From: Sulfurospirillum cavolei
GTDB taxonomy: Bacteria; Campylobacterota; Campylobacteria; Campylobacterales; Sulfurospirillaceae
Direction of reading: 5' to 3'
DNA length: 64,000 nt
Assembly (NCBI RefSeq): GCF_001548055.1
Contig: NZ_AP014724.1
Span: 1,860,001-1,924,000, forward strand
Every line of letters starts with the position of its first letter. Within the stretch, counting starts at the first letter, position 1. Positions 1 through 64,000 of this stretch are shown here, piece after piece. The notes under the pieces were generated by a model. The model ran no database searches. It was not told the origin of the DNA and worked only from the letters and a program-made list of their open reading frames with translations. Both the position numbers and the translations under genes were made by a program.

Positions 1-1487
1 CTAAAGACGGCGTATCCGTTGCAAAAGAGATTGAGCTTAAAGAGACCGTTGAAAATATGGGTGCGCAACTCGTGAAAGAAGTCGCGTCTAAAACAGCCGA
101 TCAAGCGGGTGACGGTACAACAACGGCAACCGTTTTAGCACACGCTATTTTCAAAGAAGGTCTTAGAAACATCACCGCAGGCGCAAACCCCGTTGAAGTT
201 AAACGCGGTATGGACAAAGCGGCCGAAGCGATCATCGCAGAACTTAAAAAAATGGCAAAAGCCGTAAAAGATAAAAAAGAGATCGCACAAGTAGCAACGA
301 TTTCCGCTAACTCCGATACCGTTATCGGCGGATTGATCGCTGAAGCGATGGAAAAAGTCGGTAAAGACGGCGTTATCACCGTTGAAGAAGCCAAAGGTAT
401 CCAAGACGAACTTGACGTCGTTGAAGGTATGCAATTTGATCGCGGTTACCTCTCTCCGTACTTTGTAACCAACCCTGAAAAAATGCAAACGATTTTAGAG
501 CATCCTTTTATTTTATTGTTCGACAAAAAAATCTCCAACCTCAAAGACCTTCTTCCGGTTCTTGAGCAAGTTCAAAAAACCGGTAAACCGCTTCTTATCA
601 TTGCCGAAGACATCGACGGCGAAGCATTGGCAACCCTTGTTGTCAACAAACTCAGAGGCGTTTTAAACATTGCGGCGGTAAAAGCTCCGGGCTTTGGCGA
701 TCGAAGAAAAGCAATGCTTGAAGATATCGCGATCATCAGCGGTGGCGAAGTCGTGAGCGAAGAACTCGGTCGTACGTTAGAGAGCGCAACGCTTGCAGAC
801 CTCGGTCAAGCCGCTCGCATCGTTATCGACAAAGACAATACAACTATCGTCAACGGTAACGGCGAAAAAGCACGTATCGACGGACGCGTTGCACAAATCA
901 AAGCACAAATCGCAGAAACCAGCAGCGACTACGACAGAGAAAAACTTCAAGAAAGACTTGCCAAACTTAGCGGCGGCGTTGCGGTCATTAAAGTAGGTGC
1001 GGCAACCGAAACCGAAATGAAAGAGAAAAAAGATCGCGTGGACGATGCACTTTCCGCAACCAAAGCGGCGGTCGAAGAAGGTATCGTTGTCGGCGGCGGT
1101 TCCGCTTTCATCCTTGCGAATGCCAAAGTTTCGCTTTCTCTCAGCGGCGACGAAGCAATCGGTGCCGAGATCGTAACACGAGCACTCAAAGCTCCGCTTC
1201 AACAAATTGCCGAAAATGCGGGTTTTGATGCGGGCGTCGTTGCACACAACGTTTTAACAAGCACCAAAGCCAATTACGGCTTTAACGCGGCAAGCGGCGA
1301 ATACGTCGACATGTTTGAAGCCGGTATCGTCGATCCGGTTAAAGTATCGAGAATCGCCCTTCAAAATGCCGTTTCAGTAGCAAGCCTTCTTTTAACCACG
1401 GAAGCTACGATTACCAACATTAAAGAAGAAAAAGCCCCCGCAATGCCGGATATGAGCGGTATGGGAGGCATGGGCGGAATGATGTAA
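1..1487 (+). CDS. groL: Chaperonin GroEL, 5'-truncated by window edge
   Basis: This is the 60-kDa chaperonin subunit, which forms the double-ring ATP-driven folding chamber in the cytoplasm with GroES. The reading frame is open from base 3, and about 50 N-terminal residues lie outside the window. The visible part starts at the [12 protein letters not shown] segment and continues with the ATP-binding [11 protein letters not shown] loop. The apical and equatorial domains follow without interruption. The Gly/Met-rich tail (MGGMGGMM) is typical of GroEL. An internal ATG at 57 is not the start because the conserved sequence continues upstream of it. A strong hairpin terminator follows directly. 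Identification is certain; groES is expected just upstream. Confidence 0.98.
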
Positions 1488-1512
1488 TGCATTCTGCCTA
1501 TGCTTAACATGT

Positions 1513-1538
1513 AAAGCCGCTTCGGCGGCTTTGCTTTT
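1513..1538 (+). terminator. Intrinsic terminator of groEL
   Basis: An 8-bp stem (AAAGCCGC / GCGGCTTT) closes a TTCG tetraloop and is followed by GCTTTT. It lies 25 bases after the groEL stop. An ACATGTAA motif (1507-1514) abuts the left arm. Confidence 0.9.
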
Positions 1539-1550
1539 CATTGTGATTTC

Positions 1551-2327
1551 ATGAAACATTTACTTCTTTTTCTTTTACCCTGCACTTTATTCGCGTTTGA
1601 AGCTTTAGTCGATGCTCTTTTAGACGGCAATTTGACCCATAAAATCACCGCCAATTACTATGAAAACGATGAAGAGGAGATCCCCTTTTCGAGTTCTCGA
1701 AACCAAAAAGTCTTTTTTCGGTATCAAACTGCACCGCGAGACGGCATCAAACTCGAAATGGCGACGCAATCCTTTGCACAAAAAACCTACGATAACAGTA
1801 ACGACAATACGATTTACTATACCGAAGCACGCTATCAAAACGCGACGGATTTTTTTCATTACAAATTGAGCGCGAACTACTATGCCGACACGTACCGCCA
1901 AAGTTTGTCCGAAAAAAGCGTCGAAACGACCAATGCGTTCGGTATGAAAGCGCAAGTCAATTTAGACGCATTGAGCAGTTACGTTGCCTATTCGCAAGTG
2001 ATGAACGGTATGCGAAGCGCTTCAAGCGATCTTGAGGGCAAAGACCACCTTTTGCCGACCTCTTCGGTCTTAAGCTCGAACAATTACATGCCCAATACCG
2101 AAGCGTATGCCTTCGACGTCAATTACGCTTTGCGAAGTAACGTCGTTTTAGGCTCTCGCTACGTTTTGACGACGCACGAACAAACGATGCTCTCTTACAC
2201 GGGTGTTTATACCGATTTTAAACTCAATGAACTCTCAAAGGGGCTTAATTTAGGCGTTTCGTATGATAAAACGGGTATCGACAAGCAAAACAATCAGATG
2301 AGCATTCAGATCAAAAAATCGTTTTAG
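1551..2327 (+). CDS. Short outer-membrane porin-like beta-barrel protein
   Basis: The predicted protein is 258 residues with an N-terminal signal peptide (MKHLLLFLLPCTLFAFEA). It probably forms a small beta barrel in the outer membrane. After the signal, LVDALLDGNLTHKITANYY resembles the N-terminus of the two larger porins here (37204-38403 and 60413-61777: LADAFK-GKVSGEL). The end, KGLNLGVSYDK...IKKSF, resembles their KGLNLLVMYDK...SYKF, including the C-terminal aromatic residue used for barrel assembly. At 258 against 399 and 454 residues the middle of the barrel is missing. It could be a shortened functional porin or a remnant. The stop overlaps the convergent yitT stop by 4 bases. Confidence 0.7.
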   Translation: MKHLLLFLLPCTLFAFEALVDALLDGNLTHKITANYYENDEEEIPFSSSRNQKVFFRYQTAPRDGIKLEMATQSFAQKTYDNSNDNTIYYTEARYQNATDFFHYKLSANYYADTYRQSLSEKSVETTNAFGMKAQVNLDALSSYVAYSQVMNGMRSASSDLEGKDHLLPTSSVLSSNNYMPNTEAYAFDVNYALRSNVVLGSRYVLTTHEQTMLSYTGVYTDFKLNELSKGLNLGVSYDKTGIDKQNNQMSIQIKKSF

Positions 2328-3154
2328 TGCCCGCGACCCAAGAGTTCCGAAGCTTCCATAACAACCATAAACGCTTCTTTATCGATGGTTTGAATGAGCT
2401 CTTTTAAGCGTGGAATACGCGCGTTTTCGACGACCAAAAAGATCATACGCTTGGATTCGTTCTCAAAAATACCCTCCCCGTGGACGATCGTACCGTTTTT
2501 GCCCAGATGTTCGACGATCGCTTCGCACAGTGCTTCGATTTTTGTCGAAACGATATGGACGACTTTTTTTGAAGGTCCGCGCGTTAAAAACATATCGACG
2601 CTCTTAGCGGTAATATAAATACTCACCAAACTCCACAACGCCAAATCGATATTTTTAGCGATAAAAGCGATGGAAACGATAATGCACATATCGATGATGA
2701 GCATCACCGTCGAGGCTTTGAGCGTCGTTTTTGCCGCAACGATTTTGGCAAGAATGGTCGATCCGCCCGCAGACGCATGACCGCTAAAGATCAAACCCAA
2801 TCCGATACCGACGGCGATTCCGCCGAAAATCGCCGCTAAAATGACGTCGCGACTTAAGGCTTGAAAACCCAAAGCCGCCATCGTATCGATGCACAAAGAG
2901 GTAAATCCGATCGCGACAATGCTACGAAGCGTAAAATGTTTTCCGAAATATTTTGTTCCTAAAAGCAATAAAGGTGCGTTAATCGCGACCATTAAAACGC
3001 CGACGGGGAAGTTAAAAAGATAGTGACCCAAAAGTGCCATACCTGAAGTTCCGCCCGTTACCAACGCATTGGGAATAAACAAAGAGACGACGCCGTACGC
3101 CAAAAAGAGCGAGCCTAAAACAATATAGCCGTAATTTTTAAGTTCCGATTTCAA
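2324..3154 (-). CDS. YitT family membrane protein
   Basis: The 276-residue product is an integral inner-membrane protein with about five or six hydrophobic segments in its first 170 residues. The GGTSGMALLGHYLF and GHASAGGSTILA motifs are typical of the YitT (DUF161) family. A soluble C-terminal DUF2179 domain follows (about 190-270: RMIFLVVENARIPRLKELI). The molecular role of the family is not settled. The start is a TTG preceded by GAGGT at suitable spacing; no nearby ATG fits the conserved N-terminus. It stands alone and is convergent with the short porin gene. Confidence 0.85.
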   Translation of the reverse strand: MKSELKNYGYIVLGSLFLAYGVVSLFIPNALVTGGTSGMALLGHYLFNFPVGVLMVAINAPLLLLGTKYFGKHFTLRSIVAIGFTSLCIDTMAALGFQALSRDVILAAIFGGIAVGIGLGLIFSGHASAGGSTILAKIVAAKTTLKASTVMLIIDMCIIVSIAFIAKNIDLALWSLVSIYITAKSVDMFLTRGPSKKVVHIVSTKIEALCEAIVEHLGKNGTIVHGEGIFENESKRMIFLVVENARIPRLKELIQTIDKEAFMVVMEASELLGRGH

Positions 3155-3184
3155 AGCAATACCTCACATAAAAAGTGCGGTATT

Positions 3185-3562
3185 TTAGCGTTCGCACGCT
3201 TCAAGTACCATAGTGTCCAACGTCAGCAGTTCGGACATTAGCGCACTAAGCGCATAACATTCGCCCCCAAAGCAGAGTTCATAACCTTGCGTAAAGGGCG
3301 AATGCGCTAAACGCAAGGTCTGTAAAGGCGGAATATGAGGCGTATACTGCCAAGCCCCGTTTAGAAAGTGCGCATCAAGAGGCGGCTCCATTCCCGCACC
3401 GCTTCCGCGTACGCTTGCGAGAACGACATGTAAGGCATTGTCGTGGATCGTCCATTGTTCTTCCCAACGGATTTTCTCGACCGAATGCATCCACGCAAGG
3501 GTAAAGCTATTGACGTACAACGTAATCGAAGCAACCCCCGCGCTAATGCACAAAGCCGTCAT
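3185..3562 (-). CDS. DUF1850 protein of the TRAP-TAXI operon
   Basis: This is a 125-residue protein with one N-terminal hydrophobic segment. The core pattern WMHSVEKIRWEEQW followed by RGSGAGMEPP is diagnostic of DUF1850. In other bacteria this family is found with TRAP transporters that use TAXI-type binding proteins, so a helper role in transporter assembly or function is inferred from context. The gene overlaps the permease stop by 4 bases and is last in the operon. The site TTACATGTC (3426-3431) lies inside it and encodes Leu-His-Val. Confidence 0.8.
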   Translation of the reverse strand: MTALCISAGVASITLYVNSFTLAWMHSVEKIRWEEQWTIHDNALHVVLASVRGSGAGMEPPLDAHFLNGAWQYTPHIPPLQTLRLAHSPFTQGYELCFGGECYALSALMSELLTLDTMVLEACER

Positions 3563-5628
3563 TGCGCTTTATAACGTCTCCAAAGATTCCAAACGACAAA
3601 AAGCGTTCCCAAAGTAAAACCCATTTCATCCGTGATCGGCAATGCCGCCACCAATAAAACGGCGATACCGGCGGCACAGACACGTTCGATGACCTTTAAG
3701 GGCGTCCATAAATAACCAATCGCCGCACATCCCCATAAGAAAATCGCCAAAAGTGCCTTCATGACGACATAAACAACCACCGTCCATGTCGGATCGCCTT
3801 GCAACATCAACGAAGGATCGTAGACCGACATAAACGGAACGACAAAACCGGCAATGGCGATTTGCGTCGCTTTAAAGCCGATCTTCATCGCCGAGGCTTT
3901 GGCAATCGACGCGGCGGCAAACGCCGCTAACGCAACAGGCGGCGTCAAATCCGCCATAATACCGAAATAAAAAACGAACATATGACTGACGATCAACGGT
4001 ACGCCGAGTTTTAGAAGTGCCGGTGCGGCAATGGAACTGGTAATAATGTAATTGGGAATCGTGGGAATACCCATCCCCAAAATTAAACATGCGACCATCG
4101 TTAACAAGAGCGAAAGGAAAAGGCTCGTTTGACCGACTTCTAAGATAAATCCCGCAAAGTTAGACGCCGCTCCGGTAAGCGTCAATACACCGATAATCAC
4201 GCCGACGATCGCACATGCGATGCCAACGCCCAAAGCTTGTTTGGCACCGTCTATCAACGCTTTTTTCATCGTTAAAAGCGTCTCTTTCCCGCCTTGCACG
4301 AAAAAGTTAAATACCACAAGAACACCGATCACACCTAAAACCGGCACAATGCCCCATTCGATAAACGAAGCCGCACCTAGCCCTAGCGAAAACCAAAAAA
4401 CGTAGCGAAGTGCCTTTTGGGAAATACGCACCGCAATCGCCGCACCCAAAATCAATACCGCCGTCAACGTTAAGCCCATCATACCCGCGAACATCGGCGT
4501 AAAACCGTGAAACAACATGTACACCAACGCCGCCAAAGGAAGTGCCAAATGCCAACTTGCTTTGAGCTCTTTCCACGGATTGGGGCATTGATCGGCGGGA
4601 ATGCCTAAGAGTTTGAGCCTACCCGCTTCCAAGTGTACCATCCAAAACGCCGTGACGTAGTACAACATCGCAGGAATAATCGCCGCCATCACGATGTCGG
4701 CATATGGAACGTTGAGCGTCTCCGCCATAATGAACGCCACCGCACCCATAACCGGAGGCATAATCTGCCCGCCCATCGACGATGTCGCTTCCACCGCACC
4801 TGCAAAAACAGAGCTGTAACCGAAACGTTTCATCAACGGTATCGTGAACTGTCCAACGGTTAAAACGTTGGCGACTCCCGAACCCGAGATCGTTCCCATT
4901 AAGCCCGAAGAGATAACCGCGACTTTTGCGGGACCGCCTTGCGCGCGCCCGACGAGTCCAAGTGCTAAAGCGTTAAAAAGACGAATCATCCCCGCATGTT
5001 CCAAAAACGTTCCGAATAAAATAAACAAAAAGATATACGTTGCAGAAACTAAGGTCGGCGTTCCCAAGATACCGTCGCTTCCGAGATAAAGCTGCCCTAC
5101 GATTTGGTCAAATCCAAAACCGCGATGCGCAATCGAGAGCGGCAAGTATTGCCCCAAAAAGCCGTACGCCAGAAAAGCGGCACACACAAAAGTCAACGCC
5201 CAACCGACTACGCGACGCGCGGCTTCAAAGACCAAAACGGACGCCAACGTCGCTACGATTAGATCGGCATTCGTCGGATCGCCGGATCGCTCGATCAAAT
5301 CGGCTTCGAAGATCAAGTGGTAAAACCCGACGCCAAATCCGAGTAAAGAGAGCAAAACATCGTACCAAGGGATACTTTGCTCGCTTCGTCCTTTGGCGTT
5401 CATCGGATAAAGCATAAAAATTAAAAACATCAAAAAACTGACATGTAAGGCGCGAATCACCAGACTCGAAAAGGGGTGAAACGCCGCAACGCTAATCTGA
5501 TACGCCGAAAACGCCAGCGCCCCGAACACGACTAAAGACGCCGCCCAACCGACGAGTCGGCGTTGGTGTCCGTGCTCTTCGAAGTCGGATTCTTCCTCAC
5601 GGTTCTCTTCATGCATTAAAACAGACAT
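3559..5628 (-). CDS. TRAP transporter permease, fused 4TM/12TM (DctQ-DctM) type
   Basis: The 689-residue polytopic inner-membrane protein fuses the small and large TRAP permease subunits, as is usual for TAXI systems. Conserved stretches include GTISGSGVANVLTVGQFTIPLMKRFGY and GMGIPTIPNYIITSS of the DctM part. TRAP permeases use the Na+ (or H+) gradient to import organic acids bound by a periplasmic partner. I chose the ATG at 5628 because AAGGAAAAG precedes it; an in-frame start 42 bases further upstream has no such support. The binding-protein gene is upstream and DUF1850 downstream. The substrate cannot be told from sequence. Confidence 0.93.
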   Translation of the reverse strand: MSVLMHEENREEESDFEEHGHQRRLVGWAASLVVFGALAFSAYQISVAAFHPFSSLVIRALHVSFLMFLIFMLYPMNAKGRSEQSIPWYDVLLSLLGFGVGFYHLIFEADLIERSGDPTNADLIVATLASVLVFEAARRVVGWALTFVCAAFLAYGFLGQYLPLSIAHRGFGFDQIVGQLYLGSDGILGTPTLVSATYIFLFILFGTFLEHAGMIRLFNALALGLVGRAQGGPAKVAVISSGLMGTISGSGVANVLTVGQFTIPLMKRFGYSSVFAGAVEATSSMGGQIMPPVMGAVAFIMAETLNVPYADIVMAAIIPAMLYYVTAFWMVHLEAGRLKLLGIPADQCPNPWKELKASWHLALPLAALVYMLFHGFTPMFAGMMGLTLTAVLILGAAIAVRISQKALRYVFWFSLGLGAASFIEWGIVPVLGVIGVLVVFNFFVQGGKETLLTMKKALIDGAKQALGVGIACAIVGVIIGVLTLTGAASNFAGFILEVGQTSLFLSLLLTMVACLILGMGIPTIPNYIITSSIAAPALLKLGVPLIVSHMFVFYFGIMADLTPPVALAAFAAASIAKASAMKIGFKATQIAIAGFVVPFMSVYDPSLMLQGDPTWTVVVYVVMKALLAIFLWGCAAIGYLWTPLKVIERVCAAGIAVLLVAALPITDEMGFTLGTLFVVWNLWRRYKAQ

Positions 5629-5657
5629 TCTCTTTTCCTTATCGTAAATCAAAATAA

Positions 5658-5679
5658 GAAGGCTCATCAAAGAGCCTTC
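5658..5679 (-). terminator. Intercistronic hairpin between TAXI gene and permease
   Basis: An 8-bp perfect stem (GAAGGCTC / GAGCCTTC) with a 6-base loop lies just after the binding-protein stop. The T-tract on the minus strand is weak. It is better read as a partial terminator or 3'-end stabiliser, allowing more binding protein than permease, than as a full stop. Confidence 0.55.
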
Positions 5680-5690
5680 GATCGTACTTC

Positions 5691-6629
5691 TTAGAGAAGC
5701 CCTTTTTCTTTATAATACTTCAATGCACCCGGATGAATCGGAGCCGGAGGATTTTTGGCGGCATTTTCCAGCGAAATGCCTTTGGCGGCGGCATGTGCGG
5801 CAACCATTTGATCCAAGTTTTCAAACATCGTTTTCGTCATCGTGTAGACCGTTTTTTCGGAAACACCCGAATGCGTTACCAAAAAGTTTTGAACGGAAAT
5901 CGTGCTCACGTCACTGGTTTGCCCCTCATACGTATTGGCGGGAATAATACCGACTTGGTATGCCGGATCGTTGATTTTTTGGACGATTTCGGCGGGAATC
6001 GTTAGGAAAACGACCTTTTGAGAGGTTGCCAAATCACGCAGTGCCGCAACGCCCGCACCTGAGGAGAGAAGCGTGACGTCAAGTTGGCGGTTTTTCATCA
6101 ACTCGACCGACTCGGCATACGAAAGATATTCGACTTTTGAGAAGTCTTCATATTTGATGCCCGCCGCTTCTAAAATCTTTTTAGAGTTGAGTGCCGTTCC
6201 CGATTTGGGTGCTCCGACGGAGATACGCTTGCCTTTAATATCCGCAAACGATTTGATTCCCGAATCCGCGGCGGCTACAAAGTGAATGTAATTGGGATAC
6301 AACGCCGACACGGTGCGAAGTTTGTCCAAAGGTGCTTTAAATCCGGCATCCGCATCGCCTTTGTATGCGTCCGAAAACGAATCGCCCAAAGAGATCGCCA
6401 CTTCGCCGCGTCCGGCTTGCAATAAATTGAGATTTTCCACGCTTGCTTTGGTCGCTTGAACCGCCGTTTTGGAATCGGGAATCGCTTTAGCGTACATCTG
6501 CGAAAGCGCAACGCCCAAAGGATAATAGATACCGCTGGTTCCACCGGTTAACACATTAATAAACTCTGCCGCGGAAAGTGCCGTTGCAAGGCAAACCGCC
6601 GCGCTCGTCGCTAAAAGCGTTTTTTTCAT
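5691..6629 (-). CDS. TAXI family TRAP solute-binding protein
   Basis: This 312-residue periplasmic binding protein has a Sec signal peptide (MKKTLLATSAAVCLATALSA, cleavage near AEF). The LTGGTSGIYYPLG segment that follows gives the TAXI family its character. Later blocks KRISVGAPKSGTALNSKKILEAAG and VELMKNRQLDVTLLSSGAG also fit. It delivers ligand to the downstream 4TM/12TM permease. I took the ATG at 6629 because AGGAG sits 6 bases upstream and the signal peptide begins there; the frame stays open for another 22 codons. Known TAXI ligands include glutamate and other dicarboxylates, but the ligand here is unknown. Confidence 0.93.
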   Translation of the reverse strand: MKKTLLATSAAVCLATALSAAEFINVLTGGTSGIYYPLGVALSQMYAKAIPDSKTAVQATKASVENLNLLQAGRGEVAISLGDSFSDAYKGDADAGFKAPLDKLRTVSALYPNYIHFVAAADSGIKSFADIKGKRISVGAPKSGTALNSKKILEAAGIKYEDFSKVEYLSYAESVELMKNRQLDVTLLSSGAGVAALRDLATSQKVVFLTIPAEIVQKINDPAYQVGIIPANTYEGQTSDVSTISVQNFLVTHSGVSEKTVYTMTKTMFENLDQMVAAHAAAKGISLENAAKNPPAPIHPGALKYYKEKGLL

Positions 6630-6773
6630 CGAGGACTCCTTAGAATAAATGTCGTAGACGTTGACGATACTTCGTACATCTTTAACTTTAATCAAAAAAT
6701 CCTTGGAAAATCTAAAAACGTTACGCCTTTACCGCTTTACATGTAAAGTGTTTCCGTGCGAAGCATTTTACGT

Positions 6774-7370
6774 CTAATAGCCAAGCGGCTCTTCAACGAG
6801 AATAATCGTCGTTCGCCCCTCTTCGTCTCCGGTGGTATACGTGAATTTTTTACCGATATTGTTGATCGTATAACGCGGTTCTTTGCCCAAGCTAAGTGCT
6901 ATCGCATTCATACGTTCGATATTTTTTGGGCTAGCGACGTCGCGAATACGCTTAAATCCCGCTTCGACGTTTTCGACGAGTTTATTGATACCGGCGATAA
7001 TCAACACCTTTTTAGGCCCAAAAATCTGCGCGGCAACACGATTTCCGCTACCGTCGGCATTGACCAAGATGCCGTCTTTGGTAAGTGCGTTCGTGCCGCA
7101 AAGGTATAGGTCGGAGAGTAAACCTTGGCGACGGCGGTTGACATTTTCTTCCATGCTAATGCCCGCTTCGTATTGATTAAAAAGCGTCAGGTCTTTACGA
7201 GAAGTAACATAATCGTACAATCCGATCTCTTTGACGCTTTGCGAACCTCCAAATCCAATACGCATGTGCGGTTGGATGAAGCTCATCGACGCATGCAACG
7301 CCGCTTCTTTGTTGGGTACGACGACCAACTCGAACCCGTGCTTTCGATAAATTTTTTTTAACGCTTCCAT
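6774..7370 (-). CDS. LUD domain protein (LutC/YkgG-like)
   Basis: The 198-residue soluble protein carries a LUD (DUF162) fold. Visible signatures are IGFGGSQSVKEIGL, CGTNALTKDGILVNADGSGNR and FGPKKVLIIAGINKLV. In LutABC this fold occurs in subunits of the lactate-oxidising iron-sulfur complex. Here it stands alone, with no LutA/LutB partners nearby, as for many single-gene LUD proteins, so participation in lactate oxidation is only a possibility. AAGGAA precedes the ATG. Confidence 0.88.
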   Translation of the reverse strand: MEALKKIYRKHGFELVVVPNKEAALHASMSFIQPHMRIGFGGSQSVKEIGLYDYVTSRKDLTLFNQYEAGISMEENVNRRRQGLLSDLYLCGTNALTKDGILVNADGSGNRVAAQIFGPKKVLIIAGINKLVENVEAGFKRIRDVASPKNIERMNAIALSLGKEPRYTINNIGKKFTYTTGDEEGRTTIILVEEPLGY

Positions 7371-7462
7371 AAAAGCTTCCTTGTTTTTATCAAATCATAC
7401 TCTTATTTTTAAAAAGGTATAATTAGAAAATTGACACTTTATCAAAGAAGGAATATACCCCT

Positions 7463-8173
7463 ATGGGAAGAGCGTTTGAGTACCGAAAAGCCGCAAAATT
7501 AAAGCGATGGGGCAATATGTCCCGTATATTTCCGCGTCTGGGTCGTATGATTATGATTGCCGCAAAAGAAGGCGGCGGCGATCCGGATATGAACCCCAAA
7601 CTCAGAGCCGCGATCTTAAATGCGAAAGCGGAGAATATGCCCAAAGACAATATCGATGCCGCAATTAAACGCGCACTCGGTAAAGATGCGCAAAGCTTGT
7701 CGGAAACGACGTACGAGGGTAAAGGACCTCACGGGTCGCTTTTTTTCGTCGAATGTGCAACCGACAATAATACGCGTACCGTCGCTAACATTAAAAGCGC
7801 GTTTAAAAAAGCGGGCGGGGAGATGCTCAACAACGGTTCACTGGAATTTATGTTTTCGCGAAAAGCCGTTTTTGAATTTGCCAAAACCGCGACGATGGAT
7901 TTGGAAGAACTCGAATTAGAACTCATCGATGCGGGTTTGGAAGAGATCGAAGAAGAAGACGGCGTCGTGCTCGTCTATGCGGACTATACGAATTTCGGAA
8001 GCTTAAATGCCGCATTTGAGCGTTTGGGTATCGCACTGACCAAAGCGACTTTAGAGCGTATCGCCAACACGCCGATCAATCCTAGCGAGGAGCAAATGCC
8101 CGATATTGAAAAAATCATCGAGCGTATCGAAGAAGACGACGACGTTCAAGCCGTCTATACCAATCTGGGCTAA
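7463..8173 (+). CDS. yebC: YebC/PmpR family protein
   Basis: This is a 236-residue YebC/TACO1 family protein. It has the start [23 protein letters not shown], the [22 protein letters not shown] block and a C-terminal acidic region. Members are described as DNA-binding regulators and also as factors that help ribosomes through stall-prone sequences. A clear -10 box (TATAAT, 7418-7423) lies upstream, and AAGGAA precedes the ATG. It is convergent with the XRE gene and shares a terminator with it. Confidence 0.95.
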
Positions 8174-8202
8174 TTTTCGAGGGATTTAAAGACCCTCGAA
8201 AA
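8174..8202. terminator. Bidirectional terminator between yebC and the XRE gene
   Basis: A 10-bp perfect stem (TTTTCGAGGG / CCCTCGAAAA) with a 9-base loop has T-runs on both strands. It starts directly after the yebC stop, and its right arm includes the last codons of the XRE gene. Confidence 0.85.
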
Positions 8203-8422
8203 ACTCGCAAATATCAACATCCAACACTTTAGCAATTTTACAAAGATGCTCAATGTTAAATTTTTTATTTTGAATTCCACATTCTGCCTTTGCATAAAAT
8301 GCGGCGGAAGTATGTCCAATCGCTAAAGCCATTTCGAGCTGGCTTTTACCTTTCTTTTCGCGCAATTTTCTAATATTGCTACGAATCCTTTCATGGGCGT
8401 ATTCTATATCGTTCTTGGACAT
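8186..8422 (-). CDS. XRE-family helix-turn-helix regulator
   Basis: The 78-residue protein is essentially a single HTH_XRE domain (RSNIRKLREKKGKSQLEMALAIGHTSAAFYAKAECG). It ends with the helix usual in this fold (HLCKIAKVLDVDICEFFEG). It would bind DNA as a dimer; the target is unknown. I chose the ATG at 8422; the frame stays open to 8458, but no ribosome-binding site supports that start. No toxin or phage gene is adjacent. Confidence 0.82.
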   Translation of the reverse strand: MSKNDIEYAHERIRSNIRKLREKKGKSQLEMALAIGHTSAAFYAKAECGIQNKKFNIEHLCKIAKVLDVDICEFFEGL

Positions 8423-8677
8423 GATTTTATCATCTTTCACAACATTGCTACATGTCAAAGATAAAATTTACGTAAGTTTACTTTGATAGCTCCTTTACCG
8501 CAACGTCCTATAGGGCATTGCGTTATTTTCCTTTTCGTCTTACACTGTCACAGTTTTATTTTCTTAATATTTTTCATATTCGTGTGAACATATTGAATCC
8601 TTTATAGTATAAGAATTTTATCGTCATTTTTTAAGCATATATTTTAACAAAGATCAATCGTAAAAGGAGTTTGCCTT

Positions 8678-10285
8678 ATGAGTATCGGAAAACAGTTGAT
8701 AACAATGCTCGGCATTGCTATTTTTGGAATTATCGCCGTCTTTAGCATCGGAATGACAAAGATGGAACAGGTGTACGAAAAGACCAATACATGTAACGTG
8801 AACTCCTTACCGAGCGTTTTATTAATGGGAGATATGTCGCAAGATTTTAACGCTATGCGTATTACGATATGGGAGCATATATCGTCGCACGATAAAGGCG
8901 AATTAAAAGCGTTAGAAACCAAATTTAAAGAATATAAAACTTCTTTTGACCTCCACTATAAAAAATACAGTGTTTTACTCTCCGACGATAAAGATCGCGA
9001 ATTTTACAAAAAAGAACAGGAGCTTTTGTTCTCGTTTCTTGCAATGACGGATCAAGTCTTTAAGCTTTCCGACGAAGATAAAAACGATGAAGCCAAAGCG
9101 ATCGTTTATGTTAATCGTGCATCGACGGCGCAATTGGCTAAACTCTTTGAAGAACATATGGATTATAACCAACACCTCGCCGAAAGCGACGCAAAGATGG
9201 CGGTAGAAGCTAAGAACAGCGCCTCGTCGATGATGATAGGACTTTCCCTAATCGTAGCCTTGAGCGTGATTGTCTTAGGCGTGATGATCCGAAATAACGT
9301 GATGCAAGGAGTGCATCTGATACGAGATAGTATCAGTGGATTCGTTCAAAAAAAAGAGTTGAAGTTTCGTATCCATTACGGTAAAAAGAATGAGATCCAA
9401 GAGATCGTCAATAGCTTTAATACGCTGGTAGATACCTTAGAGCATATTATTGAAGACGTCAAACGCTCTTCTAGCGAAAACGCTTCGGTTTCGCATGAAC
9501 TCTCCACCACCAGTATGCAAATCGGTAGAAACGCCGAAAACAGTACCGTGATCGTTAACAATACGATTGAAGAGATCGTATCGATTAAAAAATTTGTTCA
9601 AGAAACGGCGATCCTCTCCGAATCGATGAAACAAAGTATCGCTCTTGCAGGCAATAAACTCGAAGCCGCCAAAAATGAAGTGATTCAACTGAAAAACGAA
9701 GTCGAACTTGCCAGTGAAGCCGAAAGTGCACTTGCCGGACAATTGGAACAGATGAGTAAAGATGCCGAACAGGTCAAAGAGATCTTAACCGTCATCTCCG
9801 ATATTGCCGATCAAACCAATTTGCTTGCACTCAATGCCGCGATTGAAGCTGCCCGAGCAGGAGAACACGGACGAGGCTTTGCGGTGGTTGCCGATGAAGT
9901 CCGTAAACTTGCCGAACGTACCCAATCGTCTTTAACCGAGATTAACGCAACGATTAACGTCATCGTTCAATCCATCGTTAACTCTTCGGATAAGATGAGT
10001 AAAAATGCTCAAAACATTCGTCATCTAGCTTCGGTTTCAACCAATGTCGAAAATACCATTATCTCTACGACCTCGGTCATGAACGAAAGCGTAGCATCGG
10101 TAAGTGTGAGTGCCGATAATTCTCATAAGATTGCTAAAGATACCGATAAGATCGTTGATCTTGTTACCAATATCAATGCGATTACGAGTGAAAACGCCAG
10201 AAGCGTCGAAGAGATCGCCTCTGCGGCGGATCATCTCTCCAAGTTAGCGGAAAATCTCAATGCTAAGCTGGGGCAGTTTCAGTAA
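8678..10285 (+). CDS. Methyl-accepting chemotaxis protein (4HB periplasmic sensor)
   Basis: The 535-residue transmembrane chemoreceptor has TM1 at about residues 8-26. A four-helix-bundle periplasmic domain follows, then TM2 at about 184-206 ([20 protein letters not shown]). The HAMP domain and a long signalling coiled coil come next. The hairpin tip is the classic [21 protein letters not shown], followed by [18 protein letters not shown]. It relays ligand binding to CheA/CheW; the ligand is not predictable. There is no C-terminal CheR-tethering pentapeptide. AAAGGAG precedes the ATG, and a motif-derived hairpin ends the transcript. Confidence 0.96.
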
Positions 10286-10297
10286 GTTTTTAAAAAC

Positions 10298-10327
10298 GAC
10301 ATGTAAAGAGAGAACTCTTTACATGTC
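10298..10327 (+). terminator. Hairpin made of two inverted ACATGTAA motifs
   Basis: A 13-bp perfect stem (GACATGTAAAGAG / CTCTTTACATGTC) with an AGAA loop lies 13 bases after the chemoreceptor stop. Both arms are copies of the dispersed motif in opposite orientation. The T-tract is poor, so termination efficiency is uncertain. Confidence 0.65.
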
Positions 10328-10368
10328 ACTTCCGTCGATAAGCCAAAAACATTACTTTATGAAAAGAA

Positions 10369-11751
10369 GTGAGAATGTACCGTAACGTTTTAAGAAGAGC
10401 TATTGTGTCGTGGAAAATGAAGCCTTGCTTGCATCAGCCCGCGAGGAACAGGCTATGGTATCGCATAGACCCTTTAACGCATTTAGCCAATCGTATCGCT
10501 TTGCACGAAGCCCTTATGCGCATCGAAAGCGCACCCGCACGCCCTCAATACCAAGCTTTGCTGATTTTGGATTTGGACCGTTTTCGAACAATCAATCATA
10601 CGCAAGGGCATATAACGGGCGATCGTATTTTAATCGAGCTTGCATCGCGATTCCAACATCTTTTGGGCACGCAAGGAGATCTTTACCGTTCAGGCGGCGA
10701 TGAATTTAGCGTGTTATACGAAACGCCTTTTCACGAAGAATCTCACGCCAAAGACGCCGCACTTTTTTTAGCAAAAAAATTGTCCTATGTCGTTTCTTCT
10801 GCCATAACCATCGATCATAAGAGCTTTCGACTGAGTGCGAGTATCGGGATAATCGTCTTTAAAAACCGATCGTATTCTGCCGAGCATCTCTTTCAGTATG
10901 CCGATAGCGCACTTTTTCGCGCCAAAGAGGAAGGAAAAAATACGATTCGCTTTTTTCAAAGCGACTTTCAAACGCATTTAGAGAGCAAGGCCGTTTTTTT
11001 GGAACAACTGCTTTTTGCCGTGGAAAACGATCAGATGGAGCTTTTTTACCAAACGCAAACAACGCTGACATGTGAGAATGCGCCGCGCATTTACGGTGCG
11101 GAAGCCTTGATTCGATGGCACCATCCGCATATCGGAACGGTTGCGCCGAACCGTTTTATTCCTCTTGCCGAAGAGAGCGGACTCATCATTCCTTTAGGGC
11201 ATTGGATTTTAGAACATGCGATGCGCCAACTCAAGGCGTGGGAAAACGATCCGGACAAACATACGTGGCGACTCTCGATCAATATCAGCACGAAGCAGTT
11301 TGAGCATGAGAGTTTTCTCCCTTCCGTGTGCGCTTTGCTCAAACGCATCGCCTGCGATCCTCGTAAAATCTGTTTTGAACTGACCGAAAGTCTTTTGATT
11401 CAAGATGCGAAAAAAGCCCTGCGAAAAATCTTCGAACTTAAACGCCTCGGCATCTTGCTTTCGATCGACGATTTCGGTACGGGGTTTTCTTCGCTTTCGT
11501 ATTTAAGGCGACTCAAAGTAGACGAACTCAAAATCGATAAGAGTTTTGTTCGAAGGATGCTTTCAAGTCCCGTCGATCGAACGATTATCGAGACGATTTT
11601 AACCTTAGGCAAACGCTTCAACCTTGCAATCGTCGCGGAAGGAATCGAAACGCAAGCGCAATTCCAAGCGTTAAAGAACTTGGGCTGTCGCTCTTTTCAA
11701 GGGTATTTGTTTCACAAACCCTGCTCCATAGCTTCGATTGGCTCGTTTTGA
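10369..11751 (+). CDS. GGDEF-EAL cyclic-di-GMP turnover protein
   Basis: The 460-residue cytoplasmic protein has no membrane segment or recognisable sensor domain. The GGDEF domain (about 35-200) has LDLDRFRTINHTQGHITGDRIL and an intact SGGDEF active site. The EAL domain (about 210-455) has GAEALIRW, NISTKQFEHESF, ELTESLL and DDFGTGFSSLSYLRRL, all consistent with phosphodiesterase activity. It could therefore make or degrade c-di-GMP. The start is a GTG (10369); an ATG two codons later is the alternative. It lies between a chemoreceptor and an HD-GYP protein, suggesting a local motility and c-di-GMP group. Confidence 0.93.
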   Translation: MRMYRNVLRRAIVSWKMKPCLHQPARNRLWYRIDPLTHLANRIALHEALMRIESAPARPQYQALLILDLDRFRTINHTQGHITGDRILIELASRFQHLLGTQGDLYRSGGDEFSVLYETPFHEESHAKDAALFLAKKLSYVVSSAITIDHKSFRLSASIGIIVFKNRSYSAEHLFQYADSALFRAKEEGKNTIRFFQSDFQTHLESKAVFLEQLLFAVENDQMELFYQTQTTLTCENAPRIYGAEALIRWHHPHIGTVAPNRFIPLAEESGLIIPLGHWILEHAMRQLKAWENDPDKHTWRLSINISTKQFEHESFLPSVCALLKRIACDPRKICFELTESLLIQDAKKALRKIFELKRLGILLSIDDFGTGFSSLSYLRRLKVDELKIDKSFVRRMLSSPVDRTIIETILTLGKRFNLAIVAEGIETQAQFQALKNLGCRSFQGYLFHKPCSIASIGSF

Positions 11752-11885
11752 TCGTTAAGGGTTTTAAAATTCATCGTGATTTTGTATAATAAACTTCCGA
11801 CAAAAGACCCTTGCCAAAAGGCGTGCGGTGTTTGGAAGAAGTAAAGAGCTTTACAACACGATTCCTCGAATAAAAGAGATTGACG

Positions 11886-14066
11886 ATGATTGAAAATACG
11901 CAAGAGACTCGCAAAACATCGATGCTTATTCTTGAAAGCTCGCTTGTATTTTCAAACGTCCTGCAAAAAAACCTTTGTGCCTTAAACTATCGCGTGACGC
12001 TTGCCAAAACGCTCTACCAAGCCGTCGAACTGCTCAGCGTCCAAACGTTCGACGTGATCGTACTCGATCTTCATTTACGCGACGGCGAAGGCGAGATGAT
12101 CTTGCAAAATCTCTCGATCCTCGATCCGAAACTTAAAATGATCGTCTATTCGATCGATCATGATCCCAACCGCTCACACACATGGGATCGTTACGGTGTT
12201 TTAGCCTTTCTTTCCAAGTCCGATCCGATCGCTCACATTGTCCGTAAGATCGACGCACTCGCTCAATCGTGTGACCAAGAGCCCCGTGCGCGTCTTCTTT
12301 GGATCGGCGAGCTCGAATCAACGGTTCAACACGTTCGGACACTCTTACATGTAAGAAATTACCGCCTTTTTGTTGCTCAAAGCCAAGAAGAAGCGTTCTC
12401 TTTCGCGCCGATCGATCTGATCCTTCTCGAACTCGATGTGTACGATACTGCGAATGTTGAGCGTTTACGCCAAGTGCGCGCCGCTTACGCTGAGCCGCAA
12501 ACGCCGATTTTTATCGTGACGCAAGCGTACGATTCGGCGTTGCTTCACGCGTTGATCCAAAACGGTGCCAACGAATTTTTCGTCAAACCGCTTTTAGGCG
12601 AAATGCTAGGAGAGAGAATCGACTTTTGGCTCGAGAGACAACGCATTCAAAACGTGCAACAACGCGAAGGTCGCTTGCTTCAAGAGTACAAAAACGTGAT
12701 CGACAAAAGTATGATCGTCTCCAAAACGGACCCGCACGGTATCATTACGTACGTGAACGAGCAGTTTTGCGATATTTCGGGCTATCGTGCCGACGAACTC
12801 ATCGGACGGTCGCATCGCATCGTTCGTCATCCCGACACGCCCGCATCGGTTTTTCAAGACCTTTGGACAACGATCTTAAGCGGCAACATGTGGAAAGGGA
12901 TTTTAAAAAATCGTAAAAAAGACGGCTCCGCGTATTGGGTTCATGCGTTTATTTACCCTATTATCACGCGCAAAGGGCAGATCGACGAAGTGATCGCGAT
13001 TCGCCATGACGTCACCCAACTGCACCTTGTGAAAGAGAGCCTAAGCCGAGCACTCCAACGCTCCGACTCCGATCTTGACGAAGCGTTTCACCTTTCCAAA
13101 CAATACGAAACCGTCATCGACGAAAGCAATAGTCTCACGCGCGTCGATACCGAAGGAAAAATCTTATTTGTCAATAAACGCTTTTGCGAGCTTTCCGGTT
13201 ACGCGAAAGAAGAGGTCATCGAGCAGAGTTTTAGTGCTATGTATGCAGACGACATCGATCCGCTCGTCGTCAAGCAGCTATGGGAGACGATCCAATCGGG
13301 GCACATTTGGAGAGGCGTTTTAAAAAACAAACGCAAAGACGGCTCGCTTTATTGGGTCAAAGCCACGGTTGTGCCTATCAAAGACAAACAAGGCAAAATC
13401 ACCGAATTTATGTCCGTCCGTAACGATATTAGCGAGATTATCAAACTTCACGAAGAGATCGAGTCGACGCAACAAGAGATCATCTACCATATGGGCGAAA
13501 TTGCGGAGAGCCGAAGCCAAGAGACGGGAAACCATGTCCGACGCGTTGCCGAGTATTCACGTCTTTTGGCACTCAAATACGGACTGGACGCACAAGAAGC
13601 CAACAAAATCGCCATGGCTTCGCCCATGCACGACATCGGCAAAGTCGGTATCCCCGATGCGATTTTGCATAAACCCGGAAAATTAACGGACGAAGAATGG
13701 GAGATTATGAAAACGCACGCCATGCTCGGTTATGCCGTTTTACAACACTCCAAACGTCCTATTTTACAAGCTTCGGCGATTATCGCCAAAGAACACCACG
13801 AGAAGTACGACGGCACGGGATACCCCTTAGGACTCAGCGGCGAAACGATTCACCTTTACGCGCGAATCGTTGCGATCGCCGATGTTTTCGACGCGCTCAG
13901 TCACGATCGCTGCTATAAAAAAGCCTGGGAAGACGCCGACGTTTTTGCGTTTTTTGAAAAAGAAAGAGGCACGCATTTCGATCCGAACTTGGTCGATATG
14001 TTCTTAGCCGCAAAAGAAGAATTTTTAACCATCCGCAACCATTTCAAAGACGCACTCAATCCGTAA
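11886..14066 (+). CDS. REC-REC-PAS-PAS-HD-GYP protein, putative c-di-GMP phosphodiesterase
   Basis: The product is about 726 residues. Receiver-like domain 1 (about 10-130) has VIVLDLHLRDG with the phosphoacceptor Asp. Receiver-like domain 2 (about 140-255) has LILLELDVYDT, where Glu replaces it. Two PAS domains follow (about 270-385 and 410-525). The first carries RIVRHPDTPASVF, like the FAD-binding PAS of Aer. The HD-GYP domain (about 535-715) has HDIGKVGIP, EHHEKYDGTGYP and IVAIADVFDALS, so it should hydrolyse c-di-GMP. ATG 11886 suits the AAAAGAG site better than the ATG at 11880. Inputs are probably redox state and a partner kinase. Confidence 0.93.
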   Translation: MIENTQETRKTSMLILESSLVFSNVLQKNLCALNYRVTLAKTLYQAVELLSVQTFDVIVLDLHLRDGEGEMILQNLSILDPKLKMIVYSIDHDPNRSHTWDRYGVLAFLSKSDPIAHIVRKIDALAQSCDQEPRARLLWIGELESTVQHVRTLLHVRNYRLFVAQSQEEAFSFAPIDLILLELDVYDTANVERLRQVRAAYAEPQTPIFIVTQAYDSALLHALIQNGANEFFVKPLLGEMLGERIDFWLERQRIQNVQQREGRLLQEYKNVIDKSMIVSKTDPHGIITYVNEQFCDISGYRADELIGRSHRIVRHPDTPASVFQDLWTTILSGNMWKGILKNRKKDGSAYWVHAFIYPIITRKGQIDEVIAIRHDVTQLHLVKESLSRALQRSDSDLDEAFHLSKQYETVIDESNSLTRVDTEGKILFVNKRFCELSGYAKEEVIEQSFSAMYADDIDPLVVKQLWETIQSGHIWRGVLKNKRKDGSLYWVKATVVPIKDKQGKITEFMSVRNDISEIIKLHEEIESTQQEIIYHMGEIAESRSQETGNHVRRVAEYSRLLALKYGLDAQEANKIAMASPMHDIGKVGIPDAILHKPGKLTDEEWEIMKTHAMLGYAVLQHSKRPILQASAIIAKEHHEKYDGTGYPLGLSGETIHLYARIVAIADVFDALSHDRCYKKAWEDADVFAFFEKERGTHFDPNLVDMFLAAKEEFLTIRNHFKDALNP

Positions 14067-14069
14067 TAT

Positions 14070-14687
14070 TTACTTTTGGGTTGAAGAGGCAAGCTCTATG
14101 CCAAGCCCAGCGAACGTGAGTGCAAATCCTTTTTTCATCCACGACTGTACGCGACGCGACGCAAGGACGTTTTGACGAAAACCGTGCGCCAAAAAGCCGT
14201 AAAAAACAAATACGACAAACGTCATGAGCATAAAGACGCAGCTAAGTGCAACCATATCGCCCAGAGGCGAAGCGGTATCGGCACGGATAAATTGCGGTAA
14301 AAACGCTAAAAAGAAAATCGTCAATTTCGGATTGAGGATATTGAGCAAAAAGGCTTTCGCGATCAAAGAAAGAGCACTCGTGCGCGTCGCTTGCATATGC
14401 GTTTCAAAACCGCTTTGATCTCTCCACGTCAGAATCGCAAGGTAAAAGAGGTACAACACGCCCGCTATTTTCAACGCTTCAAATGCCAGCGCGCTCGTGT
14501 GCATAATCGCGGCAAGCCCGAAAATCGTCGCTAAAAGATGCGGAACGATGCCAAGCGTACATCCGAGTGCCGCAAATATTCCGGCACTTCTACCCTGAAC
14601 CAGTGCCGTCGAAATCGTAAAGATAACGCCCGTTCCGGGAATCAGCACGACAATAAGCGACGTTATGAGAAATTCCAAACCGATCAT
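14070..14687 (-). CDS. LysE/RhtB family amino-acid exporter
   Basis: This 205-residue inner-membrane protein has about six hydrophobic segments. It has the LysE-family N-terminus FLITSLIVVLIPGTGVIFTISTALVQGRSAG and the internal AFLLNILNPKLTIFFLAFLPQF block. Family members export amino acids or their derivatives, driven by the proton gradient. AAGGAG precedes the ATG. It is convergent with the HD-GYP gene, with only 3 bases between them. The substrate is unknown. Confidence 0.9.
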   Translation of the reverse strand: MIGLEFLITSLIVVLIPGTGVIFTISTALVQGRSAGIFAALGCTLGIVPHLLATIFGLAAIMHTSALAFEALKIAGVLYLFYLAILTWRDQSGFETHMQATRTSALSLIAKAFLLNILNPKLTIFFLAFLPQFIRADTASPLGDMVALSCVFMLMTFVVFVFYGFLAHGFRQNVLASRRVQSWMKKGFALTFAGLGIELASSTQK

Positions 14688-14745
14688 CCGAGCACTCCTT
14701 GAAGTAATGTCGCTATTGTACCATACGCGACATTGAGAAGACTCT

Positions 14746-15435
14746 CTAGCGTATTTGCATGTAAGCTAAATCACTCGTACCGTTTAAACGCTTGATAAGA
14801 CTGTCGCGGTACGATGGCGCGATCGAAGATAGCGTTAAAATACGTTCCAAAGTCATGGCAAAATGCGTCGGTTCCAAAAAAGCGCGGTTGGCGTCCAAAA
14901 TACTGATAGGGCACGCTTCTTGGCTAACGATGCGCACCGCATCTCCCGTACCGATCACTCCCTCTTTTACCACCCGATAATACCAACCACTGAGTCCACT
15001 TGTAAAAATTTCATTGGTAAACGCTGTGTGATTCCACCGCCGTGAAATCTTCCAACACGGCTTGCGCGGTTGCGTGACTTGAAGGATAGCCGAGCCGATT
15101 TCATAAACATCGCCGAGCATCACGTTTGCTTCTTGAAGTCCGACGATCGTTAGGTTTTCCGACAATGCGCCAAAAGGTAAACGCTCCAATCCCAAAAACG
15201 TCGCCCAATGCGCATAGTTTTCGTAGCTGTTCGCAAACACGGCTTTGTCGATGCCACCGTGATGCGCTCTATCGGCAACCTCATCGTCTTCGAAGCCTTC
15301 AAAACTTACATGTAAAGGTCTTCTTGCAACCTCTTTAAACGAAGCCGTATGCCACGCTTTGTCTAAAAACTCTTTTGCGTTTTCATCGCCGTACGTTTTA
15401 GCACGCCCAACCTGCACCGAAAGCACCTTTGGCAT
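14746..15435 (-). CDS. MOSC domain protein (YiiM-like)
   Basis: The 229-residue soluble protein has a MOSC sulfurase-type domain. Supporting segments are RPLHVSFEGFEDDEVADRAHHGGIDKAVFA, LPFGALSENLTIVG, and QPRKPCWKISRRWN with the conserved Cys. MOSC proteins bind or transfer sulfur on molybdenum cofactor; YiiM-type members detoxify N-hydroxylated bases. Given several molybdoenzymes here, a Moco-linked function is plausible but not shown. AAGGAG precedes the ATG. A dispersed-motif site at 15308-15313 encodes the Leu-His-Val. Confidence 0.88.
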   Translation of the reverse strand: MPKVLSVQVGRAKTYGDENAKEFLDKAWHTASFKEVARRPLHVSFEGFEDDEVADRAHHGGIDKAVFANSYENYAHWATFLGLERLPFGALSENLTIVGLQEANVMLGDVYEIGSAILQVTQPRKPCWKISRRWNHTAFTNEIFTSGLSGWYYRVVKEGVIGTGDAVRIVSQEACPISILDANRAFLEPTHFAMTLERILTLSSIAPSYRDSLIKRLNGTSDLAYMQIR

Positions 15436-15522
15436 CGCATCTCCTTTTTCGTTGCATTCATTGTAGCATCATCTTTTTTTTTACGCGTTGATGTGCATCA
15501 AAAGGGTTTACATGTAAAGATT

Positions 15523-16287
15523 TTATTTGCTCAATTGCACTTCAAGGCGCATCATAGCAACATGCACCCTACCCTCAGAATCGGGTGGGCAAAGTGTACT
15601 ATACGCTTCTATCCACGCTTTGACAAACGCCTCTTTTTGCTCACTTGGGACACGGTTGATAAACGGAAACCATGTTGTCTCAAGCCAACCGCGAAACGCT
15701 TTGAGCGTGTCATGTACCATATCTTTAGACACTAAATGCGCTTGGTATGTGCTAAAACCTACGCCCTTTAACAATGTTTCATAGGTTTTATCCGAATGAA
15801 ACGTGTACGGCGACTCAAAGCCTTCAAAATACTCGGCATACGCGGGGAGAATGTGATGAAATGCTTCAAACACTTTTGCGCCATTCCCCGCTCCTCCCAT
15901 CTGCAAAATCGCTCTGCCCTTTGGTTTGAGGGCTTTAAAAATACCCTGCAAAATAGCGTCATGGTCTTTCGCCCAGTGCAACGCGGCATTGGAGAACACC
16001 ACGTCAAAACGCTCATTGAAGCTTAGCGCTTGTGCATCCATTTGCATAAAAAGAGGCTTTGAAAATGCTTCTTTGGCATAAGCAATCATCTCATGACTAA
16101 AGTCGATACCGACGACTTCACCGTGGGTGAGGCGACTCAACGCATCGGTAATTTTTCCATCGCCGCACCCGATGTCCAAGATGGATTCATCGCCTTTAAG
16201 TGCCATCTTTTCGATCAACTCGTTCGCCCAAACCGCTTGTCCTTTTGAATTTGCCGCGTAAACATCGGCGTTCCATTGTCCACTCAT
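15523..16287 (-). CDS. SAM-dependent methyltransferase (trans-aconitate methyltransferase-like)
   Basis: The 254-residue class I methyltransferase has motif I ILDIGCGDGKIT (about residues 35-46) and motif II VVGIDFSHEMI. Further on are FDVVFSNAALHWAKDHDAIL and LKPKGRAILQMGG. The overall pattern resembles Tam (trans-aconitate 2-methyltransferase), but the substrate is not certain. I chose ATG 16287 because AAGGA precedes it; the open frame reaches 16362 but would cross a dispersed motif and the leuA stop. It lies 28 bases downstream of leuA and may share its transcript. Confidence 0.85.
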   Translation of the reverse strand: MSGQWNADVYAANSKGQAVWANELIEKMALKGDESILDIGCGDGKITDALSRLTHGEVVGIDFSHEMIAYAKEAFSKPLFMQMDAQALSFNERFDVVFSNAALHWAKDHDAILQGIFKALKPKGRAILQMGGAGNGAKVFEAFHHILPAYAEYFEGFESPYTFHSDKTYETLLKGVGFSTYQAHLVSKDMVHDTLKAFRGWLETTWFPFINRVPSEQKEAFVKAWIEAYSTLCPPDSEGRVHVAMMRLEVQLSK

Positions 16288-16315
16288 GATTTGTCCTTCT
16301 TTACATGTAAAGATC

Positions 16316-17632
16316 TTAAAGCTTGCACATTTGGCGGAAGACTTTAAAAATCTCTTCCGCATTCACTTCGATCCCCTTCTCATCGCACAACTTCTGCACT
16401 TCTAGCGCAATTTCGACTTGCATCGATTTGGTCGTCTCAATGCCGTAAAACTCCTTCAGCACATACGCCACGCCTCCTTTACCAGACTGAGAGTTGATGC
16501 GCACCACATCGCGGTAATCCCGCTTAATATCTTTGGGGTCGATCACAAGGTACGGGACGTGCCAATAACCATCTAACACCACCTTTTGATACTCCATACC
16601 TTTCTTTATAGCGTCTTGATGCGTGCCCGAAAAAGCCGTGTAGATCATAGAGCCTACATAAGGGTGACGGGGAGGAATGGTGCTGTGGGTCAAAGTGATG
16701 ATCTCCTGCAAAATCGTATCGATGTTGTAGATGTCTAACATCGGGTCAATCCCTTGCGAGTAAAGATTGAACGCCAACGTGACCAAGTCAACATTACCCG
16801 CACGCTCGCCATTTCCTAAAAGCGTTCCCTCAACCCTTTGCGCCCCCGCTAAAATAGCCATCTCGGCACTGGCAACCGCACATCCTCTATCGTTGTGCGG
16901 ATGAACGCTCAATATTACGGAGTCGCGTTCCAACATCTGTTTGCTCATCCACTCGATTCTATCGGCATAGATGTTGGGTGTGCATGCCTCTAAGGTGTTT
17001 GGCAAATTGATAACCATCGGTGCGTTTTTGATTGGCATCCACTCGCTGATAACCGCATTCACCACATCGCGTGCAAACTCCAACTCCGTTTGGGAAAAGC
17101 TCTCAGGTGAATACTGAAACAACACATCGCCTTTAAAGTTTGCCGCCTCTTCTTTGATGATGCGTGTGCCCTCAACCGCTAAAGCGATGATCTCCGCTTT
17201 GCTTTTGTCAAACACAATTTTGCGCTGATTGTCCGCGGTCGGGTTGTAAAGGTGCATCGTTACTTTTTTCGCTCCTCTCATCGCTTCAAAGGTTCTTTTG
17301 ATGTGTTTTTCGATGGAAGGCATCAAAACCGCAACCCTAACATCTTCAGGGATCAAGTTCTGCTCAATCAACGCTCGACAAAAATCAAAATCGGTCTGCG
17401 ACGCACTCGGATATGCGATCTCGATCTCTTTAAATCCCATCTCCACCAATTTTTGAAAATACGCCAATTTTTTGGTCGCATTCATGGGTTCTACTAAAGC
17501 TTGATTGCCATCTCGAAGATCGGTACTCACCCAAATGGGCGCTCCTGTGATAACGTTACTCGCCCACTCGCGGTGTGCTAAAGGTACCAACGGGTACGGT
17601 TTGTATTTTTTAAATGTTTGTGCAGTTTGCAT
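16316..17632 (-). CDS. leuA: 2-isopropylmalate synthase, type 2, lacking the regulatory domain
   Basis: This enzyme condenses acetyl-CoA with 2-oxoisovalerate, the first committed step of leucine synthesis. Visible are WVSTDLRDGNQAL (about 35-47), the metal-binding HPHNDRG, GTLLGNGERAGNVDL, and GTHQDAIKKG of the accessory region. The order matches the yeast/actinobacterial (type 2) family. At 438 residues it ends just after the subdomain following GKGGVAYVLKEFYG, exactly where the C-terminal leucine-binding LeuA_dimer domain should begin. No remnant of that domain is seen before the next gene. It is probably insensitive to allosteric leucine control; the upstream leader peptide suggests control by attenuation instead. 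Confidence 0.93.
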   Translation of the reverse strand: MQTAQTFKKYKPYPLVPLAHREWASNVITGAPIWVSTDLRDGNQALVEPMNATKKLAYFQKLVEMGFKEIEIAYPSASQTDFDFCRALIEQNLIPEDVRVAVLMPSIEKHIKRTFEAMRGAKKVTMHLYNPTADNQRKIVFDKSKAEIIALAVEGTRIIKEEAANFKGDVLFQYSPESFSQTELEFARDVVNAVISEWMPIKNAPMVINLPNTLEACTPNIYADRIEWMSKQMLERDSVILSVHPHNDRGCAVASAEMAILAGAQRVEGTLLGNGERAGNVDLVTLAFNLYSQGIDPMLDIYNIDTILQEIITLTHSTIPPRHPYVGSMIYTAFSGTHQDAIKKGMEYQKVVLDGYWHVPYLVIDPKDIKRDYRDVVRINSQSGKGGVAYVLKEFYGIETTKSMQVEIALEVQKLCDEKGIEVNAEEIFKVFRQMCKL

Positions 17633-17724
17633 AGAAATATCCTTAAGTATTCAAATGAGCTACAAGCTCATACATGCCAAATCAGGCAGAAAAATCTTGT
17701 GTTAAGACAAGAAAAACAACAATG

Positions 17725-17871
17725 AAAATAGACTTCTTGTAAAACTTGTTTTGCAAGAAGTAAGAGCACCAAAGGTGCGTGGGCACTCTGCCGAAGAGAA
17801 CCTAGTGTTAACGTAGTCTTTGGAGCTTTGCTTCAAAGACGTGTCAGAAGTTCTTGCTATTTTGCAAGAAC
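17725..17871. repeat. Structured two-copy element, copy 1 (leuA 5' leader region)
   Basis: This stretch of about 147 bases recurs at 41702-41829. On the plus strand it folds as ACTTCTTG/CAAGAAGT; GCACC-AAA-GGTGC; GGCA-CTC-TGCC; an 11-bp stem with a TTT loop (17816-17840); and GTTCTTGC/GCAAGAAC. In the 11-bp stem one pair is G-C here and A-U in copy 2, which is a compensatory change. A neighbouring G-U pair is kept in both copies and would be a mismatch on the other strand, which favours plus-strand RNA. It lies between the leader peptide and leuA, so on the minus strand it is part of the leuA leader transcript. I do not recognise it as a known riboswitch. Confidence 0.7.
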
Positions 17872-17971
17872 GCTAATGATAAAAATTGAGCTGATTAGGT
17901 AGAGGTATCCTCAGGGCTAAAAAGCCAATTTAAAAATCAACAGTGAAAAAAAAGGGGTTAAGAATGAAGGT

Positions 17972-18073
17972 TTAACGGAGCTTCAGGAGGAGGACGACGA
18001 CGAGTGATGCGTTAGAAAATTGCGCAATGCTCTGAGGTTGGGGTATGGTGTGATGGGTGATAAATGTTGCCAT
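17972..18073 (-). CDS. leuA leader peptide (attenuation)
   Basis: This 33-residue ORF starts at an ATG with a strong AAAGGAG 7 bases upstream. It ends in NASLVVVLLLKLR, that is three Val codons (GTC) followed by three Leu codons (CTC, CTC, CTG). A Leu/Val codon run in a short, well-translated ORF ahead of leuA is the hallmark of ribosome-stalling attenuation. The region between it and leuA contains several hairpins. Low charged Leu-tRNA or Val-tRNA would stall the ribosome and change the downstream fold. Regulation is inferred; the peptide and its translation signals are seen directly. Confidence 0.85.
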   Translation of the reverse strand: MATFITHHTIPQPQSIAQFSNASLVVVLLLKLR

Positions 18074-18102
18074 CTGAGTCTCCTTTAAGAAAATTTGACA
18101 AA

Positions 18103-18131
18103 AGTATAGCACAGAAGTTTGAAAATCGCAA
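18103..18131 (-). promoter_or_regulatory. Sigma-70-type promoter of leuA
   Basis: On the minus strand TTGCGA (-35) is separated by 17 bases from the extended -10 TGCTATACT. Transcription would start near 18096, giving an untranslated leader of about 23 bases before the leader-peptide ATG. Confidence 0.7.
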
Positions 18132-18196
18132 AAAAGGTTTGACATGTAAGACATCAAAAAACCGTTTTTGCGATCAAATCGTTTCCGGCTAAAGAT

Positions 18197-19423
18197 TCAC
18201 TGCCGATCGTCATACGCCATTAAAGCAAGCGGAAACGGCTCTAACGAGCGGTCTAAAACACCTTGCAACACTGAAATTGCAATACCATAGTTAGTAATGG
18301 GAACATTTGCTTTTTGCGCTTCGATAAGACGTGAAAGCATACCTTGGCGGTTGAGCGTACACGCACCGCAGTGAATGATGAGTTGATACTCTGCAATATT
18401 TTCGGGATAATCCTTCCCGCTACAATGCTCAATCGTTAAATCAAGTCCGCTGTACTGTCTAAGCCACCGTGGGATTTTGACCCTGCCGATGTCATCTTCC
18501 AAAGCATGGTGCGTACAGGCTTCGGCGATTAGCACTTTATCGCCCTCTTTAAGATCGTGAATCATCTTTGCACCCTCGCTTAGAGTGATCAAATCGCCTT
18601 TAAGGCGCGCCATCAAAATCGAAAAGGTCGTGACTTTGACATCTTTTGGCGTATCGGCAACCGTTTTTAAAACACATTGCGAATCGCAAACGACGAGCTT
18701 CGGAGATGATTTGAGTTGGCTTAACATGTAGCTTAGCTCTCGCTCTTTAACGACAAGGCAACAGGCGTCATGGTCTAAAATATCGCGAATCGCTTGCACT
18801 TGAGGCAAAATCAAACGCCCTTTGGGTGCTTGCAAGTCGATGGGAACAACCAGAACGATCACATCGCCCTCCCCTATCAAATCCCCTAAAAGAGAAGGTT
18901 GTTTGATCCACGATGAAGGAATAATCTCGTGTATTTTTTCAAAGAAACGCTCCTTATTTTCGCCCGTTTTAGCACTCATTTCAAGCCATGAAGCGGCGTG
19001 CTTGCACAGGGTTTGCACAAACGGCTCTTGCGGGATTTCTTGGTCTATTTTATTACAAATGATCGTAAAAGCAATCGCTTTTTCTTTAAAAAGTGCTACC
19101 AATTTTTCCTCAAAAGTACCCCAACGATTAGGCTCTACCACTAAAACGGCAACATCTATTTTTTGGATGACATGTAACGTTTGCTTGATGCGTGCTTCGC
19201 CCAAACTTCCCTCATCGTCAATTCCTGCGGTGTCGATAAAAACAACCGGTCCTAAAGGCTGAATCTCCATCGTTTTTTCCACAGGATCGGTCGTCGTGCC
19301 CGGTGTTTCGGAGACAATGGACATCGCTTGGTTCGTGATGAGATTCATTAAAGAGGATTTTCCTACGTTGCGGCGACCAAAAAGTCCGATGTGCAGGCGT
19401 AATCCTTTAGGCGTTTGCGTCAT
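18197..19423 (-). CDS. hydF: [FeFe]-hydrogenase maturation GTPase HydF
   Basis: HydF is the scaffold on which the 2Fe subcluster of the H-cluster is assembled before transfer to apo-HydA. The N-terminal GTPase domain has GRRNVGKSSLMN (P-loop), DTAGIDD and NKID. The C-terminal domain has the iron-sulfur motif C-x-H ... H-C-x-x-C (EACTHH and IIHCGACTL). At 408 residues it has the usual length. I chose ATG 19423 with AGGAA upstream; it overlaps the end of hydE by 17 bases. It is the last gene of the hydABCGXEF operon. Confidence 0.95.
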   Translation of the reverse strand: MTQTPKGLRLHIGLFGRRNVGKSSLMNLITNQAMSIVSETPGTTTDPVEKTMEIQPLGPVVFIDTAGIDDEGSLGEARIKQTLHVIQKIDVAVLVVEPNRWGTFEEKLVALFKEKAIAFTIICNKIDQEIPQEPFVQTLCKHAASWLEMSAKTGENKERFFEKIHEIIPSSWIKQPSLLGDLIGEGDVIVLVVPIDLQAPKGRLILPQVQAIRDILDHDACCLVVKERELSYMLSQLKSSPKLVVCDSQCVLKTVADTPKDVKVTTFSILMARLKGDLITLSEGAKMIHDLKEGDKVLIAEACTHHALEDDIGRVKIPRWLRQYSGLDLTIEHCSGKDYPENIAEYQLIIHCGACTLNRQGMLSRLIEAQKANVPITNYGIAISVLQGVLDRSLEPFPLALMAYDDRQ

Positions 19424-20474
19424 AAAAATTCCTTTGTTCTTTTTGTCGTACAATAAAGCGTTCGCTATCGCCGTTAGTGTCGGCAATGCCTCGACCGATA
19501 GCAATGATTTTGCCGGAGATACACAAGCGACAATGCTTTGGCGTATCGTCGATGCAAATTTTACCCGGATACAAGCGGTACAAGGCGCGGTATTCGCCCT
19601 CGGTAATGACAGGCATCACGACATTGGCTCCGCTCTTTAGGGCAATGGCGCGACCGTTGGGATCAAGCGTTTCCATCGCCGTCGTAGCAGGAATGTTGAT
19701 CTTTGGAAGCAGTAAACGAACCAACGCCGTCATCTTCAGTGCCATCGTAAACTCGCCACCTTTTACCTGCGCAAGCGGCGTGTTTTCACTGGGAATAAAA
19801 GGACCGATGCCGATCATATCAAAATCCGACTGTTTGAAAAAAAGAAGATCGTTTGCCAAAGACGTGATGCTCTGCCCCGGCAAGCCAACAAGCGAACCGC
19901 TTCCCGTTTCATAACCGAGTTCTTTTAAAATACGAAGGCATTTTAAGCGATTCTCAAAACTCATCTGAGGATGCAACGACTGATAGAGTGCTTTATCGGT
20001 AGTTTCAATACGCAATAGATAACGATTGGCTCCTGCTTCTTTGTAGGCTTGGTACTCTGCTTCACTTTTTTCGCCCAAACTCAGCGTGACCGTAGCGCCT
20101 AAGGCGCGTATGGAAGCGATGATGTCGCACATCGCTTCCATGGAGTAACTATGGCTTTCACCTGATTGGAGTACAATGGTTTTATACCCGTAATCAATTG
20201 CCTTGCGTGCAAAGCTAAGAATCTCTTCACTGCTTAACTTATAACGTTTAATGAAGCGATTTTCGACTCTGAGTCCGCAATAATGACATGTACGCGTACA
20301 GATATTGGAAAACTCCAACAACCCTTTGAGATGCACGTCGTTACCGACATAACGTTCGCGTGTTTGATCGGCGGCATGAAAGAGGGCTTCATCATAGCGA
20401 TCTGAACGTAAAAATTCAACCAATTCTTGATGACTTAATTCATGGGTTTGCAAGACTTTGGCGATTCTATCCAT
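19407..20474 (-). CDS. hydE: [FeFe]-hydrogenase radical SAM maturase HydE
   Basis: HydE is a radical S-adenosylmethionine enzyme that processes the iron-cysteine synthon made by HydG on the way to the H-cluster. The SAM cluster motif is CTRTCHYCGL (Cx3Cx2C, about residues 58-65). LQSGESHSY and GLPGQSITSLANDLLF are typical HydE blocks. At 355 residues it matches the family. The start abuts the hydX stop, so the two are translationally linked. The second, non-essential cluster motif near the C-terminus may be present (CIDDTPKHCRLCISG). Confidence 0.95.
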   Translation of the reverse strand: MDRIAKVLQTHELSHQELVEFLRSDRYDEALFHAADQTRERYVGNDVHLKGLLEFSNICTRTCHYCGLRVENRFIKRYKLSSEEILSFARKAIDYGYKTIVLQSGESHSYSMEAMCDIIASIRALGATVTLSLGEKSEAEYQAYKEAGANRYLLRIETTDKALYQSLHPQMSFENRLKCLRILKELGYETGSGSLVGLPGQSITSLANDLLFFKQSDFDMIGIGPFIPSENTPLAQVKGGEFTMALKMTALVRLLLPKINIPATTAMETLDPNGRAIALKSGANVVMPVITEGEYRALYRLYPGKICIDDTPKHCRLCISGKIIAIGRGIADTNGDSERFIVRQKEQRNFYDANA

Positions 20475-21866
20475 TTATTTTCCTAGTGCAATTAAACGAG
20501 AGGGCGATAAAAGAGCGTCGATTTCATTCTCTTCTAACGTTGTTTCGCGTATTAAGAGCTCTTTGAGAGTCATATTGGAGTTTACATGTAAAGCCGATGC
20601 AAGCTGTGTCGCCTTTTCGTAACCTAACACGTCTAAAAGGGCTACTAAACAACCGCTAGAGTTTAAAACTTGTGAAAGGGCGTGTTCCGTGTTGGCTTCA
20701 ATGCCTTCAATCGCCTTTTCGCGAAACATAGCAACCGTATTTTTCAGAAGCGTTAAGCTCTCTAAAAACGCCTGCGCCAAAAGAGGCATAAAGGCGTTAA
20801 GTTCGAGTTGACCGTTTTGGGCGGCTTGGCAAACCAAAAAGTCGTTGCCCATCACTTTCATCGCCGCTTGATTGACCGCTTCGCAAATGACGGGATTGAT
20901 TTTGCCGACCATAATGGAAGAGCCCGCTTGCACGGGCGGCAGGGCAATTTCCGCCAAACCTGCACGAGGGCCTGATGAGAGAAGCCGTAAATCTGAAGCA
21001 ATTTTAAACAAATTGGTCGCATGCGCTTTTAAGATACCGCTGACTTCAACGAACATATCGCAATTTTGCGTCGCATCGATCAAATTTTCAGAACGTGCTA
21101 CGGGAAGATCACTCACCTCTTTGAGACACTCGACAACAAGAAAAAGGTACTTTTTAGGAGCACCGATGCCCGTACCGATCGCCGTTCCGCCGAGGTTGAC
21201 GTTTTTAAGGCGTTCGATGGACTTAAAGACGCGCCAGCGATCTCTGGCAATTGCTTCGGCATACGCTCCAAAACCAGCTCCCAAACTCATAGGAACGGCG
21301 TCTTGAAGTTCGGTTCGTGCCATTTTAAGTACGGAGCTAAACGCTTTTTCTTTATCTTGAAGTGCGCCTTGAAGTTTGGCAATTTCATCGCCGAGTTCTT
21401 GTAAAAGAGACATCGATGCCACTTTCAGCGCGGTTGGGTAAACATCGTTGGTGGATTGGTGCAAATTGACATGATCAAGCGGATGAAGGATCTCGTAACT
21501 GCCTTTGGAATGCCTCATGATTTCTAAGGCACGATTGGCGATGACTTCATTCATGTTCATATTCAACGACGTTCCCGCCCCGCCTTGTAACGCATCGACG
21601 ATGATATTATTGTGCCATCTGCCCGAGATCATCTCATCGCAAGCTTGTATAATCGCTTTTGCTTTAGCGGCATCTAAAAAACCAAGCGTCGCATTGGCGT
21701 TTGCACACGCTTTTTTTACCTGTGCAAACGCTTGAATAAACCGTGTATCGATGCCTAAATGACTAAGCGGAAAGTTTTCGAAAGCCCGAAGCGTATGAAT
21801 ACCGTAATACGCCTCGCTTGGGACTTCTCGTTCTCCTAAAAGATCATGTTCTATGCGAAAACTCAC
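20475..21866 (-). CDS. hydX: Aspartase/fumarase superfamily protein of the hydrogenase operon
   Basis: The 463-residue protein closely resembles aspartate ammonia-lyase. It has the N-terminal EHDLLGEREVPSEAYYGIHTLRA, the DALQGGAGTSLNMNMNEVIAN and HVNLHQSTNDVYPTA blocks, and the signature GSSIMVGKINP. It lies inside the maturation genes, between hydG and hydE, in the position called hydX in Shewanella. Deaminating aspartate to fumarate would release ammonia. A role in supplying nitrogen to the dithiomethylamine bridge of the H-cluster is a reasonable inference, not proven. A plain catabolic aspartase is the alternative. A dispersed motif at 20584-20589 encodes Leu-His-Val near the C-terminus. 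Confidence 0.88.
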   Translation of the reverse strand: MSFRIEHDLLGEREVPSEAYYGIHTLRAFENFPLSHLGIDTRFIQAFAQVKKACANANATLGFLDAAKAKAIIQACDEMISGRWHNNIIVDALQGGAGTSLNMNMNEVIANRALEIMRHSKGSYEILHPLDHVNLHQSTNDVYPTALKVASMSLLQELGDEIAKLQGALQDKEKAFSSVLKMARTELQDAVPMSLGAGFGAYAEAIARDRWRVFKSIERLKNVNLGGTAIGTGIGAPKKYLFLVVECLKEVSDLPVARSENLIDATQNCDMFVEVSGILKAHATNLFKIASDLRLLSSGPRAGLAEIALPPVQAGSSIMVGKINPVICEAVNQAAMKVMGNDFLVCQAAQNGQLELNAFMPLLAQAFLESLTLLKNTVAMFREKAIEGIEANTEHALSQVLNSSGCLVALLDVLGYEKATQLASALHVNSNMTLKELLIRETTLEENEIDALLSPSRLIALGK

Positions 21867-21875
21867 GCACGTTCC

Positions 21876-23348
21876 TTACAGATGGCAATCATTTTTACCG
21901 TGTTCTAGCCCGTGAAGCATATCTTCGACTTTGTCGGCTAAAAGCGGCATATTTTCACGCAACATTCCAAGGTATTTAGGGATAATAATACGCTCGCCGA
22001 TGCGTTTGACTTCAGGGGATGCATAGTCTCTCATATACTCTTTAAAGGTCAAAATACCGTTAGGAATACACAAATGTTTGATGCTTGCATTTTTTGCTAG
22101 CGGCATAAAATCGCACCCTGTGCGCCCTTCTCGGTAACAGGAAGTACAAAAAGAAGGCAAACGCTCTTCTTTGATGAGGCTTAGGATAAACTCATCAATC
22201 CCTCGATGATCGCCGATGGCAAATTGTTGAATGGAAAGATCATTACCCTCTTCGTGTTTTTTATACCCGCCGATACCGATGTTCGTACCCGCATCCATCT
22301 GCGAAATGCCGCATTTTTTAAGCATTTCGTCTCTGAGTTCCGGCTCTTCGCGTGCCGTTAAAATCGTTCCCGTAAACGGACACATTAAACGAATGACAGC
22401 CACGACGCGCATAAAATCTTCATCGCTCATGGCATAAGGAAACTCGCTTAAATCGGTATCGGAAGTGCGTTTGATGCGAGGAAACGACATCGTATGCGGA
22501 CCGATACCGAACACTCTTTCTAAATCCATCGCATGATGTAACATGGCAAGCACTTCAAATTTCCAGTCGTAAATACCGAACAACACGCCTACCGCGACAT
22601 CGTCCAGTCCTGCATTTAAGCCTCGATGCAATGCGAATAATCGCCAATCATACTCGCCTTTGAGCGTGCCTTTGGGATGCATTTTTTCATACGTTGCCCT
22701 ATGATACGTCTCTTGAAAGACTTGATACGTTCCAATGCCCTCGGCTTTAATGGCTTGGTACTCCTCTTCAAACATCGGAGCGGCATTGATGTTGACACGC
22801 CTGATTTCCGTATTGTCTTTTTTTGTGGCGTAAATGGTTCGCACACTTTGGGCAATGTAGTTATAATCGCTCTTTGGATGCTCACCGTAAACGGCGATCA
22901 GACGCTTTTGCCCCGCATCTAAGAGTGCTTTGACTTCTTCTTCAAGCTCTTCGTGATTCAACGTTTTTTTGGACATGGAATCATTGGAAGATTTAAAACC
23001 ACAGTACTGGCAGTTGTTTACACAGGGATTGGAGATATACAGCGGCGAAAAGAGAACGATTCGGTTTCCGTAAACCTCTTCTTTGATGTACGTTGCCGCT
23101 TTAAAAACCTCATCCCATAAAGCTCTATCGGTAATATTTAAAAGCGTTGCCGTCTCTTCGGGAGAGAGCATATCGCCTTTAGTGGCGTTATTTCTGGCTT
23201 TTTCAATAATGGCTAGAACACGCTCTTTTGAAGGATTTTTTGCTTCATTAATGGTTTGATGAATTGCCTCATCGTCAATAAAATCGTTAAACTCGCGCGA
23301 TGCTTCCCACGCTTTAATGCGTGCAAATCGCTCACTCGTCCATGACAT
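21876..23348 (-). CDS. hydG: [FeFe]-hydrogenase radical SAM maturase HydG
   Basis: HydG cleaves tyrosine to supply CO and cyanide as an Fe(CO)2(CN) unit for the H-cluster. The radical SAM motif is CVNNCQYCGF (Cx3Cx2C). A C-terminal CTSCYREGRTGCDFM carries the Cys set for the auxiliary cluster that binds the labile iron. At 490 residues it is of normal length. The gene is second in order after the structural genes, separated from hydC by a hairpin (23373-23392) and one dispersed motif. Confidence 0.96.
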   Translation of the reverse strand: MSWTSERFARIKAWEASREFNDFIDDEAIHQTINEAKNPSKERVLAIIEKARNNATKGDMLSPEETATLLNITDRALWDEVFKAATYIKEEVYGNRIVLFSPLYISNPCVNNCQYCGFKSSNDSMSKKTLNHEELEEEVKALLDAGQKRLIAVYGEHPKSDYNYIAQSVRTIYATKKDNTEIRRVNINAAPMFEEEYQAIKAEGIGTYQVFQETYHRATYEKMHPKGTLKGEYDWRLFALHRGLNAGLDDVAVGVLFGIYDWKFEVLAMLHHAMDLERVFGIGPHTMSFPRIKRTSDTDLSEFPYAMSDEDFMRVVAVIRLMCPFTGTILTAREEPELRDEMLKKCGISQMDAGTNIGIGGYKKHEEGNDLSIQQFAIGDHRGIDEFILSLIKEERLPSFCTSCYREGRTGCDFMPLAKNASIKHLCIPNGILTFKEYMRDYASPEVKRIGERIIIPKYLGMLRENMPLLADKVEDMLHGLEHGKNDCHL

Positions 23349-23372
23349 TGTTTTTCCTTTACATGTAAAGCA

Positions 23373-23392
23373 CTAGCCGCCGTAGCGGCTAG
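23373..23392 (-). terminator. Intercistronic hairpin between hydC and hydG
   Basis: An 8-bp GC-rich perfect stem (CTAGCCGC / GCGGCTAG) with a CGTA loop lies between the hydC stop and hydG. On the minus strand no T-run follows; the dispersed motif follows instead. It is a likely leaky terminator or RNA-processing boundary that lowers maturase expression relative to the structural subunits. Confidence 0.55.
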
Positions 23393-23396
23393 GTTT

Positions 23397-24086
23397 TTAA
23401 TGGTGCGCTTTTAGAGGTTGCTCTAGAGTGCTGACTTTAACCAAATCGTTTTCAACCCATTTAGGCGCATGATGAAGGGCATCTTCCAACGGTACGTCAC
23501 CTGAACCGAAACGAAACATCGCTTTAAAATCTTCAATGTTAATCACGGCTAATGGAAGATGCGCACCTACTGCCATCACTGTCGCAATGATAGATCCCCA
23601 AACGTGAAAATTGAAAAAATAGACCATTGTCGTTTTACCTAAAACAGGAGCCATAAAATACAGCAACCATCCCGTAACGATGAGTCCAAAAATCATAAAG
23701 ATAAAAAAGAGGTAGGTTATCTTTTGACCGGCGTTAAAACGACCTTGAGGAGCCACTTCAACAGGACCAAAAGGAATACCAAACAAGCGTCTGGGATAGC
23801 CTCCAAGATTTTTAAACCACGCAAAGGTATCGGCATCCCAAATAAGTAGATTGCGTAACATTAAAAAGAAACGATCCGCATTTAATACCACAAAGCCCAC
23901 AAAATTGAGCGTAAAAACAATCGCGATGCCGATGTGAAACGTCATCATGAGTGAAGCGGTCGCTTCACTTACTAGTTTAAAATAGATCAAAACGCCTGTA
24001 ATAGCGAGGATCATCCATGTCACCATGTTAATGTTATGAAACATTTTCTCCGACATCGGGAATTTTAAAACTCTTTCATTAGCCAT
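23397..24086 (-). CDS. hydC: Cytochrome b subunit of periplasmic [FeFe]-hydrogenase (FdhC-like)
   Basis: The 229-residue inner-membrane protein has four main hydrophobic segments and conserved His residues (FHNIN, FHIGIAIVFTLNF, FNFHVWGSIIATVMAVGAHLPLAVINIEDF). These fit a di-haem cytochrome b of the formate dehydrogenase gamma family. It would pass electrons from HydAB on the periplasmic face to the quinone pool. It overlaps hydB by 8 bases. The equivalent gene in the Shewanella operon is called fdhC. Confidence 0.88.
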   Translation of the reverse strand: MANERVLKFPMSEKMFHNINMVTWMILAITGVLIYFKLVSEATASLMMTFHIGIAIVFTLNFVGFVVLNADRFFLMLRNLLIWDADTFAWFKNLGGYPRRLFGIPFGPVEVAPQGRFNAGQKITYLFFIFMIFGLIVTGWLLYFMAPVLGKTTMVYFFNFHVWGSIIATVMAVGAHLPLAVINIEDFKAMFRFGSGDVPLEDALHHAPKWVENDLVKVSTLEQPLKAHH

Positions 24087-24441
24087 GGTGTGCTCCTTGC
24101 ATTAAAAGATTACTTCGATCGACATAGGTTTTGGTATGTAACAACTGCTCCGCAACTTCGCCCATCGGCTTGGTTCCCATGTCTTGATAGACTTTAAGGC
24201 AACTTGCATTTTGGTGCGAGCCTGCAAGATTGATTTTTTGCAAACGTTTGTCATCTTTGTAAAGCCCTTGTTGGCGAAGTGCGATGTATGACTTTCGTTT
24301 TTGAACGATGTCAGTAACAACATAACCGCTGATCGCGATTGCAGAAACCGACACGCCTGCGGCTTTAAGAAAATCGCGACGACTTAACAATTGACCGACC
24401 GGTTTTTCGGCGTAAAAATAGTTCTCTTTGGTAGCTTCCAT
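24079..24441 (-). CDS. hydB: [FeFe]-hydrogenase small subunit with Tat signal
   Basis: The 120-residue protein has a twin-arginine signal (SRRDFLKAAGVSVSAIAISGYVV, about residues 20-42). An iron-hydrogenase small-subunit domain follows, rich in charged residues. The large subunit has no signal of its own, so HydB probably carries the folded HydA through the Tat system to the periplasm. It follows hydA by 9 bases and overlaps hydC. Confidence 0.93.
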   Translation of the reverse strand: MEATKENYFYAEKPVGQLLSRRDFLKAAGVSVSAIAISGYVVTDIVQKRKSYIALRQQGLYKDDKRLQKINLAGSHQNASCLKVYQDMGTKPMGEVAEQLLHTKTYVDRSNLLMQGAHHG

Positions 24442-24450
24442 AGTTTCTCC

Positions 24451-25803
24451 TTAAGCTCTAAGCGGTAATGGCAATAATGGGTGCAACCACGATGTTCCCA
24501 TCGTTCGCACAGGCTGTCCGCCGCCGTTAACACAACCGCCGGGGCAGTTCATCACTTCGACAAAGTGGTATTGATTTTTATCGTCGATCAAGCGTTTAAC
24601 GATCTCTTTAATGTTGCGTGAAGCCCCGTTGACGACGGCAACTTTCACATTGATGATTTTTCCATTTAATGCTTTCAAAGGAACGGGGATCGTCGCTTCA
24701 ACGATGTCTTGCTCGTATCCGCGCACCAACGTAATATCGGGATTGGAAAGCTCCGTGCCGGATAAAATAAAATACGCCGTTCGAAGTGCCGCTTCCATAA
24801 CACCGCCGCTTGCTCCAAAAATCGTCGCAGCACCCGTATAGACGTTCATGGTTTCTATCTCGCGCTCGTCGGACATCGTCAGTGGATTAATTCCTTTGCG
24901 TCTAAAGATTTCAGCCGCATCACGTGCCGTTAATACCGCATCAATATCTTGAAAAGAAGGAGTTTCTTGCGGAATTTTGCTTTCTGCTTTTAAATGCTCA
25001 TAAGCTGAATTAAACTCCGGTCTGCTTGCCTCAAAAATCTTTGCCGTACAAGGCGTCACGGAAACCATATAAATATCACGAGGGTCTTTCTTCCACACAA
25101 ATTCCGCCGCCCATGTTTTAGCAAGTGCACCGCCCATCTGAATCGGTGATTTGGCTCCGGAAATATGAGGAATAAGCTCAGGATGAAATGTTTCGGCATT
25201 TTTAACCCACGCCGGACAGCAACTCGTAAAATGCGGTAGCGGATGGTGTGCAACATGTTCTAAATCCTCACCGCGTTCGCCCAAAACCCAGTAACGTACT
25301 TTTTTGATAAACTCCGTGCCCTCTTCCAAAATGGTCTGATCGGCGGCAAAATTGACATCATAGTTATGAAAGCCTGCTTTTTCAAACGCATTGTAAAGAC
25401 GATTGATCGTAAGATCGCCCGGTGTTCCGCCAAACTCTTCGGCAATGGAAACACGAACGGCAGGGGAAGGGTGGGCAACCACAAACGCTTTAGGATCATC
25501 AAGCTTTTTCATGATTTCATCCACAAAACTCATCTGCTCAATCGCACCAAACGGACAATTGACCAAACATTGACCACAGGCGACGCATTTGTTGGTGCTA
25601 ATCGCATGAGCAACCCCTAAAGAACCTTTGATCGCCTCGGTGGGACAAAACGCGGTACAGGTATCGCACCCTACGCAGTTGTCTTGATTGATCTTGATGA
25701 TACCTCTTAACTCGCCTTTACGATGCGTTCCTTCAAACGCCGCCTCGCCGCCCCAAGACTCTTTACTCGGCGGAAACGTGCGTATCTTTGAAACTTCCGA
25801 CAT
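24451..25803 (-). CDS. hydA: [FeFe]-hydrogenase catalytic (large) subunit
   Basis: The 450-residue catalytic subunit oxidises or produces H2 at the H-cluster. Two [4Fe-4S] ferredoxin motifs are at the N-terminus (CVGCDTCTAFCP and CVACGQCLVNCP). H-cluster motif L1 is FTSCCPAW and L3 is VMNCPGGCVNGGGQP. Motif L2 reads TPCTAKIFE, with Thr where most catalytic enzymes have Met before Pro-Cys. The architecture is that of the soluble periplasmic (Desulfovibrio-type) enzyme. It heads the seven-gene operon. [FeFe] enzymes are less usual in Campylobacterota than [NiFe] ones. Coupling to HydC points to H2 uptake into respiration. Confidence 0.96.
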   Translation of the reverse strand: MSEVSKIRTFPPSKESWGGEAAFEGTHRKGELRGIIKINQDNCVGCDTCTAFCPTEAIKGSLGVAHAISTNKCVACGQCLVNCPFGAIEQMSFVDEIMKKLDDPKAFVVAHPSPAVRVSIAEEFGGTPGDLTINRLYNAFEKAGFHNYDVNFAADQTILEEGTEFIKKVRYWVLGERGEDLEHVAHHPLPHFTSCCPAWVKNAETFHPELIPHISGAKSPIQMGGALAKTWAAEFVWKKDPRDIYMVSVTPCTAKIFEASRPEFNSAYEHLKAESKIPQETPSFQDIDAVLTARDAAEIFRRKGINPLTMSDEREIETMNVYTGAATIFGASGGVMEAALRTAYFILSGTELSNPDITLVRGYEQDIVEATIPVPLKALNGKIINVKVAVVNGASRNIKEIVKRLIDDKNQYHFVEVMNCPGGCVNGGGQPVRTMGTSWLHPLLPLPLRA

Positions 25804-26083
25804 TCAAACCTCCTTTTAAAGTTTAGTGTATTACATTCGAATAAGTAAATAATAATTTACCTTTGCATGTTGAAATCGTACAAGATTTAAGATTAAATTA
25901 ATATTAATAAGATAGAAAAAGTATTATTAAATAACTCTAATATTTTTTAAATATGAAATAAACACCTTTATTCATAAAAAATAGTATTTATTTCAAATTA
26001 TCGGGGCATCGTAGCATGAAAAAAGAGGAGAAAAAGGGGGAAATAGTTTCTAAAAGAGATTATTGAGCTATTTTAAAACGTCA
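25804..26083 (-). promoter_or_regulatory. AT-rich upstream region of the hyd operon
   Basis: About 280 bases between hydA and the next terminator contain no convincing ORF. The part from 25840 to 26000 is strongly AT-rich and probably holds the hyd promoter and regulator sites. I cannot point to a clear binding site. A 16-codon ATG frame at about 26016 on the plus strand has no support. Confidence 0.4.
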
Positions 26084-26108
26084 AGGGCACTTGACCTTTA
26101 AGTGCCCT
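26084..26108 (-). terminator. Terminator of the dehydrogenase gene
   Basis: A 9-bp perfect stem (AGGGCACTT / AAGTGCCCT) with a 7-base loop starts 8 bases after the stop of the 26116-26967 gene. T-rich tracts lie on both sides, so it may work in both directions. Confidence 0.75.
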
Positions 26109-26115
26109 ATTTTTA

Positions 26116-26967
26116 TCACGCTTTGAAAAGTTGGTAGATCGAACTAAAGTCTTCCTCGCCGTATCCGCTCATCTTTGCTTTACAAAAAAGCTCTTTGGTA
26201 ACACTGGCGGTGTAAAGTGGGCGGTTCATGCTATACGCCAAATCTTGCAAACAGTGCAGGTCTTTATTGATCGCCGCGGTGCTAAAATGCGCACTAAAGT
26301 CCTCATCGATCAGTTTTTGCGTTTTTGCCGCTAGCACCAGTGACTTTCCGCCACCCGCACCTAAAATGTCCAATAACTCTTTTTTATCGATGCCGCACGC
26401 CTCACCCAGAGCCGTACACTCCGCGATCGTCGCCATAAAAGAACCCAAACAAAGGTTGTTAATCAGCTTCATTTTCGCCGCAAATCCTGCCTCTTTGAGG
26501 TGGAAAATCGTCGAAGCAAACTTCTCAAGTAACGGTTTACATGTAAGATAAACAGCTTCTTTGCCGGCACACACAGCGGTCAACTCACCTTTGCTCGCAG
26601 GCACGACACTTCCAAGTACAGGACATTCAAGGTAATTGCCGCCTTTGGCTTCGACCATCGCATGAAATTCGACCACGTCGTTGAAATGATTGGTGCTAAG
26701 ATCGACGATGGTTTTGCCTTTTTGTATCGCGCTTAACAGCCCATTTTCCATCGTTAAAACATCGCGAACGCCCGCTGAGTCAAACAGACATAAAAATACG
26801 GTATCGCATTTTTCCAAAAGCACTTTGGGAGAGCTTTCACACACAAAACCTTTCGCCTCCGCTTTGCTTTTGGTACGGTTCCAAACGATGACCTCTTCAT
26901 TCATACTTGTTAAACGTTTTGCGATGGCAGCGCCTAAGTTACCTAAACCTATAAAACCGATTGCCAT
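26116..26967 (-). CDS. NAD(P)-dependent beta-hydroxyacid dehydrogenase family oxidoreductase
   Basis: This 283-residue enzyme belongs to the 3-hydroxyisobutyrate/tartronate semialdehyde reductase superfamily. The N-terminal Rossmann motif is GFIGLGNLGAAIAKRL. The substrate region has ECPVLGSVVPASKGELTAVCAG, and the catalytic Lys lies in KLINNLCLGSFMATIAEC. It probably reduces or oxidises a small hydroxy acid or aldehyde; the exact substrate is open. It is divergent from the YheO-like regulator gene, which may control it. Confidence 0.88.
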   Translation of the reverse strand: MAIGFIGLGNLGAAIAKRLTSMNEEVIVWNRTKSKAEAKGFVCESSPKVLLEKCDTVFLCLFDSAGVRDVLTMENGLLSAIQKGKTIVDLSTNHFNDVVEFHAMVEAKGGNYLECPVLGSVVPASKGELTAVCAGKEAVYLTCKPLLEKFASTIFHLKEAGFAAKMKLINNLCLGSFMATIAECTALGEACGIDKKELLDILGAGGGKSLVLAAKTQKLIDEDFSAHFSTAAINKDLHCLQDLAYSMNRPLYTASVTKELFCKAKMSGYGEEDFSSIYQLFKA

Positions 26968-27000
26968 GATGACTCCTTTGAGCTATTTTTTAGAATTATA

Positions 27001-27013
27001 GTCTAAATTAGAC
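27001..27013. promoter_or_regulatory. Inverted repeat between divergent genes, candidate operator
   Basis: GTCTAA-A-TTAGAC is a 6+1+6 perfect inverted repeat in the 79-base gap between the dehydrogenase and the YheO-like regulator. A -10-like TATAAT lies at 27035-27040, only 6 bases ahead of the regulator ATG and with no Shine-Dalgarno sequence visible, so a leaderless transcript is possible. Confidence 0.45.
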
Positions 27014-27046
27014 AAAATATCTTTAAATGAATGCTATAATTGCCAA

Positions 27047-27655
27047 ATGAAAAAAGAGCTCAAACCGTATGTCACTTTATGTGACGCCATCGCCAAACTG
27101 TTTTACCCCAATGTTGAAGTCGTCATGCACGACTTGGAAGCCAAAAAGCTCGTCCACATCGTTAATGCGTTCTCAAAACGCCGCGTGGGCGATGCGATGC
27201 TCAGTGAACTGAGAGACCTAAACAGCATCAAAGAAAATTGGGTCGGACCGTACGATAAAACCAGCAGTGATGGCAAACGCCTCAAAGCGGTCAGCATCAT
27301 CGTGCGAGACACGGAGGAAAAGCCCATCGGGATGATCTGCATCAACTACAACATCGAACCCTTGGAGAGCTTGCACGATTTTCTCAAAAGCTTTTTACAT
27401 GTAAACGCCGAAGCCAAACCCTCCGTACTCTTTTCGCAAAGTTGGAGAGAGCACACCGACGAGATGATCGAAAAATACTTAAGCACCAAAAACATCGCTC
27501 TCTCAGGACTTTCCAGTGAAGATAAAAAAGAGTTGGTGGTCTTTTTGGAACACGAGGGCATCTTCGCCATTCGCAATGTCGTGGGGTATATCTGCTCGGT
27601 GTTAAATGTCTCTAAGGCTACGATTTATAACTGGTTGAAAGCAGTAAGAAATTAA
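27047..27655 (+). CDS. YheO-like PAS / HTH transcriptional regulator
   Basis: The 202-residue DNA-binding regulator has an N-terminal YheO-like PAS domain (about 8-120), with EVVMHDLEAKKLVHIVN and GMICINYNIEPL. A C-terminal helix-turn-helix (about 145-200) includes VVGYICSVLNVSKATIYNWLKAV. Members respond to small molecules or redox state; the ligand is unknown. It is transcribed away from the beta-hydroxyacid dehydrogenase, a usual arrangement for a local regulator. A dispersed motif at 27397-27402 encodes Leu-His-Val. Confidence 0.88.
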   Translation: MKKELKPYVTLCDAIAKLFYPNVEVVMHDLEAKKLVHIVNAFSKRRVGDAMLSELRDLNSIKENWVGPYDKTSSDGKRLKAVSIIVRDTEEKPIGMICINYNIEPLESLHDFLKSFLHVNAEAKPSVLFSQSWREHTDEMIEKYLSTKNIALSGLSSEDKKELVVFLEHEGIFAIRNVVGYICSVLNVSKATIYNWLKAVRN

Positions 27656-27726
27656 CGCGCAATTTTATACAATTCAAAAAAACAAACCTTCTTTATAATG
27701 CTCCTCGAAAATCAAAGGAGTTCATT

Positions 27727-28122
27727 ATGAAAACAGACACACAGCTTTTTGAAGCATTTGAATACGGTACGCTTTTAGTCGATGACAAAAGCGTTAATTT
27801 AGCAGAAATTGCATGGTGGAACCACCCAAAATTTGAAGGGGTGGCTTTGAAACATCTTATCACCTCAGCCCAAAGCGATGGGGCATTTAGCTTTCATCTG
27901 GTACGCATTGCTCCGCACAAAACCATCGAAACGCATATCCATGAAAATGAGTTAGAAACCCATGAGGTCATTGGTGGTAGTGGGCGTTGCATCAAAGAAG
28001 GCGTTACGTTTGCGTATGGAAAAGGAAATATCAGCATTTTCCCTCAAAAAACACCGCATTCCATTCATGCTGATGCAGAAGGATTGTATCTTTTAGCGAA
28101 GTTTTTCCCCGCTTTGTGCTAA
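27727..28122 (+). CDS. Cupin domain protein
   Basis: The 131-residue protein has a single cupin fold with metal-ligand-type residues: HIHENELETHEVIGGSGRC and then FPQKTPHSIHAD. Cupins of this size can be metal-dependent isomerases, dioxygenases or sensors, and nothing here specifies which. AAAGGAG precedes the ATG. Its 3' end overlaps the end of the convergent AraC pseudogene by 30 bases. Confidence 0.82.
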   Translation: MKTDTQLFEAFEYGTLLVDDKSVNLAEIAWWNHPKFEGVALKHLITSAQSDGAFSFHLVRIAPHKTIETHIHENELETHEVIGGSGRCIKEGVTFAYGKGNISIFPQKTPHSIHADAEGLYLLAKFFPALC

Positions 28123-28874
28123 TGCATCTAAATCAATACATGCCGCTTTGTAAGATGATGGAGAGATTTGATACAGATGTTTAAACTGTCTTATAAAGTG
28201 GCTTTGGTCGTAAAATCCTGCATTCATCCCTGCCTCTGTTAAAGAATCGGTTTCTTCAAGCATGTTTTTGGCTTTTCGTACACGGTTTTGAATGTGAAAT
28301 TGATGCGGTGTCATTCCAAGGCTTTCATCGAACTTACGAATGAAATGGTACTTGCTCATCGCACTAAAGCGTGAGAGATGCTCAACATCGATACTCTTCG
28401 GGGTAGGTTTCTAAAAACTCTTTAATAGGCAAAAGGATTATGGTATTTTTCATGTTGATGATGCGCATACAGTAGAGGTAATTTGTTTAAAAGCTTATCG
28501 CTACTCACCACATCCAAAAGCTTTGCACCTATAAGAATTTCTAAATATTTAGACACAATCTTATGTGCTTTTTCAAGTGGATAATGCTCTAAAAACGATT
28601 TTTTGAGGCTCATGACCAACAGATCATAAACACCTAAACTTTGGAGTTCATGCATTTCATAAGGGCATATAGTAAAAACATCGTTTTTTTCACATAACGT
28701 CGTTGTTTGATTGACACACACAAAGAGTTTGCCTTTTAAGACAATGCCCATCGTATAACTTGAAATATGACAATGCTTCGGGTATGAAAAAGAGACTTGC
28801 GAAAGCGAGATAAACTCCAAATCTTCATGCGCTGTTTTACAATAATAAACCGCCGTTTTTTCCTGCATCATCAC
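28093..28874 (-). pseudogene. AraC-family regulator broken by two frameshifts
   Basis: The N-terminal cupin sensor (28422-28874; YPKHCHISSYTMGIVLKGKL) and the C-terminal double-HTH domain (from about 28395 to 28093; SKYHFIRKFDESLGMTPHQF and YDQSHFIRQFKHLYQISPSSYK) lie in different frames. A third frame bridges them (LPIKEFLETYP). Removing one T from a TTTT run and one C from a CCCC run, both within 28395-28440, restores a continuous AraC sequence. So either the gene is inactivated or the sequence has two homopolymer errors. Its start overlaps the stop of the upstream hydrolase gene by 4 bases. Confidence 0.85.
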
Positions 28875-29446
28875 TCATCTTTCAAAAGACACGATTCCAA
28901 CCAACGACAATATTCACGATACCCGTTCGCATCATAATTTAAAGACGAAGGATTCATAAAACCATGCAAATATGAACTTTTAATGCATGTGAGAGTCTCT
29001 TTATGAATTAGGTTGGCTATCACTTCATCGACATCAAAATGTTTTTCACATTTTGGAAAAATAAGCGTGCAAGGAATCAATGGTTTCACCTCTAAAAAAT
29101 GGCGAATTTGAGATGCGTAAAAGCCATAAAAAGCTTTTATATTCTCACCGGATAATCCATCTAACGCTTTCCACATTGCCGAAGCGCCCATGCTAAATCC
29201 TATAAGAATGACTGCTTTATTTGAAAGTGCCGCAAGTGCTTTGACGCACAACGTGGCATAATGTTCAAGCCCACAGTGCTGTAAAAACGCCTCATAGGCT
29301 TCACTTTCATCGTGAAAATCCATGTATTTAGCCTCGTACGGGTCTAGGATATGCACGTCTTTGCATAAAAAAGATAGACGCTGTTTTAACTCTCCTATGG
29401 CGTTTGTATAGCCGAAAATATCGGTGGCTAAGAGAATATGTGGCAT
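28871..29446 (-). CDS. Alpha/beta hydrolase (dienelactone hydrolase-like)
   Basis: The 191-residue soluble protein has the nucleophile elbow GFSMGASAMW (Ser at about residue 85) and a late His in YLHGFMNP, as in small dienelactone-hydrolase-like enzymes. The acid residue is probably in the KHFDVDE segment. The substrate is unknown. The gene is coupled to the broken AraC regulator by a 4-base overlap. A dispersed motif sits just ahead of the ATG (29459-29464). Confidence 0.8.
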   Translation of the reverse strand: MPHILLATDIFGYTNAIGELKQRLSFLCKDVHILDPYEAKYMDFHDESEAYEAFLQHCGLEHYATLCVKALAALSNKAVILIGFSMGASAMWKALDGLSGENIKAFYGFYASQIRHFLEVKPLIPCTLIFPKCEKHFDVDEVIANLIHKETLTCIKSSYLHGFMNPSSLNYDANGYREYCRWLESCLLKDE

Positions 29447-29544
29447 ATTGTTTTCTTTACATGTAAAAAGTAATCATCTTGATTATTTACTAAATGCAAC
29501 ATGTTCATAAAGATAGTTGTTGAGGTATAATCATATCTTCACAG

Positions 29545-30924
29545 CTACATATCTGCTTCATTTGTAGAATACCAATCAATTTTTCGAGTAATATACATAA
29601 TTGTTGTAAGGATGCCAAATAATCCAATACTTCCCATAATAAGTGCGTAATCCTCCAATTGCAATACAATATAGAAATAACCATAGAGCGTAATGAGAAT
29701 ACTACAAACTATTTTTGTAAAAGATGTACTTTTTGTAATGGACTTTGAATATCCAGAGACTAGAACAGTAATTAAAAATGCTGATACAAGATAGGCTATA
29801 TCAAAATTAAAATGTTCAGAAATAGCTAATAATAATACATAAAAAAGCAAGATTGCCAATCCAATCAAAATATACTGAATAGGGTGAACACGTCTTTTAT
29901 TAATGACTTCAGAAAAGAAAAATGCTGAAAAAGTAAAAATAATAAACATAAAGGCATATTTCGTAACTCTTATTGATTTTTGATAAATATCTGCTGGGAT
30001 TAATAATTGTACTCCAAAAGAAGCATCAGGAGATTCCTGTGCAATATAAAGATTTTTATGATTATTTGGGATAGGTGAACCAATCTTATAGTCATCACCA
30101 ATCCATACTTGAGGATAACTGCGGTTTAAGTGCAAAACATTCCATTGAGCTGAAAATCCCTTCTCTGTAATTTCCCTTACTGTAGGAAGAAATGAACCTT
30201 TAAAACTTGGTGTTTTCCAGCTCGATTTTACTTCGATATGCGTTGTCTTCCCCAGGGGAACAAAATAAAGTTTTTCACTTCCATTTAAAAAAAGTTGTAA
30301 AGAAAAAGATTGATCTTTTTTATCTATTGAAATTGGAATAATAGCTTGCGCACCAGATTTACCAATATCTTGTGTTTTTAGTCCAGGACCTGCTTGATAA
30401 ACTTTGTCGTTAAATGAAACTATAATATTTTTTTGAATTCCTCTCATATCAGAAATTCCTATAGAAAAAACTGCTTCATCCCAGAGGATATTGGAAGGAT
30501 CAATATCTAAATGTTTTAAAGATGGAATTACAAAATTTCCCTTAATATCAATTTGTGAATTATAAACAACTGTTTGATAAATATTTCGATATCGCATCTG
30601 AGGGTCGATAACACCCGATATATTCAGGTCCTCAGGTAAAATGTGAAGATAACGAATGCTATATTTTGTTTGATTGTTTTTTTCATCTTTTAAAAATACT
30701 TTAAATGGTACTGTAAAAAAAGGACCTGTGATTTTTTGCGCATCACCCCAATTATGATTTGTTTCAGAGACAACAGTGGTTTTTCGATTTTCTCGCTCAT
30801 TCATTGTTGAAGAAATCATACTCATGGGAATGAGTAATATCAATGTCAAAAATGCAATTGATATCATTTTTAACGATACAGAGTTGCGCATAAAATTTCC
30901 AAATTTTTCTGAATTGACACTCAT
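29545..30924 (-). CDS. creD: CreD-like inner membrane protein
   Basis: The 459-residue membrane protein has one N-terminal transmembrane helix and a large periplasmic domain (about 45-310). A C-terminal bundle of about five helices follows. The NWGDAQKITGPFFTVPF and FSAQWNVLHLNRSYPQVW blocks are typical of CreD (cell envelope integrity, CreBC regulon in enterics). No creBC is nearby. Base composition is clearly richer in A+T than its neighbours, which suggests separate acquisition. AAGGAAT precedes the ATG. Confidence 0.9.
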   Translation of the reverse strand: MSVNSEKFGNFMRNSVSLKMISIAFLTLILLIPMSMISSTMNERENRKTTVVSETNHNWGDAQKITGPFFTVPFKVFLKDEKNNQTKYSIRYLHILPEDLNISGVIDPQMRYRNIYQTVVYNSQIDIKGNFVIPSLKHLDIDPSNILWDEAVFSIGISDMRGIQKNIIVSFNDKVYQAGPGLKTQDIGKSGAQAIIPISIDKKDQSFSLQLFLNGSEKLYFVPLGKTTHIEVKSSWKTPSFKGSFLPTVREITEKGFSAQWNVLHLNRSYPQVWIGDDYKIGSPIPNNHKNLYIAQESPDASFGVQLLIPADIYQKSIRVTKYAFMFIIFTFSAFFFSEVINKRRVHPIQYILIGLAILLFYVLLLAISEHFNFDIAYLVSAFLITVLVSGYSKSITKSTSFTKIVCSILITLYGYFYIVLQLEDYALIMGSIGLFGILTTIMYITRKIDWYSTNEADM

Positions 30925-30948
30925 GTTATTCCTTATAACGATTACTTA

Positions 30949-30970
30949 AAATATTTACATGTAAATATTT
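30949..30970. repeat. 22-bp perfect palindrome around a dispersed motif
   Basis: Eleven-base arms, AAATATTTACA and its complement, are centred on ACATGT (30957-30962). It lies in the gap between the dbpA stop and the creD start. It could be a weak hairpin or a protein-binding site. Confidence 0.6.
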
Positions 30971-30973
30971 GTT

Positions 30974-32344
30974 TTACCCTAACTTCCATATTTTAAACCG
31001 CCTGTTTTTAATCGTCGTAGCGCACAGTCCATTAAAGGCTTTATCGGCGTAAGCTCGCTCTATCGCTACATATGAGAATTTTTCCAAAATGTCGATTTTG
31101 CCGATGACACTGCCACTGAGTCCTAAGTCTTTGGTGAGGGTTCCCAAGATGTCGCCGGCGCGCATTTTTTGTTTTTTGCCTGCGTCGATGCAAAGTGTGA
31201 TATACAGGGCTTTTTTCGGTTGTGAAAGGGGTGGATTTAAGTCGCCAATGCTTTTACATGTAAACGTAAAATTGGCTTCTTTAAGCTCTTCAAAAAAGCT
31301 CTCTTCTCTAGGAGTGACAAAGCTTACTGCAAGCCCCTCTTTTCCCATGCGTCCTGTTCGTCCGATGCGGTGGGTGTAGATTTCCATCGTTTGGGGTAGT
31401 TCGTAGTTGATGACCATTTCGACATCTTTGATGTCCAGTCCGCGTGAGGCCAAGTCTGTGGCAACGAGGATTTGCGCACTGCCGTTGGCAAATAAAAGTA
31501 AATGTTCATCTCGGTCTATCTGCTCCAAATCACCATGTAAACTCAGTGCGTCAAAACCTTCATCTACCAAATAGCCTTGGAGTTCGGACACGCCTACTTT
31601 GGTTTTACAAAAAATGATGACCGACTTAGCATCACTTTCCAACAACACGCCTTTGAGTGCCTCTTCCTTTTCGCTAGGCTCCACACGGTAGCAGATTTGC
31701 GCTATGTTGGAAGAGGTGGTTTTCTCTTCTTCGATGCTTACATGTAAAGCATCATGTTGCACTTCCTTGCACATCTGCTCGATCTCTTTAGGAAAGGTGG
31801 CGGAGAAGAGCAAGGTTTGGCGTTTGGTGGGCATTTTAGCGATAATTTTTTCGATGTCCTCAAAAAAGCCCATATCAAGCATACGATCCGCTTCATCAAG
31901 CACGAGCGTTTTGATATGCTCAAAATTGATCGTCTTTTCTTGCAAATGCTGCAAAATGCGCCCAGGAGTTCCGACGACGATATGCGCGCCATGCTCTAAA
32001 CTGATGCATTGTGGCACAAAACGCGTTCCACCGCAAAGAGTGACGATCTTGATATTATGGGCAAATCTGGCGAGTCGTCTAAGCTCCGCGCTCACCTGTT
32101 CGGCAAGTTCACGCGTGGGGCACAGCACGACCGATTGGATGCGCATGGAGTTTACATGTAAAGCCATCAAAAGCGGCAGCCCAAACGCGGCGGTTTTGCC
32201 ACTGCCTGTTTTGGCTTTAGCGATAAGGTCTTTTCCTTCAAGCGCCAAAGGAATGCACTCTCTTTGGATAGGGGTCATGGAAACATAGCCCAAATCGTTT
32301 AAATTTTGGAGCATTTTTGGGTCTTGAATGTACGCGTTAAACAT
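30974..32344 (-). CDS. dbpA: DEAD-box RNA helicase DbpA
   Basis: The 456-residue ATP-dependent RNA helicase acts in 50S ribosome assembly. Motifs include AKTGSGKTAAFGLP (I), PTRELAEQV (Ia), VLDEADRML (II), SATFP (III), DLASRGLDI (V) and HRIGRTGRMG (VI). The C-terminal DbpA RNA-binding domain (about 385-456) includes GDILGTLTKDLGLSGSVIGKIDI. I chose ATG 32344, preceded by AAAAGG, in place of the longer open frame to 32404, which overlaps the upstream gene. Three dispersed-motif sites fall inside it (31256, 31740, 32154). Confidence 0.94.
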   Translation of the reverse strand: MFNAYIQDPKMLQNLNDLGYVSMTPIQRECIPLALEGKDLIAKAKTGSGKTAAFGLPLLMALHVNSMRIQSVVLCPTRELAEQVSAELRRLARFAHNIKIVTLCGGTRFVPQCISLEHGAHIVVGTPGRILQHLQEKTINFEHIKTLVLDEADRMLDMGFFEDIEKIIAKMPTKRQTLLFSATFPKEIEQMCKEVQHDALHVSIEEEKTTSSNIAQICYRVEPSEKEEALKGVLLESDAKSVIIFCKTKVGVSELQGYLVDEGFDALSLHGDLEQIDRDEHLLLFANGSAQILVATDLASRGLDIKDVEMVINYELPQTMEIYTHRIGRTGRMGKEGLAVSFVTPREESFFEELKEANFTFTCKSIGDLNPPLSQPKKALYITLCIDAGKKQKMRAGDILGTLTKDLGLSGSVIGKIDILEKFSYVAIERAYADKAFNGLCATTIKNRRFKIWKLG

Positions 32345-32355
32345 AGATGCCTTTT

Positions 32356-34218
32356 CTAAAAATTTGCTTTTTGATCCCACAATTCCGTGGTAAATTGAAT
32401 GCATCGGTTACGTCCGCTCTCTTTGGCTTTATAAAGCGCGACGTCGGCGAACTTGATCGCCTGCCAAAAGCCGTCGGTGTCATGAGGAAAGTCGCTAATG
32501 CCGATGCAAATCGTCTTTTTCAAAATGCCGTCGGTCGTTTTGAAGCTGAACTCTTCAACGCTTTGTCGAATTTTTTCCGCGACGTTTGCACCGTAACCGA
32601 CGTCCGTATCGATCAACAAGATCAAGAACTCCTCGCCGCCGAAGCGAATGACGATGTCCGATTCCCTGACGCATTTTTTCAAGATATGCGACGTCTCTTT
32701 CAGAACGCTATCACCGACGTCGTGACCGTATTTGTCGTTGACTTGTTTGAAGTAGTCCATATCGCACATCAAAAGGCTGATCTGTTTTTTACGTCTGAGT
32801 GTACTGGCGATGATCTGATTGGAGTGGTCTTGCAAGAAACGACGGTTGTAAAGTCCCGTTAACCCGTCGACCAACGAAGATTCACGCAAAGTGTTCATCA
32901 AGCGTTTGGTCTCAATGACAGAGAGCGAATGTTTGATGTAACTCTCCGCTTTGAAAATTTTCTCGTTGACTTCCTCCGCCGATGAGGCTTTAAAAACAAA
33001 CTGTACGACGGCTCCGGCATGCCCCGAGACGATCAAAGGAATACAAACGTGTTTTTTGCCCTCATCGCGTAAAAACTCCTTGCACACCCCTTCGTATTCG
33101 AACGAAGAGACTTTATGCCCTGTTTTCTGTGCGCGACACAAGGTGCAATTATGCAAAATTTCTTCGTTGCATGCGATCTCTTCGCTTAAAGGATAGACCA
33201 TATTCATCGTTTGTTTGGCGGCATTGACGTCAAAAATGCGATACTCGTCGATGCCCGCTTCTTTTTCAAACACTTCGCCCAAACGCGTGTAGACCACTTC
33301 GAGCGAACTGTCCTCTTCGATGACTTTTTTAAAGACGGTCACGCCATAGACGGTATCGACCAGTTTGTTAAATTCGCGCGAGAGCGTACCGATTTCGTCT
33401 TTGGATTTGATTTTGAGTTTTTTACTGAGATCGACTTCGCCCGTTCCCAAAGAGTGAATTTGTTGAATCATCGACTCGATCGGGCGCGAAAAGGCTTCTC
33501 TGAGCCATCGCGTAAAGAGCATCAACAAAATAATCGCAACGAAAATGACCCATGCGACGCTGTTGATCGACAAACGAATGGCATTATTGACCTGTTGCGA
33601 GTAGTCTTGATACAAGCCGTTAATGCGTGCGGATAACGCTTGCGTCAACTCTTGCGTTTTTTGAATATGCGTATTTAAAACCTCTTTGGTTTGTTCGATC
33701 TCTTCGGCACTTAAGGAATTTTTACGTTTTTGCGCCGTTAAAACGCTCTCTTCCATCGCACCGATCTCTTTAAAAATCATCTGCAAAGCTTCAACGCTTT
33801 GCGAGTCTTCTTTGGAAAGCGACTGAATAAAAAGTTCAAACACGTTACCGCTCATCGTCGTTTTTTGGTTACCGACGAGCGTTTCGGAGAGCGTGTTTTT
33901 GGTTCGCGCCAAAAGGCCTTTGAGGTAAAATAAGGTCGTATCAAACTCTTTCGTCGAACTCAAAGCGTTTTCGATCGAGGTCAATTCCGGACTCAAACAT
34001 AAAACGACTTTCATATAAGGGAGCGTGCTTTGCGTCAGTTGTGAATAACGGTAATGAATAAAACTCAATGAAGAGACCGTAATCGTACCGATAAAAACAA
34101 ACCAAAAAAACGTACCAAACTCAAATAAAAAAAACTTCTTGCGAATCGGAAGATTGATAAACGTAATGAATTGTACGAATCTTTGCCAAAATCCGGTCAT
34201 CTTTTCCATAATAGACAC
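32356..34218 (-). CDS. Membrane diguanylate cyclase (HAMP-GAF-like-GGDEF)
   Basis: The product is about 620 residues. TM1 is at about 28-55 and a helical periplasmic sensor at about 60-210. TM2 (SVAWVIFVAIILLMLF) is followed by HAMP and then a Cys-containing GAF-like segment (HNCTLCRAQKTGHKVSSFEYEGVC). The GGDEF domain (about 450-610) has CDMDYFKQVNDKYGHDVGD and FGGEEF, with an RESD inhibitory site. It should make c-di-GMP. The start may be the GTG at 34218 or the ATG at 34209. It is divergent from psd. Confidence 0.92.
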   Translation of the reverse strand: MSIMEKMTGFWQRFVQFITFINLPIRKKFFLFEFGTFFWFVFIGTITVSSLSFIHYRYSQLTQSTLPYMKVVLCLSPELTSIENALSSTKEFDTTLFYLKGLLARTKNTLSETLVGNQKTTMSGNVFELFIQSLSKEDSQSVEALQMIFKEIGAMEESVLTAQKRKNSLSAEEIEQTKEVLNTHIQKTQELTQALSARINGLYQDYSQQVNNAIRLSINSVAWVIFVAIILLMLFTRWLREAFSRPIESMIQQIHSLGTGEVDLSKKLKIKSKDEIGTLSREFNKLVDTVYGVTVFKKVIEEDSSLEVVYTRLGEVFEKEAGIDEYRIFDVNAAKQTMNMVYPLSEEIACNEEILHNCTLCRAQKTGHKVSSFEYEGVCKEFLRDEGKKHVCIPLIVSGHAGAVVQFVFKASSAEEVNEKIFKAESYIKHSLSVIETKRLMNTLRESSLVDGLTGLYNRRFLQDHSNQIIASTLRRKKQISLLMCDMDYFKQVNDKYGHDVGDSVLKETSHILKKCVRESDIVIRFGGEEFLILLIDTDVGYGANVAEKIRQSVEEFSFKTTDGILKKTICIGISDFPHDTDGFWQAIKFADVALYKAKESGRNRCIQFTTELWDQKANF

Positions 34219-34342
34219 TATCCTTTTCTTGTAAAATTATTAAAAATCAAACGTAAAATCCTATCATAATTTTTGAATTTAGTTTCAAATAAATCGTTCA
34301 TCTGCTATAATCTAGCCAAAATTAAATACGCAAAAGAGAAAC

Positions 34343-35239
34343 ATGCAACGATACCCAAGCTTTAAAACTTCCGTATTATCGAGACTATTCGGACGCTTTG
34401 CCCGCAAAAAATTCCCATCTTTTTTTCAATACGTCATCAATCAAACCTACGTTCGATGCATGAACGTCGATCTTAAGGCATTCAAAAACGCCGCTTCGTA
34501 TGAAAGTCTCAACGCGCTTTTTACGCGTAAACTCGTCACGCCGCGTTCTTTCGATACCGATGCATCCGTCTTCATCTCTCCGTGCGACGGCAAAGTCAGC
34601 GCTTACGGAACGATCCAAAACGACACGGCATTGCAAATCAAAGGCTTTGACTATCGAATCGGTGCGCTTTTGAGCGATTACGTCTCCAAAAGTAACCGAC
34701 AAAAACTCCAAAACGGCGTTTTTATCAACGTTTACCTCTCGCCTAAAGATTACCATCGTTACCATGCACCGTTGGATATGCGTATCGCTAAAGCCGTTCA
34801 TATTCCGGGGAAATTATACCCCGTTAACCTTTCATGGCTGAAAAAAGTTGACGAATTATTTATCGAAAATGAACGAGTTGTGCTAGAATGTTACACTAAG
34901 AACGATCACGTATTTTACATGGTTTTTGTGGGGGCACTAAACGTCGGTAAAATGGTCTTTCATTTCGATCCGTCGATTCAGACCAATGCCTCTTCTAAAC
35001 TTCAACGTTATTATTATTATTATACCGATTTACACGTTAAAAAAGGCGATGAAATAGGATTATTTGAGATGGGTTCGACGATCGTTATGCTCTTTGAACC
35101 GAATGCGCTTGAATGGGATTTTTCCGCCGTCGATTGCGTCACGTTCGGACAAACATTAGGAAGGGTACGAAGGCATGAACCAAATGAGCACTATCAGACA
35201 ATCGCCGCCGAATCAACCGCTGACGCTTCTGTACCTTGA
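34343..35239 (+). CDS. psd: Phosphatidylserine decarboxylase
   Basis: The 298-residue enzyme makes phosphatidylethanolamine from phosphatidylserine in the inner membrane, using a pyruvoyl group formed by self-cleavage. Visible are FISPCDGKVSAYG, YLSPKDYHRYHAP with the catalytic His, and the cleavage site region MGSTIVMLFEPN. Gly-Ser-Thr holds the Ser that becomes the pyruvoyl; the usual Leu before it is Met here. An extended -10 (TGCTATAAT, 34303-34311) lies upstream. The last 65 bases overlap the next gene. Confidence 0.95.
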   Translation: MQRYPSFKTSVLSRLFGRFARKKFPSFFQYVINQTYVRCMNVDLKAFKNAASYESLNALFTRKLVTPRSFDTDASVFISPCDGKVSAYGTIQNDTALQIKGFDYRIGALLSDYVSKSNRQKLQNGVFINVYLSPKDYHRYHAPLDMRIAKAVHIPGKLYPVNLSWLKKVDELFIENERVVLECYTKNDHVFYMVFVGALNVGKMVFHFDPSIQTNASSKLQRYYYYYTDLHVKKGDEIGLFEMGSTIVMLFEPNALEWDFSAVDCVTFGQTLGRVRRHEPNEHYQTIAAESTADASVP

Positions 35240-37160
35240 GAGCGACGCGACGGCACGCACGGCGGCAAAAACTCTTTTTCTCAGCCGATTCGAAACGCTT
35301 TATACGGCGGAGAACGTCGAACAAGCGCACTTGCTTTACGAGGAACATCGCTTAGAGATCGACGTTATCGTTACGGAGTTGTCTTTTCCGCACGCAAGCG
35401 GTATCGATCTCATACGTTCGATTCGCGAAAAAAACACTTTCGTAACCGTCGTCGCTTTGTGTGCGCGAGGCGACACGGCGTTAATTCCCCAAGCACTCGA
35501 GCTCAACGTGGACGGGTTTTTGTTTAAACCTTTTACGCAAGAACAACTCTTCTCAACCTTGGATCATCTTTTAGAAAAAATTTACCTGCGCTACGAAAAT
35601 ACGCAAAACGCTTTGTTACTCAAACAATATATCGATATTACTAATGCCAGTTCTATTATCTCCAAAACCGATCCTAACGGCTTTATTACCTTTGTCAACG
35701 ACAAATTTTGCCAAATAACGGGCTATCGACCGGACGAATTACTCGGACAACAACACAATATCATTCGCCATCCCGATATGCCCAAAAGTGCTTTTAAAGA
35801 CCTCTGGGCAACGATCAAGGCGAAAAAAACATGGCAAGGCGTCGTTAAAAACCGTGCCAAAAACGGCGATCCTTATTACGTTAAAACGACGGTTCAGCCT
35901 ATTTTAAACGCCAACGGAGAGATTGAGGAGTTTATCTCCTTGCGTTACGACATCACCGCCATCATGAGCGATAAAAAGCAATTGTTCGACTATCTCTCCG
36001 CCAACGCCCTCTCCGTGCTCATTTTGATTCAAATCGAAGATTATACGGTACTGGAAAAATTTTACGATAAAGGCAGCGTGGAAAAAATCGAACAGACTTT
36101 CGGCAAAACACTGCTCTATTTAATGCCCAATCCTTGGGGTTTTCAACGCATTTATCATCTTGAAAACGGATTGTACGCGTTTGCGATCGACCGACGAAGT
36201 TGCCGCGCGGATAAAGAAGAGATTCACGCCGTCTTGGAGCAATTTTTAGCCAACGTCAAAGAACATGTCGTCAAAATCGACACCATCGAATACGATATTT
36301 CCGTTATTTGCAGTTACACGTACGGGATTTTTAAAGTCTTTGAAGATGCAAAAATCGGTATCGAGCAAGCCATCGCAACCAAACAACCCATCGTTTATGC
36401 CGACGGATTATCGGGCATCGAGTACGATAACGCATTGAAAAACATCGAGACGATTCACACCATTAAAACCGCCATCGATACGGGAAACATTCTCTCCTAT
36501 TTTCAACCGATCGTCGATAATCGTACGCGCAAGATCGCCAAATACGAATCGCTCGTGCGCCTTGTCAACGAAGGCGGGCAACTTCTGACGCCTTACTTTT
36601 TCTTGGAAGTCGCCAAGAAGGGGCGTTATTACTCTAAAATTACCAAAATCGTCCTCGACAATTCGTTTGCGGCACTTCTAAAAATCCCCGATGCCGCCAT
36701 TTCGATCAATCTTTCACTTCACGACATCGAACGCGAAGAGATTATTCGTCATATTTTTCAGCTTTTAGACCGCTATCCCGAGCAGACTTCCCGCATCGTA
36801 TTCGAGCTTTTGGAAAGCGAAGACATTCGCGATATTGCCCACATTCAACGTTTCATTCAAAACGTCAAACAAAGAGGCGTAAAAATCGCGATCGATGATT
36901 TTGGAACGGGATATTCAAATTTTGAGCGTATGCTTTCGTACGAACCCGATATTTTAAAAATCGACGGAAGTCTCATTCGCAATATCGATACCAACGAAGT
37001 CAATCGCAATATCGTCGAAACCATCGTCTTATTTGCCCAAAAACAACGCTTGGAAACCGTCGCCGAATTTGTTGAAAACGAAGCCATCTACTGCATCGTC
37101 ACGGATTTGGGCGTCGACTACTCGCAAGGCTACCACTTCGGACGCCCCGAATTGTTTTAA
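35175..37160 (+). CDS. REC-PAS-EAL protein, putative c-di-GMP phosphodiesterase
   Basis: The product is about 661 residues. A receiver-like domain (about 15-135) has VIVTELSF, with Glu at the phosphorylation site. A PAS domain (about 150-260) has HNIIRHPDMPKSAF, the Aer-type FAD-PAS signature. A degenerate GGDEF-like stretch with no GGDEF motif (about 270-410) follows. The EAL domain (about 420-660) has KYESLVRL (ESL variant), ELLESEDI and DDFGTGYSNFERM. It probably hydrolyses c-di-GMP under redox control. The start at 35175 overlaps psd by 65 bases in another frame; the ATG at 35184 is an alternative. Confidence 0.9.
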   Translation: MNQMSTIRQSPPNQPLTLLYLESDATARTAAKTLFLSRFETLYTAENVEQAHLLYEEHRLEIDVIVTELSFPHASGIDLIRSIREKNTFVTVVALCARGDTALIPQALELNVDGFLFKPFTQEQLFSTLDHLLEKIYLRYENTQNALLLKQYIDITNASSIISKTDPNGFITFVNDKFCQITGYRPDELLGQQHNIIRHPDMPKSAFKDLWATIKAKKTWQGVVKNRAKNGDPYYVKTTVQPILNANGEIEEFISLRYDITAIMSDKKQLFDYLSANALSVLILIQIEDYTVLEKFYDKGSVEKIEQTFGKTLLYLMPNPWGFQRIYHLENGLYAFAIDRRSCRADKEEIHAVLEQFLANVKEHVVKIDTIEYDISVICSYTYGIFKVFEDAKIGIEQAIATKQPIVYADGLSGIEYDNALKNIETIHTIKTAIDTGNILSYFQPIVDNRTRKIAKYESLVRLVNEGGQLLTPYFFLEVAKKGRYYSKITKIVLDNSFAALLKIPDAAISINLSLHDIEREEIIRHIFQLLDRYPEQTSRIVFELLESEDIRDIAHIQRFIQNVKQRGVKIAIDDFGTGYSNFERMLSYEPDILKIDGSLIRNIDTNEVNRNIVETIVLFAQKQRLETVAEFVENEAIYCIVTDLGVDYSQGYHFGRPELF

Positions 37161-37162
37161 AC

Positions 37163-37192
37163 GCTTTGACATGTAAGCTTACATGTCAAAGC
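37163..37192. terminator. 30-bp perfect palindrome made of two inverted ACATGTAA motifs
   Basis: Each 15-base arm holds one motif (GCTTTGACATGTAAG and its exact complement). It lies 3 bases after the EAL-gene stop and 12 bases from the end of the convergent porin gene, so it probably terminates both. The T-tracts are short. Confidence 0.75.
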
Positions 37193-37203
37193 ATAAAAGG
37201 GTT

Positions 37204-38403
37204 TTAGAACTTATAGCTTGCGCTAAATCGAAACTCGTGTTTATCTAAAGCACCCGCTTTATCGCGATTTTCTTTGTCGTACATCACAAGAAGATTGAGC
37301 CCTTTGAGTGCGCCCTCAAAGGCGTAATTGCCCGTGAGTGAAACATAAGAAGCTTTACCGTACGAGAGGTCATCGTCATCGGTTACCGTGTAGCTTGTCG
37401 CAAGCGTCGTTGTCGGTGTAAACGCGTAGCTTAGACCGATCGCATACGCATCGGTGTTCGCAGGATAACTGCTGGAAAGTATGATCGTTCCCGTGTACGC
37501 AAGATCCGCGCCCCAACCGATTCCCGGAGTCACGGTTGCGTCTTTGCTCACGCTGCTATACGCGACATAACCGCCAAGGGCTCCGTATCCAAGGCTTGCT
37601 TTAAGACCGTAAAGATCGGCATTTTTGCTCCCCGTGACGTCTTTATCGCTGTAGTAGTATTGCGCCGCTAAGCCATAGGTAAAGGCGTTAACCATCGCAC
37701 TGTACGCCGCTTCTGCATACGCCATCGAACCATTGGTGTTCAGATCTTCCGCATACGCCGCGGTTAAGGTTAAGCCCGTAATTGATTTATTCACAGCAAC
37801 TAAAGTATACGCACCGTCTTCTAACAACGGAGAAACGCCATACGGATTGCTATAGGTGGTAAATTTACCGATATTGCCCGCCCCATCGGTTTGTGCTTGG
37901 AATTTTTGCACGTAGGCTGCGGTTAAAGTTGTGTTGGGAAGGTCGGTATTGACGATGCTTGCACCCTCAAATGCCTCTTTCACGATACGATTTCCTAAAG
38001 AGGCGATAAGTGGGGTATTGAGGAACATGCGTCCGACTTGAACAGTAGTTTTGCCTGCACTGTACGCTAAATACGCTTCGGAGAGTTGCGCACCCGAGCC
38101 GTACTCATCCCAACCAAACTGTGTTTTCGCATTGGAACTTGCAAACGGCGCACTGTTGGCTTGACCTGTTAAACCGAGGCTAAAGCCGTTGTAGGAGCCT
38201 GTCGTATACCCAAGAACAACGCCCGTGTTAAAAATTGATTCGCCCGAAATAGCAGGATTGCGGTCACGATCCCAGTAAAACGCTTTGAGTTCGCCGCTTA
38301 CTTTGCCTTCTTTAAAAGCATCTGCCAACGTATCGGCACTAAAAGCACAGGTGCTAAGTCCCGCTACACACAAGGCTGCTAAGCTAAGATTTGCCAATTT
38401 CAT
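37204..38403 (-). CDS. Outer-membrane porin (OprD/MOMP-like)
   Basis: The 399-residue beta-barrel protein has a Sec signal (MKLANLSLAALCVAGLSTCAFSA). The Campylobacterota porin start DTLADAFKEGKVSGELKAFYWDRD follows. Middle blocks (LSEAYLAYSAGKTTVQVGRMFLNTPL, FEGASIVNTDLPNTTLTAAYV) are shared with the porin at 60413-61777. It ends FRFSASYKF, with a C-terminal Phe. It would form a general or substrate-selective channel. A 22-bp motif palindrome lies between the ATG and the presumed promoter. Confidence 0.9.
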   Translation of the reverse strand: MKLANLSLAALCVAGLSTCAFSADTLADAFKEGKVSGELKAFYWDRDRNPAISGESIFNTGVVLGYTTGSYNGFSLGLTGQANSAPFASSNAKTQFGWDEYGSGAQLSEAYLAYSAGKTTVQVGRMFLNTPLIASLGNRIVKEAFEGASIVNTDLPNTTLTAAYVQKFQAQTDGAGNIGKFTTYSNPYGVSPLLEDGAYTLVAVNKSITGLTLTAAYAEDLNTNGSMAYAEAAYSAMVNAFTYGLAAQYYYSDKDVTGSKNADLYGLKASLGYGALGGYVAYSSVSKDATVTPGIGWGADLAYTGTIILSSSYPANTDAYAIGLSYAFTPTTTLATSYTVTDDDDLSYGKASYVSLTGNYAFEGALKGLNLLVMYDKENRDKAGALDKHEFRFSASYKF

Positions 38404-38423
38404 ATGTTTCTCCTTCGTAGTGA

Positions 38424-38445
38424 AATACTTTACATGTAAAGTATT
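38424..38445. repeat. 22-bp perfect palindrome in the porin 5' region
   Basis: Eleven-base arms (AATACTTTACA and complement) are centred on the dispersed motif (38432-38437), 21 bases upstream of the porin ATG. This could be an operator or a 5'-UTR hairpin. Confidence 0.55.
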
Positions 38446-38676
38446 GATGACGTTAATTTATACCAAAATGATGCGCCACTCTTTAAAAAGGAACGCCTCC
38501 AGACAGATGCATAAACCCATCTGCCTCATTCTTTAATAAGCCCGTTGTTTTCATAATTAATTTGAAGCTTCAAGAAAAATTTTAAATAAAAAAAAGAGCA
38601 AAAAAATCGAAGAGGAGGAGCATCGTTATGACGAAAAAACTAAGAAGAAATAAAAGAGAAGATAGGTGTCAAAAAA

Positions 38677-38697
38677 GAGGCGGCTTACGCCGCTCTC
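38677..38697 (-). terminator. Terminator overlapping the petC stop
   Basis: On the minus strand the stem (GCGGC/GCCGC with one bulged base and an extension) is followed by TTTTTT. The petC stop codon lies inside the stem-loop. Confidence 0.8.
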
Positions 38698-39539
38698 TTC
38701 CAAATCGAAACTTTCCACAGATACGCTATTAGGGTAAAAATAGCCATAAATCCAATGAGCTGCAAGCCAAGGCTCTCACGCTCCGCTTTCTTGCGATCGC
38801 CCACTTTTTCCAAGTAAGCGATCACTTGCTGTTGAGACGCTTCACTCAGTCCCACGCGAGGCATTGCAATGCCCTCGACCATTTTCAATGGTTCGTTGAT
38901 AAACGTGGTTAAATACTCCGCTTTTTTAGAGCGAATCATCATCGAAAGATCGGGTGCTTCGGCTCCCAAATAATTTTTCATCGATGCGCTTGGCGTTTGA
39001 GCTTTTAATGCATCGTATTTCATGCTGTGGCATCTGCCGCACGCTTCTTCAAACACCGCTTTATCACTGATCGGCGAAGAGCCGATGTTGTTCAAATACG
39101 CCACGACGTCGGCAATCTCTTGATCGCTGAAAAAGCCGTAACTTGGCATAGCATAGGGCTTTGCATCGTTGAATTTGTGCGAAAGCTTGGTTGCACGCAC
39201 GGGGTCTTTTAAAAATCCTGCTAGGTAATTTTTATCGTAAATCACGCCCGCATGACTGAGATCGGGTGGGACAACACCGTAGCTACTCGCCGCATCTTCA
39301 GGGCTCATCGGTGCTTCCAACCCTAGACTTTTAATACCGTGACACGCGATGCAATTTGCCTCGACGAGCAATTTGCCGTTGTCCGCATTGCCGTTGACAT
39401 GTAAAGGCGCCATCTCTTTAAAACCAAAATCGGCGGGGGCAACATGCGGGTGCATTTGCGAATGGGCATACGGTTCAACGCCCCAGTACGTCACGGCGGT
39501 AAAGAAGACCACAATGGCTAAAATCTTCACTTCTCTCAT
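38685..39539 (-). CDS. petC: Di-haem cytochrome c subunit of the bc1 complex
   Basis: The 284-residue subunit is anchored by an N-terminal helix (KILAIVVFFTAVTYWG) and a C-terminal one (LIGFMAIFTLIAYLW). It has two haem sites (CIACH at about 62 and CGRCH at about 166) and downstream Met candidates (MPSYGF, MPRVGL). It replaces the single-haem cytochrome c1 of other bacteria, as is usual in Campylobacterota. ATG 39539 overlaps the petB stop as ATGA and has GGAG upstream; a longer frame to 39632 would lie inside petB. Confidence 0.93.
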   Translation of the reverse strand: MREVKILAIVVFFTAVTYWGVEPYAHSQMHPHVAPADFGFKEMAPLHVNGNADNGKLLVEANCIACHGIKSLGLEAPMSPEDAASSYGVVPPDLSHAGVIYDKNYLAGFLKDPVRATKLSHKFNDAKPYAMPSYGFFSDQEIADVVAYLNNIGSSPISDKAVFEEACGRCHSMKYDALKAQTPSASMKNYLGAEAPDLSMMIRSKKAEYLTTFINEPLKMVEGIAMPRVGLSEASQQQVIAYLEKVGDRKKAERESLGLQLIGFMAIFTLIAYLWKVSIWKRAA

Positions 39540-40789
39540 GCCTTCTCTCCTTTTTTCGCTTCGTATTTCGTGATAATCGGCAGGACGATAAAAAGCCCTA
39601 AGAAAAGCACCGCGGCAAAAAAGCCGACCCATGCGTTCACGCCCGTCGGCGGCAATTTACCGTAAACGGTAAGGACGATCATATCGACGACCAGAAACCA
39701 AAACCACACGAAAAACGCGGGACGTTTATGTGCCGGAGCCGTATTCATCGCATTGCGATCCAAAAACGGCAGTAAAAAAAACACCGTATTGGCAAACACA
39801 AACGCGATCAAACCGATGTCCATCGCCGCCATGCCGCCGATGTCAAAGAAAAAGCCTCGAAGCACTTCGTAGTTCCACAAAAAATACCATTCCGGATAGA
39901 TGTGTGCCGGAGTCTTCATCGAATTGGCGGGTTCAAAGTTGATCGGATCCATCGCAAAATCGAAGTGATAACAGACCAAAAAGAAGAAAAACGTCATAAA
40001 AAAACCGACGACGAAAAAGTCTTTGGATAAAAACACGGGCCAAAACGGTACGACGTTAGACTCTTTAACGCGCCCTTCTTTGTATGTTTTCGCTTCCGCT
40101 TCAAAATCGAGCTCTACGGAATCTTGGTTGTTGACATGCGGAAAGCGAAGCGTGTAAAAATGCACCGCGATGACCGCTAAGATCACCAGCGGTAATAAAA
40201 CGACATGTAACATAAAAAAGCGTGTCAACGTCGCATCGGCAACAACGTAATCGCCGCGTATCCAAATGACCACCGCATCGCCGATCACGGGAATACCGCT
40301 GAAAAGATTGGTGATGACTTGCGCCGCCCAGTAGCTCATCTGTCCCCAAGGAAGCATATAGCCGCTAAACGCTTCGGCGGAAAACGCCACAAAAAGCACC
40401 ATACCCGTCAACCAAATCATCTCGCGCCCTTTTTTATACGAGCCGTAGTAAATACCCGTAAAAAGGTGAATGTAGATGATCAAAAACGTCGCCGACGCCG
40501 CAACGCCGTGCATATGTCGCCACAACCAACCGTACTCGACTTCTTGCATAATGGTATAGTTCACGCTATCAAACGCTAAAGCAACGTCCGGTTTATAATA
40601 CATCAGCAACAAAAGTCCCGTCACCAACAATACCGCAAACAAAGCGATCAAAACCACGCCCATCGCCCATAAAAAGTTGATATTTTTGGGAATCCAATAC
40701 TCACTCATCATCACGCGCATAAAGGCTTTCACCGCCAAACGCTGATCGAGCCAATCGATAAAGCCTTCGGCTTTTTTTATTTGTGCCAT
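39536..40789 (-). CDS. petB: Cytochrome b of the bc1 complex
   Basis: The 417-residue cytochrome b oxidises menaquinol and passes electrons across the membrane between two b haems. About nine hydrophobic helices are visible. Haem-ligand regions include WRHMHGVAASATFLIIYIHLF and RFFMLHVVLLPLVILAVIAVHFY, with FSGYMLPWGQMSYW and PEWYFLWNYEVLRG (the quinol-site Pro-Glu-Trp-Tyr motif). It is second of the Pet subunit genes, after petA. Confidence 0.95.
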   Translation of the reverse strand: MAQIKKAEGFIDWLDQRLAVKAFMRVMMSEYWIPKNINFLWAMGVVLIALFAVLLVTGLLLLMYYKPDVALAFDSVNYTIMQEVEYGWLWRHMHGVAASATFLIIYIHLFTGIYYGSYKKGREMIWLTGMVLFVAFSAEAFSGYMLPWGQMSYWAAQVITNLFSGIPVIGDAVVIWIRGDYVVADATLTRFFMLHVVLLPLVILAVIAVHFYTLRFPHVNNQDSVELDFEAEAKTYKEGRVKESNVVPFWPVFLSKDFFVVGFFMTFFFFLVCYHFDFAMDPINFEPANSMKTPAHIYPEWYFLWNYEVLRGFFFDIGGMAAMDIGLIAFVFANTVFFLLPFLDRNAMNTAPAHKRPAFFVWFWFLVVDMIVLTVYGKLPPTGVNAWVGFFAAVLFLGLFIVLPIITKYEAKKGEKA

Positions 40790-40798
40790 AACGCCTCC

Positions 40799-41299
40799 TT
40801 AGGCTTTTTTCGTCATTTTTTGATACTCCGCACCCTCTTCGCCCAAGACGATCGTTTCACCGTTTCGTTTAAAAGGAGGAATATCCAAAGGACGAGGCGG
40901 CGGGCCGAACGTTTGAATACCGCTCGCATCGAAAACGCCGCCGTGACACGCGCACTTAAACGTTTGAGAACTCGCCTCGTAAGAGGGAATGCACCCCAAA
41001 TGGGTACAAAGCCCGATCAACACGACAAATCGCTTTTCGCCGATACGAATATCGCGTTTGTCGTTGCTTGGCGTCTCCGCGCTTTTATGCAAAATAAAAA
41101 CGGGTTTACCGCGCCATTGAACCGTGTGCATTTCGCCCTCTTTCATACCGGAAAGATCGACGCTGACAAAACCCGCCGACTGAACGCTCGGAAGCGGATC
41201 CCAACTCTTTTTCATCGCGCCCAAGGCAAGCACTCCGCCTACGGCACTGATACCGCCTAGAGCCCAGCCTATAAAATCGCGCCTACTGTGTTGTGCCAT
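40799..41299 (-). CDS. petA: Rieske iron-sulfur protein of the bc1 complex
   Basis: The 166-residue subunit has an N-terminal twin-arginine-type anchor ([24 protein letters not shown]). The [2Fe-2S] ligands lie in [10 protein letters not shown] and CACHGGVFD, and the GPPPRPL loop follows. It transfers electrons from quinol to the di-haem cytochrome c. It lies 7 bases after the small cytochrome c gene and 9 bases before petB. Confidence 0.95.
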
Positions 41300-41306
41300 C
41301 GATAGA

Positions 41307-41606
41307 CTACTTTTTCGTGATAAAAGAGGCTAACTCTTCGATTTGCGCATCGCTGAGGCTGGCAACTTGCGGTTTCATCATCGCTTTTTGTTCTCTGCCG
41401 TAACTGCCGTCTTTATACCCTTTGAGGGCTTTAACAAAATCCTCTTTGCTCATCTCTTTGATCACGAGGCTTTTATTTAACGCGGCTTTCTCGCCTTGCG
41501 CTCCGTGGCAGGCGATACACTTGGAATATAAAGGATTGGCCGATGCGCTTAAAGCAAGGCTACACCATACCAACGCAACGCTACATGTAAGGGTTGAAAG
41601 TTTCAT
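41307..41606 (-). CDS. Small class I cytochrome c (c553-like)
   Basis: The 99-residue periplasmic protein has a signal peptide ([23 protein letters not shown]). One haem site follows ([11 protein letters not shown]), with a distal Met candidate ([20 protein letters not shown]). It is the first gene of the petABC cluster and is a likely soluble electron acceptor of the bc1 complex, carrying electrons to terminal oxidases or periplasmic reductases. AAGGAG precedes the ATG. Confidence 0.9.
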
Positions 41607-41701
41607 CTACGACTCCTTGAAATTAATTTCCCGCATCGTAGTAAAAAAAAATAGCAAAAAAATGAGATCAAGCCCAAAAAGAAGAGGTAATCTTAATTTT
41701 T

Positions 41702-41829
41702 AAAATAGACTTTTGCAAAAAGAAAAAGCACCAAAGGTGCGTGGGCTTTCTGCCGAAGAAAACGCAGTGTTAACGTAGTCTTTAGAGCTTTGCTTTAAAG
41801 ACGTGTCAAGAGTTCTGCAAAGAACTCTC
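41702..41829. repeat. Structured two-copy element, copy 2
   Basis: This shorter copy of the 17725-17871 element lacks most of the first hairpin. Conserved are GCACC-AAA-GGTGC, the GTGGGC...CTGCCGAAG segment, AGTGTTAACGTA, and the 11-bp stem with a TTT loop (41778-41802), which carries a compensatory G-C to A-U change. The last hairpin is kept in form but not in sequence (GAGTTCT-GCAA-AGAACTC). It lies between the histidine kinase stop and the cytochrome c gene. On the minus strand GCACC-TTT-GGTGC followed by a T-rich run could end the kinase transcript, so strand is ambiguous here. Confidence 0.7.
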
Positions 41830-41877
41830 ATAAATTAAAGCAAGTTTTTTGTGTCAAAGGCGGCGTCCAAGCTATCG

Positions 41878-43545
41878 CTAACTTTCCCGTTTGAGCTTAA
41901 TCGTAAAAAGCGCGCCGTCTTGAGTATTGCTGACGTTAATGATGCCGTTCATATTATTTTCGATAATCATCTTGGTCATATAAAGCCCGATTCCAGTACC
42001 CTGTTTGGCGTGTTTGGTCGTAAAATAAGGCTCGAAAATACGCTCGATATGCTCCGCCGCGATGCCGCCGCCGTTGTCTTCGATTTTGATCAGCGTGTAG
42101 CGTTTGCCGTTTTTAACGCTCATCGCGATGTACGGTGCTTCGATTTGACGTTCGATCAAAACGTCTTTGGCATTGGACAAAACGTTTAAGATCGCCTGCG
42201 CAAACTCGTTGGGATAGCCTAAGACCTGCGCACCCTCGCTTTTTTCCAAACGAAACTCGATGGAGTGGTATTTGAGCGATGCTTGCAAAATCGAACTGGC
42301 GCGTTCGCACGCATGGGTCACGTCGAAAATCTCTTTGGCTTTGGAGGGCTTGAAGAAGTTTTGAAAGTCGCTGATGGTATTGGACATGTACTCGGTGATG
42401 CGGTTACACTCTTCGATTTTGGCGTTTAAAAACTCTTCGGTAAAATCTTCAAAATGGCGTCTGACTTGAATAATCATCAAAAGCGCGTTAATTTCGCCCA
42501 AAGGTTGACGCCACTGGTGCGCGATATTGCCGATCATATTGCCCATGGCGGCAAGTTTGCTTTGCTGGATTAAAAGCTGTTCTTGACGCGTGCGCTCATC
42601 GATCTCTTGCTGAATGCGAAATTCCAAATTATCGAGCATTTCATTCATCACGGCTTTTAAAAGGTTGAGCTGATCGGAGTTGGCGCGCGCCACCAAGCGT
42701 CGATCCAAGTTGCCGAGTTTCAAATCTTCCACTACGTTGGTCGCATCTTCGATCAGTTTGCTGTCTTGCTCCAAATTGGCTTGGATAATTTCGATATTTT
42801 TATTGATACGCCGCGCCATATCGCCTAACTCGTCTTTATTATTCAACGGGATATGAATCCTTGTCGCCTCTTCGGTCGAGGGCGACTTGAGATAATCGAA
42901 AAATTCGCGCAGTCCTTTGCTGACATGTAAGGTAGAATCGACGATATTTTTGGCGATATACGAACCGATCAGCAAGGTAAGCACGATAATAACGATCAGC
43001 CATACGACGATAAAATAACGCGAATTATTTGCCTCTTTGTTGGCTTTGGTAAAGGTATCCGAAGCATGGGAAAGCTCGTTTTGCTGCATTTCATCTAGTG
43101 AATCCATCAGCGCGTAAAATTGGTCGCGTTCAACCGTATTGGCGTTAATAAACGCGCCCTCTTCAAAATCGTCTTTGAGGTAAGACTGGTTCGCCCTAAT
43201 CAACGTTACGTAATTTTGCCACTGATCGTAAACGTTTTTCGGCAAACGTTGGAAAGGTTCGTCCATCTTTTGATACATCGCATTGATCGTCCGTAAAATA
43301 TCTTTACGCAAATCTTCGTTGGGTGCCATAATTAAAGAGAGCGACTGTTCTCTGAGCTTAAAAAGCGGCAAAATATAGGTCTGTTGGATCGTCTGCACGC
43401 GCTTGGAGCCTTCAAAAACGTTGTTGACGTTCACGACCCCTTTTTGCGTAATGTCAAACGCCAAAAAAGAGAGCGTCACGATAGAACAAACGCCCAGCGA
43501 CGCCATCAACAAAAATTTAAGCCGAATGGAGAGGTATTTAATCAT
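41878..43545 (-). CDS. Transmembrane sensor histidine kinase
   Basis: The product is 555 residues. TM1 is at about 9-29, with a helical periplasmic domain at about 35-180. TM2 (YFIVVWLIVIIVLTLLIGSYIA) is followed by HAMP and a coiled coil. The H-box is GNIAHQWRQPLGEIN (His at about 340). ATP-binding boxes are NVLSNAKDVL, IEDNGGGIAAEHIERIFEPYFTT and GTGIGLYMTKMIIENN. The gene overlaps the binding-protein gene by 8 bases, which itself overlaps the response-regulator gene. The three probably form one signalling system for the DmsAB-like genes upstream. Confidence 0.92.
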   Translation of the reverse strand: MIKYLSIRLKFLLMASLGVCSIVTLSFLAFDITQKGVVNVNNVFEGSKRVQTIQQTYILPLFKLREQSLSLIMAPNEDLRKDILRTINAMYQKMDEPFQRLPKNVYDQWQNYVTLIRANQSYLKDDFEEGAFINANTVERDQFYALMDSLDEMQQNELSHASDTFTKANKEANNSRYFIVVWLIVIIVLTLLIGSYIAKNIVDSTLHVSKGLREFFDYLKSPSTEEATRIHIPLNNKDELGDMARRINKNIEIIQANLEQDSKLIEDATNVVEDLKLGNLDRRLVARANSDQLNLLKAVMNEMLDNLEFRIQQEIDERTRQEQLLIQQSKLAAMGNMIGNIAHQWRQPLGEINALLMIIQVRRHFEDFTEEFLNAKIEECNRITEYMSNTISDFQNFFKPSKAKEIFDVTHACERASSILQASLKYHSIEFRLEKSEGAQVLGYPNEFAQAILNVLSNAKDVLIERQIEAPYIAMSVKNGKRYTLIKIEDNGGGIAAEHIERIFEPYFTTKHAKQGTGIGLYMTKMIIENNMNGIINVSNTQDGALFTIKLKRES

Positions 43546-45205
43546 AGCTAAACCTTAAAGGAATCAACGGAGCTTCGCGCTCTTTAGGATATGCCGACGT
43601 AGCGATCGAGCGATGGTATTTCGTAATTTTTGCTTTCCACAGCGGCATCAGCAACACCGAAGAAGGCTCGTAAGAGACCTCTTTGTTGACCGCCAAAACG
43701 ATATTGGGTGCGGGAACGGCTAACATGTAAGCTTTTTCATAGGCACGATGGACGATTTTAGAGACGATTTCGTAAAAACTTTCGCTTTGAAACTCTGCGT
43801 CGAAAAACTGCTCGATATACGTTTGCATCACGTCGTCTTTGTCCATTGCCGACCATTTATCGGCAACACGGTACGCAAAAAATGCCGTCCACGGATTGTT
43901 ACTACTCCAATCGTCATTTCCCCATGTCAAAATATCCCATGTTTTAGGCGATTCGCGATTGGTTAAGAGCTGCTCGTAAATGACTTTTTCGTTCGGCGTA
44001 ATCGTATATTCTAAACTCACACCGTAGCGTTTGAGCTGATGCTCGATCCCGTGCCATAAAAACATAAACCGATCCATCGTAATGACGTTAAGGTGCAATC
44101 CCTCAAGCGTTTGTTTGAGTGCTTTTTCCTCGTCGGCGGTATTTCTTGCACGTTGTCCCCACGTCGGCAAATCCGTGATAGCGCGTTTGATCGAACGGTA
44201 ATTGGGACTGGCTTCGCTCGGGGCTAACACACCTTCGTTTTTGTAAACAAAATTTAAAAGGTTTTCCTGATTGATCGCTTTATTGAGTGCAATGCGGATC
44301 TTTTGATCTTGCAAACGACTCTTGGGTTTTAGCAGGTTAAAATAGATCGAGATATTGTGAAGCGAGGGTTTGGTAACCAATCGCGCGTACTTGGAAAGCA
44401 CGGTTTCGACTTTTTTATTAAACGGGATCGGCGTAATATCGAGCGTTCCCTCTTCCAATGCCATTCGTACGGCTTCTTGGGAAGTCAGCTCCGTGTAGAC
44501 CGTGATTTTTTCGATGTAAGGAAGCCCTTTTTCGTAGTAATTTTCATTGGCGACCAACTCCAACGTCGGCGTTTGATACCGTCCCGTCGCATACCCTTTT
44601 TCCAATCGGTAAGGTCCCAATCCCCACGGGCCTGGAGCTTGCATACTGTTACATGTAGAACCCTCTTTGGTGCTCCAACCGTAACGCTTCAAGTACTCGC
44701 TCGGATACAGATTGATCGACGTTAAGTCGCTGAACAATAATCCGTAAGGCTTGTTCAAGTGAATGCGAATCGTGTAGGCATCGACTTTTTCGACGCTTTG
44801 AAGCCTTTTATGAATGTCCGAATAAACGACGGGGTCTTGCATAAAATAGCGAAAATTTTCCACCACCGAATCGGCGTTAAAGGGTGTACCGTTTTGGAAC
44901 AAGACGCCGCGTCTGAGCGTTAATTCGTAAGTCAAATCGTCGATCTTGCGATGGGACGTCGCCATCATGTATTCCCAGCCGTTTTCGTTATCGCTGGAAC
45001 GCACGAGCGTCCCGTTAATCAATTTGGAAACATACAGATACGGCATCGTCGGGAAAAAAACGCTGATATGCGATCCTTCGAGCCTTTCATTTAGAAGCGT
45101 GGTATTAAAGTCGTCTTGGCGCGCATGAAAAGGTTCTTTCCAACCCTCGGCATGCGCGATCAGCGCGATCAAAATTCCCCAATACAAAAGTCTAGCACAT
45201 TTCAA
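43538..45205 (-). CDS. Periplasmic binding protein, peptide/nickel (SBP_bac_5) family, inside a two-component operon
   Basis: The 555-residue secreted protein (signal LLYWGILIALIAHAEG) has the family-5 signatures YELTLRRGVLFQNGTPFNADSVVENFRY and IRIALNKAINQENLLNFVYKN. Such proteins usually feed ABC importers of peptides or nickel, but no permease or ATPase gene is near. It sits between a response regulator (overlap 14 bases) and a histidine kinase (overlap 8 bases), so a sensory role presenting ligand to the kinase is inferred. The start is probably TTG with AGGA upstream. Ligand unknown. Confidence 0.87.
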   Translation of the reverse strand: MKCARLLYWGILIALIAHAEGWKEPFHARQDDFNTTLLNERLEGSHISVFFPTMPYLYVSKLINGTLVRSSDNENGWEYMMATSHRKIDDLTYELTLRRGVLFQNGTPFNADSVVENFRYFMQDPVVYSDIHKRLQSVEKVDAYTIRIHLNKPYGLLFSDLTSINLYPSEYLKRYGWSTKEGSTCNSMQAPGPWGLGPYRLEKGYATGRYQTPTLELVANENYYEKGLPYIEKITVYTELTSQEAVRMALEEGTLDITPIPFNKKVETVLSKYARLVTKPSLHNISIYFNLLKPKSRLQDQKIRIALNKAINQENLLNFVYKNEGVLAPSEASPNYRSIKRAITDLPTWGQRARNTADEEKALKQTLEGLHLNVITMDRFMFLWHGIEHQLKRYGVSLEYTITPNEKVIYEQLLTNRESPKTWDILTWGNDDWSSNNPWTAFFAYRVADKWSAMDKDDVMQTYIEQFFDAEFQSESFYEIVSKIVHRAYEKAYMLAVPAPNIVLAVNKEVSYEPSSVLLMPLWKAKITKYHRSIATSAYPKEREAPLIPLRFSYD

Positions 45206-45884
45206 ATCGGTATCCTACGCCCGAGAGGTTCGTGATGAAATCCTTGGGCAGTTTTTTGCGTAAATTTCGCACCAAAGAACGAAGCGCGCTATCGGTCATC
45301 ACGTCGTCTTGCCAGATATGCGACTGGAGCTCGTCGTACGTGACGATGCGTTGTTTATTGTGCAATAAAAGTTCTAAAAAAAGAGCCTCTTTTTTGTTGA
45401 GATGAATCATCTCGCCTTCAAACCGAAGTTCTTTATGATCGACGTCGTAAAAGTAACCGCACGGCAATTCGTAGACGATCGCATGGTTTTTGCTAATGCG
45501 TTTTAAACATCGCTGCAACGCTTCGAGCAATCCTTTGAGATTGACGGGTTTGACGATGTACTGCTCCAAATGAAGGTCGACGACTTTTAGCAAATACTCC
45601 TTATCCGTATGCGCCGAAATAATCACCAAAGGCGTCGTTTCGTCTTCGGCACGAATCTTCTCGACCAGCTCAATTCCGTTCATGACGGGCATCAGTACGT
45701 CGGTTATCACGATATCGGGGCGTTCTTTTCGGTACAACTCCAAAGCGACTTTCCCGTTTTCCGCCTCCAACACCTCTTTGGCGTAATAGCGAAGCGATGC
45801 GGCGATATTTTTGCGTATGCCGTCTTCGTCTTCGGCATACAAAATTCTGAGGGCTTTCAAATGCTCTAAAAAAAGCTTATCCAC
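45192..45884 (-). CDS. OmpR-type response regulator
   Basis: The 230-residue regulator has a receiver domain (about 8-120; ILYAEDEDGIRKN, IVITDVLMPVMNG with the phosphoacceptor Asp, VIISAHTD, YIVKPV). A winged-helix Trans_reg_C domain follows (about 140-228; LNKKEALFLELLLHNKQRIVTYDELQSHIW, SLVRNLRKKLP, GVGYRF). I chose a GTG at 45884 because AAGGAG sits 10 bases upstream. The frame continues to a TTG at 45974, which would overlap the preceding gene. It probably regulates the adjacent molybdoenzyme genes in response to the binding protein and kinase. Confidence 0.9.
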   Translation of the reverse strand: MDKLFLEHLKALRILYAEDEDGIRKNIAASLRYYAKEVLEAENGKVALELYRKERPDIVITDVLMPVMNGIELVEKIRAEDETTPLVIISAHTDKEYLLKVVDLHLEQYIVKPVNLKGLLEALQRCLKRISKNHAIVYELPCGYFYDVDHKELRFEGEMIHLNKKEALFLELLLHNKQRIVTYDELQSHIWQDDVMTDSALRSLVRNLRKKLPKDFITNLSGVGYRFEMC

Positions 45885-45970
45885 GTTTTTTTGCTCCTTC
45901 GCAAAGCTTTTTACTTGCGTGCGTTGAATTTTAGTGTCGTATTTGCAAGACTTGCAACTAAAATTCCGCC

Positions 45971-46339
45971 TCAACTGCTTTTATAAATCAAATTGACGCG
46001 TATGCCGATAACGTGCCGTCCTTCGCTTAAAGGACGAATGCTCGTTTTCGGATACCAGCCTTGCATAACCGGCAAAGAAGAAGGCGATTCGAGCGTATCG
46101 ACCAGAACATTGACAAAGTAGCCTGAGGGCAGATCGGGCTTTTCCAGTTTTATTATAACGAAGTTTTCCTCTCCGACGCGGTATTGAGCAGGCTCTTCGA
46201 TTTCAACGTGCTGATGCGACAATTCGCCAAACTGCGGATCGCCGAAACTACACACGCTCGGGGCTCCCATACTGCCCCAAGCGCAACCGAGTAAAGCCCA
46301 GAGCATACACCATGCGATTTTGAGCTTTAGCGGTAACAT
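45971..46339 (-). CDS. Small secreted protein, candidate lipoprotein
   Basis: The 122-residue protein has an N-terminal signal (LKIAWCMLWALLGCAWG) whose LLGC could be a lipobox. The rest is a compact, mostly beta-type domain (YRVGEENFVIIKLEKPDLPSGYFVNVLVDTLE...GRHVIGIRVNLIYKSS) that I do not recognise. It lies 3 bases after the DmsB-like gene, so a role in the same periplasmic redox system, or in signalling to the downstream binding protein, is suggested by position only. Confidence 0.7.
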   Translation of the reverse strand: MLPLKLKIAWCMLWALLGCAWGSMGAPSVCSFGDPQFGELSHQHVEIEEPAQYRVGEENFVIIKLEKPDLPSGYFVNVLVDTLESPSSLPVMQGWYPKTSIRPLSEGRHVIGIRVNLIYKSS

Positions 46340-46342
46340 CGT

Positions 46343-46978
46343 TTATCCTTTAGGTTGTCGGTAGATCTCTTTAGGCATAAAGGGATGGATAAAGCGTGTC
46401 GAAGGTTTCGTCTCCGCATCGATCGCATAGTCGATACCGATAGGGTCGCTTCGAAGCTCTTTGTATTTGGGGTCGTGGAGATCGATGATCGTGATCGCAT
46501 GAACCGGACACGATTGGACGCACGCGGTCGTTTTGCCCTCTTCTTGTCGCTCCCAACACATACTGCACTTCTCGGCACGCCCCATTTTCGTATTGAACTT
46601 CGATGCCCCGAACGGACACGCTTTCACGCAACCGCCGCAACCGATACAGATACTTTGGTCGTGTTTACAAATACCCGTTTCCGGATCTTTCGTATGCGCC
46701 CCGACCGGACAAATGGCGACACAAGCGGGGTTTTCGCAGTGGTTACACGCCAAGGAGAAGTAAAATCGCTCCATCGGCATCGACACTTTCGGTGCTTTTT
46801 GGTACGAGGTCAGCGTCGGTAAAATATTGTTATTGTCGATCAGATAATCTTCCGCACCGATCTCACGGACTTTTCGCCACGTAACGCCTTGGTCTTGATG
46901 GTATTGGTTTTTACACGCCATAGCACAGGTATTGCATCCAAGACAGATGCTTCCGTCGACTAAAAATGCTTTTTGCAT
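46343..46978 (-). CDS. DmsB-like four-cluster ferredoxin subunit
   Basis: The 211-residue electron-transfer subunit has four [4Fe-4S] motifs: CLGCNTCAMACKNQ, CNHCENPACVAICP, CIGCGGCVKACP, and CSMCWERQEEGKTTACVQSCP. Spacing and order match DmsB/PsrB/PhsB subunits, which pass electrons to the molybdenum subunit. No DmsC/NrfD-type membrane anchor is encoded nearby. It follows the catalytic gene by 12 bases. Confidence 0.92.
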   Translation of the reverse strand: MQKAFLVDGSICLGCNTCAMACKNQYHQDQGVTWRKVREIGAEDYLIDNNNILPTLTSYQKAPKVSMPMERFYFSLACNHCENPACVAICPVGAHTKDPETGICKHDQSICIGCGGCVKACPFGASKFNTKMGRAEKCSMCWERQEEGKTTACVQSCPVHAITIIDLHDPKYKELRSDPIGIDYAIDAETKPSTRFIHPFMPKEIYRQPKG

Positions 46979-46990
46979 CGTCCTCTCCTC

Positions 46991-49267
46991 TTATAGTTTT
47001 TTGAAATTAACAAACGTATCGTGTAACGCAACACCCGGTGCACCCGTTTTAAACGCACCCATGTCTGAACTGGTATCATCGACGAGTTCATTCACGTTGT
47101 AAATTTTGTTGTGGTAGTACTGCTCGTACATCAAAAGCGTTCCTTTTTGAACGTTATCGGTCACTTTCGCACGCACGCGTAAAACACCTTGGCGGTTGAA
47201 AACGGCAACCATATCGTCCGTGTCGACCATCTTTTCTTCCGCATCATCAGGGTTGATATACACATACGGCTCCGGATGAAAATCCTCCATCCATTCCAAA
47301 TTTTGGAACTGAGAGTGCAAGCTCCACCTGCTGTGAGGTGAGGTCATACGGAAACGATCGTAGGGCTTACGAACTTCAAGATACGCCGGCAATGCGCTAC
47401 CGAAAAGCTCCAACGCTTTATCCGAATAAAACTCAAATTTACCGCTAGGGGTTTTAAACTTACCGTCGGCATAGGGAATAACCGCTTTGGCTTTAACAGG
47501 ACCCTTTTTAAGCTCTTCCCATGATTGGATACCGAATTGCTCGTAAATTGCCGGATTGAACTCTTTGATCGTCATCTCTTTACTGTCCACGCTTTGCGGG
47601 AACGTACACGAACCTTTGGAGAGTTGATTCATACGTTTGGAAAGCATCGCCGCGATTTCAAGATCAGACTTAATCTCAAAAAGCGGTTTAATCGCTTGCT
47701 CGTTGATGCTCAACCAATAATGCCAGTAAGAGACGTTAACGTCGTACTCTTCAAATTGAGTGGTTACGGGAAGTACGATGTCCGCCCATTTAGCGGTTTC
47801 ATTAAAGAATTGATCGGCAACGACCACAAGATCGAGCTGTTGAAACGCGCGAATCAACTGGTTACGATCAAAATCTTGCGCGAAAACGTTTTTACATGCG
47901 ACCCAAAGAAGTCTTACTTTTGGCTCTTTGGCACTCATCAGTTCACGCGCGGTTTTATTGATGTTTAAAAAGCGATCGGTATACGCCGCTTTTTCGCCGC
48001 CCACTTGAGCAAACTCGCCTTTGGCACCTTCAGGTCCCGTGTATCCGACACTGCCTTCGGGTTTGACTTGGCTGAGTGCCGCGTAGTTAAAACCCCACGT
48101 GTTAAGGTGTCCATAGCGTGCACCGCCCGCGTATTTGCCGATATTGCCGCTTACTGCCACCAACGCATCGATCGCACGGATCATGGAACCGCCGTTGGTG
48201 TGGCGTTGCATACCGTACCCCATCCAAACGGTCGCAGGTTTTGCTTTGGCAAACGATAAAGCCAACTCTTTAATCATCGCTAAAGGAATACCCGTCACTT
48301 TGGAGACGTCGTCTAATTTTACCTCTTTATCAAGATACGCTTTGTACTCTTTATACCCTTTGGAATGAGCGTCCAACCATTTTTGATCGTGCAATTTTGC
48401 ATCGATGATGATTTTTGCCATTCCCAAAGCCAATAAGCCGTCCGTTCCCGTTTTGATCTGAAGGTATTGGCTTGCTTTAGATGCCGTTTCCGTAAAAATC
48501 GGATCGATCACGACGACCTTCGCCCCTTTGCTTTTGGCTTCATATATGTACTTCATGGAGTGTACGGAGTTTGCGGCAGGATTGACACCCCAAAGAATGA
48601 TAAATTTGCTGTCTTTCATCTCTTCAGGATCGTTACACCACATATCGCCCATGTCGAGGTTTTGCGCATCGATACCCGCAGGCCAGCACGGCGTTCCCGC
48701 AAGGCGCGTCGTATAGCCGATGGAGTTAAACATACCCTCGATACCGTAATGCGTAATGCCGAAATTACCGGAATATTTGGTCAATGCCGCACCCAGTAAG
48801 GTACCGTCTTCTTTTTTCATGTCCAAAAGTTTTTTAGCAATGATGTCGATGGCTTGATCCCACGAAATACGTTTCCACGTTCCGCTTCCCTTGCCGCCGA
48901 CTTGCATCATCGGATACTTAAGACGTCGTGCCGAATAGACGCGCTTGACGTACGAGTTACCTTTAACGCAACATCCGCCTCGGGTATACGTCGATTCTTG
49001 CGCGCCTTCGATAAACTGCATCACGCCGTCTTTGACGTAGGTTTTGATGCTACAGGTATCGTAGCAGTTTCTTGGACACGCATTACGGAAAGTTTGATAA
49101 CTTTTTTCGCCCGAATAGGGGATTTTCGTATTCAAATCTTCGTTTGCCTCCAAAACGCCTCCGGGCAATGCGGATAAAACACCGCTTGCGGCAAGCCCTT
49201 TGAGAAAGCTCCTTCTGCTGATCGTGTTGTTGAGTATCTCCTCAACCTTTGCTTTGGAATAACTCAT
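46991..49267 (-). CDS. DMSO-reductase-family molybdopterin catalytic subunit
   Basis: The product is 758 residues. A Tat signal (SRRSFLKGLAASGVLSALPGG, about 18-38) exports it folded. The [4Fe-4S] motif is CPRNCYDTC...GGCCVKG (about 63-100). Bis-MGD blocks YSARRLKYPMMQVGGKGSG and KFIILWGVNPAANSVHSM resemble DmsA/PhsA types. In the metal-ligand region, where DmsA has Ser, the sequence reads GTPCWPAGID, so Cys is a candidate ligand; this needs alignment. The substrate is uncertain (S-oxide, N-oxide, thiosulfate, polysulfide or other). ATG 49267 has AAGGAG upstream and overlaps the TorD-like stop. Confidence 0.9.
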   Translation of the reverse strand: MSYSKAKVEEILNNTISRRSFLKGLAASGVLSALPGGVLEANEDLNTKIPYSGEKSYQTFRNACPRNCYDTCSIKTYVKDGVMQFIEGAQESTYTRGGCCVKGNSYVKRVYSARRLKYPMMQVGGKGSGTWKRISWDQAIDIIAKKLLDMKKEDGTLLGAALTKYSGNFGITHYGIEGMFNSIGYTTRLAGTPCWPAGIDAQNLDMGDMWCNDPEEMKDSKFIILWGVNPAANSVHSMKYIYEAKSKGAKVVVIDPIFTETASKASQYLQIKTGTDGLLALGMAKIIIDAKLHDQKWLDAHSKGYKEYKAYLDKEVKLDDVSKVTGIPLAMIKELALSFAKAKPATVWMGYGMQRHTNGGSMIRAIDALVAVSGNIGKYAGGARYGHLNTWGFNYAALSQVKPEGSVGYTGPEGAKGEFAQVGGEKAAYTDRFLNINKTARELMSAKEPKVRLLWVACKNVFAQDFDRNQLIRAFQQLDLVVVADQFFNETAKWADIVLPVTTQFEEYDVNVSYWHYWLSINEQAIKPLFEIKSDLEIAAMLSKRMNQLSKGSCTFPQSVDSKEMTIKEFNPAIYEQFGIQSWEELKKGPVKAKAVIPYADGKFKTPSGKFEFYSDKALELFGSALPAYLEVRKPYDRFRMTSPHSRWSLHSQFQNLEWMEDFHPEPYVYINPDDAEEKMVDTDDMVAVFNRQGVLRVRAKVTDNVQKGTLLMYEQYYHNKIYNVNELVDDTSSDMGAFKTGAPGVALHDTFVNFKKL

Positions 49268-49824
49268 TCGTGACTCCTTGTTGTCGTTGTTTCTCTTATC
49301 AAGAATGATTTGAGCTCGTTTAAAATAAAGTGAATCGCATTGTCGCCTTCGCTTCGTCCATGCATCGCGCGTTCGATCAATTGCGGCATCCAAACCGCGA
49401 TATGCTCGTGAAAAAAGTAGTAACGAAGTTCGCTTAAGTAAGCGACGTTTTTGACCTCTTCTAAATAAATCAATTGGTAATACGCATCCAGCTCCACGCC
49501 GATATGATCTTCGGGAACGATGTTTTTTAAGGGATAAAAAAAGCCCATCGTTTCGTAAAGCGATCTTACATGTAAGGTGCTTTGCGTCATCACGCTTTGA
49601 GGATCGTCGATATAGACCGAGGCAAAAGGATCGGCAATCGGTTCCATGGGACCCACGAAATAACGATTGAATAAAATTTCCAGTTCGTCCTCGTCGATCG
49701 AATGCTCGAGCGAAAACGCATCGTAAGCCTCTTTAAGCGTTTGAGAATTGTGCGCGTTGAAAAAATCGCGTAAACGTTTGAGCGTCGCCAAACGCTCTGA
49801 TCGAGAAAGAAGATCATTTTGCAT
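49264..49824 (-). CDS. TorD-family molybdoenzyme chaperone
   Basis: The 186-residue all-helical protein is a TorD/DmsD type chaperone. Such proteins bind the Tat signal of a molybdoenzyme until cofactor insertion is complete. Supporting signs are VGPMEPIADPFASVYIDDP, SLYETMGFFYPLKNIVPEDHIGVELDAYYQLI and FFHEHIAVWMPQLIERA. It overlaps the catalytic gene by 4 bases and is first in the operon, so it most likely serves that enzyme. A dispersed motif at 49568-49573 encodes Leu-His-Val. Confidence 0.88.
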   Translation of the reverse strand: MQNDLLSRSERLATLKRLRDFFNAHNSQTLKEAYDAFSLEHSIDEDELEILFNRYFVGPMEPIADPFASVYIDDPQSVMTQSTLHVRSLYETMGFFYPLKNIVPEDHIGVELDAYYQLIYLEEVKNVAYLSELRYYFFHEHIAVWMPQLIERAMHGRSEGDNAIHFILNELKSFLIRETTTTRSHE

Positions 49825-49967
49825 TTTAAACTCTTTATGTAATCTGTTTTATTTAGAAACGTACAAGAATGGTAAATGAAAAAAAGAGCAAAAAAATCGC
49901 AAAACAAGCAGAAAACGACGTAAAAAGTTAAATGTAGGGAAACGTTACATGTGAAGAAAAGTAGAGG

Positions 49968-49999
49968 CGTTTCGCCGCATACAAACGTGCGGCGAAACG
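49968..49999 (-). terminator. Terminator of ychF
   Basis: A 12-bp perfect stem (CGTTTCGCCGCA / TGCGGCGAAACG) with an 8-base loop lies 13 bases after the ychF stop. The following T-run is weak. Confidence 0.7.
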
Positions 50000-50012
50000 T
50001 TAAAAGTAGAAA

Positions 50013-51113
50013 TTATACGTTAAATCTAAAGTGCATGACGTCGCCGTCTTGGACGACGTAGTCTTTGCCTTCTAAGCGCATTTTACCCGCTTCTTTAGCA
50101 CCGGTTTCGCCCTGACATGCAATATAATCGTCATAGCCGATCACTTCGGCACGGATAAAACCTTTTTCAAAGTCGTTGTGAATGACCGAAGCGGCTTTGG
50201 GGGCACGCCATCCCTTGCGAATCGTCCATGCGCGTACCTCTTTAACGCCCGCGGTAAAATACGACGCAAGCCCCAATTTTTCGAATGCCAAACGAATAAT
50301 CTGTTTTAAGCCGGACTCTTGCACGCCCAACTCTTTTAAGAACTCTTCCGCCTCTTCTTCTTCGAGTGCGACCATCTCTTCTTCGACTTTCGCGCACAAC
50401 ACGACCACGTCCGCACCGACTGCTTTAGCATGGTCTTTGACCGCTTTGACAAAATCATTTTCCTCTAAAAGTCCCGCTTCATCGACGTTTGCGCCGTAAA
50501 TGACGGTTTTGTTGGAGAGAAAACGAAGCTCTTTATCCAAAGCTTCAAAGTGTGCATCGTCTTGTTTGGCAAACGTACTCACCGGTTTGAGCTCGTCTAA
50601 ATGCGCTCTTAACGCTTCTGCGATTTCCAAGACTCCTTGCGCGCTTTTATCGGCTTTGGCTTGACGTCGTAAGCGATCGAGTTTTTTATCGAGCTGCTGC
50701 ACGTCGGCTAAAATCAGTTCCGTTTCGATAATTTCGATGTCGCGTATCGGATTGACGCTGTTTTCCACATGCGTGATGTTTTCGTCCTCAAAACAACGTA
50801 CCATATGCAAAATAACTTCGACTTCACGGATATTGGAGAGAAACTGATTGCCCAGTCCCTCGCCCGCACTAGCACCCTTAACCAAGCCCGCAATATCCAC
50901 GAAATCAACGGTAGAGTGTTGAATACGCTCGGGATTGACGATTTTCGCAAGCTCTTCAAGCCGCGGATCGGGAACGGGTACGATGGCTTTATTGGGCTCG
51001 ATCGTACAAAAAGGATAATTCGCTGATTCTGCATTTTGCGCTTTGGTCAGCGCATTAAACGTGGTAGATTTTCCGACATTGGGGAGTCCTACGATACCGA
51101 CACCTAAACCCAT
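50013..51113 (-). CDS. ychF: Redox-regulated ATPase YchF
   Basis: The 366-residue Obg-family P-loop protein prefers ATP over GTP and associates with ribosomes. G1 is GLPNVGKSTTFN (about 9-20), G3 is DFVDIAGLVKGASAGEGLG, and the G4 region is YGANVDE. The C-terminal TGS domain (about 280-365) includes VRAWTIRKGWRAPKAASVIHNDF and VVQDGDVMHFRF. It is highly conserved and complete. It is unrelated to the redox operons on either side. Confidence 0.97.
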   Translation of the reverse strand: MGLGVGIVGLPNVGKSTTFNALTKAQNAESANYPFCTIEPNKAIVPVPDPRLEELAKIVNPERIQHSTVDFVDIAGLVKGASAGEGLGNQFLSNIREVEVILHMVRCFEDENITHVENSVNPIRDIEIIETELILADVQQLDKKLDRLRRQAKADKSAQGVLEIAEALRAHLDELKPVSTFAKQDDAHFEALDKELRFLSNKTVIYGANVDEAGLLEENDFVKAVKDHAKAVGADVVVLCAKVEEEMVALEEEEAEEFLKELGVQESGLKQIIRLAFEKLGLASYFTAGVKEVRAWTIRKGWRAPKAASVIHNDFEKGFIRAEVIGYDDYIACQGETGAKEAGKMRLEGKDYVVQDGDVMHFRFNV

Positions 51114-51222
51114 AGATTGACCTTTTTAATTAACTTTTAAGGGCGATTTTACCCAAAAGCGTCTTAAAAACGCTCAAACAGGTACGAAAGAGCTTCGCCT
51201 TTCGTACTAAGGGATTACGCGT

Positions 51223-52191
51223 TTATTCTTGAACGCAGATCTCGCCTCGTTTGATATGTAAAATCGTCTGATACGCCACAACGGCTATTACGACGCTCGT
51301 TACCGCAACCATCGCATACGAGAGTCCCCGTAAAACGACGTCTTTGGTCTCGTGGTACATCAACATCGTGCTAATCGCCATCGCCGCCAAAGGAAACACG
51401 AACGCCCACCATGAGATAAAGAACTTGATTTTGACGAAGTTTTTGTACATAAACGCTAGTAAAAGCGTAAAGAAAAGAGCAAGATTAAACAAAATCGTTG
51501 CAAAAGCGTCGATCGTGCCGTACATCTTAAAGTACGCGATAAATCCTACCGCCGGCGGCGCGATGAGAATAAACATCGTCGGCATAAATTTGACGACCAA
51601 TTGATGGTGGAAAATAATGCGGTTGAGTAAAATCGCAAACAAAACGATCCAAAAGAAAAGCCCGCAACTAAAGAAATACATCAAAATACCGTGGCTCGCA
51701 AAACCGACGCCGCCCACGGGAACCAACAAATTTCCGACGATCGGGATAAACCACGCGGGATTGGAGTGTTCCAACTCTTGATTGCGATTGATCCAAAACG
51801 AAACGGTGTACATCGTCAAATAAAAATGGAGCACCGTTCCGGGATACCAAAACAGTGCGGCAACCTGAGGATACACTTCTTTATACACGATGGCTAACAT
51901 CAACATCGAAATCGAAATCGCCGCAAAAAAGTTGAGACGAATCGGATGCGAAAACTCTTTTTGAACCGCGGGTGCGTATTTGAGGTATTTGACGACGTAT
52001 ATCAGCGTAATAACGCAAAACAGTAAGGTCGAAATTCCCATAAGCACCGTACCGATCCACGCACTCATCGATAACCACAATGCCGCTTTTTGGTACATAA
52101 TCGTAAGACCGCTCATACCCATCACGATCGCATACATCATAATCGGAAAAAACTTGATCCTATTGTGTTCGCATGCACTTTTTTCTTCCAT
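51223..52191 (-). CDS. TDT/SLAC1 family transporter (TehA-like)
   Basis: The 322-residue inner-membrane protein has about ten hydrophobic helices, matching the tellurite-resistance/dicarboxylate transporter family. Recognisable parts include NFFAAISISMLMLAIV, NPAWFIPIVGNLLVPVGG and PTMFILIAPPAVGFIAYF. Relatives move malate, sulfite or chloride-like anions; substrate is not predictable. It stands alone between ychF and the nap operon end, with its own AT-rich upstream region. Confidence 0.88.
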   Translation of the reverse strand: MEEKSACEHNRIKFFPIMMYAIVMGMSGLTIMYQKAALWLSMSAWIGTVLMGISTLLFCVITLIYVVKYLKYAPAVQKEFSHPIRLNFFAAISISMLMLAIVYKEVYPQVAALFWYPGTVLHFYLTMYTVSFWINRNQELEHSNPAWFIPIVGNLLVPVGGVGFASHGILMYFFSCGLFFWIVLFAILLNRIIFHHQLVVKFMPTMFILIAPPAVGFIAYFKMYGTIDAFATILFNLALFFTLLLAFMYKNFVKIKFFISWWAFVFPLAAMAISTMLMYHETKDVVLRGLSYAMVAVTSVVIAVVAYQTILHIKRGEICVQE

Positions 52192-52374
52192 TTATTCCAC
52201 TCCTAACTATAATATTTTTTAAATATAATTATAAGAATAAACTCTTATCGATTAGAAAGCTCTAAATAAAATAATCTAGCTTTGCGAATTAATCGTCTGC
52301 TCGTAAAATCCATGGAGCGTGAGGTGCTAAAGAGGCGTATTTTTGCTTAATATGTAAAGCCAACAAAAAAGGAA

Positions 52375-52393
52375 GGGGTTTGATGAAAACCCC
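52375..52393 (-). terminator. Terminator of the nap operon
   Basis: On the minus strand GGGGTTT/AAACCCC forms a 7-bp stem with a 5-base loop followed by TTCCTTTTTT. It lies about 37 bases after the napD stop. The rest of the 52192-52429 gap shows no gene. Confidence 0.85.
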
Positions 52394-52429
52394 TGAGGAG
52401 AAACCGTATCGAAACGGACAAATGCGGTT

Positions 52430-52795
52430 TTAGTGGATCTTCTTTTTCAAATCGCCGCGGTAGACGATATCTTTTAAAGCGACCGTGTCGTCGTTTAAAA
52501 TAGGCGGTACGACGTCGGAACGTTCCAGCTTCGCCTTTTCCGCCTCCAACTCGTCTTCGCTGTACGCCATCATCATATCGGCGCAGATGACGTGCGGCAA
52601 ACGTTCTATTTTTTTCATTTTCGCCATCTCTTCGTCGATATTTTCACCCTCGACCGTCACGATGATTTTACCCTTTTGGGTGTCGTGAAAATGGTATTCG
52701 CAAAAATCGCTCTTTTGGCATAAAGCGATAATCTCTTCCACATACTCGGGTTTGGCTTGAATTACAATGCTTGAAATATTCACGGTAAACTCCAT
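52430..52795 (-). CDS. napD: NapD maturation chaperone
   Basis: The 121-residue cytoplasmic protein binds the NapA Tat signal and prevents premature export. It has the NapD-type ferredoxin-like fold pattern (MEFTVNISSIVIQAKPEYVEEI, GKIIVTVEGENIDEEMAKMKKIERLPHVICADMMMAYSE). It is somewhat longer than typical NapD because of a charged C-terminal tail. It overlaps napL by 16 bases and ends the operon. Confidence 0.9.
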   Translation of the reverse strand: MEFTVNISSIVIQAKPEYVEEIIALCQKSDFCEYHFHDTQKGKIIVTVEGENIDEEMAKMKKIERLPHVICADMMMAYSEDELEAEKAKLERSDVVPPILNDDTVALKDIVYRGDLKKKIH

Positions 52796-53727
52796 ATCAT
52801 AATATAAGGATCGTCGCTACTGCTTACCACGCGATGATCGTCGATAAACACGATGGCGTTCAGCGTACTTTTTTGACCGATGAGCGTGTGTAAACGGCTC
52901 TTTTTCGTCACGTCGAAAATCACGATGTGATTTTGTTCGTTAAACGCAAATGCCGCCAAGGTTTCATCCGCGCTTAATGCACCCGCATACATCAAAAAAT
53001 CGCCGTCGAATCGCTCAAAACTTCCGCTCAAAAGATCGTACACCACGCCGCGCCTGTCTTGCCCGGCACCTAAGATTTTTTGTCGGTGAAAATCGACGTC
53101 GTAAACGTTATCGACGTTGCCGCCTTTAAAGACTTTGACGATTTTCCCGCTTGCAACTTCCAAAAGGCTCAACTCTCCCGACTCACACGAGCTTACCGCT
53201 TGCGTTCGTGTTTGATTTAACGCGATGTCGCTAAAATGCGAAGGATTGGCCTGAACGCGATAGACTTCTTTGGCGTTTTGAATATCCCACAACACGATCT
53301 CGTTACTTAAAAGGGCTATCAAAAGATGTCCTTTGTCGACAAACTTCGCTTTTGAAACAAACCAATTGCACGAAGCGTCGATCACGACTTTCGTTTGGGC
53401 GTTTTGCACCGTATAAACGCTTCGCGCTCCGTTTTCGGCTTGCACGACCGCAACATAACGTCCCTCTAACGCATCGATGGAAAACACTTTGGGAGCCACC
53501 TCTTCGCCCGTAAAATCTTTGATTTTAGGAAAAACGATTTGCGACGTTTTGACGCCGTCATTGAGGCGAAACGTCTCGATCGTTCCAACGCTTGTCGCGG
53601 CGACGATCTGTTCATGCGCAACGATTAACGCTTGCACGTTTCCGCTTGCTTGTATCTGTAATTTAGGATTGAGCGTCGCGGCACATACGAGACTCGCGAC
53701 CATTATTAAACACCCGACGATACGCAT
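52780..53727 (-). CDS. napL: NapL periplasmic beta-propeller protein
   Basis: The 315-residue secreted protein (signal IVGCLIMVASLVCA) has repeated WD40/YVTN-like beta-propeller units, for example GHLLIALLSNEIVLWDIQNAKEV and RVVSSSDDPYIMIWSLP. NapL is found only in the napAGHBFLD operons of Campylobacterota. Its role is not essential for catalysis in Wolinella and is not well defined. AGGAGG precedes the ATG. It abuts napF. Confidence 0.9.
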   Translation of the reverse strand: MRIVGCLIMVASLVCAATLNPKLQIQASGNVQALIVAHEQIVAATSVGTIETFRLNDGVKTSQIVFPKIKDFTGEEVAPKVFSIDALEGRYVAVVQAENGARSVYTVQNAQTKVVIDASCNWFVSKAKFVDKGHLLIALLSNEIVLWDIQNAKEVYRVQANPSHFSDIALNQTRTQAVSSCESGELSLLEVASGKIVKVFKGGNVDNVYDVDFHRQKILGAGQDRRGVVYDLLSGSFERFDGDFLMYAGALSADETLAAFAFNEQNHIVIFDVTKKSRLHTLIGQKSTLNAIVFIDDHRVVSSSDDPYIMIWSLP

Positions 53728-54231
53728 TTACGCCTCCTCTTTTGTATGCATGACGATCGCCTCGCAAGGGCACAACTTGACGCATCCGCCGCACCCGTTG
53801 CACGCGTCGGCATCGATCGTCGGTCTAAACAACCCTAAAAAGCGAATAGCCCGAACGTCGCACCCGTCCAAACAACTGTTGCACAAGCTTTGATGCCATG
53901 CCATACATGCTAGTATATCGATTTTGGCGCGTATCGGCAATACGTTAGTGCCGGTTTGTGCATTTAAAACATCCTTCGGACACGCCTGAGCGCAGGCCTC
54001 GCAAAAGCTACAACCCCCTTTTGCGAAGTCTAAGCAAGGCGTATGTGCGGCATCGAGGAGGATAATCTCCGTAGGACATGCGTTCACGCAGGGCGTATCC
54101 TGACATGTAACGCATTTTCCTTCGAACAAGGTACTATCATTGCAATAAGGCGGGCGAACACACAACGTTTTTAAATTTTTTTCGCCTTTCTTACCCAATA
54201 AAGCACCGAGTATCCCTCCTCTGCCGCTCAT
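53728..54231 (-). CDS. napF: NapF iron-sulfur protein
   Basis: The 167-residue cytoplasmic ferredoxin-like protein has several Cys clusters: CVTCQDTPCVNACP, CSFCEACAQACP and CNGCGGCVKLCP. NapF takes part in iron-sulfur loading or maturation of NapA before export. It lies 2 bases after napB and directly before napL. A dispersed motif (54103-54108) encodes the VTC of the first cluster. Confidence 0.93.
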   Translation of the reverse strand: MSGRGGILGALLGKKGEKNLKTLCVRPPYCNDSTLFEGKCVTCQDTPCVNACPTEIILLDAAHTPCLDFAKGGCSFCEACAQACPKDVLNAQTGTNVLPIRAKIDILACMAWHQSLCNSCLDGCDVRAIRFLGLFRPTIDADACNGCGGCVKLCPCEAIVMHTKEEA

Positions 54232-54233
54232 CG

Positions 54234-54758
54234 TTACTTCACACCTTCATTCAAGCTGTCCAAAAGATGTGAGCGCGATTGCGCATCTTTTGCGCGAAAA
54301 TCCGGTTTGAACTCGTTTTTGACCAACGGTTCGTTGTTCGATTGCGGCGCATGACACTGAGAGCAGTTAAAACGCGCTTGCGAAAGTTCATTCAAGACCT
54401 TTTGCGTTCGCATATCGAAAAAGTGCGATTTGGGAATCGGCGTTGCTTTGAGCGCTTCGGCGACTTCGGGAAGGTGACATCCAAGACACGCATTGTTGTC
54501 TTTACTCATGTCTAACATTCCCTCGACGTCGTGAGGAATCATCGGAGGCGCATTTTCAAAAGAGCGCTCAAACACTTTAGATTCTCCTGCCGTCGCCGTC
54601 GAATATGCCGTATTGTCAGCAACAACGTTTTTTTCGCTGTAGAGATCGACTTTTCGTAGTCCCAATTCTTCCTCACTGTAAGTTTGAGACACCGCACATC
54701 CGCTACCGATAACTATGCCCGCTACTAAAAGGGCAATGACTTTTTTTTGCGTTATCAT
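54234..54758 (-). CDS. napB: NapB di-haem cytochrome c
   Basis: The 174-residue periplasmic small subunit passes electrons to NapA. There are two haem sites, CLGCH (about residue 93) and CSQCH (about 133), plus conserved His residues. The N-terminal hydrophobic signal ends in IGSGCAVSQTYSEEELGLRK, with a Cys near the cleavage point, so a lipoprotein form cannot be excluded. It overlaps napH by 4 bases. Confidence 0.95.
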   Translation of the reverse strand: MITQKKVIALLVAGIVIGSGCAVSQTYSEEELGLRKVDLYSEKNVVADNTAYSTATAGESKVFERSFENAPPMIPHDVEGMLDMSKDNNACLGCHLPEVAEALKATPIPKSHFFDMRTQKVLNELSQARFNCSQCHAPQSNNEPLVKNEFKPDFRAKDAQSRSHLLDSLNEGVK

Positions 54759-55579
54759 TCTTTTTCTCCAACATTGATGTAATTTCTCACGCCAAACGAA
54801 AGGGCATTGCCTTCACATACGTCGATACATCTGCCGCAATTGGTACACTCTCCGAAAAGAATCGCTCCGCTTTGCTTGGAGACGATACCCAAAACGTGCT
54901 TTTCGGGGCACACCGTTTTGCATGCCATACAAGACGTACATTTCGTATGATCGTGTTTGACGCGAATGAGGCTTAAACGCCCCACCACCGAGTAAAACCC
55001 GCCTAAAGGACACACATGTCCGCACCAACCGTTTTTAACGGCGAAAAGGTCAAATAAAAAGAGCGCCAGTATCGCGGCAACGCCCATACCCATACCGAAA
55101 ATGATGCCTCGATGCAACATCCCGATCGGGCTTACGATCTCAAATGCGGCAACGCCGGTAAGGAAACTTAGGACTAAACTGAGCCCTAAAAGCCAGTAAC
55201 GCACACCTCTTCCCAACCAAATTTTACGCTCCGTTTGCTCTAAAAAGAGCTTTCTTCGCGTCCAATTCGCCGCATCGGTCACGATATTGACCGGACAGAC
55301 CCACGAACAAAAAGCGCGTCCGCCGAAGATCGTATAAAAAAGCCAAACGAGCACGCCGCCGACAAGCACGTTAATGCTTACCGTCGCACCCGCCGCGAAA
55401 ATTTGCAACAGTGCAAAAGGGTCCGCCAAAGGAATCACGCCCATTATCAGCGACGCACTGAGGTTTCCCGTTAACACACGAAAACCGTAGACGTTACCGA
55501 GCGTAAAAAGCACCAACAAAGAGAGTTGTACCAAACGTCGTGCGATTAAAAAGCGGTGTGTTTTGATCCATGATTTCAT
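54755..55579 (-). CDS. napH: NapH quinol-oxidising membrane iron-sulfur protein
   Basis: The 274-residue inner-membrane protein has four hydrophobic helices and a CSWCP site typical of NapH. Two C-terminal [4Fe-4S] motifs follow (CTSCMACKTVCP and CTNCGRCIDVC). With NapG it replaces NapC as quinol dehydrogenase in Campylobacterota. It overlaps napG and napB by 4 bases each. Confidence 0.95.
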   Translation of the reverse strand: MKSWIKTHRFLIARRLVQLSLLVLFTLGNVYGFRVLTGNLSASLIMGVIPLADPFALLQIFAAGATVSINVLVGGVLVWLFYTIFGGRAFCSWVCPVNIVTDAANWTRRKLFLEQTERKIWLGRGVRYWLLGLSLVLSFLTGVAAFEIVSPIGMLHRGIIFGMGMGVAAILALFLFDLFAVKNGWCGHVCPLGGFYSVVGRLSLIRVKHDHTKCTSCMACKTVCPEKHVLGIVSKQSGAILFGECTNCGRCIDVCEGNALSFGVRNYINVGEKE

Positions 55580-56397
55580 TTGAATAAATCCTCCCCGCTG
55601 TTGAGATAATCTTCAACCTTCTTTTCGCTACGTTTCGTATGCGTGGTCACCTCTTGGCTGACGTTTTCCAGACGTTTTTCGTCCGCTTTTTCCCACCCTT
55701 TGATGTAGTGTGCGCCGAGTTTTCCCTGCGCTACTTCATTCGGCAAAACGTGAATCGCCGCTTTTTCGGTAACACAAGCGCGTTCGCATAAACCGCATCC
55801 GGTACACGTATCGGAACTCACGATCGGAATTAAGTATGCATGCTTACCCGTACGCGTATTGCGTCGGTATTCCAGCTTAATCGCACTGTCCATAACGGGA
55901 CAGGCACGATAACACGCATCGCACTGAATTCCCCAAAACGCGATACACGACTCCGTATCCACAACGGCAAGTCCCATTTTCGCTTTAAAGATGTCCAGCT
56001 TCTCTTCACCTTCTTTAATACTCGATACACTGCTCTTATTCAACGCGCCCGTCGGACATACCGGCACACACGGTATATCCGTACACATATGACACGGTAC
56101 CTCTCTGGGTATGAAAAACGGCGTTCCCAAAGGTTTATTTTCTCCGGGCACCGCTAAACGCAACGTATCGTAAGGACACGCCTCGACACACTGACCGCAT
56201 TTGATACACAAGCGCATAAAATCGTTCTCGTAAAGGGCTCCGGGCGGTCGTAGAATCAAGGGCGACGCTTTGGCTTCTTCAATGTAACCCGTCCATACCA
56301 AACCGCCTAAAGCACTGAGTCCTACGCTTTGCGCCATCAACGAAAGAAATCTTCGTCTCTCCGTGATCGTGGCTTTTTCATGGTTTAACTGGCTCAC
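55576..56397 (-). CDS. napG: NapG periplasmic iron-sulfur protein
   Basis: The 273-residue ferredoxin-type protein has a Tat signal (TERRRFLSLMAQSVGLSALGG). It has four [4Fe-4S] motifs: CIKCGQCVEACP, CHMCTDIPCVPVCP, CIAFWGIQCDACYRACP and CTGCGLCERAC. It carries electrons from NapH towards NapB/NapA. I chose GTG 56397, which has AAAAGGAT upstream; the open frame to 56469 runs into the tandem repeat region and would place a tail ahead of the Tat signal. Confidence 0.92.
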   Translation of the reverse strand: MSQLNHEKATITERRRFLSLMAQSVGLSALGGLVWTGYIEEAKASPLILRPPGALYENDFMRLCIKCGQCVEACPYDTLRLAVPGENKPLGTPFFIPREVPCHMCTDIPCVPVCPTGALNKSSVSSIKEGEEKLDIFKAKMGLAVVDTESCIAFWGIQCDACYRACPVMDSAIKLEYRRNTRTGKHAYLIPIVSSDTCTGCGLCERACVTEKAAIHVLPNEVAQGKLGAHYIKGWEKADEKRLENVSQEVTTHTKRSEKKVEDYLNSGEDLFK

Positions 56398-56426
56398 GAC
56401 AATCCTTTTAGATCTATTTTTACACG

Positions 56427-56785
56427 CCGTTTGGGCAAAGCCCAACCGACTACGCTGCGCTATGCGCAAAACAAGAACATGAATGTTCGATGTTTCTGTG
56501 AAAAGCTTACCTCTTCGAGGTAGAATCTTTACATGTAACTTTTTAACGCTTTCCCTATTTCCGTTTGGGCAAAGCCCAACCGACTACGCTGCGCTATGCA
56601 CTAAAGCTTACCTCTTCGAGGTAGAATCTTTACATGTAACTTTTTGACGCTTTCCCTATTTCCGTTTGGGCAAAGCTCAACCGACTACGCTGCGCTATGC
56701 ACTAAAGCTTACCTCTTCGAGGTAGAATCTTTACATGTAACTTTTTGACGCTTTCCCTATTTCCGTTTGGGCAAAGCCCAATCAA
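56427..56785 (-). repeat. Tandem repeat in the napA-napG gap
   Basis: Two 101-base units (from 56561 and 56662) lie between a longer first unit of 134 bases (from 56427, with about 33 extra bases) and a partial unit from 56763 that runs into the napA stop. Each full unit has GTTTGGGC-AAA-GCCCAAC or a near copy, a second hairpin (TACCTC-TTC-GAGGTA), one dispersed motif TTTACATGTAAC, and a CTACGCTGCGC segment matching the complement of the last napA codons. It therefore looks like repeated duplication of the napA 3' end and its downstream hairpin. It accounts for the 388-base gap between the genes. Confidence 0.92.
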
Positions 56786-59575
56786 CTACGCTTTATAAAG
56801 CTTAACGGCACACTTTTTATAATCGGTTTGCTTTGAAAGCGGACATGTCGCATCCAAGCAGACTTTATTGATAAAGACTTTTTCATCAAACCACGGAACA
56901 AACACCAAGCCTCTTGGCGTTCGGTTACGTCCACGTGTTTCGACACGCGCTTTTACGCTTCCGCGACGGCTTTCGACCCAAATCAAATCGCCTTGTTTAA
57001 AGCCTTTGGCTTCGGCGTCGCTTGGGTGCATGTAACATAACGCTTCGGGAACGGCACGGTAAAGTTCGGGAACCCGCATCGTCATCGTTCCGCTGTGCCA
57101 GTGCTCGAGTACGCGTCCGGTACACAACCACGTATCGTATTCTTTATCGGGCATTTCGCACGGATCCATATACGGTCTGAAGAAAATTTTTGCTTTGTTT
57201 TTAAGCGGGAACGTCTCTTCGGTGGTCGGTTTTTGCAAGTTACCTTTTTTGATCGCTTTGGCAAACGTGCCGTAAAATGCGAAATCGCCGTTGTTCTCTT
57301 TTGCCGCATACGGATCGTATTTGGCATTGAAGCGCCATTGCGTCTCTTTACCGTCCACGACCGGCCATTTTAGACCTCTTACTTTGTGGTACGTATCAAA
57401 ATCCGCCAAATCGTGTCCGTGACCGAGACCGAATTTTCGATACTCTTCCCAAATCGCTTTTTGGATAAAAAATCCGTATCCCTTCCACTCTTTACCGTCA
57501 CTTCCGGCAACGCCTCGGCTATCGCCGAATACTTCGGTATTGTCAAAACCTTCACCGATAGCGTCTTTGGCTTTGAACGATTTAAAATAACTATTGGCAA
57601 ATAAAACATCAAAAAGCGTATCGGTCTCTTTGTATCCCATCGCTTTGGCCGCTTCAATCACACTCGGTAATTTACCGCCTTTAATCGTCTGCTCGCCCCA
57701 TACGTCGGCAATCGTAAAACGTTTGGAAAGCTCGACCCATTGCCACGTATCGCTCATCGCGTCGCCTACTGGGAGGACTTGTTGTCGCCAGTGTTGCGTT
57801 CTTCGCTCGGCGTTACCGTATGCGCCCCATTTCTCGTAAATCATTGCCGAAGGCAAGATAAGGTCGGAAACCTTTGCGGAAATTCCCGGATACGCATCGG
57901 AACAAACGATGAAGTTATCCAGTTCGCGTGCCGCTTTGATCCAATGGTTTGCGTTGGCACTGTCTTGGTAAGGATTGCACACGTTGACCCATGCGAATTT
58001 AATCTTACCGCTTTCGATTTGGCGGTGGATATTCATAATGTGTTGGTATCCCATCGGATTGAGCGTACCGGCAGGTAAATTCCAAATTTTTTCCGTAATT
58101 TCTCGGTGTTTCGGAATGGAAACGTCCATATCCGCCGGTAGACGATGCGTAAACGTTCCGACTTCACGTGCCGTACCGCACGCACTCGGTTGTCCCGTCA
58201 ATGAAAATGCACCCTCACCCGGTTTGGCTTGTTTGCCTAAGAGGAAGTGAACCATGTAAGATTGTTCGTTGACCCACGTACCGCGTTGGTGTTGGTTAAA
58301 GCCCATCGTCCAGAAACTAACGACTTTTCGATTTTTTTCGATGTACAAGTCGGCCAATTGTTTTAATTTAGCTTTATACGCGTCAAGCGACTCGTTGGGA
58401 TCGCCTTTAGCGATTTTTGCGACGTAATCTAGCGTGTAAGGCTCTAATGCCTTTTTAAAATCTTCAAAGCTAATTTCCCAATGCAAGATCGCCTTGTCCG
58501 CGTTTTTCATCTCCATAAGATCGCCGGCTTTAACGCCCAAATGCGCCAATCCCGGTGCTTCTTTTTCGCTGATGACTTTAGCGTCTTCTTTTTTAATAAT
58601 CTCCAACTCTTTGGCACTGTAGCCGAGTTTTTTTGCTTCGGCTTCGGTTCGCATGCCATAACCGATGTTTGCAAAACCCGTTGCGAAAACAATGTTTTTC
58701 TTCACAAAATCCCAATCGATCGCTTCGGGATGATTGTAGACGATTTCGCGTGCAATGTAGTTCCAGATCGCAAGATCGGTACTTGGGGAGAAAATAATCT
58801 CAAGGTCGGCTAAATCCGAACAGCGGTGCGTGTAGGTAGAAAGATTGACGACTTTAACGCGATCGGGCGCGGTTAATTTGCGATCGCTGACGCGTGACCA
58901 TAAAATCGGGTGCATTTCCGCCATATTGGCGCCCCACGTCACGATCGTATCGGTCAATTCGATGTCGTCGTAGCAGCCCGCAGGTTCGTCGATACCGAAC
59001 GTTTGCATAAAGCCGACGACCGCCGAAGCCATACAGTGGCGTGCGTTGGGGTCGATGCCGTTGGCGCGGAAGCCCGCTTTCATCAATTTTGCGGCGGCAT
59101 AGCCTTCTTGAATCGTGTATTGACCCGATCCGAAAACGCCGATTGCCTCAGGACCGCCCGCTTTAAAGGCGGCTTTGATGTGTTTTTCCATCTCGTCAAA
59201 CGCGCGCTTCCATGAAACGGGTTTGAATTGACCTTTTTTATCGAATTCGCCTTTATCGTTGACGCGAAGAAGCGGTTGTTTCAATCGATCCGCACCGTAC
59301 ATGATTTTGGCGTTAAAATACCCTTTGATACAGTTTAGTCCGCGATTGACCGGAGCGGCGGGATCGCCTTTAACGGCGACGATTTTTCCCTCTTTCGTCG
59401 CAACCATAATACCGCAACCGGTACCGCAGAAACGACAAACGGCTTTGTCCCATCGCCAACCGGCTTCTGCTTGTTCGCTCGCCGCTTTAAGCTCGCTAGG
59501 CACGCTAATGCCCACCGCGGCGGCGGCACTCGCGGCAGCCGTTGTTTTTAAAAAGTCCCTTCGTGAAAGTGACAT
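56786..59575 (-). CDS. napA: Periplasmic nitrate reductase catalytic subunit
   Basis: The 929-residue enzyme reduces nitrate to nitrite at a bis-MGD molybdenum site. The Tat signal is [19 protein letters not shown]. The [4Fe-4S] motif is CRFCGTGCG...GLNCIKG (about 47-85). The Mo-ligand Cys is in [24 protein letters not shown] and [14 protein letters not shown] are nap-type blocks. ATG 59575 is preceded by AGGAGGT; a longer frame to 59623 is less likely. It heads the napAGHBFLD operon. Respiration via NapGH and menaquinol is expected. Confidence 0.97.
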
Positions 59576-59635
59576 CGTGATACCTCCTGATTTGAGTTTC
59601 GGAGTCATTCTATCACTAAGCAAAATCGCAAATCT

Positions 59636-59649
59636 ATGACTTAAGTCAA
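59636..59649. promoter_or_regulatory. Candidate CRP/FNR-family site upstream of nap
   Basis: ATGAC-TTAA-GTCAA has a 12-bp perfect palindrome at its centre (TGACTTAAGTCA) and resembles the TTGAC-N4-GTCAA type of CRP/FNR-family boxes. It lies about 62 bases upstream of the napA ATG, fitting anaerobic or nitrosative control. The rest of the 59650-59893 gap holds one dispersed motif (59741) and no gene. Confidence 0.45.
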
Positions 59650-59893
59650 TACTTTAGTTTTTTAAATTTACTTTTGCGTTTGTTTAAAAGCATGATGGCA
59701 CGAATGTATCGACACCGTTTCAAAGGAAACGCTCATGCTTACATGTAAAGATTTTGAGATGAAATTTGGTTAAAATGTAACGCGATAAAGTGCTCGGAAC
59801 ATTTGACGCGTTACCGCATGATCTGTTCTATACTGTCTTCTTTGCATGCATGACGTCAAACGTGCGCTTTAACGTATCGAAATAAGGTTCACA

Positions 59894-60337
59894 ATGAAAA
59901 AATACGTTACCGGTTTTTTATTTTCGCAAGATGCGACGCGTGTCGTTTTAATCAAAAAATGCCTTCCTGAATGGCAACAAGGTTTGCTCAACGGCGTCGG
60001 AGGAAAAATCGAAAACAATGAATCATCATGCGATGCTATGGTAAGAGAGTTCCAAGAAGAAACGGGGGTCTTCGTGGCGCACGATCAATGGACGTGTTAT
60101 GCCAAAATTTACCGTCCGAATTATTACGAACTTGATGTTTATTATGCGTATTCCGATCTCGCTTATGAAGCGAAAACCGTTGAGCGTGAAGAAGTTTACC
60201 TCATCAAGCTTCAAGACATACCCGAAAACATCATCCCCAATTTACGGTGGTTGATACCGCTTGCTTTGGACAATCAGGCGGATTTTTCAAAACCCGTCGT
60301 TATTCATGAAGTCTCCGAAGAACGTCTGAAAGCATAA
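59894..60337 (+). CDS. Nudix hydrolase
   Basis: The 147-residue protein has the Nudix box GGKIENNESSCDAMVREFQEETGVF (G-x5-E-x7-R-E-x2-E-E-x-G pattern). It hydrolyses a nucleoside diphosphate-linked compound; possible substrates include oxidised nucleotides, ADP-ribose or NADH. It is divergent from the nap operon. A hairpin terminator shared with the convergent porin follows. Confidence 0.93.
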   Translation: MKKYVTGFLFSQDATRVVLIKKCLPEWQQGLLNGVGGKIENNESSCDAMVREFQEETGVFVAHDQWTCYAKIYRPNYYELDVYYAYSDLAYEAKTVEREEVYLIKLQDIPENIIPNLRWLIPLALDNQADFSKPVVIHEVSEERLKA

Positions 60338-60364
60338 TAGACTTCTTTCATAACCTATGAAAGG

Positions 60365-60390
60365 AAACGACGGCATTTCTGCCGTCGTTT
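60365..60390. terminator. Bidirectional terminator between Nudix and porin genes
   Basis: An 11-bp perfect stem (AAACGACGGCA / TGCCGTCGTTT) with a TTTC loop lies between the two convergent genes. Short A and T runs flank it on each strand. Confidence 0.88.
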
Positions 60391-60412
60391 TGAAGATGCA
60401 AACGCGTGCAAA

Positions 60413-61777
60413 TTAGAATTTATAGTTTGCTCTAAAGCGCATCTCGTTGGAATTAACCGTTGAAGTGGTCTCTTTTTTACCGTCTTCATACTCTAAAGAA
60501 ACGGTCAAGCCTTTAAGAGAAGGAATGTCGTAAGCGATTTGACCGCTCCAAAATGTTGATTCCGTATCGACATCGACACTATTCAACACGGCTCCCGTAA
60601 TCGTTTTTGCATCTTGATTCACTTTGGTGTATTGACCCAAAACTTTAAGTCCCGTAACGCCGATTTTTGAGAAATCGTAACCGACTTCGATTTTATAAGC
60701 ATCCGTATCGGCACCGGAAGTGACCTCCGCACCTTTGATCAGCGGAGCCGTATACGTGGTAGGACCGTTACCCGCACCTAAGAGGACGGATTGGTTGCTA
60801 GAGACGGTACTGTAAGCAAAAGAAGCGTTAAAGCCTGCTAGCTCGCTAAATCCGATACGACCTTGGTACATATCGCCCTCGACGTGGAAACTATCAAATG
60901 TAGGATTGGACGTTCTTGAACCGCGATACGTTGCATCAAGAAGCACTTTCATAGCACTTAAAGGTACGACGTAATTACCTTCGGCATAGAAGACGTTGGC
61001 ATCGCCGCCTTGCGTTAATTCAACATCGTTAACAAACAAATATTGTCCTATTAACGTCAAGTTAGGAATAGACTTGTTAATCGCGGCTGCCGTGTAAGCA
61101 CCGTCAAACCCGAAAACGTTTGAGCCCCCGTTTGCCGTACCAGTTCCGTAAAATACCGCTTCTTTTTTAAAGCTAGGCATTTCAGAATCTCCACCGGCTA
61201 CGGTTTTGTCATAATCGGATGTTCGACCTTGAAATTTGTCGGAATAACCGGCAACCAATGTCGTATTTGGAAGATCCGTATTGACAAGAACTGCGGCTTG
61301 AAACGCTTCTTTAAACATTCGTGAGCCGGAACTGTTAACCAATGGACTCGTGATAAATTGGCGACCTACTTTTGCCGTCGTTTTACCGAGCGTATAGGTT
61401 ACGTATGCTTCCGATAGAACCGCGCCCGAGCCGTACATATCCGTTGCATAAAGATTTTTTGCGTCTTTATCGGCAAAAGGAGCATAGCTTCCCTGAAATG
61501 TCGCTCCAAAGCCAAAACCGAATAACGGATCCGTTACGTAACTAAGCACAACGCCCGTTGAAAGAATATCGGCATCGCCCTTACCGAGTGTTCCCGATGC
61601 GCCCGGTGTCGAAACGGCCGGATTGGCAGCACCTGTATCTCTATCAAAATACCAGGCGCGTAATTCACCGCTGACTTTACCGTTTTTAAACGCATCGGCA
61701 AGTGTATCTGCCGCAAATGAACCGGACGCAAGTCCGGCAACAACCATAGCCACCAAGCTAAGTTTAGCTAACTTCAT
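60413..61777 (-). CDS. Outer-membrane porin (OprD/MOMP-like)
   Basis: The 454-residue beta-barrel protein has a Sec signal (MKLAKLSLVAMVVAGLASGSFA). The same start as the 37.2-kb porin follows (ADTLADAFKNGKVSGELRAWYFDRD). Shared blocks are LSEAYVTYTLGKTTAKVGRQFITSPL and FQAAVLVNTDLPNTTLVAGYS. It ends FRANYKF with a terminal Phe. It is about 55 residues longer than that porin, with inserted loops. AGGAGGA precedes the ATG. It is probably a major outer-membrane channel. Confidence 0.92.
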   Translation of the reverse strand: MKLAKLSLVAMVVAGLASGSFAADTLADAFKNGKVSGELRAWYFDRDTGAANPAVSTPGASGTLGKGDADILSTGVVLSYVTDPLFGFGFGATFQGSYAPFADKDAKNLYATDMYGSGAVLSEAYVTYTLGKTTAKVGRQFITSPLVNSSGSRMFKEAFQAAVLVNTDLPNTTLVAGYSDKFQGRTSDYDKTVAGGDSEMPSFKKEAVFYGTGTANGGSNVFGFDGAYTAAAINKSIPNLTLIGQYLFVNDVELTQGGDANVFYAEGNYVVPLSAMKVLLDATYRGSRTSNPTFDSFHVEGDMYQGRIGFSELAGFNASFAYSTVSSNQSVLLGAGNGPTTYTAPLIKGAEVTSGADTDAYKIEVGYDFSKIGVTGLKVLGQYTKVNQDAKTITGAVLNSVDVDTESTFWSGQIAYDIPSLKGLTVSLEYEDGKKETTSTVNSNEMRFRANYKF

Positions 61778-61977
61778 AATTCCTCCTTTTAAAAAGTGTG
61801 AAGCTTCTTACCTAATTTAACATACCTCATCCGTTAAGTTATGAAAGAAGCTCAGCAGCATCTTACATTAGTTCCATAGCATGAAAATAGCATAAAATTT
61901 TAAGATTATTTTAAAATAAGTAAGGATTAACGGCGGATTCAATGTTTACATTTGTCTTTACATGTAAAAAGAATGGT

Positions 61978-62435
61978 TTAGTTTTTTGGCGCCAAACCCA
62001 ACAGTTCGACTTTTTCATTTTCTCTTGAATCGGTACGTTTCGTTTTGTTTGACGATGCGCGCACATCTCGTTGGAGGTGCAACTCTTTTCTAAGAGGTAT
62101 AACACCTTTAACCAAACAATCACGGGAGGCTTCTTCACAAGCAGTTTATGCCCTTGAACTTCCACTAACAAACGATGCGATGCCTCTCTAAGGACACTCC
62201 AAAAATCACGTTGCCCTTGAAATTTTGTGTCGGTATAGTACCAAAACGTTCGTTTGAGTTCCACTAAAATCTCTAAACCATTGCTGTAAAACTCTTCCAC
62301 CAGAACATACGTCCCTGCTATCATCTGTTCAACTGCCGCCTTGGCATTGGTGTCATGATAAAAACGTATCAATTCGATTTCTGAGGTAATAATTGGCGGT
62401 CACTCGGGTTGGAGCGTGCGTAAATCATGATTCAT
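61978..62435 (-). pseudogene. Decayed ORF of unknown function (in-frame TGA and frameshift)
   Basis: An ATG at 62435 with AAAGG upstream opens a frame that reads MNHDLRTLQPE, then TGA (62400-62402), then PPIITSEIELIRFYHD without a break in frame. Further on, one missing A in a run (LYLLEK-ELHLQRD, near 62085) shifts the frame; with that base restored the protein ends VELLGLAPKN with a stop at 61978. Uncorrected, the frame runs to 61911 with an implausible tail. The restored protein is about 152 residues, soluble and not recognised. It may be a pseudogene, sequencing error, or (less likely) recoding at the TGA. Confidence 0.65.
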
Positions 62436-62634
62436 GAATGATGCCTTTGTAGTGTGGTGCAGTTTAGTGTATATAGGCTTTGGTATGGGTTGGGGTTTAG
62501 AGTATGGGGCAAAGTAACCTCGCTCCCTTTATGCCTTTATGCAATTTTGCTACAATAAACTTTTTTAAATTAATCACAAAATCTTAAAACATAAAAAATA
62601 AATTCCAATCGACTTTGCTCAAGGAGAAAAAATC

Positions 62635-62961
62635 ATGAATTACTCATACCAAGTTCAAAAGCTGTCTGAGGCAAGAAGGGCTTTAATGTTGCCTCATGAT
62701 GTAGGAGAAGCGCATGCAATCGCTATCGCATTTCGTGCGTGCTCTTGCGCATTTAATACTCTTGATGAAAACCAATTAGAAGAAAAAGCAAGAGGCTGGA
62801 TTTATAATATTAAGAACTTTATGAGTACGACTGGTATAGTTGATGATTTAGGCGAAGGTACATTGCTAATCAAAGCACAAAGCCTTTCAAAAGATGAGCA
62901 ACGAAAATTATCAGATAGTATTGATGAACTTGCACATTGGTTTAATAGATATAGGGGCTAA
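62635..62961 (+). CDS. Hypothetical protein
   Basis: The 108-residue protein is soluble and mostly helical by eye (MNYSYQVQKLSEARRALMLPHDVGEAHAIA; KDEQRKLSDSIDELAHWFNRYRG). I recognise no family. AAGGAG precedes the ATG, and a hairpin terminator follows, which supports a real gene. Composition is richer in A+T than most of the window. It lies between a decayed ORF and a toxin-antitoxin pair, so it is probably accessory. Confidence 0.65.
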   Translation: MNYSYQVQKLSEARRALMLPHDVGEAHAIAIAFRACSCAFNTLDENQLEEKARGWIYNIKNFMSTTGIVDDLGEGTLLIKAQSLSKDEQRKLSDSIDELAHWFNRYRG

Positions 62962-62988
62962 GACTACAGTTTTAACTAATTTTATATA

Positions 62989-63010
62989 TTACCCGTTTCA
63001 AAACGGGTAA
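62989..63010. terminator. Terminator after the hypothetical gene
   Basis: TTACCCGTT and AACGGGTAA form a 9-bp stem with a TCAA loop between two convergent genes. It may also serve the yafQ transcript on the other strand. Confidence 0.7.
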
Positions 63011-63053
63011 TAAGCTTTAGGGGTCATTATACGAGGGCTAAACTTTCAACTTC

Positions 63054-63326
63054 TTATTTAAACAATTTAGAATGCTTACCAACTTCCACCAAAACTAATT
63101 CCACTTCATCGTTATTGATTTTGTAGATGAGCAGTAAATCAGGTTTAATGTGACACTCCCTGCATCCTTTATAGTTGCCTATCAGAAAATGATCTTTGTA
63201 TTTTTCATCCAAACTTTCACCCTGAGCAAGTTTAAGAACAATCGTTAAAACAAGTTCTTGCTCAGAGGATGAGAGCTTTTTATAGGCTTTTTTGAAAGAA
63301 GATGTACGAAAGATGGCGTATTTCAT
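63054..63326 (-). CDS. yafQ: YafQ-family mRNA interferase toxin
   Basis: The 90-residue RelE-superfamily toxin cleaves mRNA on the ribosome. The conserved C-terminal half reads LIGNYKGCRECHIKPDLLLIYKINNDEVELVLVEVGKHSKLF, with the catalytic-type His residues of YafQ. It overlaps the antitoxin gene by 4 bases (ATGA). Confidence 0.92.
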   Translation of the reverse strand: MKYAIFRTSSFKKAYKKLSSSEQELVLTIVLKLAQGESLDEKYKDHFLIGNYKGCRECHIKPDLLLIYKINNDEVELVLVEVGKHSKLFK

Positions 63327-63574
63327 GACTCAAGATCGGCTTTGAGTGCTTCGATGGAATCAAAGGATTTTCCTTCTCTTTTTTCTAGTTCTTTCAGTGC
63401 TTTTTTCATTCTCTCCGTTGGCACTTTTAACTCAAAAGGGATGGAATACGTCATAGCAACTTGCTTACAAAAAAGGTTAATGCCTTCACTGAGGTTCATA
63501 CCATACTGTTTTAACACTTCTGAAGCAATAATCTTAGTCTCTTCATCAATACGAACACTGGTTCCTGTTCTCAT
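63323..63574 (-). CDS. dinJ: RelB/DinJ-family antitoxin
   Basis: The 83-residue antitoxin has an N-terminal ribbon-helix-helix domain (TSVRIDEETKIIASEVLKQYGMNLSEGINLFCKQV). A C-terminal toxin-binding tail follows (MKKALKELEKREGKSFDSIEALKADLES). ATG 63574 has AAGGAG upstream; an open frame to 63604 would cross the operator. It should neutralise YafQ and repress its own promoter. Confidence 0.92.
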   Translation of the reverse strand: MRTGTSVRIDEETKIIASEVLKQYGMNLSEGINLFCKQVAMTYSIPFELKVPTERMKKALKELEKREGKSFDSIEALKADLES

Positions 63575-63593
63575 CGTATCTCCTTTTTTATAT

Positions 63594-63619
63594 AATTGTA
63601 CCACAAACGTAGTACAATT
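63594..63619. promoter_or_regulatory. Candidate DinJ-YafQ operator
   Basis: AATTGTAC and GTACAATT form an inverted repeat with a 10-base spacer, 20 bases upstream of the antitoxin ATG. Ribbon-helix-helix antitoxins bind such sites. The last bases overlap the promoter-proximal side only; the next gene ends at 63629. Confidence 0.6.
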
Positions 63620-63628
63620 ACAAACACT

Positions 63629-64000
63629 TTAACGACTCTTCTTAAGCAAAAACTCCCGCCCGACTTTCACTCTTGGAACGCCACCGTAAGCGATGATGTC
63701 GGCGGTGGCGTTGGTTTCGCTCCAACGATCGGGAAGAAAAGAGCCTGTGCCGATAATGTCGATGGGGGCTTTTGCCCATGCCATTGAGCGGCATTTTGAG
63801 GGTGTAAATCCTGAAGAAGCGATGATGCGAACGTTTGTAAAGCCTGCGTTATCAAGATTTTCCCGCATGCTCCAGATGGCGGCGGCTGAAACGCCTGTGC
63901 CGATGAGATCATGCAGTTCCGCTTCGGTGCGATAATCTCTCACAGCATCAGGCGCGTGGCGTCCGAGCACGTCGTAGCTTTTTTGGGTATCGAGTCCTTC
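63629..64000 (-). CDS. Nicotinate phosphoribosyltransferase, C-terminal part
   Basis: The frame is open through the window edge, so the N-terminal part is missing. About 123 residues are visible, including the segment NVRIIASSGFTPSKCRSMAWAKAPIDIIGTGSFLP that belongs to the C-terminal half of the NAPRTase barrel. The enzyme converts nicotinate and PRPP to nicotinate mononucleotide in NAD salvage. The GTG at 63970 is internal, as the conserved frame continues upstream (GLDTQKSYDVLGRHAP). Confidence 0.88.
   Translation of the reverse strand, partial: EGLDTQKSYDVLGRHAPDAVRDYRTEAELHDLIGTGVSAAAIWSMRENLDNAGFTNVRIIASSGFTPSKCRSMAWAKAPIDIIGTGSFLPDRWSETNATADIIAYGGVPRVKVGREFLLKKSR

Follow-up and report, generated by a model that had tools for sequence, protein, structure and literature searches.

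Both copies of a structured repeat in the window studied here (the whole stretch of 64,000 nucleotides of Sulfurospirillum cavolei DNA that was analysed) are very probably miniature, non-autonomous transposons (MITEs) of the ISL2-like group of the IS5 family that carry a conserved, pseudoknotted RNA module of 86 nt. They are members of a large, previously uncatalogued Sulfurospirillum family of small mobile DNA elements, and the module is common to several related bacterial families, where its shape has clearly been kept by selection. The first-pass annotation had located both copies correctly, and their exact limits on the plus strand follow from the empty sites of relatives.

In the full-length (type I) layout, a left inverted repeat that itself forms a hairpin is followed by the 86-nt core and by a right inverted repeat or hairpin, and the terminal inverted repeats of both window copies read AGACTTCTTGCAAAAC. 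Copy 1 (17730–17874, 145 bp) is full-length: its left repeat AGACTTCTTGTAAAAC (17730–17760) also forms a hairpin with 17747–17760, its core (17764–17849) is defined by a covariance model match, pair counts and mutual information, and its right repeat or hairpin, GTTCTTGC..GCAAGAACGCT, spans 17850–17874, both repeats being delimited by their sequence and by the consensus of 55 copies. Copy 2 (41707–41828, 122 bp), likewise of type I, has a core at 41726–41811 that was placed by the covariance model and by alignment A1 (see below), and a right repeat or hairpin, AGAGTTCTGCAAAGAACTCT, at 41809–41828. The earlier view that a series of hairpins is kept in both copies is right in that the structure is real, but the left repeat of copy 2 is shortened and most of the 5' hairpin is gone. 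No listed open reading frame of at least 80 aa covers either copy.

The element is two-copy inside the window but not genome-wide, as the same 2.70-Mb genome yields 36 matches by BLAST and 47 with the covariance model. Core-only copies, from which the terminal repeats are absent, are frequently arranged in tandem, and some copies in this genome follow one another head to tail, one unit measuring about 92 bp. All 24 Sulfurospirillum genomes searched, including that of the window, contain matches to the element (5–71 per genome), and in a phylum-wide search 73 of 397 genomes were carriers, belonging to 12 of 68 genera; the carrier genera all fall within one order, and one Sulfurovum genome is among the carriers. 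Up to 29 matches per genome were found when 36 distant carriers were searched. With a single genome sampled from each species, close comparisons are few, the paralogous copies are non-independent observations, and the loci used for comparison were the best-scoring matches.

Rfam 15 returned no match to the element at or above the gathering cut-off and noise only at E up to 10, in keeping with the initial impression that it belongs to no recognised riboswitch class, and an Rfam run on the fetched loci returned tRNAs only. Carriage by phages or plasmids was considered and rejected, with 0 exact-pattern matches to the element in IMG/VR and, on the plasmid side, a single 40-bp match in a Sulfurovum mangrovi plasmid. 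No account of such Sulfurospirillum or Arcobacter repeats was found in the literature searched.

Fold and covariation of the 86-nt core

On the plus strand, the inner module forms three stems and two pseudoknots that are chained to each other, a fold strongly supported by covariation, pseudoknots included. In copy 1, the stems pair 17766–17770 with 17774–17778, 17786–17789 with 17795–17798 and 17816–17825 with 17831–17840; the pseudoknots join 17782–17784 to 17790–17792 (GGC/GCC) and 17799–17801 to 17807–17809 (AAC/GTT), and a 2-bp stem joins 17805–17806 to 17811–17812. Alignment A1, made from 36 copies in the window's genome, has 92% of its cells paired in the hairpin fold, with 13 pairs changed on both sides. 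Details first read from the window copies recur in it, namely the replacement of G-C by A-U in the long stem (columns 62/76: AU 23, GC 9, GU 2) and the retained G-U pair (columns 63/75: GU 17, GC 12, AU 4), and the 3' terminal hairpin has indeed changed in sequence while keeping its form.

Alignment A3 comprises 92 matches from other genera, 90 of them distinct, and its mutual information adds pairs beyond those of the model, namely 44-54 (GC 54, AU 33), 61-72 (AU 76, GC 13) and 69-74 (CG 44, UA 37, UG 7, AU 2). These pairs give rise to the two chained pseudoknots, in which GGC pairs with a loop GCC and AAC with a loop GUU. A nested extension of stem 1 (43-65, 44-64) was rejected, being paired in 71–83% and thus worse than the pseudoknot pair 44-54 at 99%. 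The full structure has 97.8% of cells paired in the 90 distant copies, shows double changes in 22 of its 27 pairs, and agrees with A1 to 96.0%. Its covariation score in the distant copies is 0.697, compared with 0.225 after shuffling and at most 0.15 in controls slid by one to three columns. None of 500 shuffles reached the observed score, either in the 36 paralogues or in the 90 distinct distant copies, and a MAFFT alignment that was not fitted to the model returned the same top pairs with z up to 19.5.

The proposal of a structured, covarying element is thereby borne out, and the further homologues with compensatory changes that it called for were found in number within the genome, the genus and the phylum. 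The G-U wobbles place the fold on the plus strand, the orientation that had been favoured on the same grounds. The fold itself is seen in the covariation, and the core is presumed to act as a transcript. Only the core is recognisable in other genera, where the flanking hairpins are unrelated or absent; conservation starts on the left at AAAAGC and fades on the right through an A-rich stretch past CGTATTAAA.

Insertion sites and the candidate mobiliser

At the leuA site, the flanks of copy 1 are contiguous in five congeners (G017, G023, G008, G012 and G009) and overlap by exactly 3 bp, which defines copy 1 as the segment between the AAT duplications at 17727–17729 and 17875–17877; the copy is present in G002, the closest relative by the leuA-locus matches. 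Copy 2 is absent from G002, where the site reads TTTTTAAAATAAATTAAAG, so that this element lies between AAT (41704–41706) and a right duplication that now reads CAT (41829–41831, one change). Among 55 full-length copies the flanking triplets are identical in 29, against 15.6 expected if they were independent; AAT/AAT accounts for 20 and ATT/ATT for 7, whereas AAT-ATT mixtures occur only twice. The target duplication of the element is the 3-bp AWT.

Upstream of leuA, a leader reading frame of 33 aa, MATFITHHTIPQPQSIAQFSNASLVVVLLLKLR, lies on the minus strand at 17972–18073 with the VVVLLL codons expected of a leucine attenuator, and copy 1 sits between this frame and leuA. The leuA leader has seemingly been targeted repeatedly, as other species have core copies at other positions in it (L185, L189, L192, L193) and G010 has two.

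Near the leuA locus of G017 there is a 916-bp insertion sequence (IS) with ends AGACATCTTGCAAAACT and ATT duplications, and the MITE ends, AGACTTCTTGCAAAACT, are nearly identical to these, with one base different. The two overlapping reading frames of the IS score above cut-off against Pfam HTH_Tnp_4 and DDE_Tnp_4 and also match NCBIfam IS5_4, each half falling below the full-length cut-off of the latter. About 21 copies with intact ends were found in five congeners, all but one with matching AAT, ATT, AGT or ACT duplications, and G020 holds a 907-bp relative with AGACTTCTTTCATAAC at its ends. ANT duplications are a mark of the ISL2 group. On its domain layout, its likeness to ISCaa2 and its ANT duplications, the IS can be assigned provisionally to that group. 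ISCaa2, of the IS5 family and ISL2 group, is 916 bp long with two ORFs and a -1 frameshift (PMC3196728), and the IS of G017 matches it in layout and length, with HTH_Tnp_4 and DDE_Tnp_4 domains and ANT duplications. Such an IS would be the partner and not the element itself, which encodes no protein.

Judged from these sequences, the 916-bp IS of the congeners is the likely mobiliser of the MITEs. Its IS5-type transposase would act in trans, binding the terminal inverted repeats and inserting the element at AWT with a 3-bp duplication; the ends, the duplications and the empty sites are observed, and the action of the transposase is presumed. Counting against this assignment, the window's genome gave no DDE_Tnp_4 match and shows no evident full IS with these ends, and the IS ends are one base off those of the MITE. 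The partner is accordingly inferred from congeners, and the copies in the window's genome would have been mobilised earlier, or the enzyme has been lost.

Two further observations concern related transposon ends. A solo end, AATAGACTTCTTTCATAACC, which matches the ends of the 907-bp IS of G020, lies at 60337–60356 directly after a nudix-like gene, with a terminator-like hairpin behind it. Members of a second MITE family, about 166 bp long and bounded by AGACTTCTTTCATAAC (L140 and L141; genome positions 386598–386763 and 840542–840707), have 3-bp flanking duplications, AAG and ATT, and an unrelated interior.

Orientation of the copies and what maintains the fold

Both window copies are antisense to both neighbouring genes. 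Across Sulfurospirillum, with genes taken from a simple ORF caller, 27 of 56 full-length copies have the same sense as the gene downstream and this class thus shows no orientation bias, and core-only copies are sense in 36 of 47 (single copies 22/31, tandem arrays 14/16, p = 0.004 for the arrays), often with a start codon 12–66 nt further on, the arrays mostly at a distance of 15–66 nt. Where adjacent genes run in the same direction in distant genera, the gaps between them contain 31 copies in sense and 28 in antisense orientation, with further copies in 16 convergent and 7 divergent gaps; antisense copies in these genera commonly stop only a few bases from the stop codon of the neighbouring gene. 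The genes adjoining the copies are unrelated to one another. Since the fold in these genera is equally intact in sense (97.4%) and antisense (97.7%) copies, cis-regulation cannot be the general reason for its upkeep. Most likely the fold serves the element itself, and it would be maintained through the element's own spread, probably as RNA with some partner, rather than by regulating neighbouring genes.

In Sulfurospirillum, some copies appear to have lost the transposon ends, amplified in tandem and been kept, reading in the sense direction, a short distance before start codons. This position and orientation suggest a later co-option of some core-only copies as leaders, which would make the retained copies probable 5'-UTR segments. 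In the window's genome, core-only copies lie upstream of tgt, trmA, mnmA and thiL (L028, L021, L031 and L018, respectively), the first three of which, named by eye from sequence, resemble tRNA-modification enzymes.

A DDE transposase needs the ends only, so that it leaves the conservation of the inner fold unexplained, and the IS5 route is not the whole story, because in other genera the core is present, and has been gained or lost, without terminal repeats. In one distant genus a core-only copy of G303 is missing from G216, G320, G374 and G411, which indicates that gain or loss extends to core-only copies; the flanks of this copy would be compatible with an AAT duplication, but the empty sites have diverged. 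It is conceivable, if doubtful, that the 86-nt core is a self-spreading RNA machine across Campylobacterota (either a ribozyme or, like a bacterial SINE, an RNA that takes part in being copied) that the IS5 MITE merely captured in Sulfurospirillum. The hints, none of them decisive, are the core-only copies without terminal repeats in many genera, the A-rich 3' tail, an apparent duplication of about 16 bp and the G303 copy missing from four congeners. The duplication concerns the coaE start of G303 (L301:1538-1610), where the start-codon region is apparently repeated on both sides of an antisense core copy, an insertion that is absent in G216. Elsewhere in G303 (L244:1618-1771), a core copy is adjoined by another kind of dispersed repeat, about 150 bp long, of which the genus has many copies.

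A fold acting at the DNA level, with a transposase, recombinase or replication protein recognising the folded single strand, is rather unlikely. The elements are mobile, their fold is kept independently of gene orientation, and hairpin repeats such as REPs act in this way, but two compact pseudoknots with a GNNA-type loop are typical of RNA. Moreover, IS5 transposition acts on double-stranded ends, and insertion with target duplications is unlike known single-strand transposition.

Dispersed small RNA genes that act in trans and were spread by the transposon would fit a conserved structured RNA in many copies for which orientation to genes is irrelevant. They are nevertheless improbable, as distant copies have no conserved promoter-like sequence upstream, where conservation ends at AAAAGC, and as up to 71 copies per genome would be unusual.

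The first-pass annotation had leaned towards a cis-acting regulatory RNA, such as a riboswitch or part of an attenuator, for the adjoining gene, and it had tied copy 1 to leuA. The elaborate covarying fold, the location of copy 1 within the leuA leader and the mostly sense core-only Sulfurospirillum copies near start codons would agree with such a role. However, copy 1 arrived as a transposon insertion, lies antisense to leuA and is missing from the identical site in several congeners, and full-length copies without orientation bias, together with distant antisense copies that keep the fold, leave a cis-regulatory role for leuA unsupported. With adjoining genes that are unrelated, this reading is disfavoured across the family and very improbable.

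Solo guide-RNA scaffolds of TnpB- or IscB-like nucleases whose protein gene was lost are more improbable still: scaffolds of the RAGATH-18/HEARO type are likewise compact, pseudoknotted and tied to mobile elements (PMC11061315), but a motif scan for TnpB only, covering 342 fetched loci (1.64 Mb), detected no such signature, and both the tandem arrays and the 3-bp target duplications are at odds with such scaffolds. The least likely reading, which was rejected, is an element of the REP/REPIN type that a Y1 (RAYT) transposase would move. In its favour, GTAG is nearly invariant immediately 5' of the long stem, a resemblance to GTAG REPs (PMC3733652), and 23 of 24 Sulfurospirillum genomes have a Y1_Tnp gene, usually syntenic near gyrA. 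This gene, however, has a repeat of its own on either side, AGGGGTCAGGGCTAAACTTTT, which bears no relation to the element. The terminal repeats and 3-bp AWT duplications misfit HUH transposition, the core does not consist of two inverted REPs, and the last G of GTAG takes part in a base pair. Some known RAYT genes likewise have unrelated flanks (PMC3733652). The RAYT-like gene (about 252 aa; L034, L158–L174) is single in most inspected genomes and lies next to gyrA within inverted repeats of AGGGGTCAGGGCTAAACTTTT.

Known repeats and significance of the family

Several described repeats resemble the IS5-family MITEs proposed here. BrickBuilt of Porphyromonas gingivalis has terminal inverted repeats like those of IS5, encodes no transposase, lies dispersed between genes and includes forms with tandem units, but these units are 23-nt minisatellites without homologues elsewhere (PMC4596501), whereas the inner unit of the present element is an 86-nt pseudoknotted RNA module that occurs in at least 12 genera and also outside the MITE. 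ERIC/IRU, NEMIS/Correia and RUP are likewise short, non-autonomous and intergenic, with inverted repeats, target duplications and structured transcripts, and RUP is also linked to a named IS (PMC2229807); they form long simple stem-loops, in contrast to the several short stems, two covarying pseudoknots and tandem core-only arrays found here. The bcr1 repeat of the Bacillus cereus group is a dispersed mobile repeat of about 150 bp with conserved secondary structure, but it is unrelated in sequence and host and, as far as the part of its description consulted goes, differs in its relation to a transposase (PMC2267715). GTAG REPs and REPINs share the GTAG by a hairpin, the intergenic location, the many copies and a Y1 transposase gene in the genome (PMC3733652; PMC3116915), but the element differs in its terminal repeats with target duplication, its larger pseudoknotted core and the lack of a link to the Y1 gene.

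Comparable small bacterial repeats usually carry simple hairpins. The family described here has a doubly pseudoknotted module, covarying in nearly every stem, that is found in at least 12 genera, both inside a transposon and alone in tandem, and that is absent from Rfam. Without annotation of the family, 5–71 copies per genome stay missed in Sulfurospirillum and its relatives. With a covariance model, insertion sites before and after insertion (one of them in the leuA leader) and a candidate transposase in hand, the selfish upkeep of an RNA structure becomes directly testable.

Follow-up and report, generated by a model that had tools for sequence, protein, structure and literature searches.

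A DppA-type periplasmic binding protein encoded between an OmpR-type regulator and a sensor kinase: a probable three-component sensor beside a molybdenum reductase operon

Open reading frames and Pfam matches in the window (the whole 64-kb stretch of DNA that was analysed, from an anaerobically respiring host) placed the genes of a response regulator (RR), a solute-binding protein (SBP) and a sensor histidine kinase (HK) on the minus strand, overlapping end to end:

45192..45884, minus strand: OmpR-type response regulator, GTG start (Response_reg 92.7 bits, Trans_reg_C 56.2 bits)
43538..45205, minus strand: SBP_bac_5 periplasmic binding protein, TTG start (PF00496 136.8 bits; curated cut-off 32.4 bits)
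41878..43545, minus strand: sensor histidine kinase (Pfam HATPase_c 62.8 bits)

The overlaps were as originally predicted, 14 bases for RR and SBP (45192-45205) and 8 bases for SBP and HK (43538-43545). The GTG start of the regulator was assigned from an AAGGAG-like site and from agreement with the starts of its paralogues, the mechanical ORF beginning at 45974; the protein is 46-50% identical to its paralogues of two other trios. The N-terminus of the SBP was judged by eye to be of Sec type, and its AlphaFold model (pLDDT 92.3) resembled solved family-5 binding proteins (Foldseek E 1e-31 to 5u4o, plus many family-5 chains).

The trio lies downstream of torD-dmsA-dmsB, where a DmsAB/TorD-like operon had been placed earlier:

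49264..49824, minus strand: chaperone of TorD/DmsD type, whose gene opens the operon (PF02613 75 bits)
46991..49393, minus strand: molybdopterin oxidoreductase of the DMSO reductase family, Tat-exported (Pfam Molybdopterin 174 bits, with TAT_signal)
46343..46978, minus strand: DmsB-like 4Fe-4S electron-transfer subunit (TIGR02951 143 bits, cut-off of 214 not reached)
45971..46339, minus strand: 122-aa protein, N-terminus signal-like; its gene separates dmsB from that of the regulator

The oxidoreductase probably starts inside its ORF and reached the cut-off of none of the NCBIfam models listed; the TorA proteins of the host's two paralogous trio loci (L005 and L006) exceeded that of bisC_fam (TIGR00509). 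The 122-aa protein gave no family match in Pfam or NCBIfam and adjoins dmsB in relatives too.

The kinase consists of a first transmembrane segment, a periplasmic four-helix sensor (approximately residues 31-175), a second transmembrane segment, a HAMP-like linker and the HATPase domain, with transmembrane and linker limits set by eye; HATPase families were its only Pfam matches. The sensor was modelled as all-helical (pLDDT 91.9; helices 7-73, 77-99, 103-124, 128-136 and 138-199), as in Tor systems. Foldseek searches with this model returned NarQ, Vc1313 and Tar among the top matches, all weak (E >= 0.046). One motif falls at the modelled tip:

43120..43167, minus strand: sensor tip motif, kinase residues 127-142, beginning FEEGAFIN, between helices 3 and 4

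The order RR-SBP-HK was found twice more in the host genome, and at least 52 SBP matches were found in 33 of the 397 genomes of the class. S. diekertiae JPD-1 is among the Sulfurospirillum strains with a trio (L010 and L031). The count of 52 is a lower bound with up to three candidates scored per genome; an additional fourth SBP was seen in L121 (G146, near 842 kb). The same helical sensor kinase lies directly downstream of the SBP in 50 of the 52 matches, and the other two are first copies in tandem SBP pairs. A DmsA- or TorA-type reductase was located, in varied gene orders, near 50 of 52 SBP ORFs checked, a set that excludes the window trio. The two genes shared a strand in 47 of these 50 cases, with the reductase upstream or downstream, and lay on opposite strands in three. 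No reductase match was obtained within about 9 kb on either side of the L158 trio. A chance neighbourhood was ruled out by this recurrence in dozens of relatives with varied gene orders. Distance correlations were 0.945 for SBP and HK, 0.857 for SBP and RR and 0.586 for SBP and reductase; the last value reflects poor tree agreement, on which the idea that one trio serves one enzyme type only was rejected, as it was on the locus L153, which has an Arcobacter-like SBP (genus name by analogy with named relatives) next to DmsA. A literature search of titles and abstracts outside subscription journals returned none describing an SBP_bac_5 kinase trio.

Outside the Campylobacterota trios, a signalling gene follows the SBP gene in 22 of 25 loci, and 16 such genes were assigned by Pfam to MCPs or hybrid kinases. 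Most of these partners bear a related four-helix sensor, whereas those of Enterovibrio type carry dCache instead. The window kinase sensor did not match Pfam 4HB_MCP_1 (PF12729) at E 0.001, whereas SBP-linked partners in other phyla did; profile comparison of 4HB-type sensors from other phyla with the trio kinases gave an hhalign probability of 100 (E 8.4e-41).

Three direct repeats with 11-bp spacing were identified as candidate regulator boxes, and two further features belong with them:

49879..49899, minus strand: candidate box 1, an 11-bp direct repeat preceding torD-dmsAB-X-RR-SBP-HK, conserved in relatives
38589..38609, minus strand: candidate box 2, identical to box 1, about 186 bases upstream of the porin gene
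41645..41665, minus strand: candidate box 3, weaker, with three mismatches, upstream of the small cytochrome c/bc1-type cluster
37204..38403, minus strand: porin-like outer membrane protein (named by eye), with box 2, predicted regulon member
38685..41606, minus strand: small cytochrome c, Rieske protein, cytochrome b and c-type cytochrome (bc1-like, named by eye), with box 3

A porin orthologue with a box was found in L118, L120, L122 and L124, and all 8 aligned loci retain the 11-bp T-tract repeat of box 3; the bc1-like cluster is a possible regulon member. Periodic A/T-rich promoters are usual in Campylobacter (PMC3656092), and the repeats might be sigma-70 promoter periodicity of a generic kind, with no role as regulator boxes; this reading, which concerns the DNA boxes alone, is considered somewhat unlikely. 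Against it, the sequence of boxes 1 and 2 has just two matches in the 2.7-Mb genome with up to two mismatches allowed, and each paralogous trio has its own box variant. T6 tracts 11 bp apart occur at four places in the window, three of which are the candidate boxes, at none in L006, L007 and L210, and at four in L005, two being the boxes of the L005 trio itself. Generic T-rich promoters as the sole source of the repeats were provisionally set aside on the genome-wide rarity and this T6-T6 control.

The arrangement is comparable to TorT-TorS-TorR of Escherichia coli TMAO respiration in its periplasmic binding protein, helical-sensor kinase and OmpR-type regulator, and in the adjacent S/N-oxide reductase and TorD chaperone, with a TorC-like cytochrome in two paralogous loci. 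It differs in the binding protein, for which, as originally proposed, a family other than that of TorT was found: SBP_bac_5 was the sole Pfam match at E 0.001, with no TorT-type protein, and TorT is not known to be a member of SBP_bac_5. TorS is a tripartite hybrid kinase with receiver and HPt, whereas the window kinase is orthodox. The TorS sensor is described in PMC8534201 as two stacked bundles; that of the window kinase has one. Three-gene regulatory clusters beside a molybdenum enzyme are also formed by AioX-AioS-AioR, ArxXSR and ArrXSR for arsenic oxyanions, whose binding protein detects the ligand, as is proposed here for the SBP. AioX is PhnD-related, whereas the trio combines SBP_bac_5 with an OmpR-type regulator and gave no PhnD-like Pfam match. 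In E. coli, chemoreceptors are paired with binding proteins as DppA-Tap and NikA-Tar, which likewise comprise a family-5 SBP acting via a four-helix periplasmic sensor; DppA and NikA also serve importers, whereas the trio SBP appears dedicated and, in Campylobacterota, kinase-linked. Adjoining SBP and sensor kinase genes are known, too, for Pseudomonas AgtS and AruS, with partners from another family, SBP_bac_8, and an interaction was reported as not observed for AruS in PMC11113362.

The three-component sensor originally proposed is supported by the SBP-kinase linkage and by the importer searches described below, which address the two observations named at the outset as able to refute it. The trio is probably a dedicated TorT/AioX-like sensor that uses a DppA-type binding protein and controls the reductase operon, the porin and perhaps the bc1 cluster. 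Computation shows the families and fold of the proteins, the order and co-occurrence of their genes, the homology of the sensors, the loss of the motif and the repeats in the DNA; the identity of the ligand, the docking, the phosphotransfer, and the binding of DNA and direction of control are inferred, as follows. The SBP would be secreted to the periplasm and close on its ligand; an S- or N-oxide reduced by the neighbouring molybdenum enzyme, or a related small molecule, is the likeliest candidate. It would then dock at the membrane-distal tip of the four-helix sensor, at the site of the motifs FEEGAF(I)N and LRxxSLSLVMAPN, and the kinase would next phosphorylate the OmpR-type regulator. The regulator would bind the 11-bp direct repeats and activate the torD-dmsA-dmsB operon, the trio included, together with the porin for substrate entry and perhaps the bc1-type cluster for electron supply.

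The ligand could instead be a peptide, an amine or a metal chelate, the reductase answering an indirect cue, and this variant of the three-component sensor is held to be somewhat unlikely. According to their structure titles, solved family-5 SBPs have peptides, glutathione, nickel chelates, sugars or HEHEAA as ligands; these are unlike small oxides and count against oxide sensing, and in other bacteria this SBP family works with chemoreceptors. Sensing of an oxide is favoured over an indirect cue by the link to several subfamilies of S/N-oxide type reductases and by the precedent of AioX/ArrX, whose ligand is the substrate of the enzyme.

That the kinase itself senses the ligand or redox state, the SBP merely buffering or modulating, is judged improbable. 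Five related kinases lack an SBP, and four of them form RR-HK pairs persisting beside TorA (L194-L197). These pairs are presumably functional, and the kinase family is thus not always SBP-dependent; co-occurrence of the trio in other genomes held for the SBP, tied to its kinase sensor, and was not absolute for the kinase, which also occurs without the SBP. All 50 SBP-linked kinases checked carry the FEEGAF motif, and none of the five SBP-less relatives does; the latter are altered at this site, two with an insertion ahead of the motif, as if adapted to a different input. Three weak sensor matches (E 5.8e-9 to 9.1e-7) were set aside, L199 and L200 after inspection at the ORF level, and G275, and the independence of the SBP losses was judged from sequence and genus. 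The tip motif is likely to be where the SBP docks or signals.

Solved members of the SBP family are mostly importer subunits, and a single DppB-like permease (PF19300) is present in the genome, alone within a nusA/fabI/tpi/pgk housekeeping neighbourhood; the SBP is nevertheless very unlikely to be the ordinary capture subunit of a distant ABC importer lying by chance in a two-component operon, since oligo_HPY (PF08352; Opp/Dpp/Nik ATPase) had zero matches and OppC_N (PF12911) none above cut-off genome-wide, SBP linkage in trio loci and other phyla is to transducers and not transporters, and a fourth host SBP (L007), with the highest family score (267.6 bits), is the better importer candidate. 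A complete Opp/Dpp/Nik importer was not found in the genome, and the predicted lack of a nearby ABC permease was borne out, with zero BPD_transp_1 matches in the window and 16 genome-wide, the nearest more than 30 kb from the trio.

With the dedicated sensor as the preferred reading for the window, there is about an even chance that SBP_bac_5 and this particular four-helix sensor tip form a portable external-receptor cassette, attached to orthodox kinases beside S/N-oxide reductases in Campylobacterota and to hybrid kinases or chemoreceptors in Thiotrichaceae and others. Such a cassette would direct gene expression in some bacteria and, in others, movement towards an electron acceptor, and loss of the SBP would be followed by decay of the tip motif, marking the docking site.

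If true, the sensor would represent a further, separately evolved arrangement, after TorT and AioX/ArrX, in which a loose binding protein senses an electron acceptor used in respiration, and would give members of the peptide/nickel importer family a dedicated signalling role. The natural SBP-loss events point to a candidate docking site, and a compact regulon of sensor, reductase, porin and bc1 cluster is predicted for bacteria about whose control of S/N-oxide respiration little is known.

The window trio lies in a one-contig genome of 2,698,323 bases, of which the window covers positions 1860001-1924000. The original prediction placed a family-5 binding protein (SBP) between regulator and kinase genes, and this layout was borne out, with overlaps of 14 bases (regulator/SBP) and 8 bases (SBP/kinase). 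The regulator was of OmpR type; the kinase was orthodox with a helical periplasmic part, and no receiver domain was found in it. The features are as follows.

Features of the window.
38589-38609, candidate box 2, before the porin gene
41645-41665, candidate box 3, before the bc1-like cluster
41878-43545, minus strand, histidine kinase
43538-45205, minus strand, SBP
45192-45884, minus strand, OmpR-type regulator
45971-46339, minus strand, 122-aa ORF, secreted-looking
49879-49899, candidate box 1, before torD

The 122-aa ORF was conserved between dmsB and the regulator gene in DmsA-type loci and gave no match in Pfam and NCBIfam searches. The closest named relatives in the genome collection were Sulfurospirillum, and the genome was accordingly assigned to that genus; the window SBP and the SBP of Sulfurospirillum sp. 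UBA4058 shared 96% identity. Profile search of the whole genome gave four PF00496 matches, three of them in regulator-SBP-kinase trios (the window, L005 and L006); the fourth SBP stood alone and had the top family score of the four (267.6 bits). Identities of the paralogous trios to the window were 46-49% for SBPs, 50% for kinases and 46-50% for regulators. Both flanked TorA-type reductases with a TorC-like cytochrome, each reductase scoring above the cut-off of TIGR00509 (S/N-oxide reductase subfamily model). The porin adjoining the L005 trio (L005:5000-6363) seemed interrupted, with a late ORF start and an in-frame stop upstream, and an 11-bp T-tract repeat was seen beside it at L005:4993.

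Service to a distant ABC importer, named beforehand as the case against a sensory role, was not borne out: whole-genome profile searches gave no oligo_HPY match and no OppC_N match over cut-off, and the single DppB-like permease (G000:C1:2240818-2241759; L210:6304-7278) was isolated in a cluster of nusA, fabI, tpi and pgk. The SBP model (pLDDT 92.3) matched solved family-5 proteins; among the 50 matches listed, the best target-length TM-scores (0.83-0.84) were to AapF of Pseudomonas, whose structure was solved with a signalling molecule.

Recurrence was analysed in 397 genomes of the class using an SBP profile built from 39 sequences (E <= 1e-60). This gave 52 matches in 33 genomes, every one above 690 bits, while a sensor-domain profile gave 60 rows in 40 genomes. 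By coordinates, a sensor lay directly downstream of 50/52 SBPs, with 2-28 bases between match ends; the other two were first copies in regulator-SBP-SBP-kinase loci (L138:8076-11259, L139:8108-11367), where the tandem SBPs perhaps bring two ligands to one kinase. In the fetched neighbourhoods (L005, L006 and L117-L163; 52 SBP ORFs, window left out), a regulator was directly upstream of 50, the remaining two being second tandem copies, and a kinase was directly downstream of 49 by script, plus L141, where the kinase ORF merely starts further upstream. For 50/52 the fetched stretch contained a DmsA- or TorA-like reductase; the exceptions were L158 and L136, in which the SBP ORF is preceded by 320 bases of contig. 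The reductase shared a strand with the SBP in 47/50, lying on either side of it, and was on the opposite strand in three. Distance correlations (51 sequences, 47 with a reductase) were highest for the SBP and kinase trees (0.945) and, among SBP pairs, lowest for SBP and reductase (0.586). By these trees the trio moves as a unit and has become attached to several reductase types. Pairs of a dCache kinase and a regulator adjoined other TorA paralogues of the same genomes (L010:13638-15680, L017:7776-9788, L015:2931-4952), which suggests that two types of sensor serve the TorA copies; similar ORFs were present in L117, L123, L125 and L127.

Independent occurrence of the members was found on one side only: tandem first copies apart, none of the 52 SBPs lacked a kinase, but five strong sensor matches in class genomes lacked an SBP. 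Four were regulator-kinase pairs beside TorA and cytochrome genes (G330, G255, G207 and a second locus of G061), and one was a lone kinase (G260). A related kinase at L198:7821-9509 had neither SBP, regulator nor reductase match nearby. The motif F[EDQ]E[GA][AS][FY] was present in 49/49 kinases paired with an SBP by script, in L141 and in the window kinase, and in 0/5 SBP-less kinases, two of which carried a 13-residue insertion just before the motif site. In the sensor model (pLDDT 91.9) helices 3 (103-124) and 4 (138-199) flanked this motif, and the turn joining helices 1 and 2 contained the LIMAPN motif; to judge by the lengths of the helices, the two motifs would sit at the tip farthest from the membrane. 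Action of the SBP at this tip is the simplest reading.

Beyond the class the SBP family recurred with other outputs. A scan of the 84,980-genome collection led to 79 loci, of which 47 (L008-L054) contained the family; past those, identity fell to 31% or less. Twenty-five of the 47 were other than Campylobacterota trio loci, including L050, labelled Campylobacterales yet with a hybrid kinase; several were from MAGs and may carry mistaken taxon labels. A same-strand gene followed within 170 bases in 22/25 (L054 with a 191-aa fragment on a frame-broken contig); L021 and L033 had none, and L053 ends inside the SBP. Sixteen followers were analysed with Pfam.

Followers of SBPs in non-trio loci (Pfam).
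Four-helix chemoreceptor: L025, L027, L034, L035, L037
dCache chemoreceptor: L026, L029, L038, L041, L044
Four-helix hybrid kinase: L024, L042, L048, L049, L050, L052

Partner four-helix sensors aligned with trio-kinase sensors over 281 columns (probability 100, E 8.4e-41), sharing the motifs LR.LSL.xV.APN and EAAFIN/EGAFIN.

Candidate regulator boxes were sought upstream. A block like TGCGATTTTTTTGCTCTTTTTTT was kept before the operon in relatives amid poorly conserved DNA. With up to two mismatches it occurred at two places in the whole genome, before torD and before the porin, and with up to three at three sites in the window (0.02 expected), the third preceding a small cytochrome c and the bc1-like cluster, where 8/8 aligned loci retained it as an 11-bp T-tract repeat. 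The second site preceded the same porin in L118, L120, L122 and L124; what followed it in L240-L242 was a 399-aa ORF that shares the porin's N-terminus. Across the genus, the block (up to one mismatch) was present in 14/24 genomes and its reversed control in 0/24; it occurred in 10/11 genomes with a DmsA-type trio, the window's included (exception G350), and in 0/4 without one (G123, G228, G239, G264), the remaining nine being outside the class SBP search. TorA trios carried their own repeats, each variant partly conserved in relatives: one had two genomic copies, the first ahead of the regulator (not kept in L146, L147 and L149) and the second ahead of the cytochrome, and another had a single copy, before torA. 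Part of the repeat signal may be promoter structure, since periodic A/T-rich stretches are described for Campylobacter promoters in sections of PMC3656092; against pure promoter structure, T6 tracts spaced 11 bp are rare here, with four places in 64 kb, three of which are these sites. A palindrome close to TTTACATGTAAA, perhaps another regulator's site, was seen upstream of several respiratory genes at about 38420-38440 and 49945-49955, and in many aligned upstream regions.

SBP-activated receptors are a known kind, as receptor activation is reported for SBPs of at least 13 families (PMC9602780, in part). No description of the trio was found in the literature searched, including portions of PMC6682613 (Campylobacterota respiration regulation), PMC2147049 (Arcobacter butzleri genome) and PMC7755780 (Sulfurospirillum regulation). 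In logic it resembles TorT-TorS-TorR and the AioX/ArrX systems; the binding proteins of AioX/ArrX systems, according to excerpts of PMC5908839, bind the substrate of the cognate molybdenum enzyme. The trio belongs to neither, because its binding protein is from another family and its kinase is not a tripartite hybrid. Most likely, ligand-loaded SBP would act on the kinase tip, the kinase would signal to the OmpR-type regulator, and the regulator would act at the 11-bp candidate boxes, the output being reductase, porin and electron supply.
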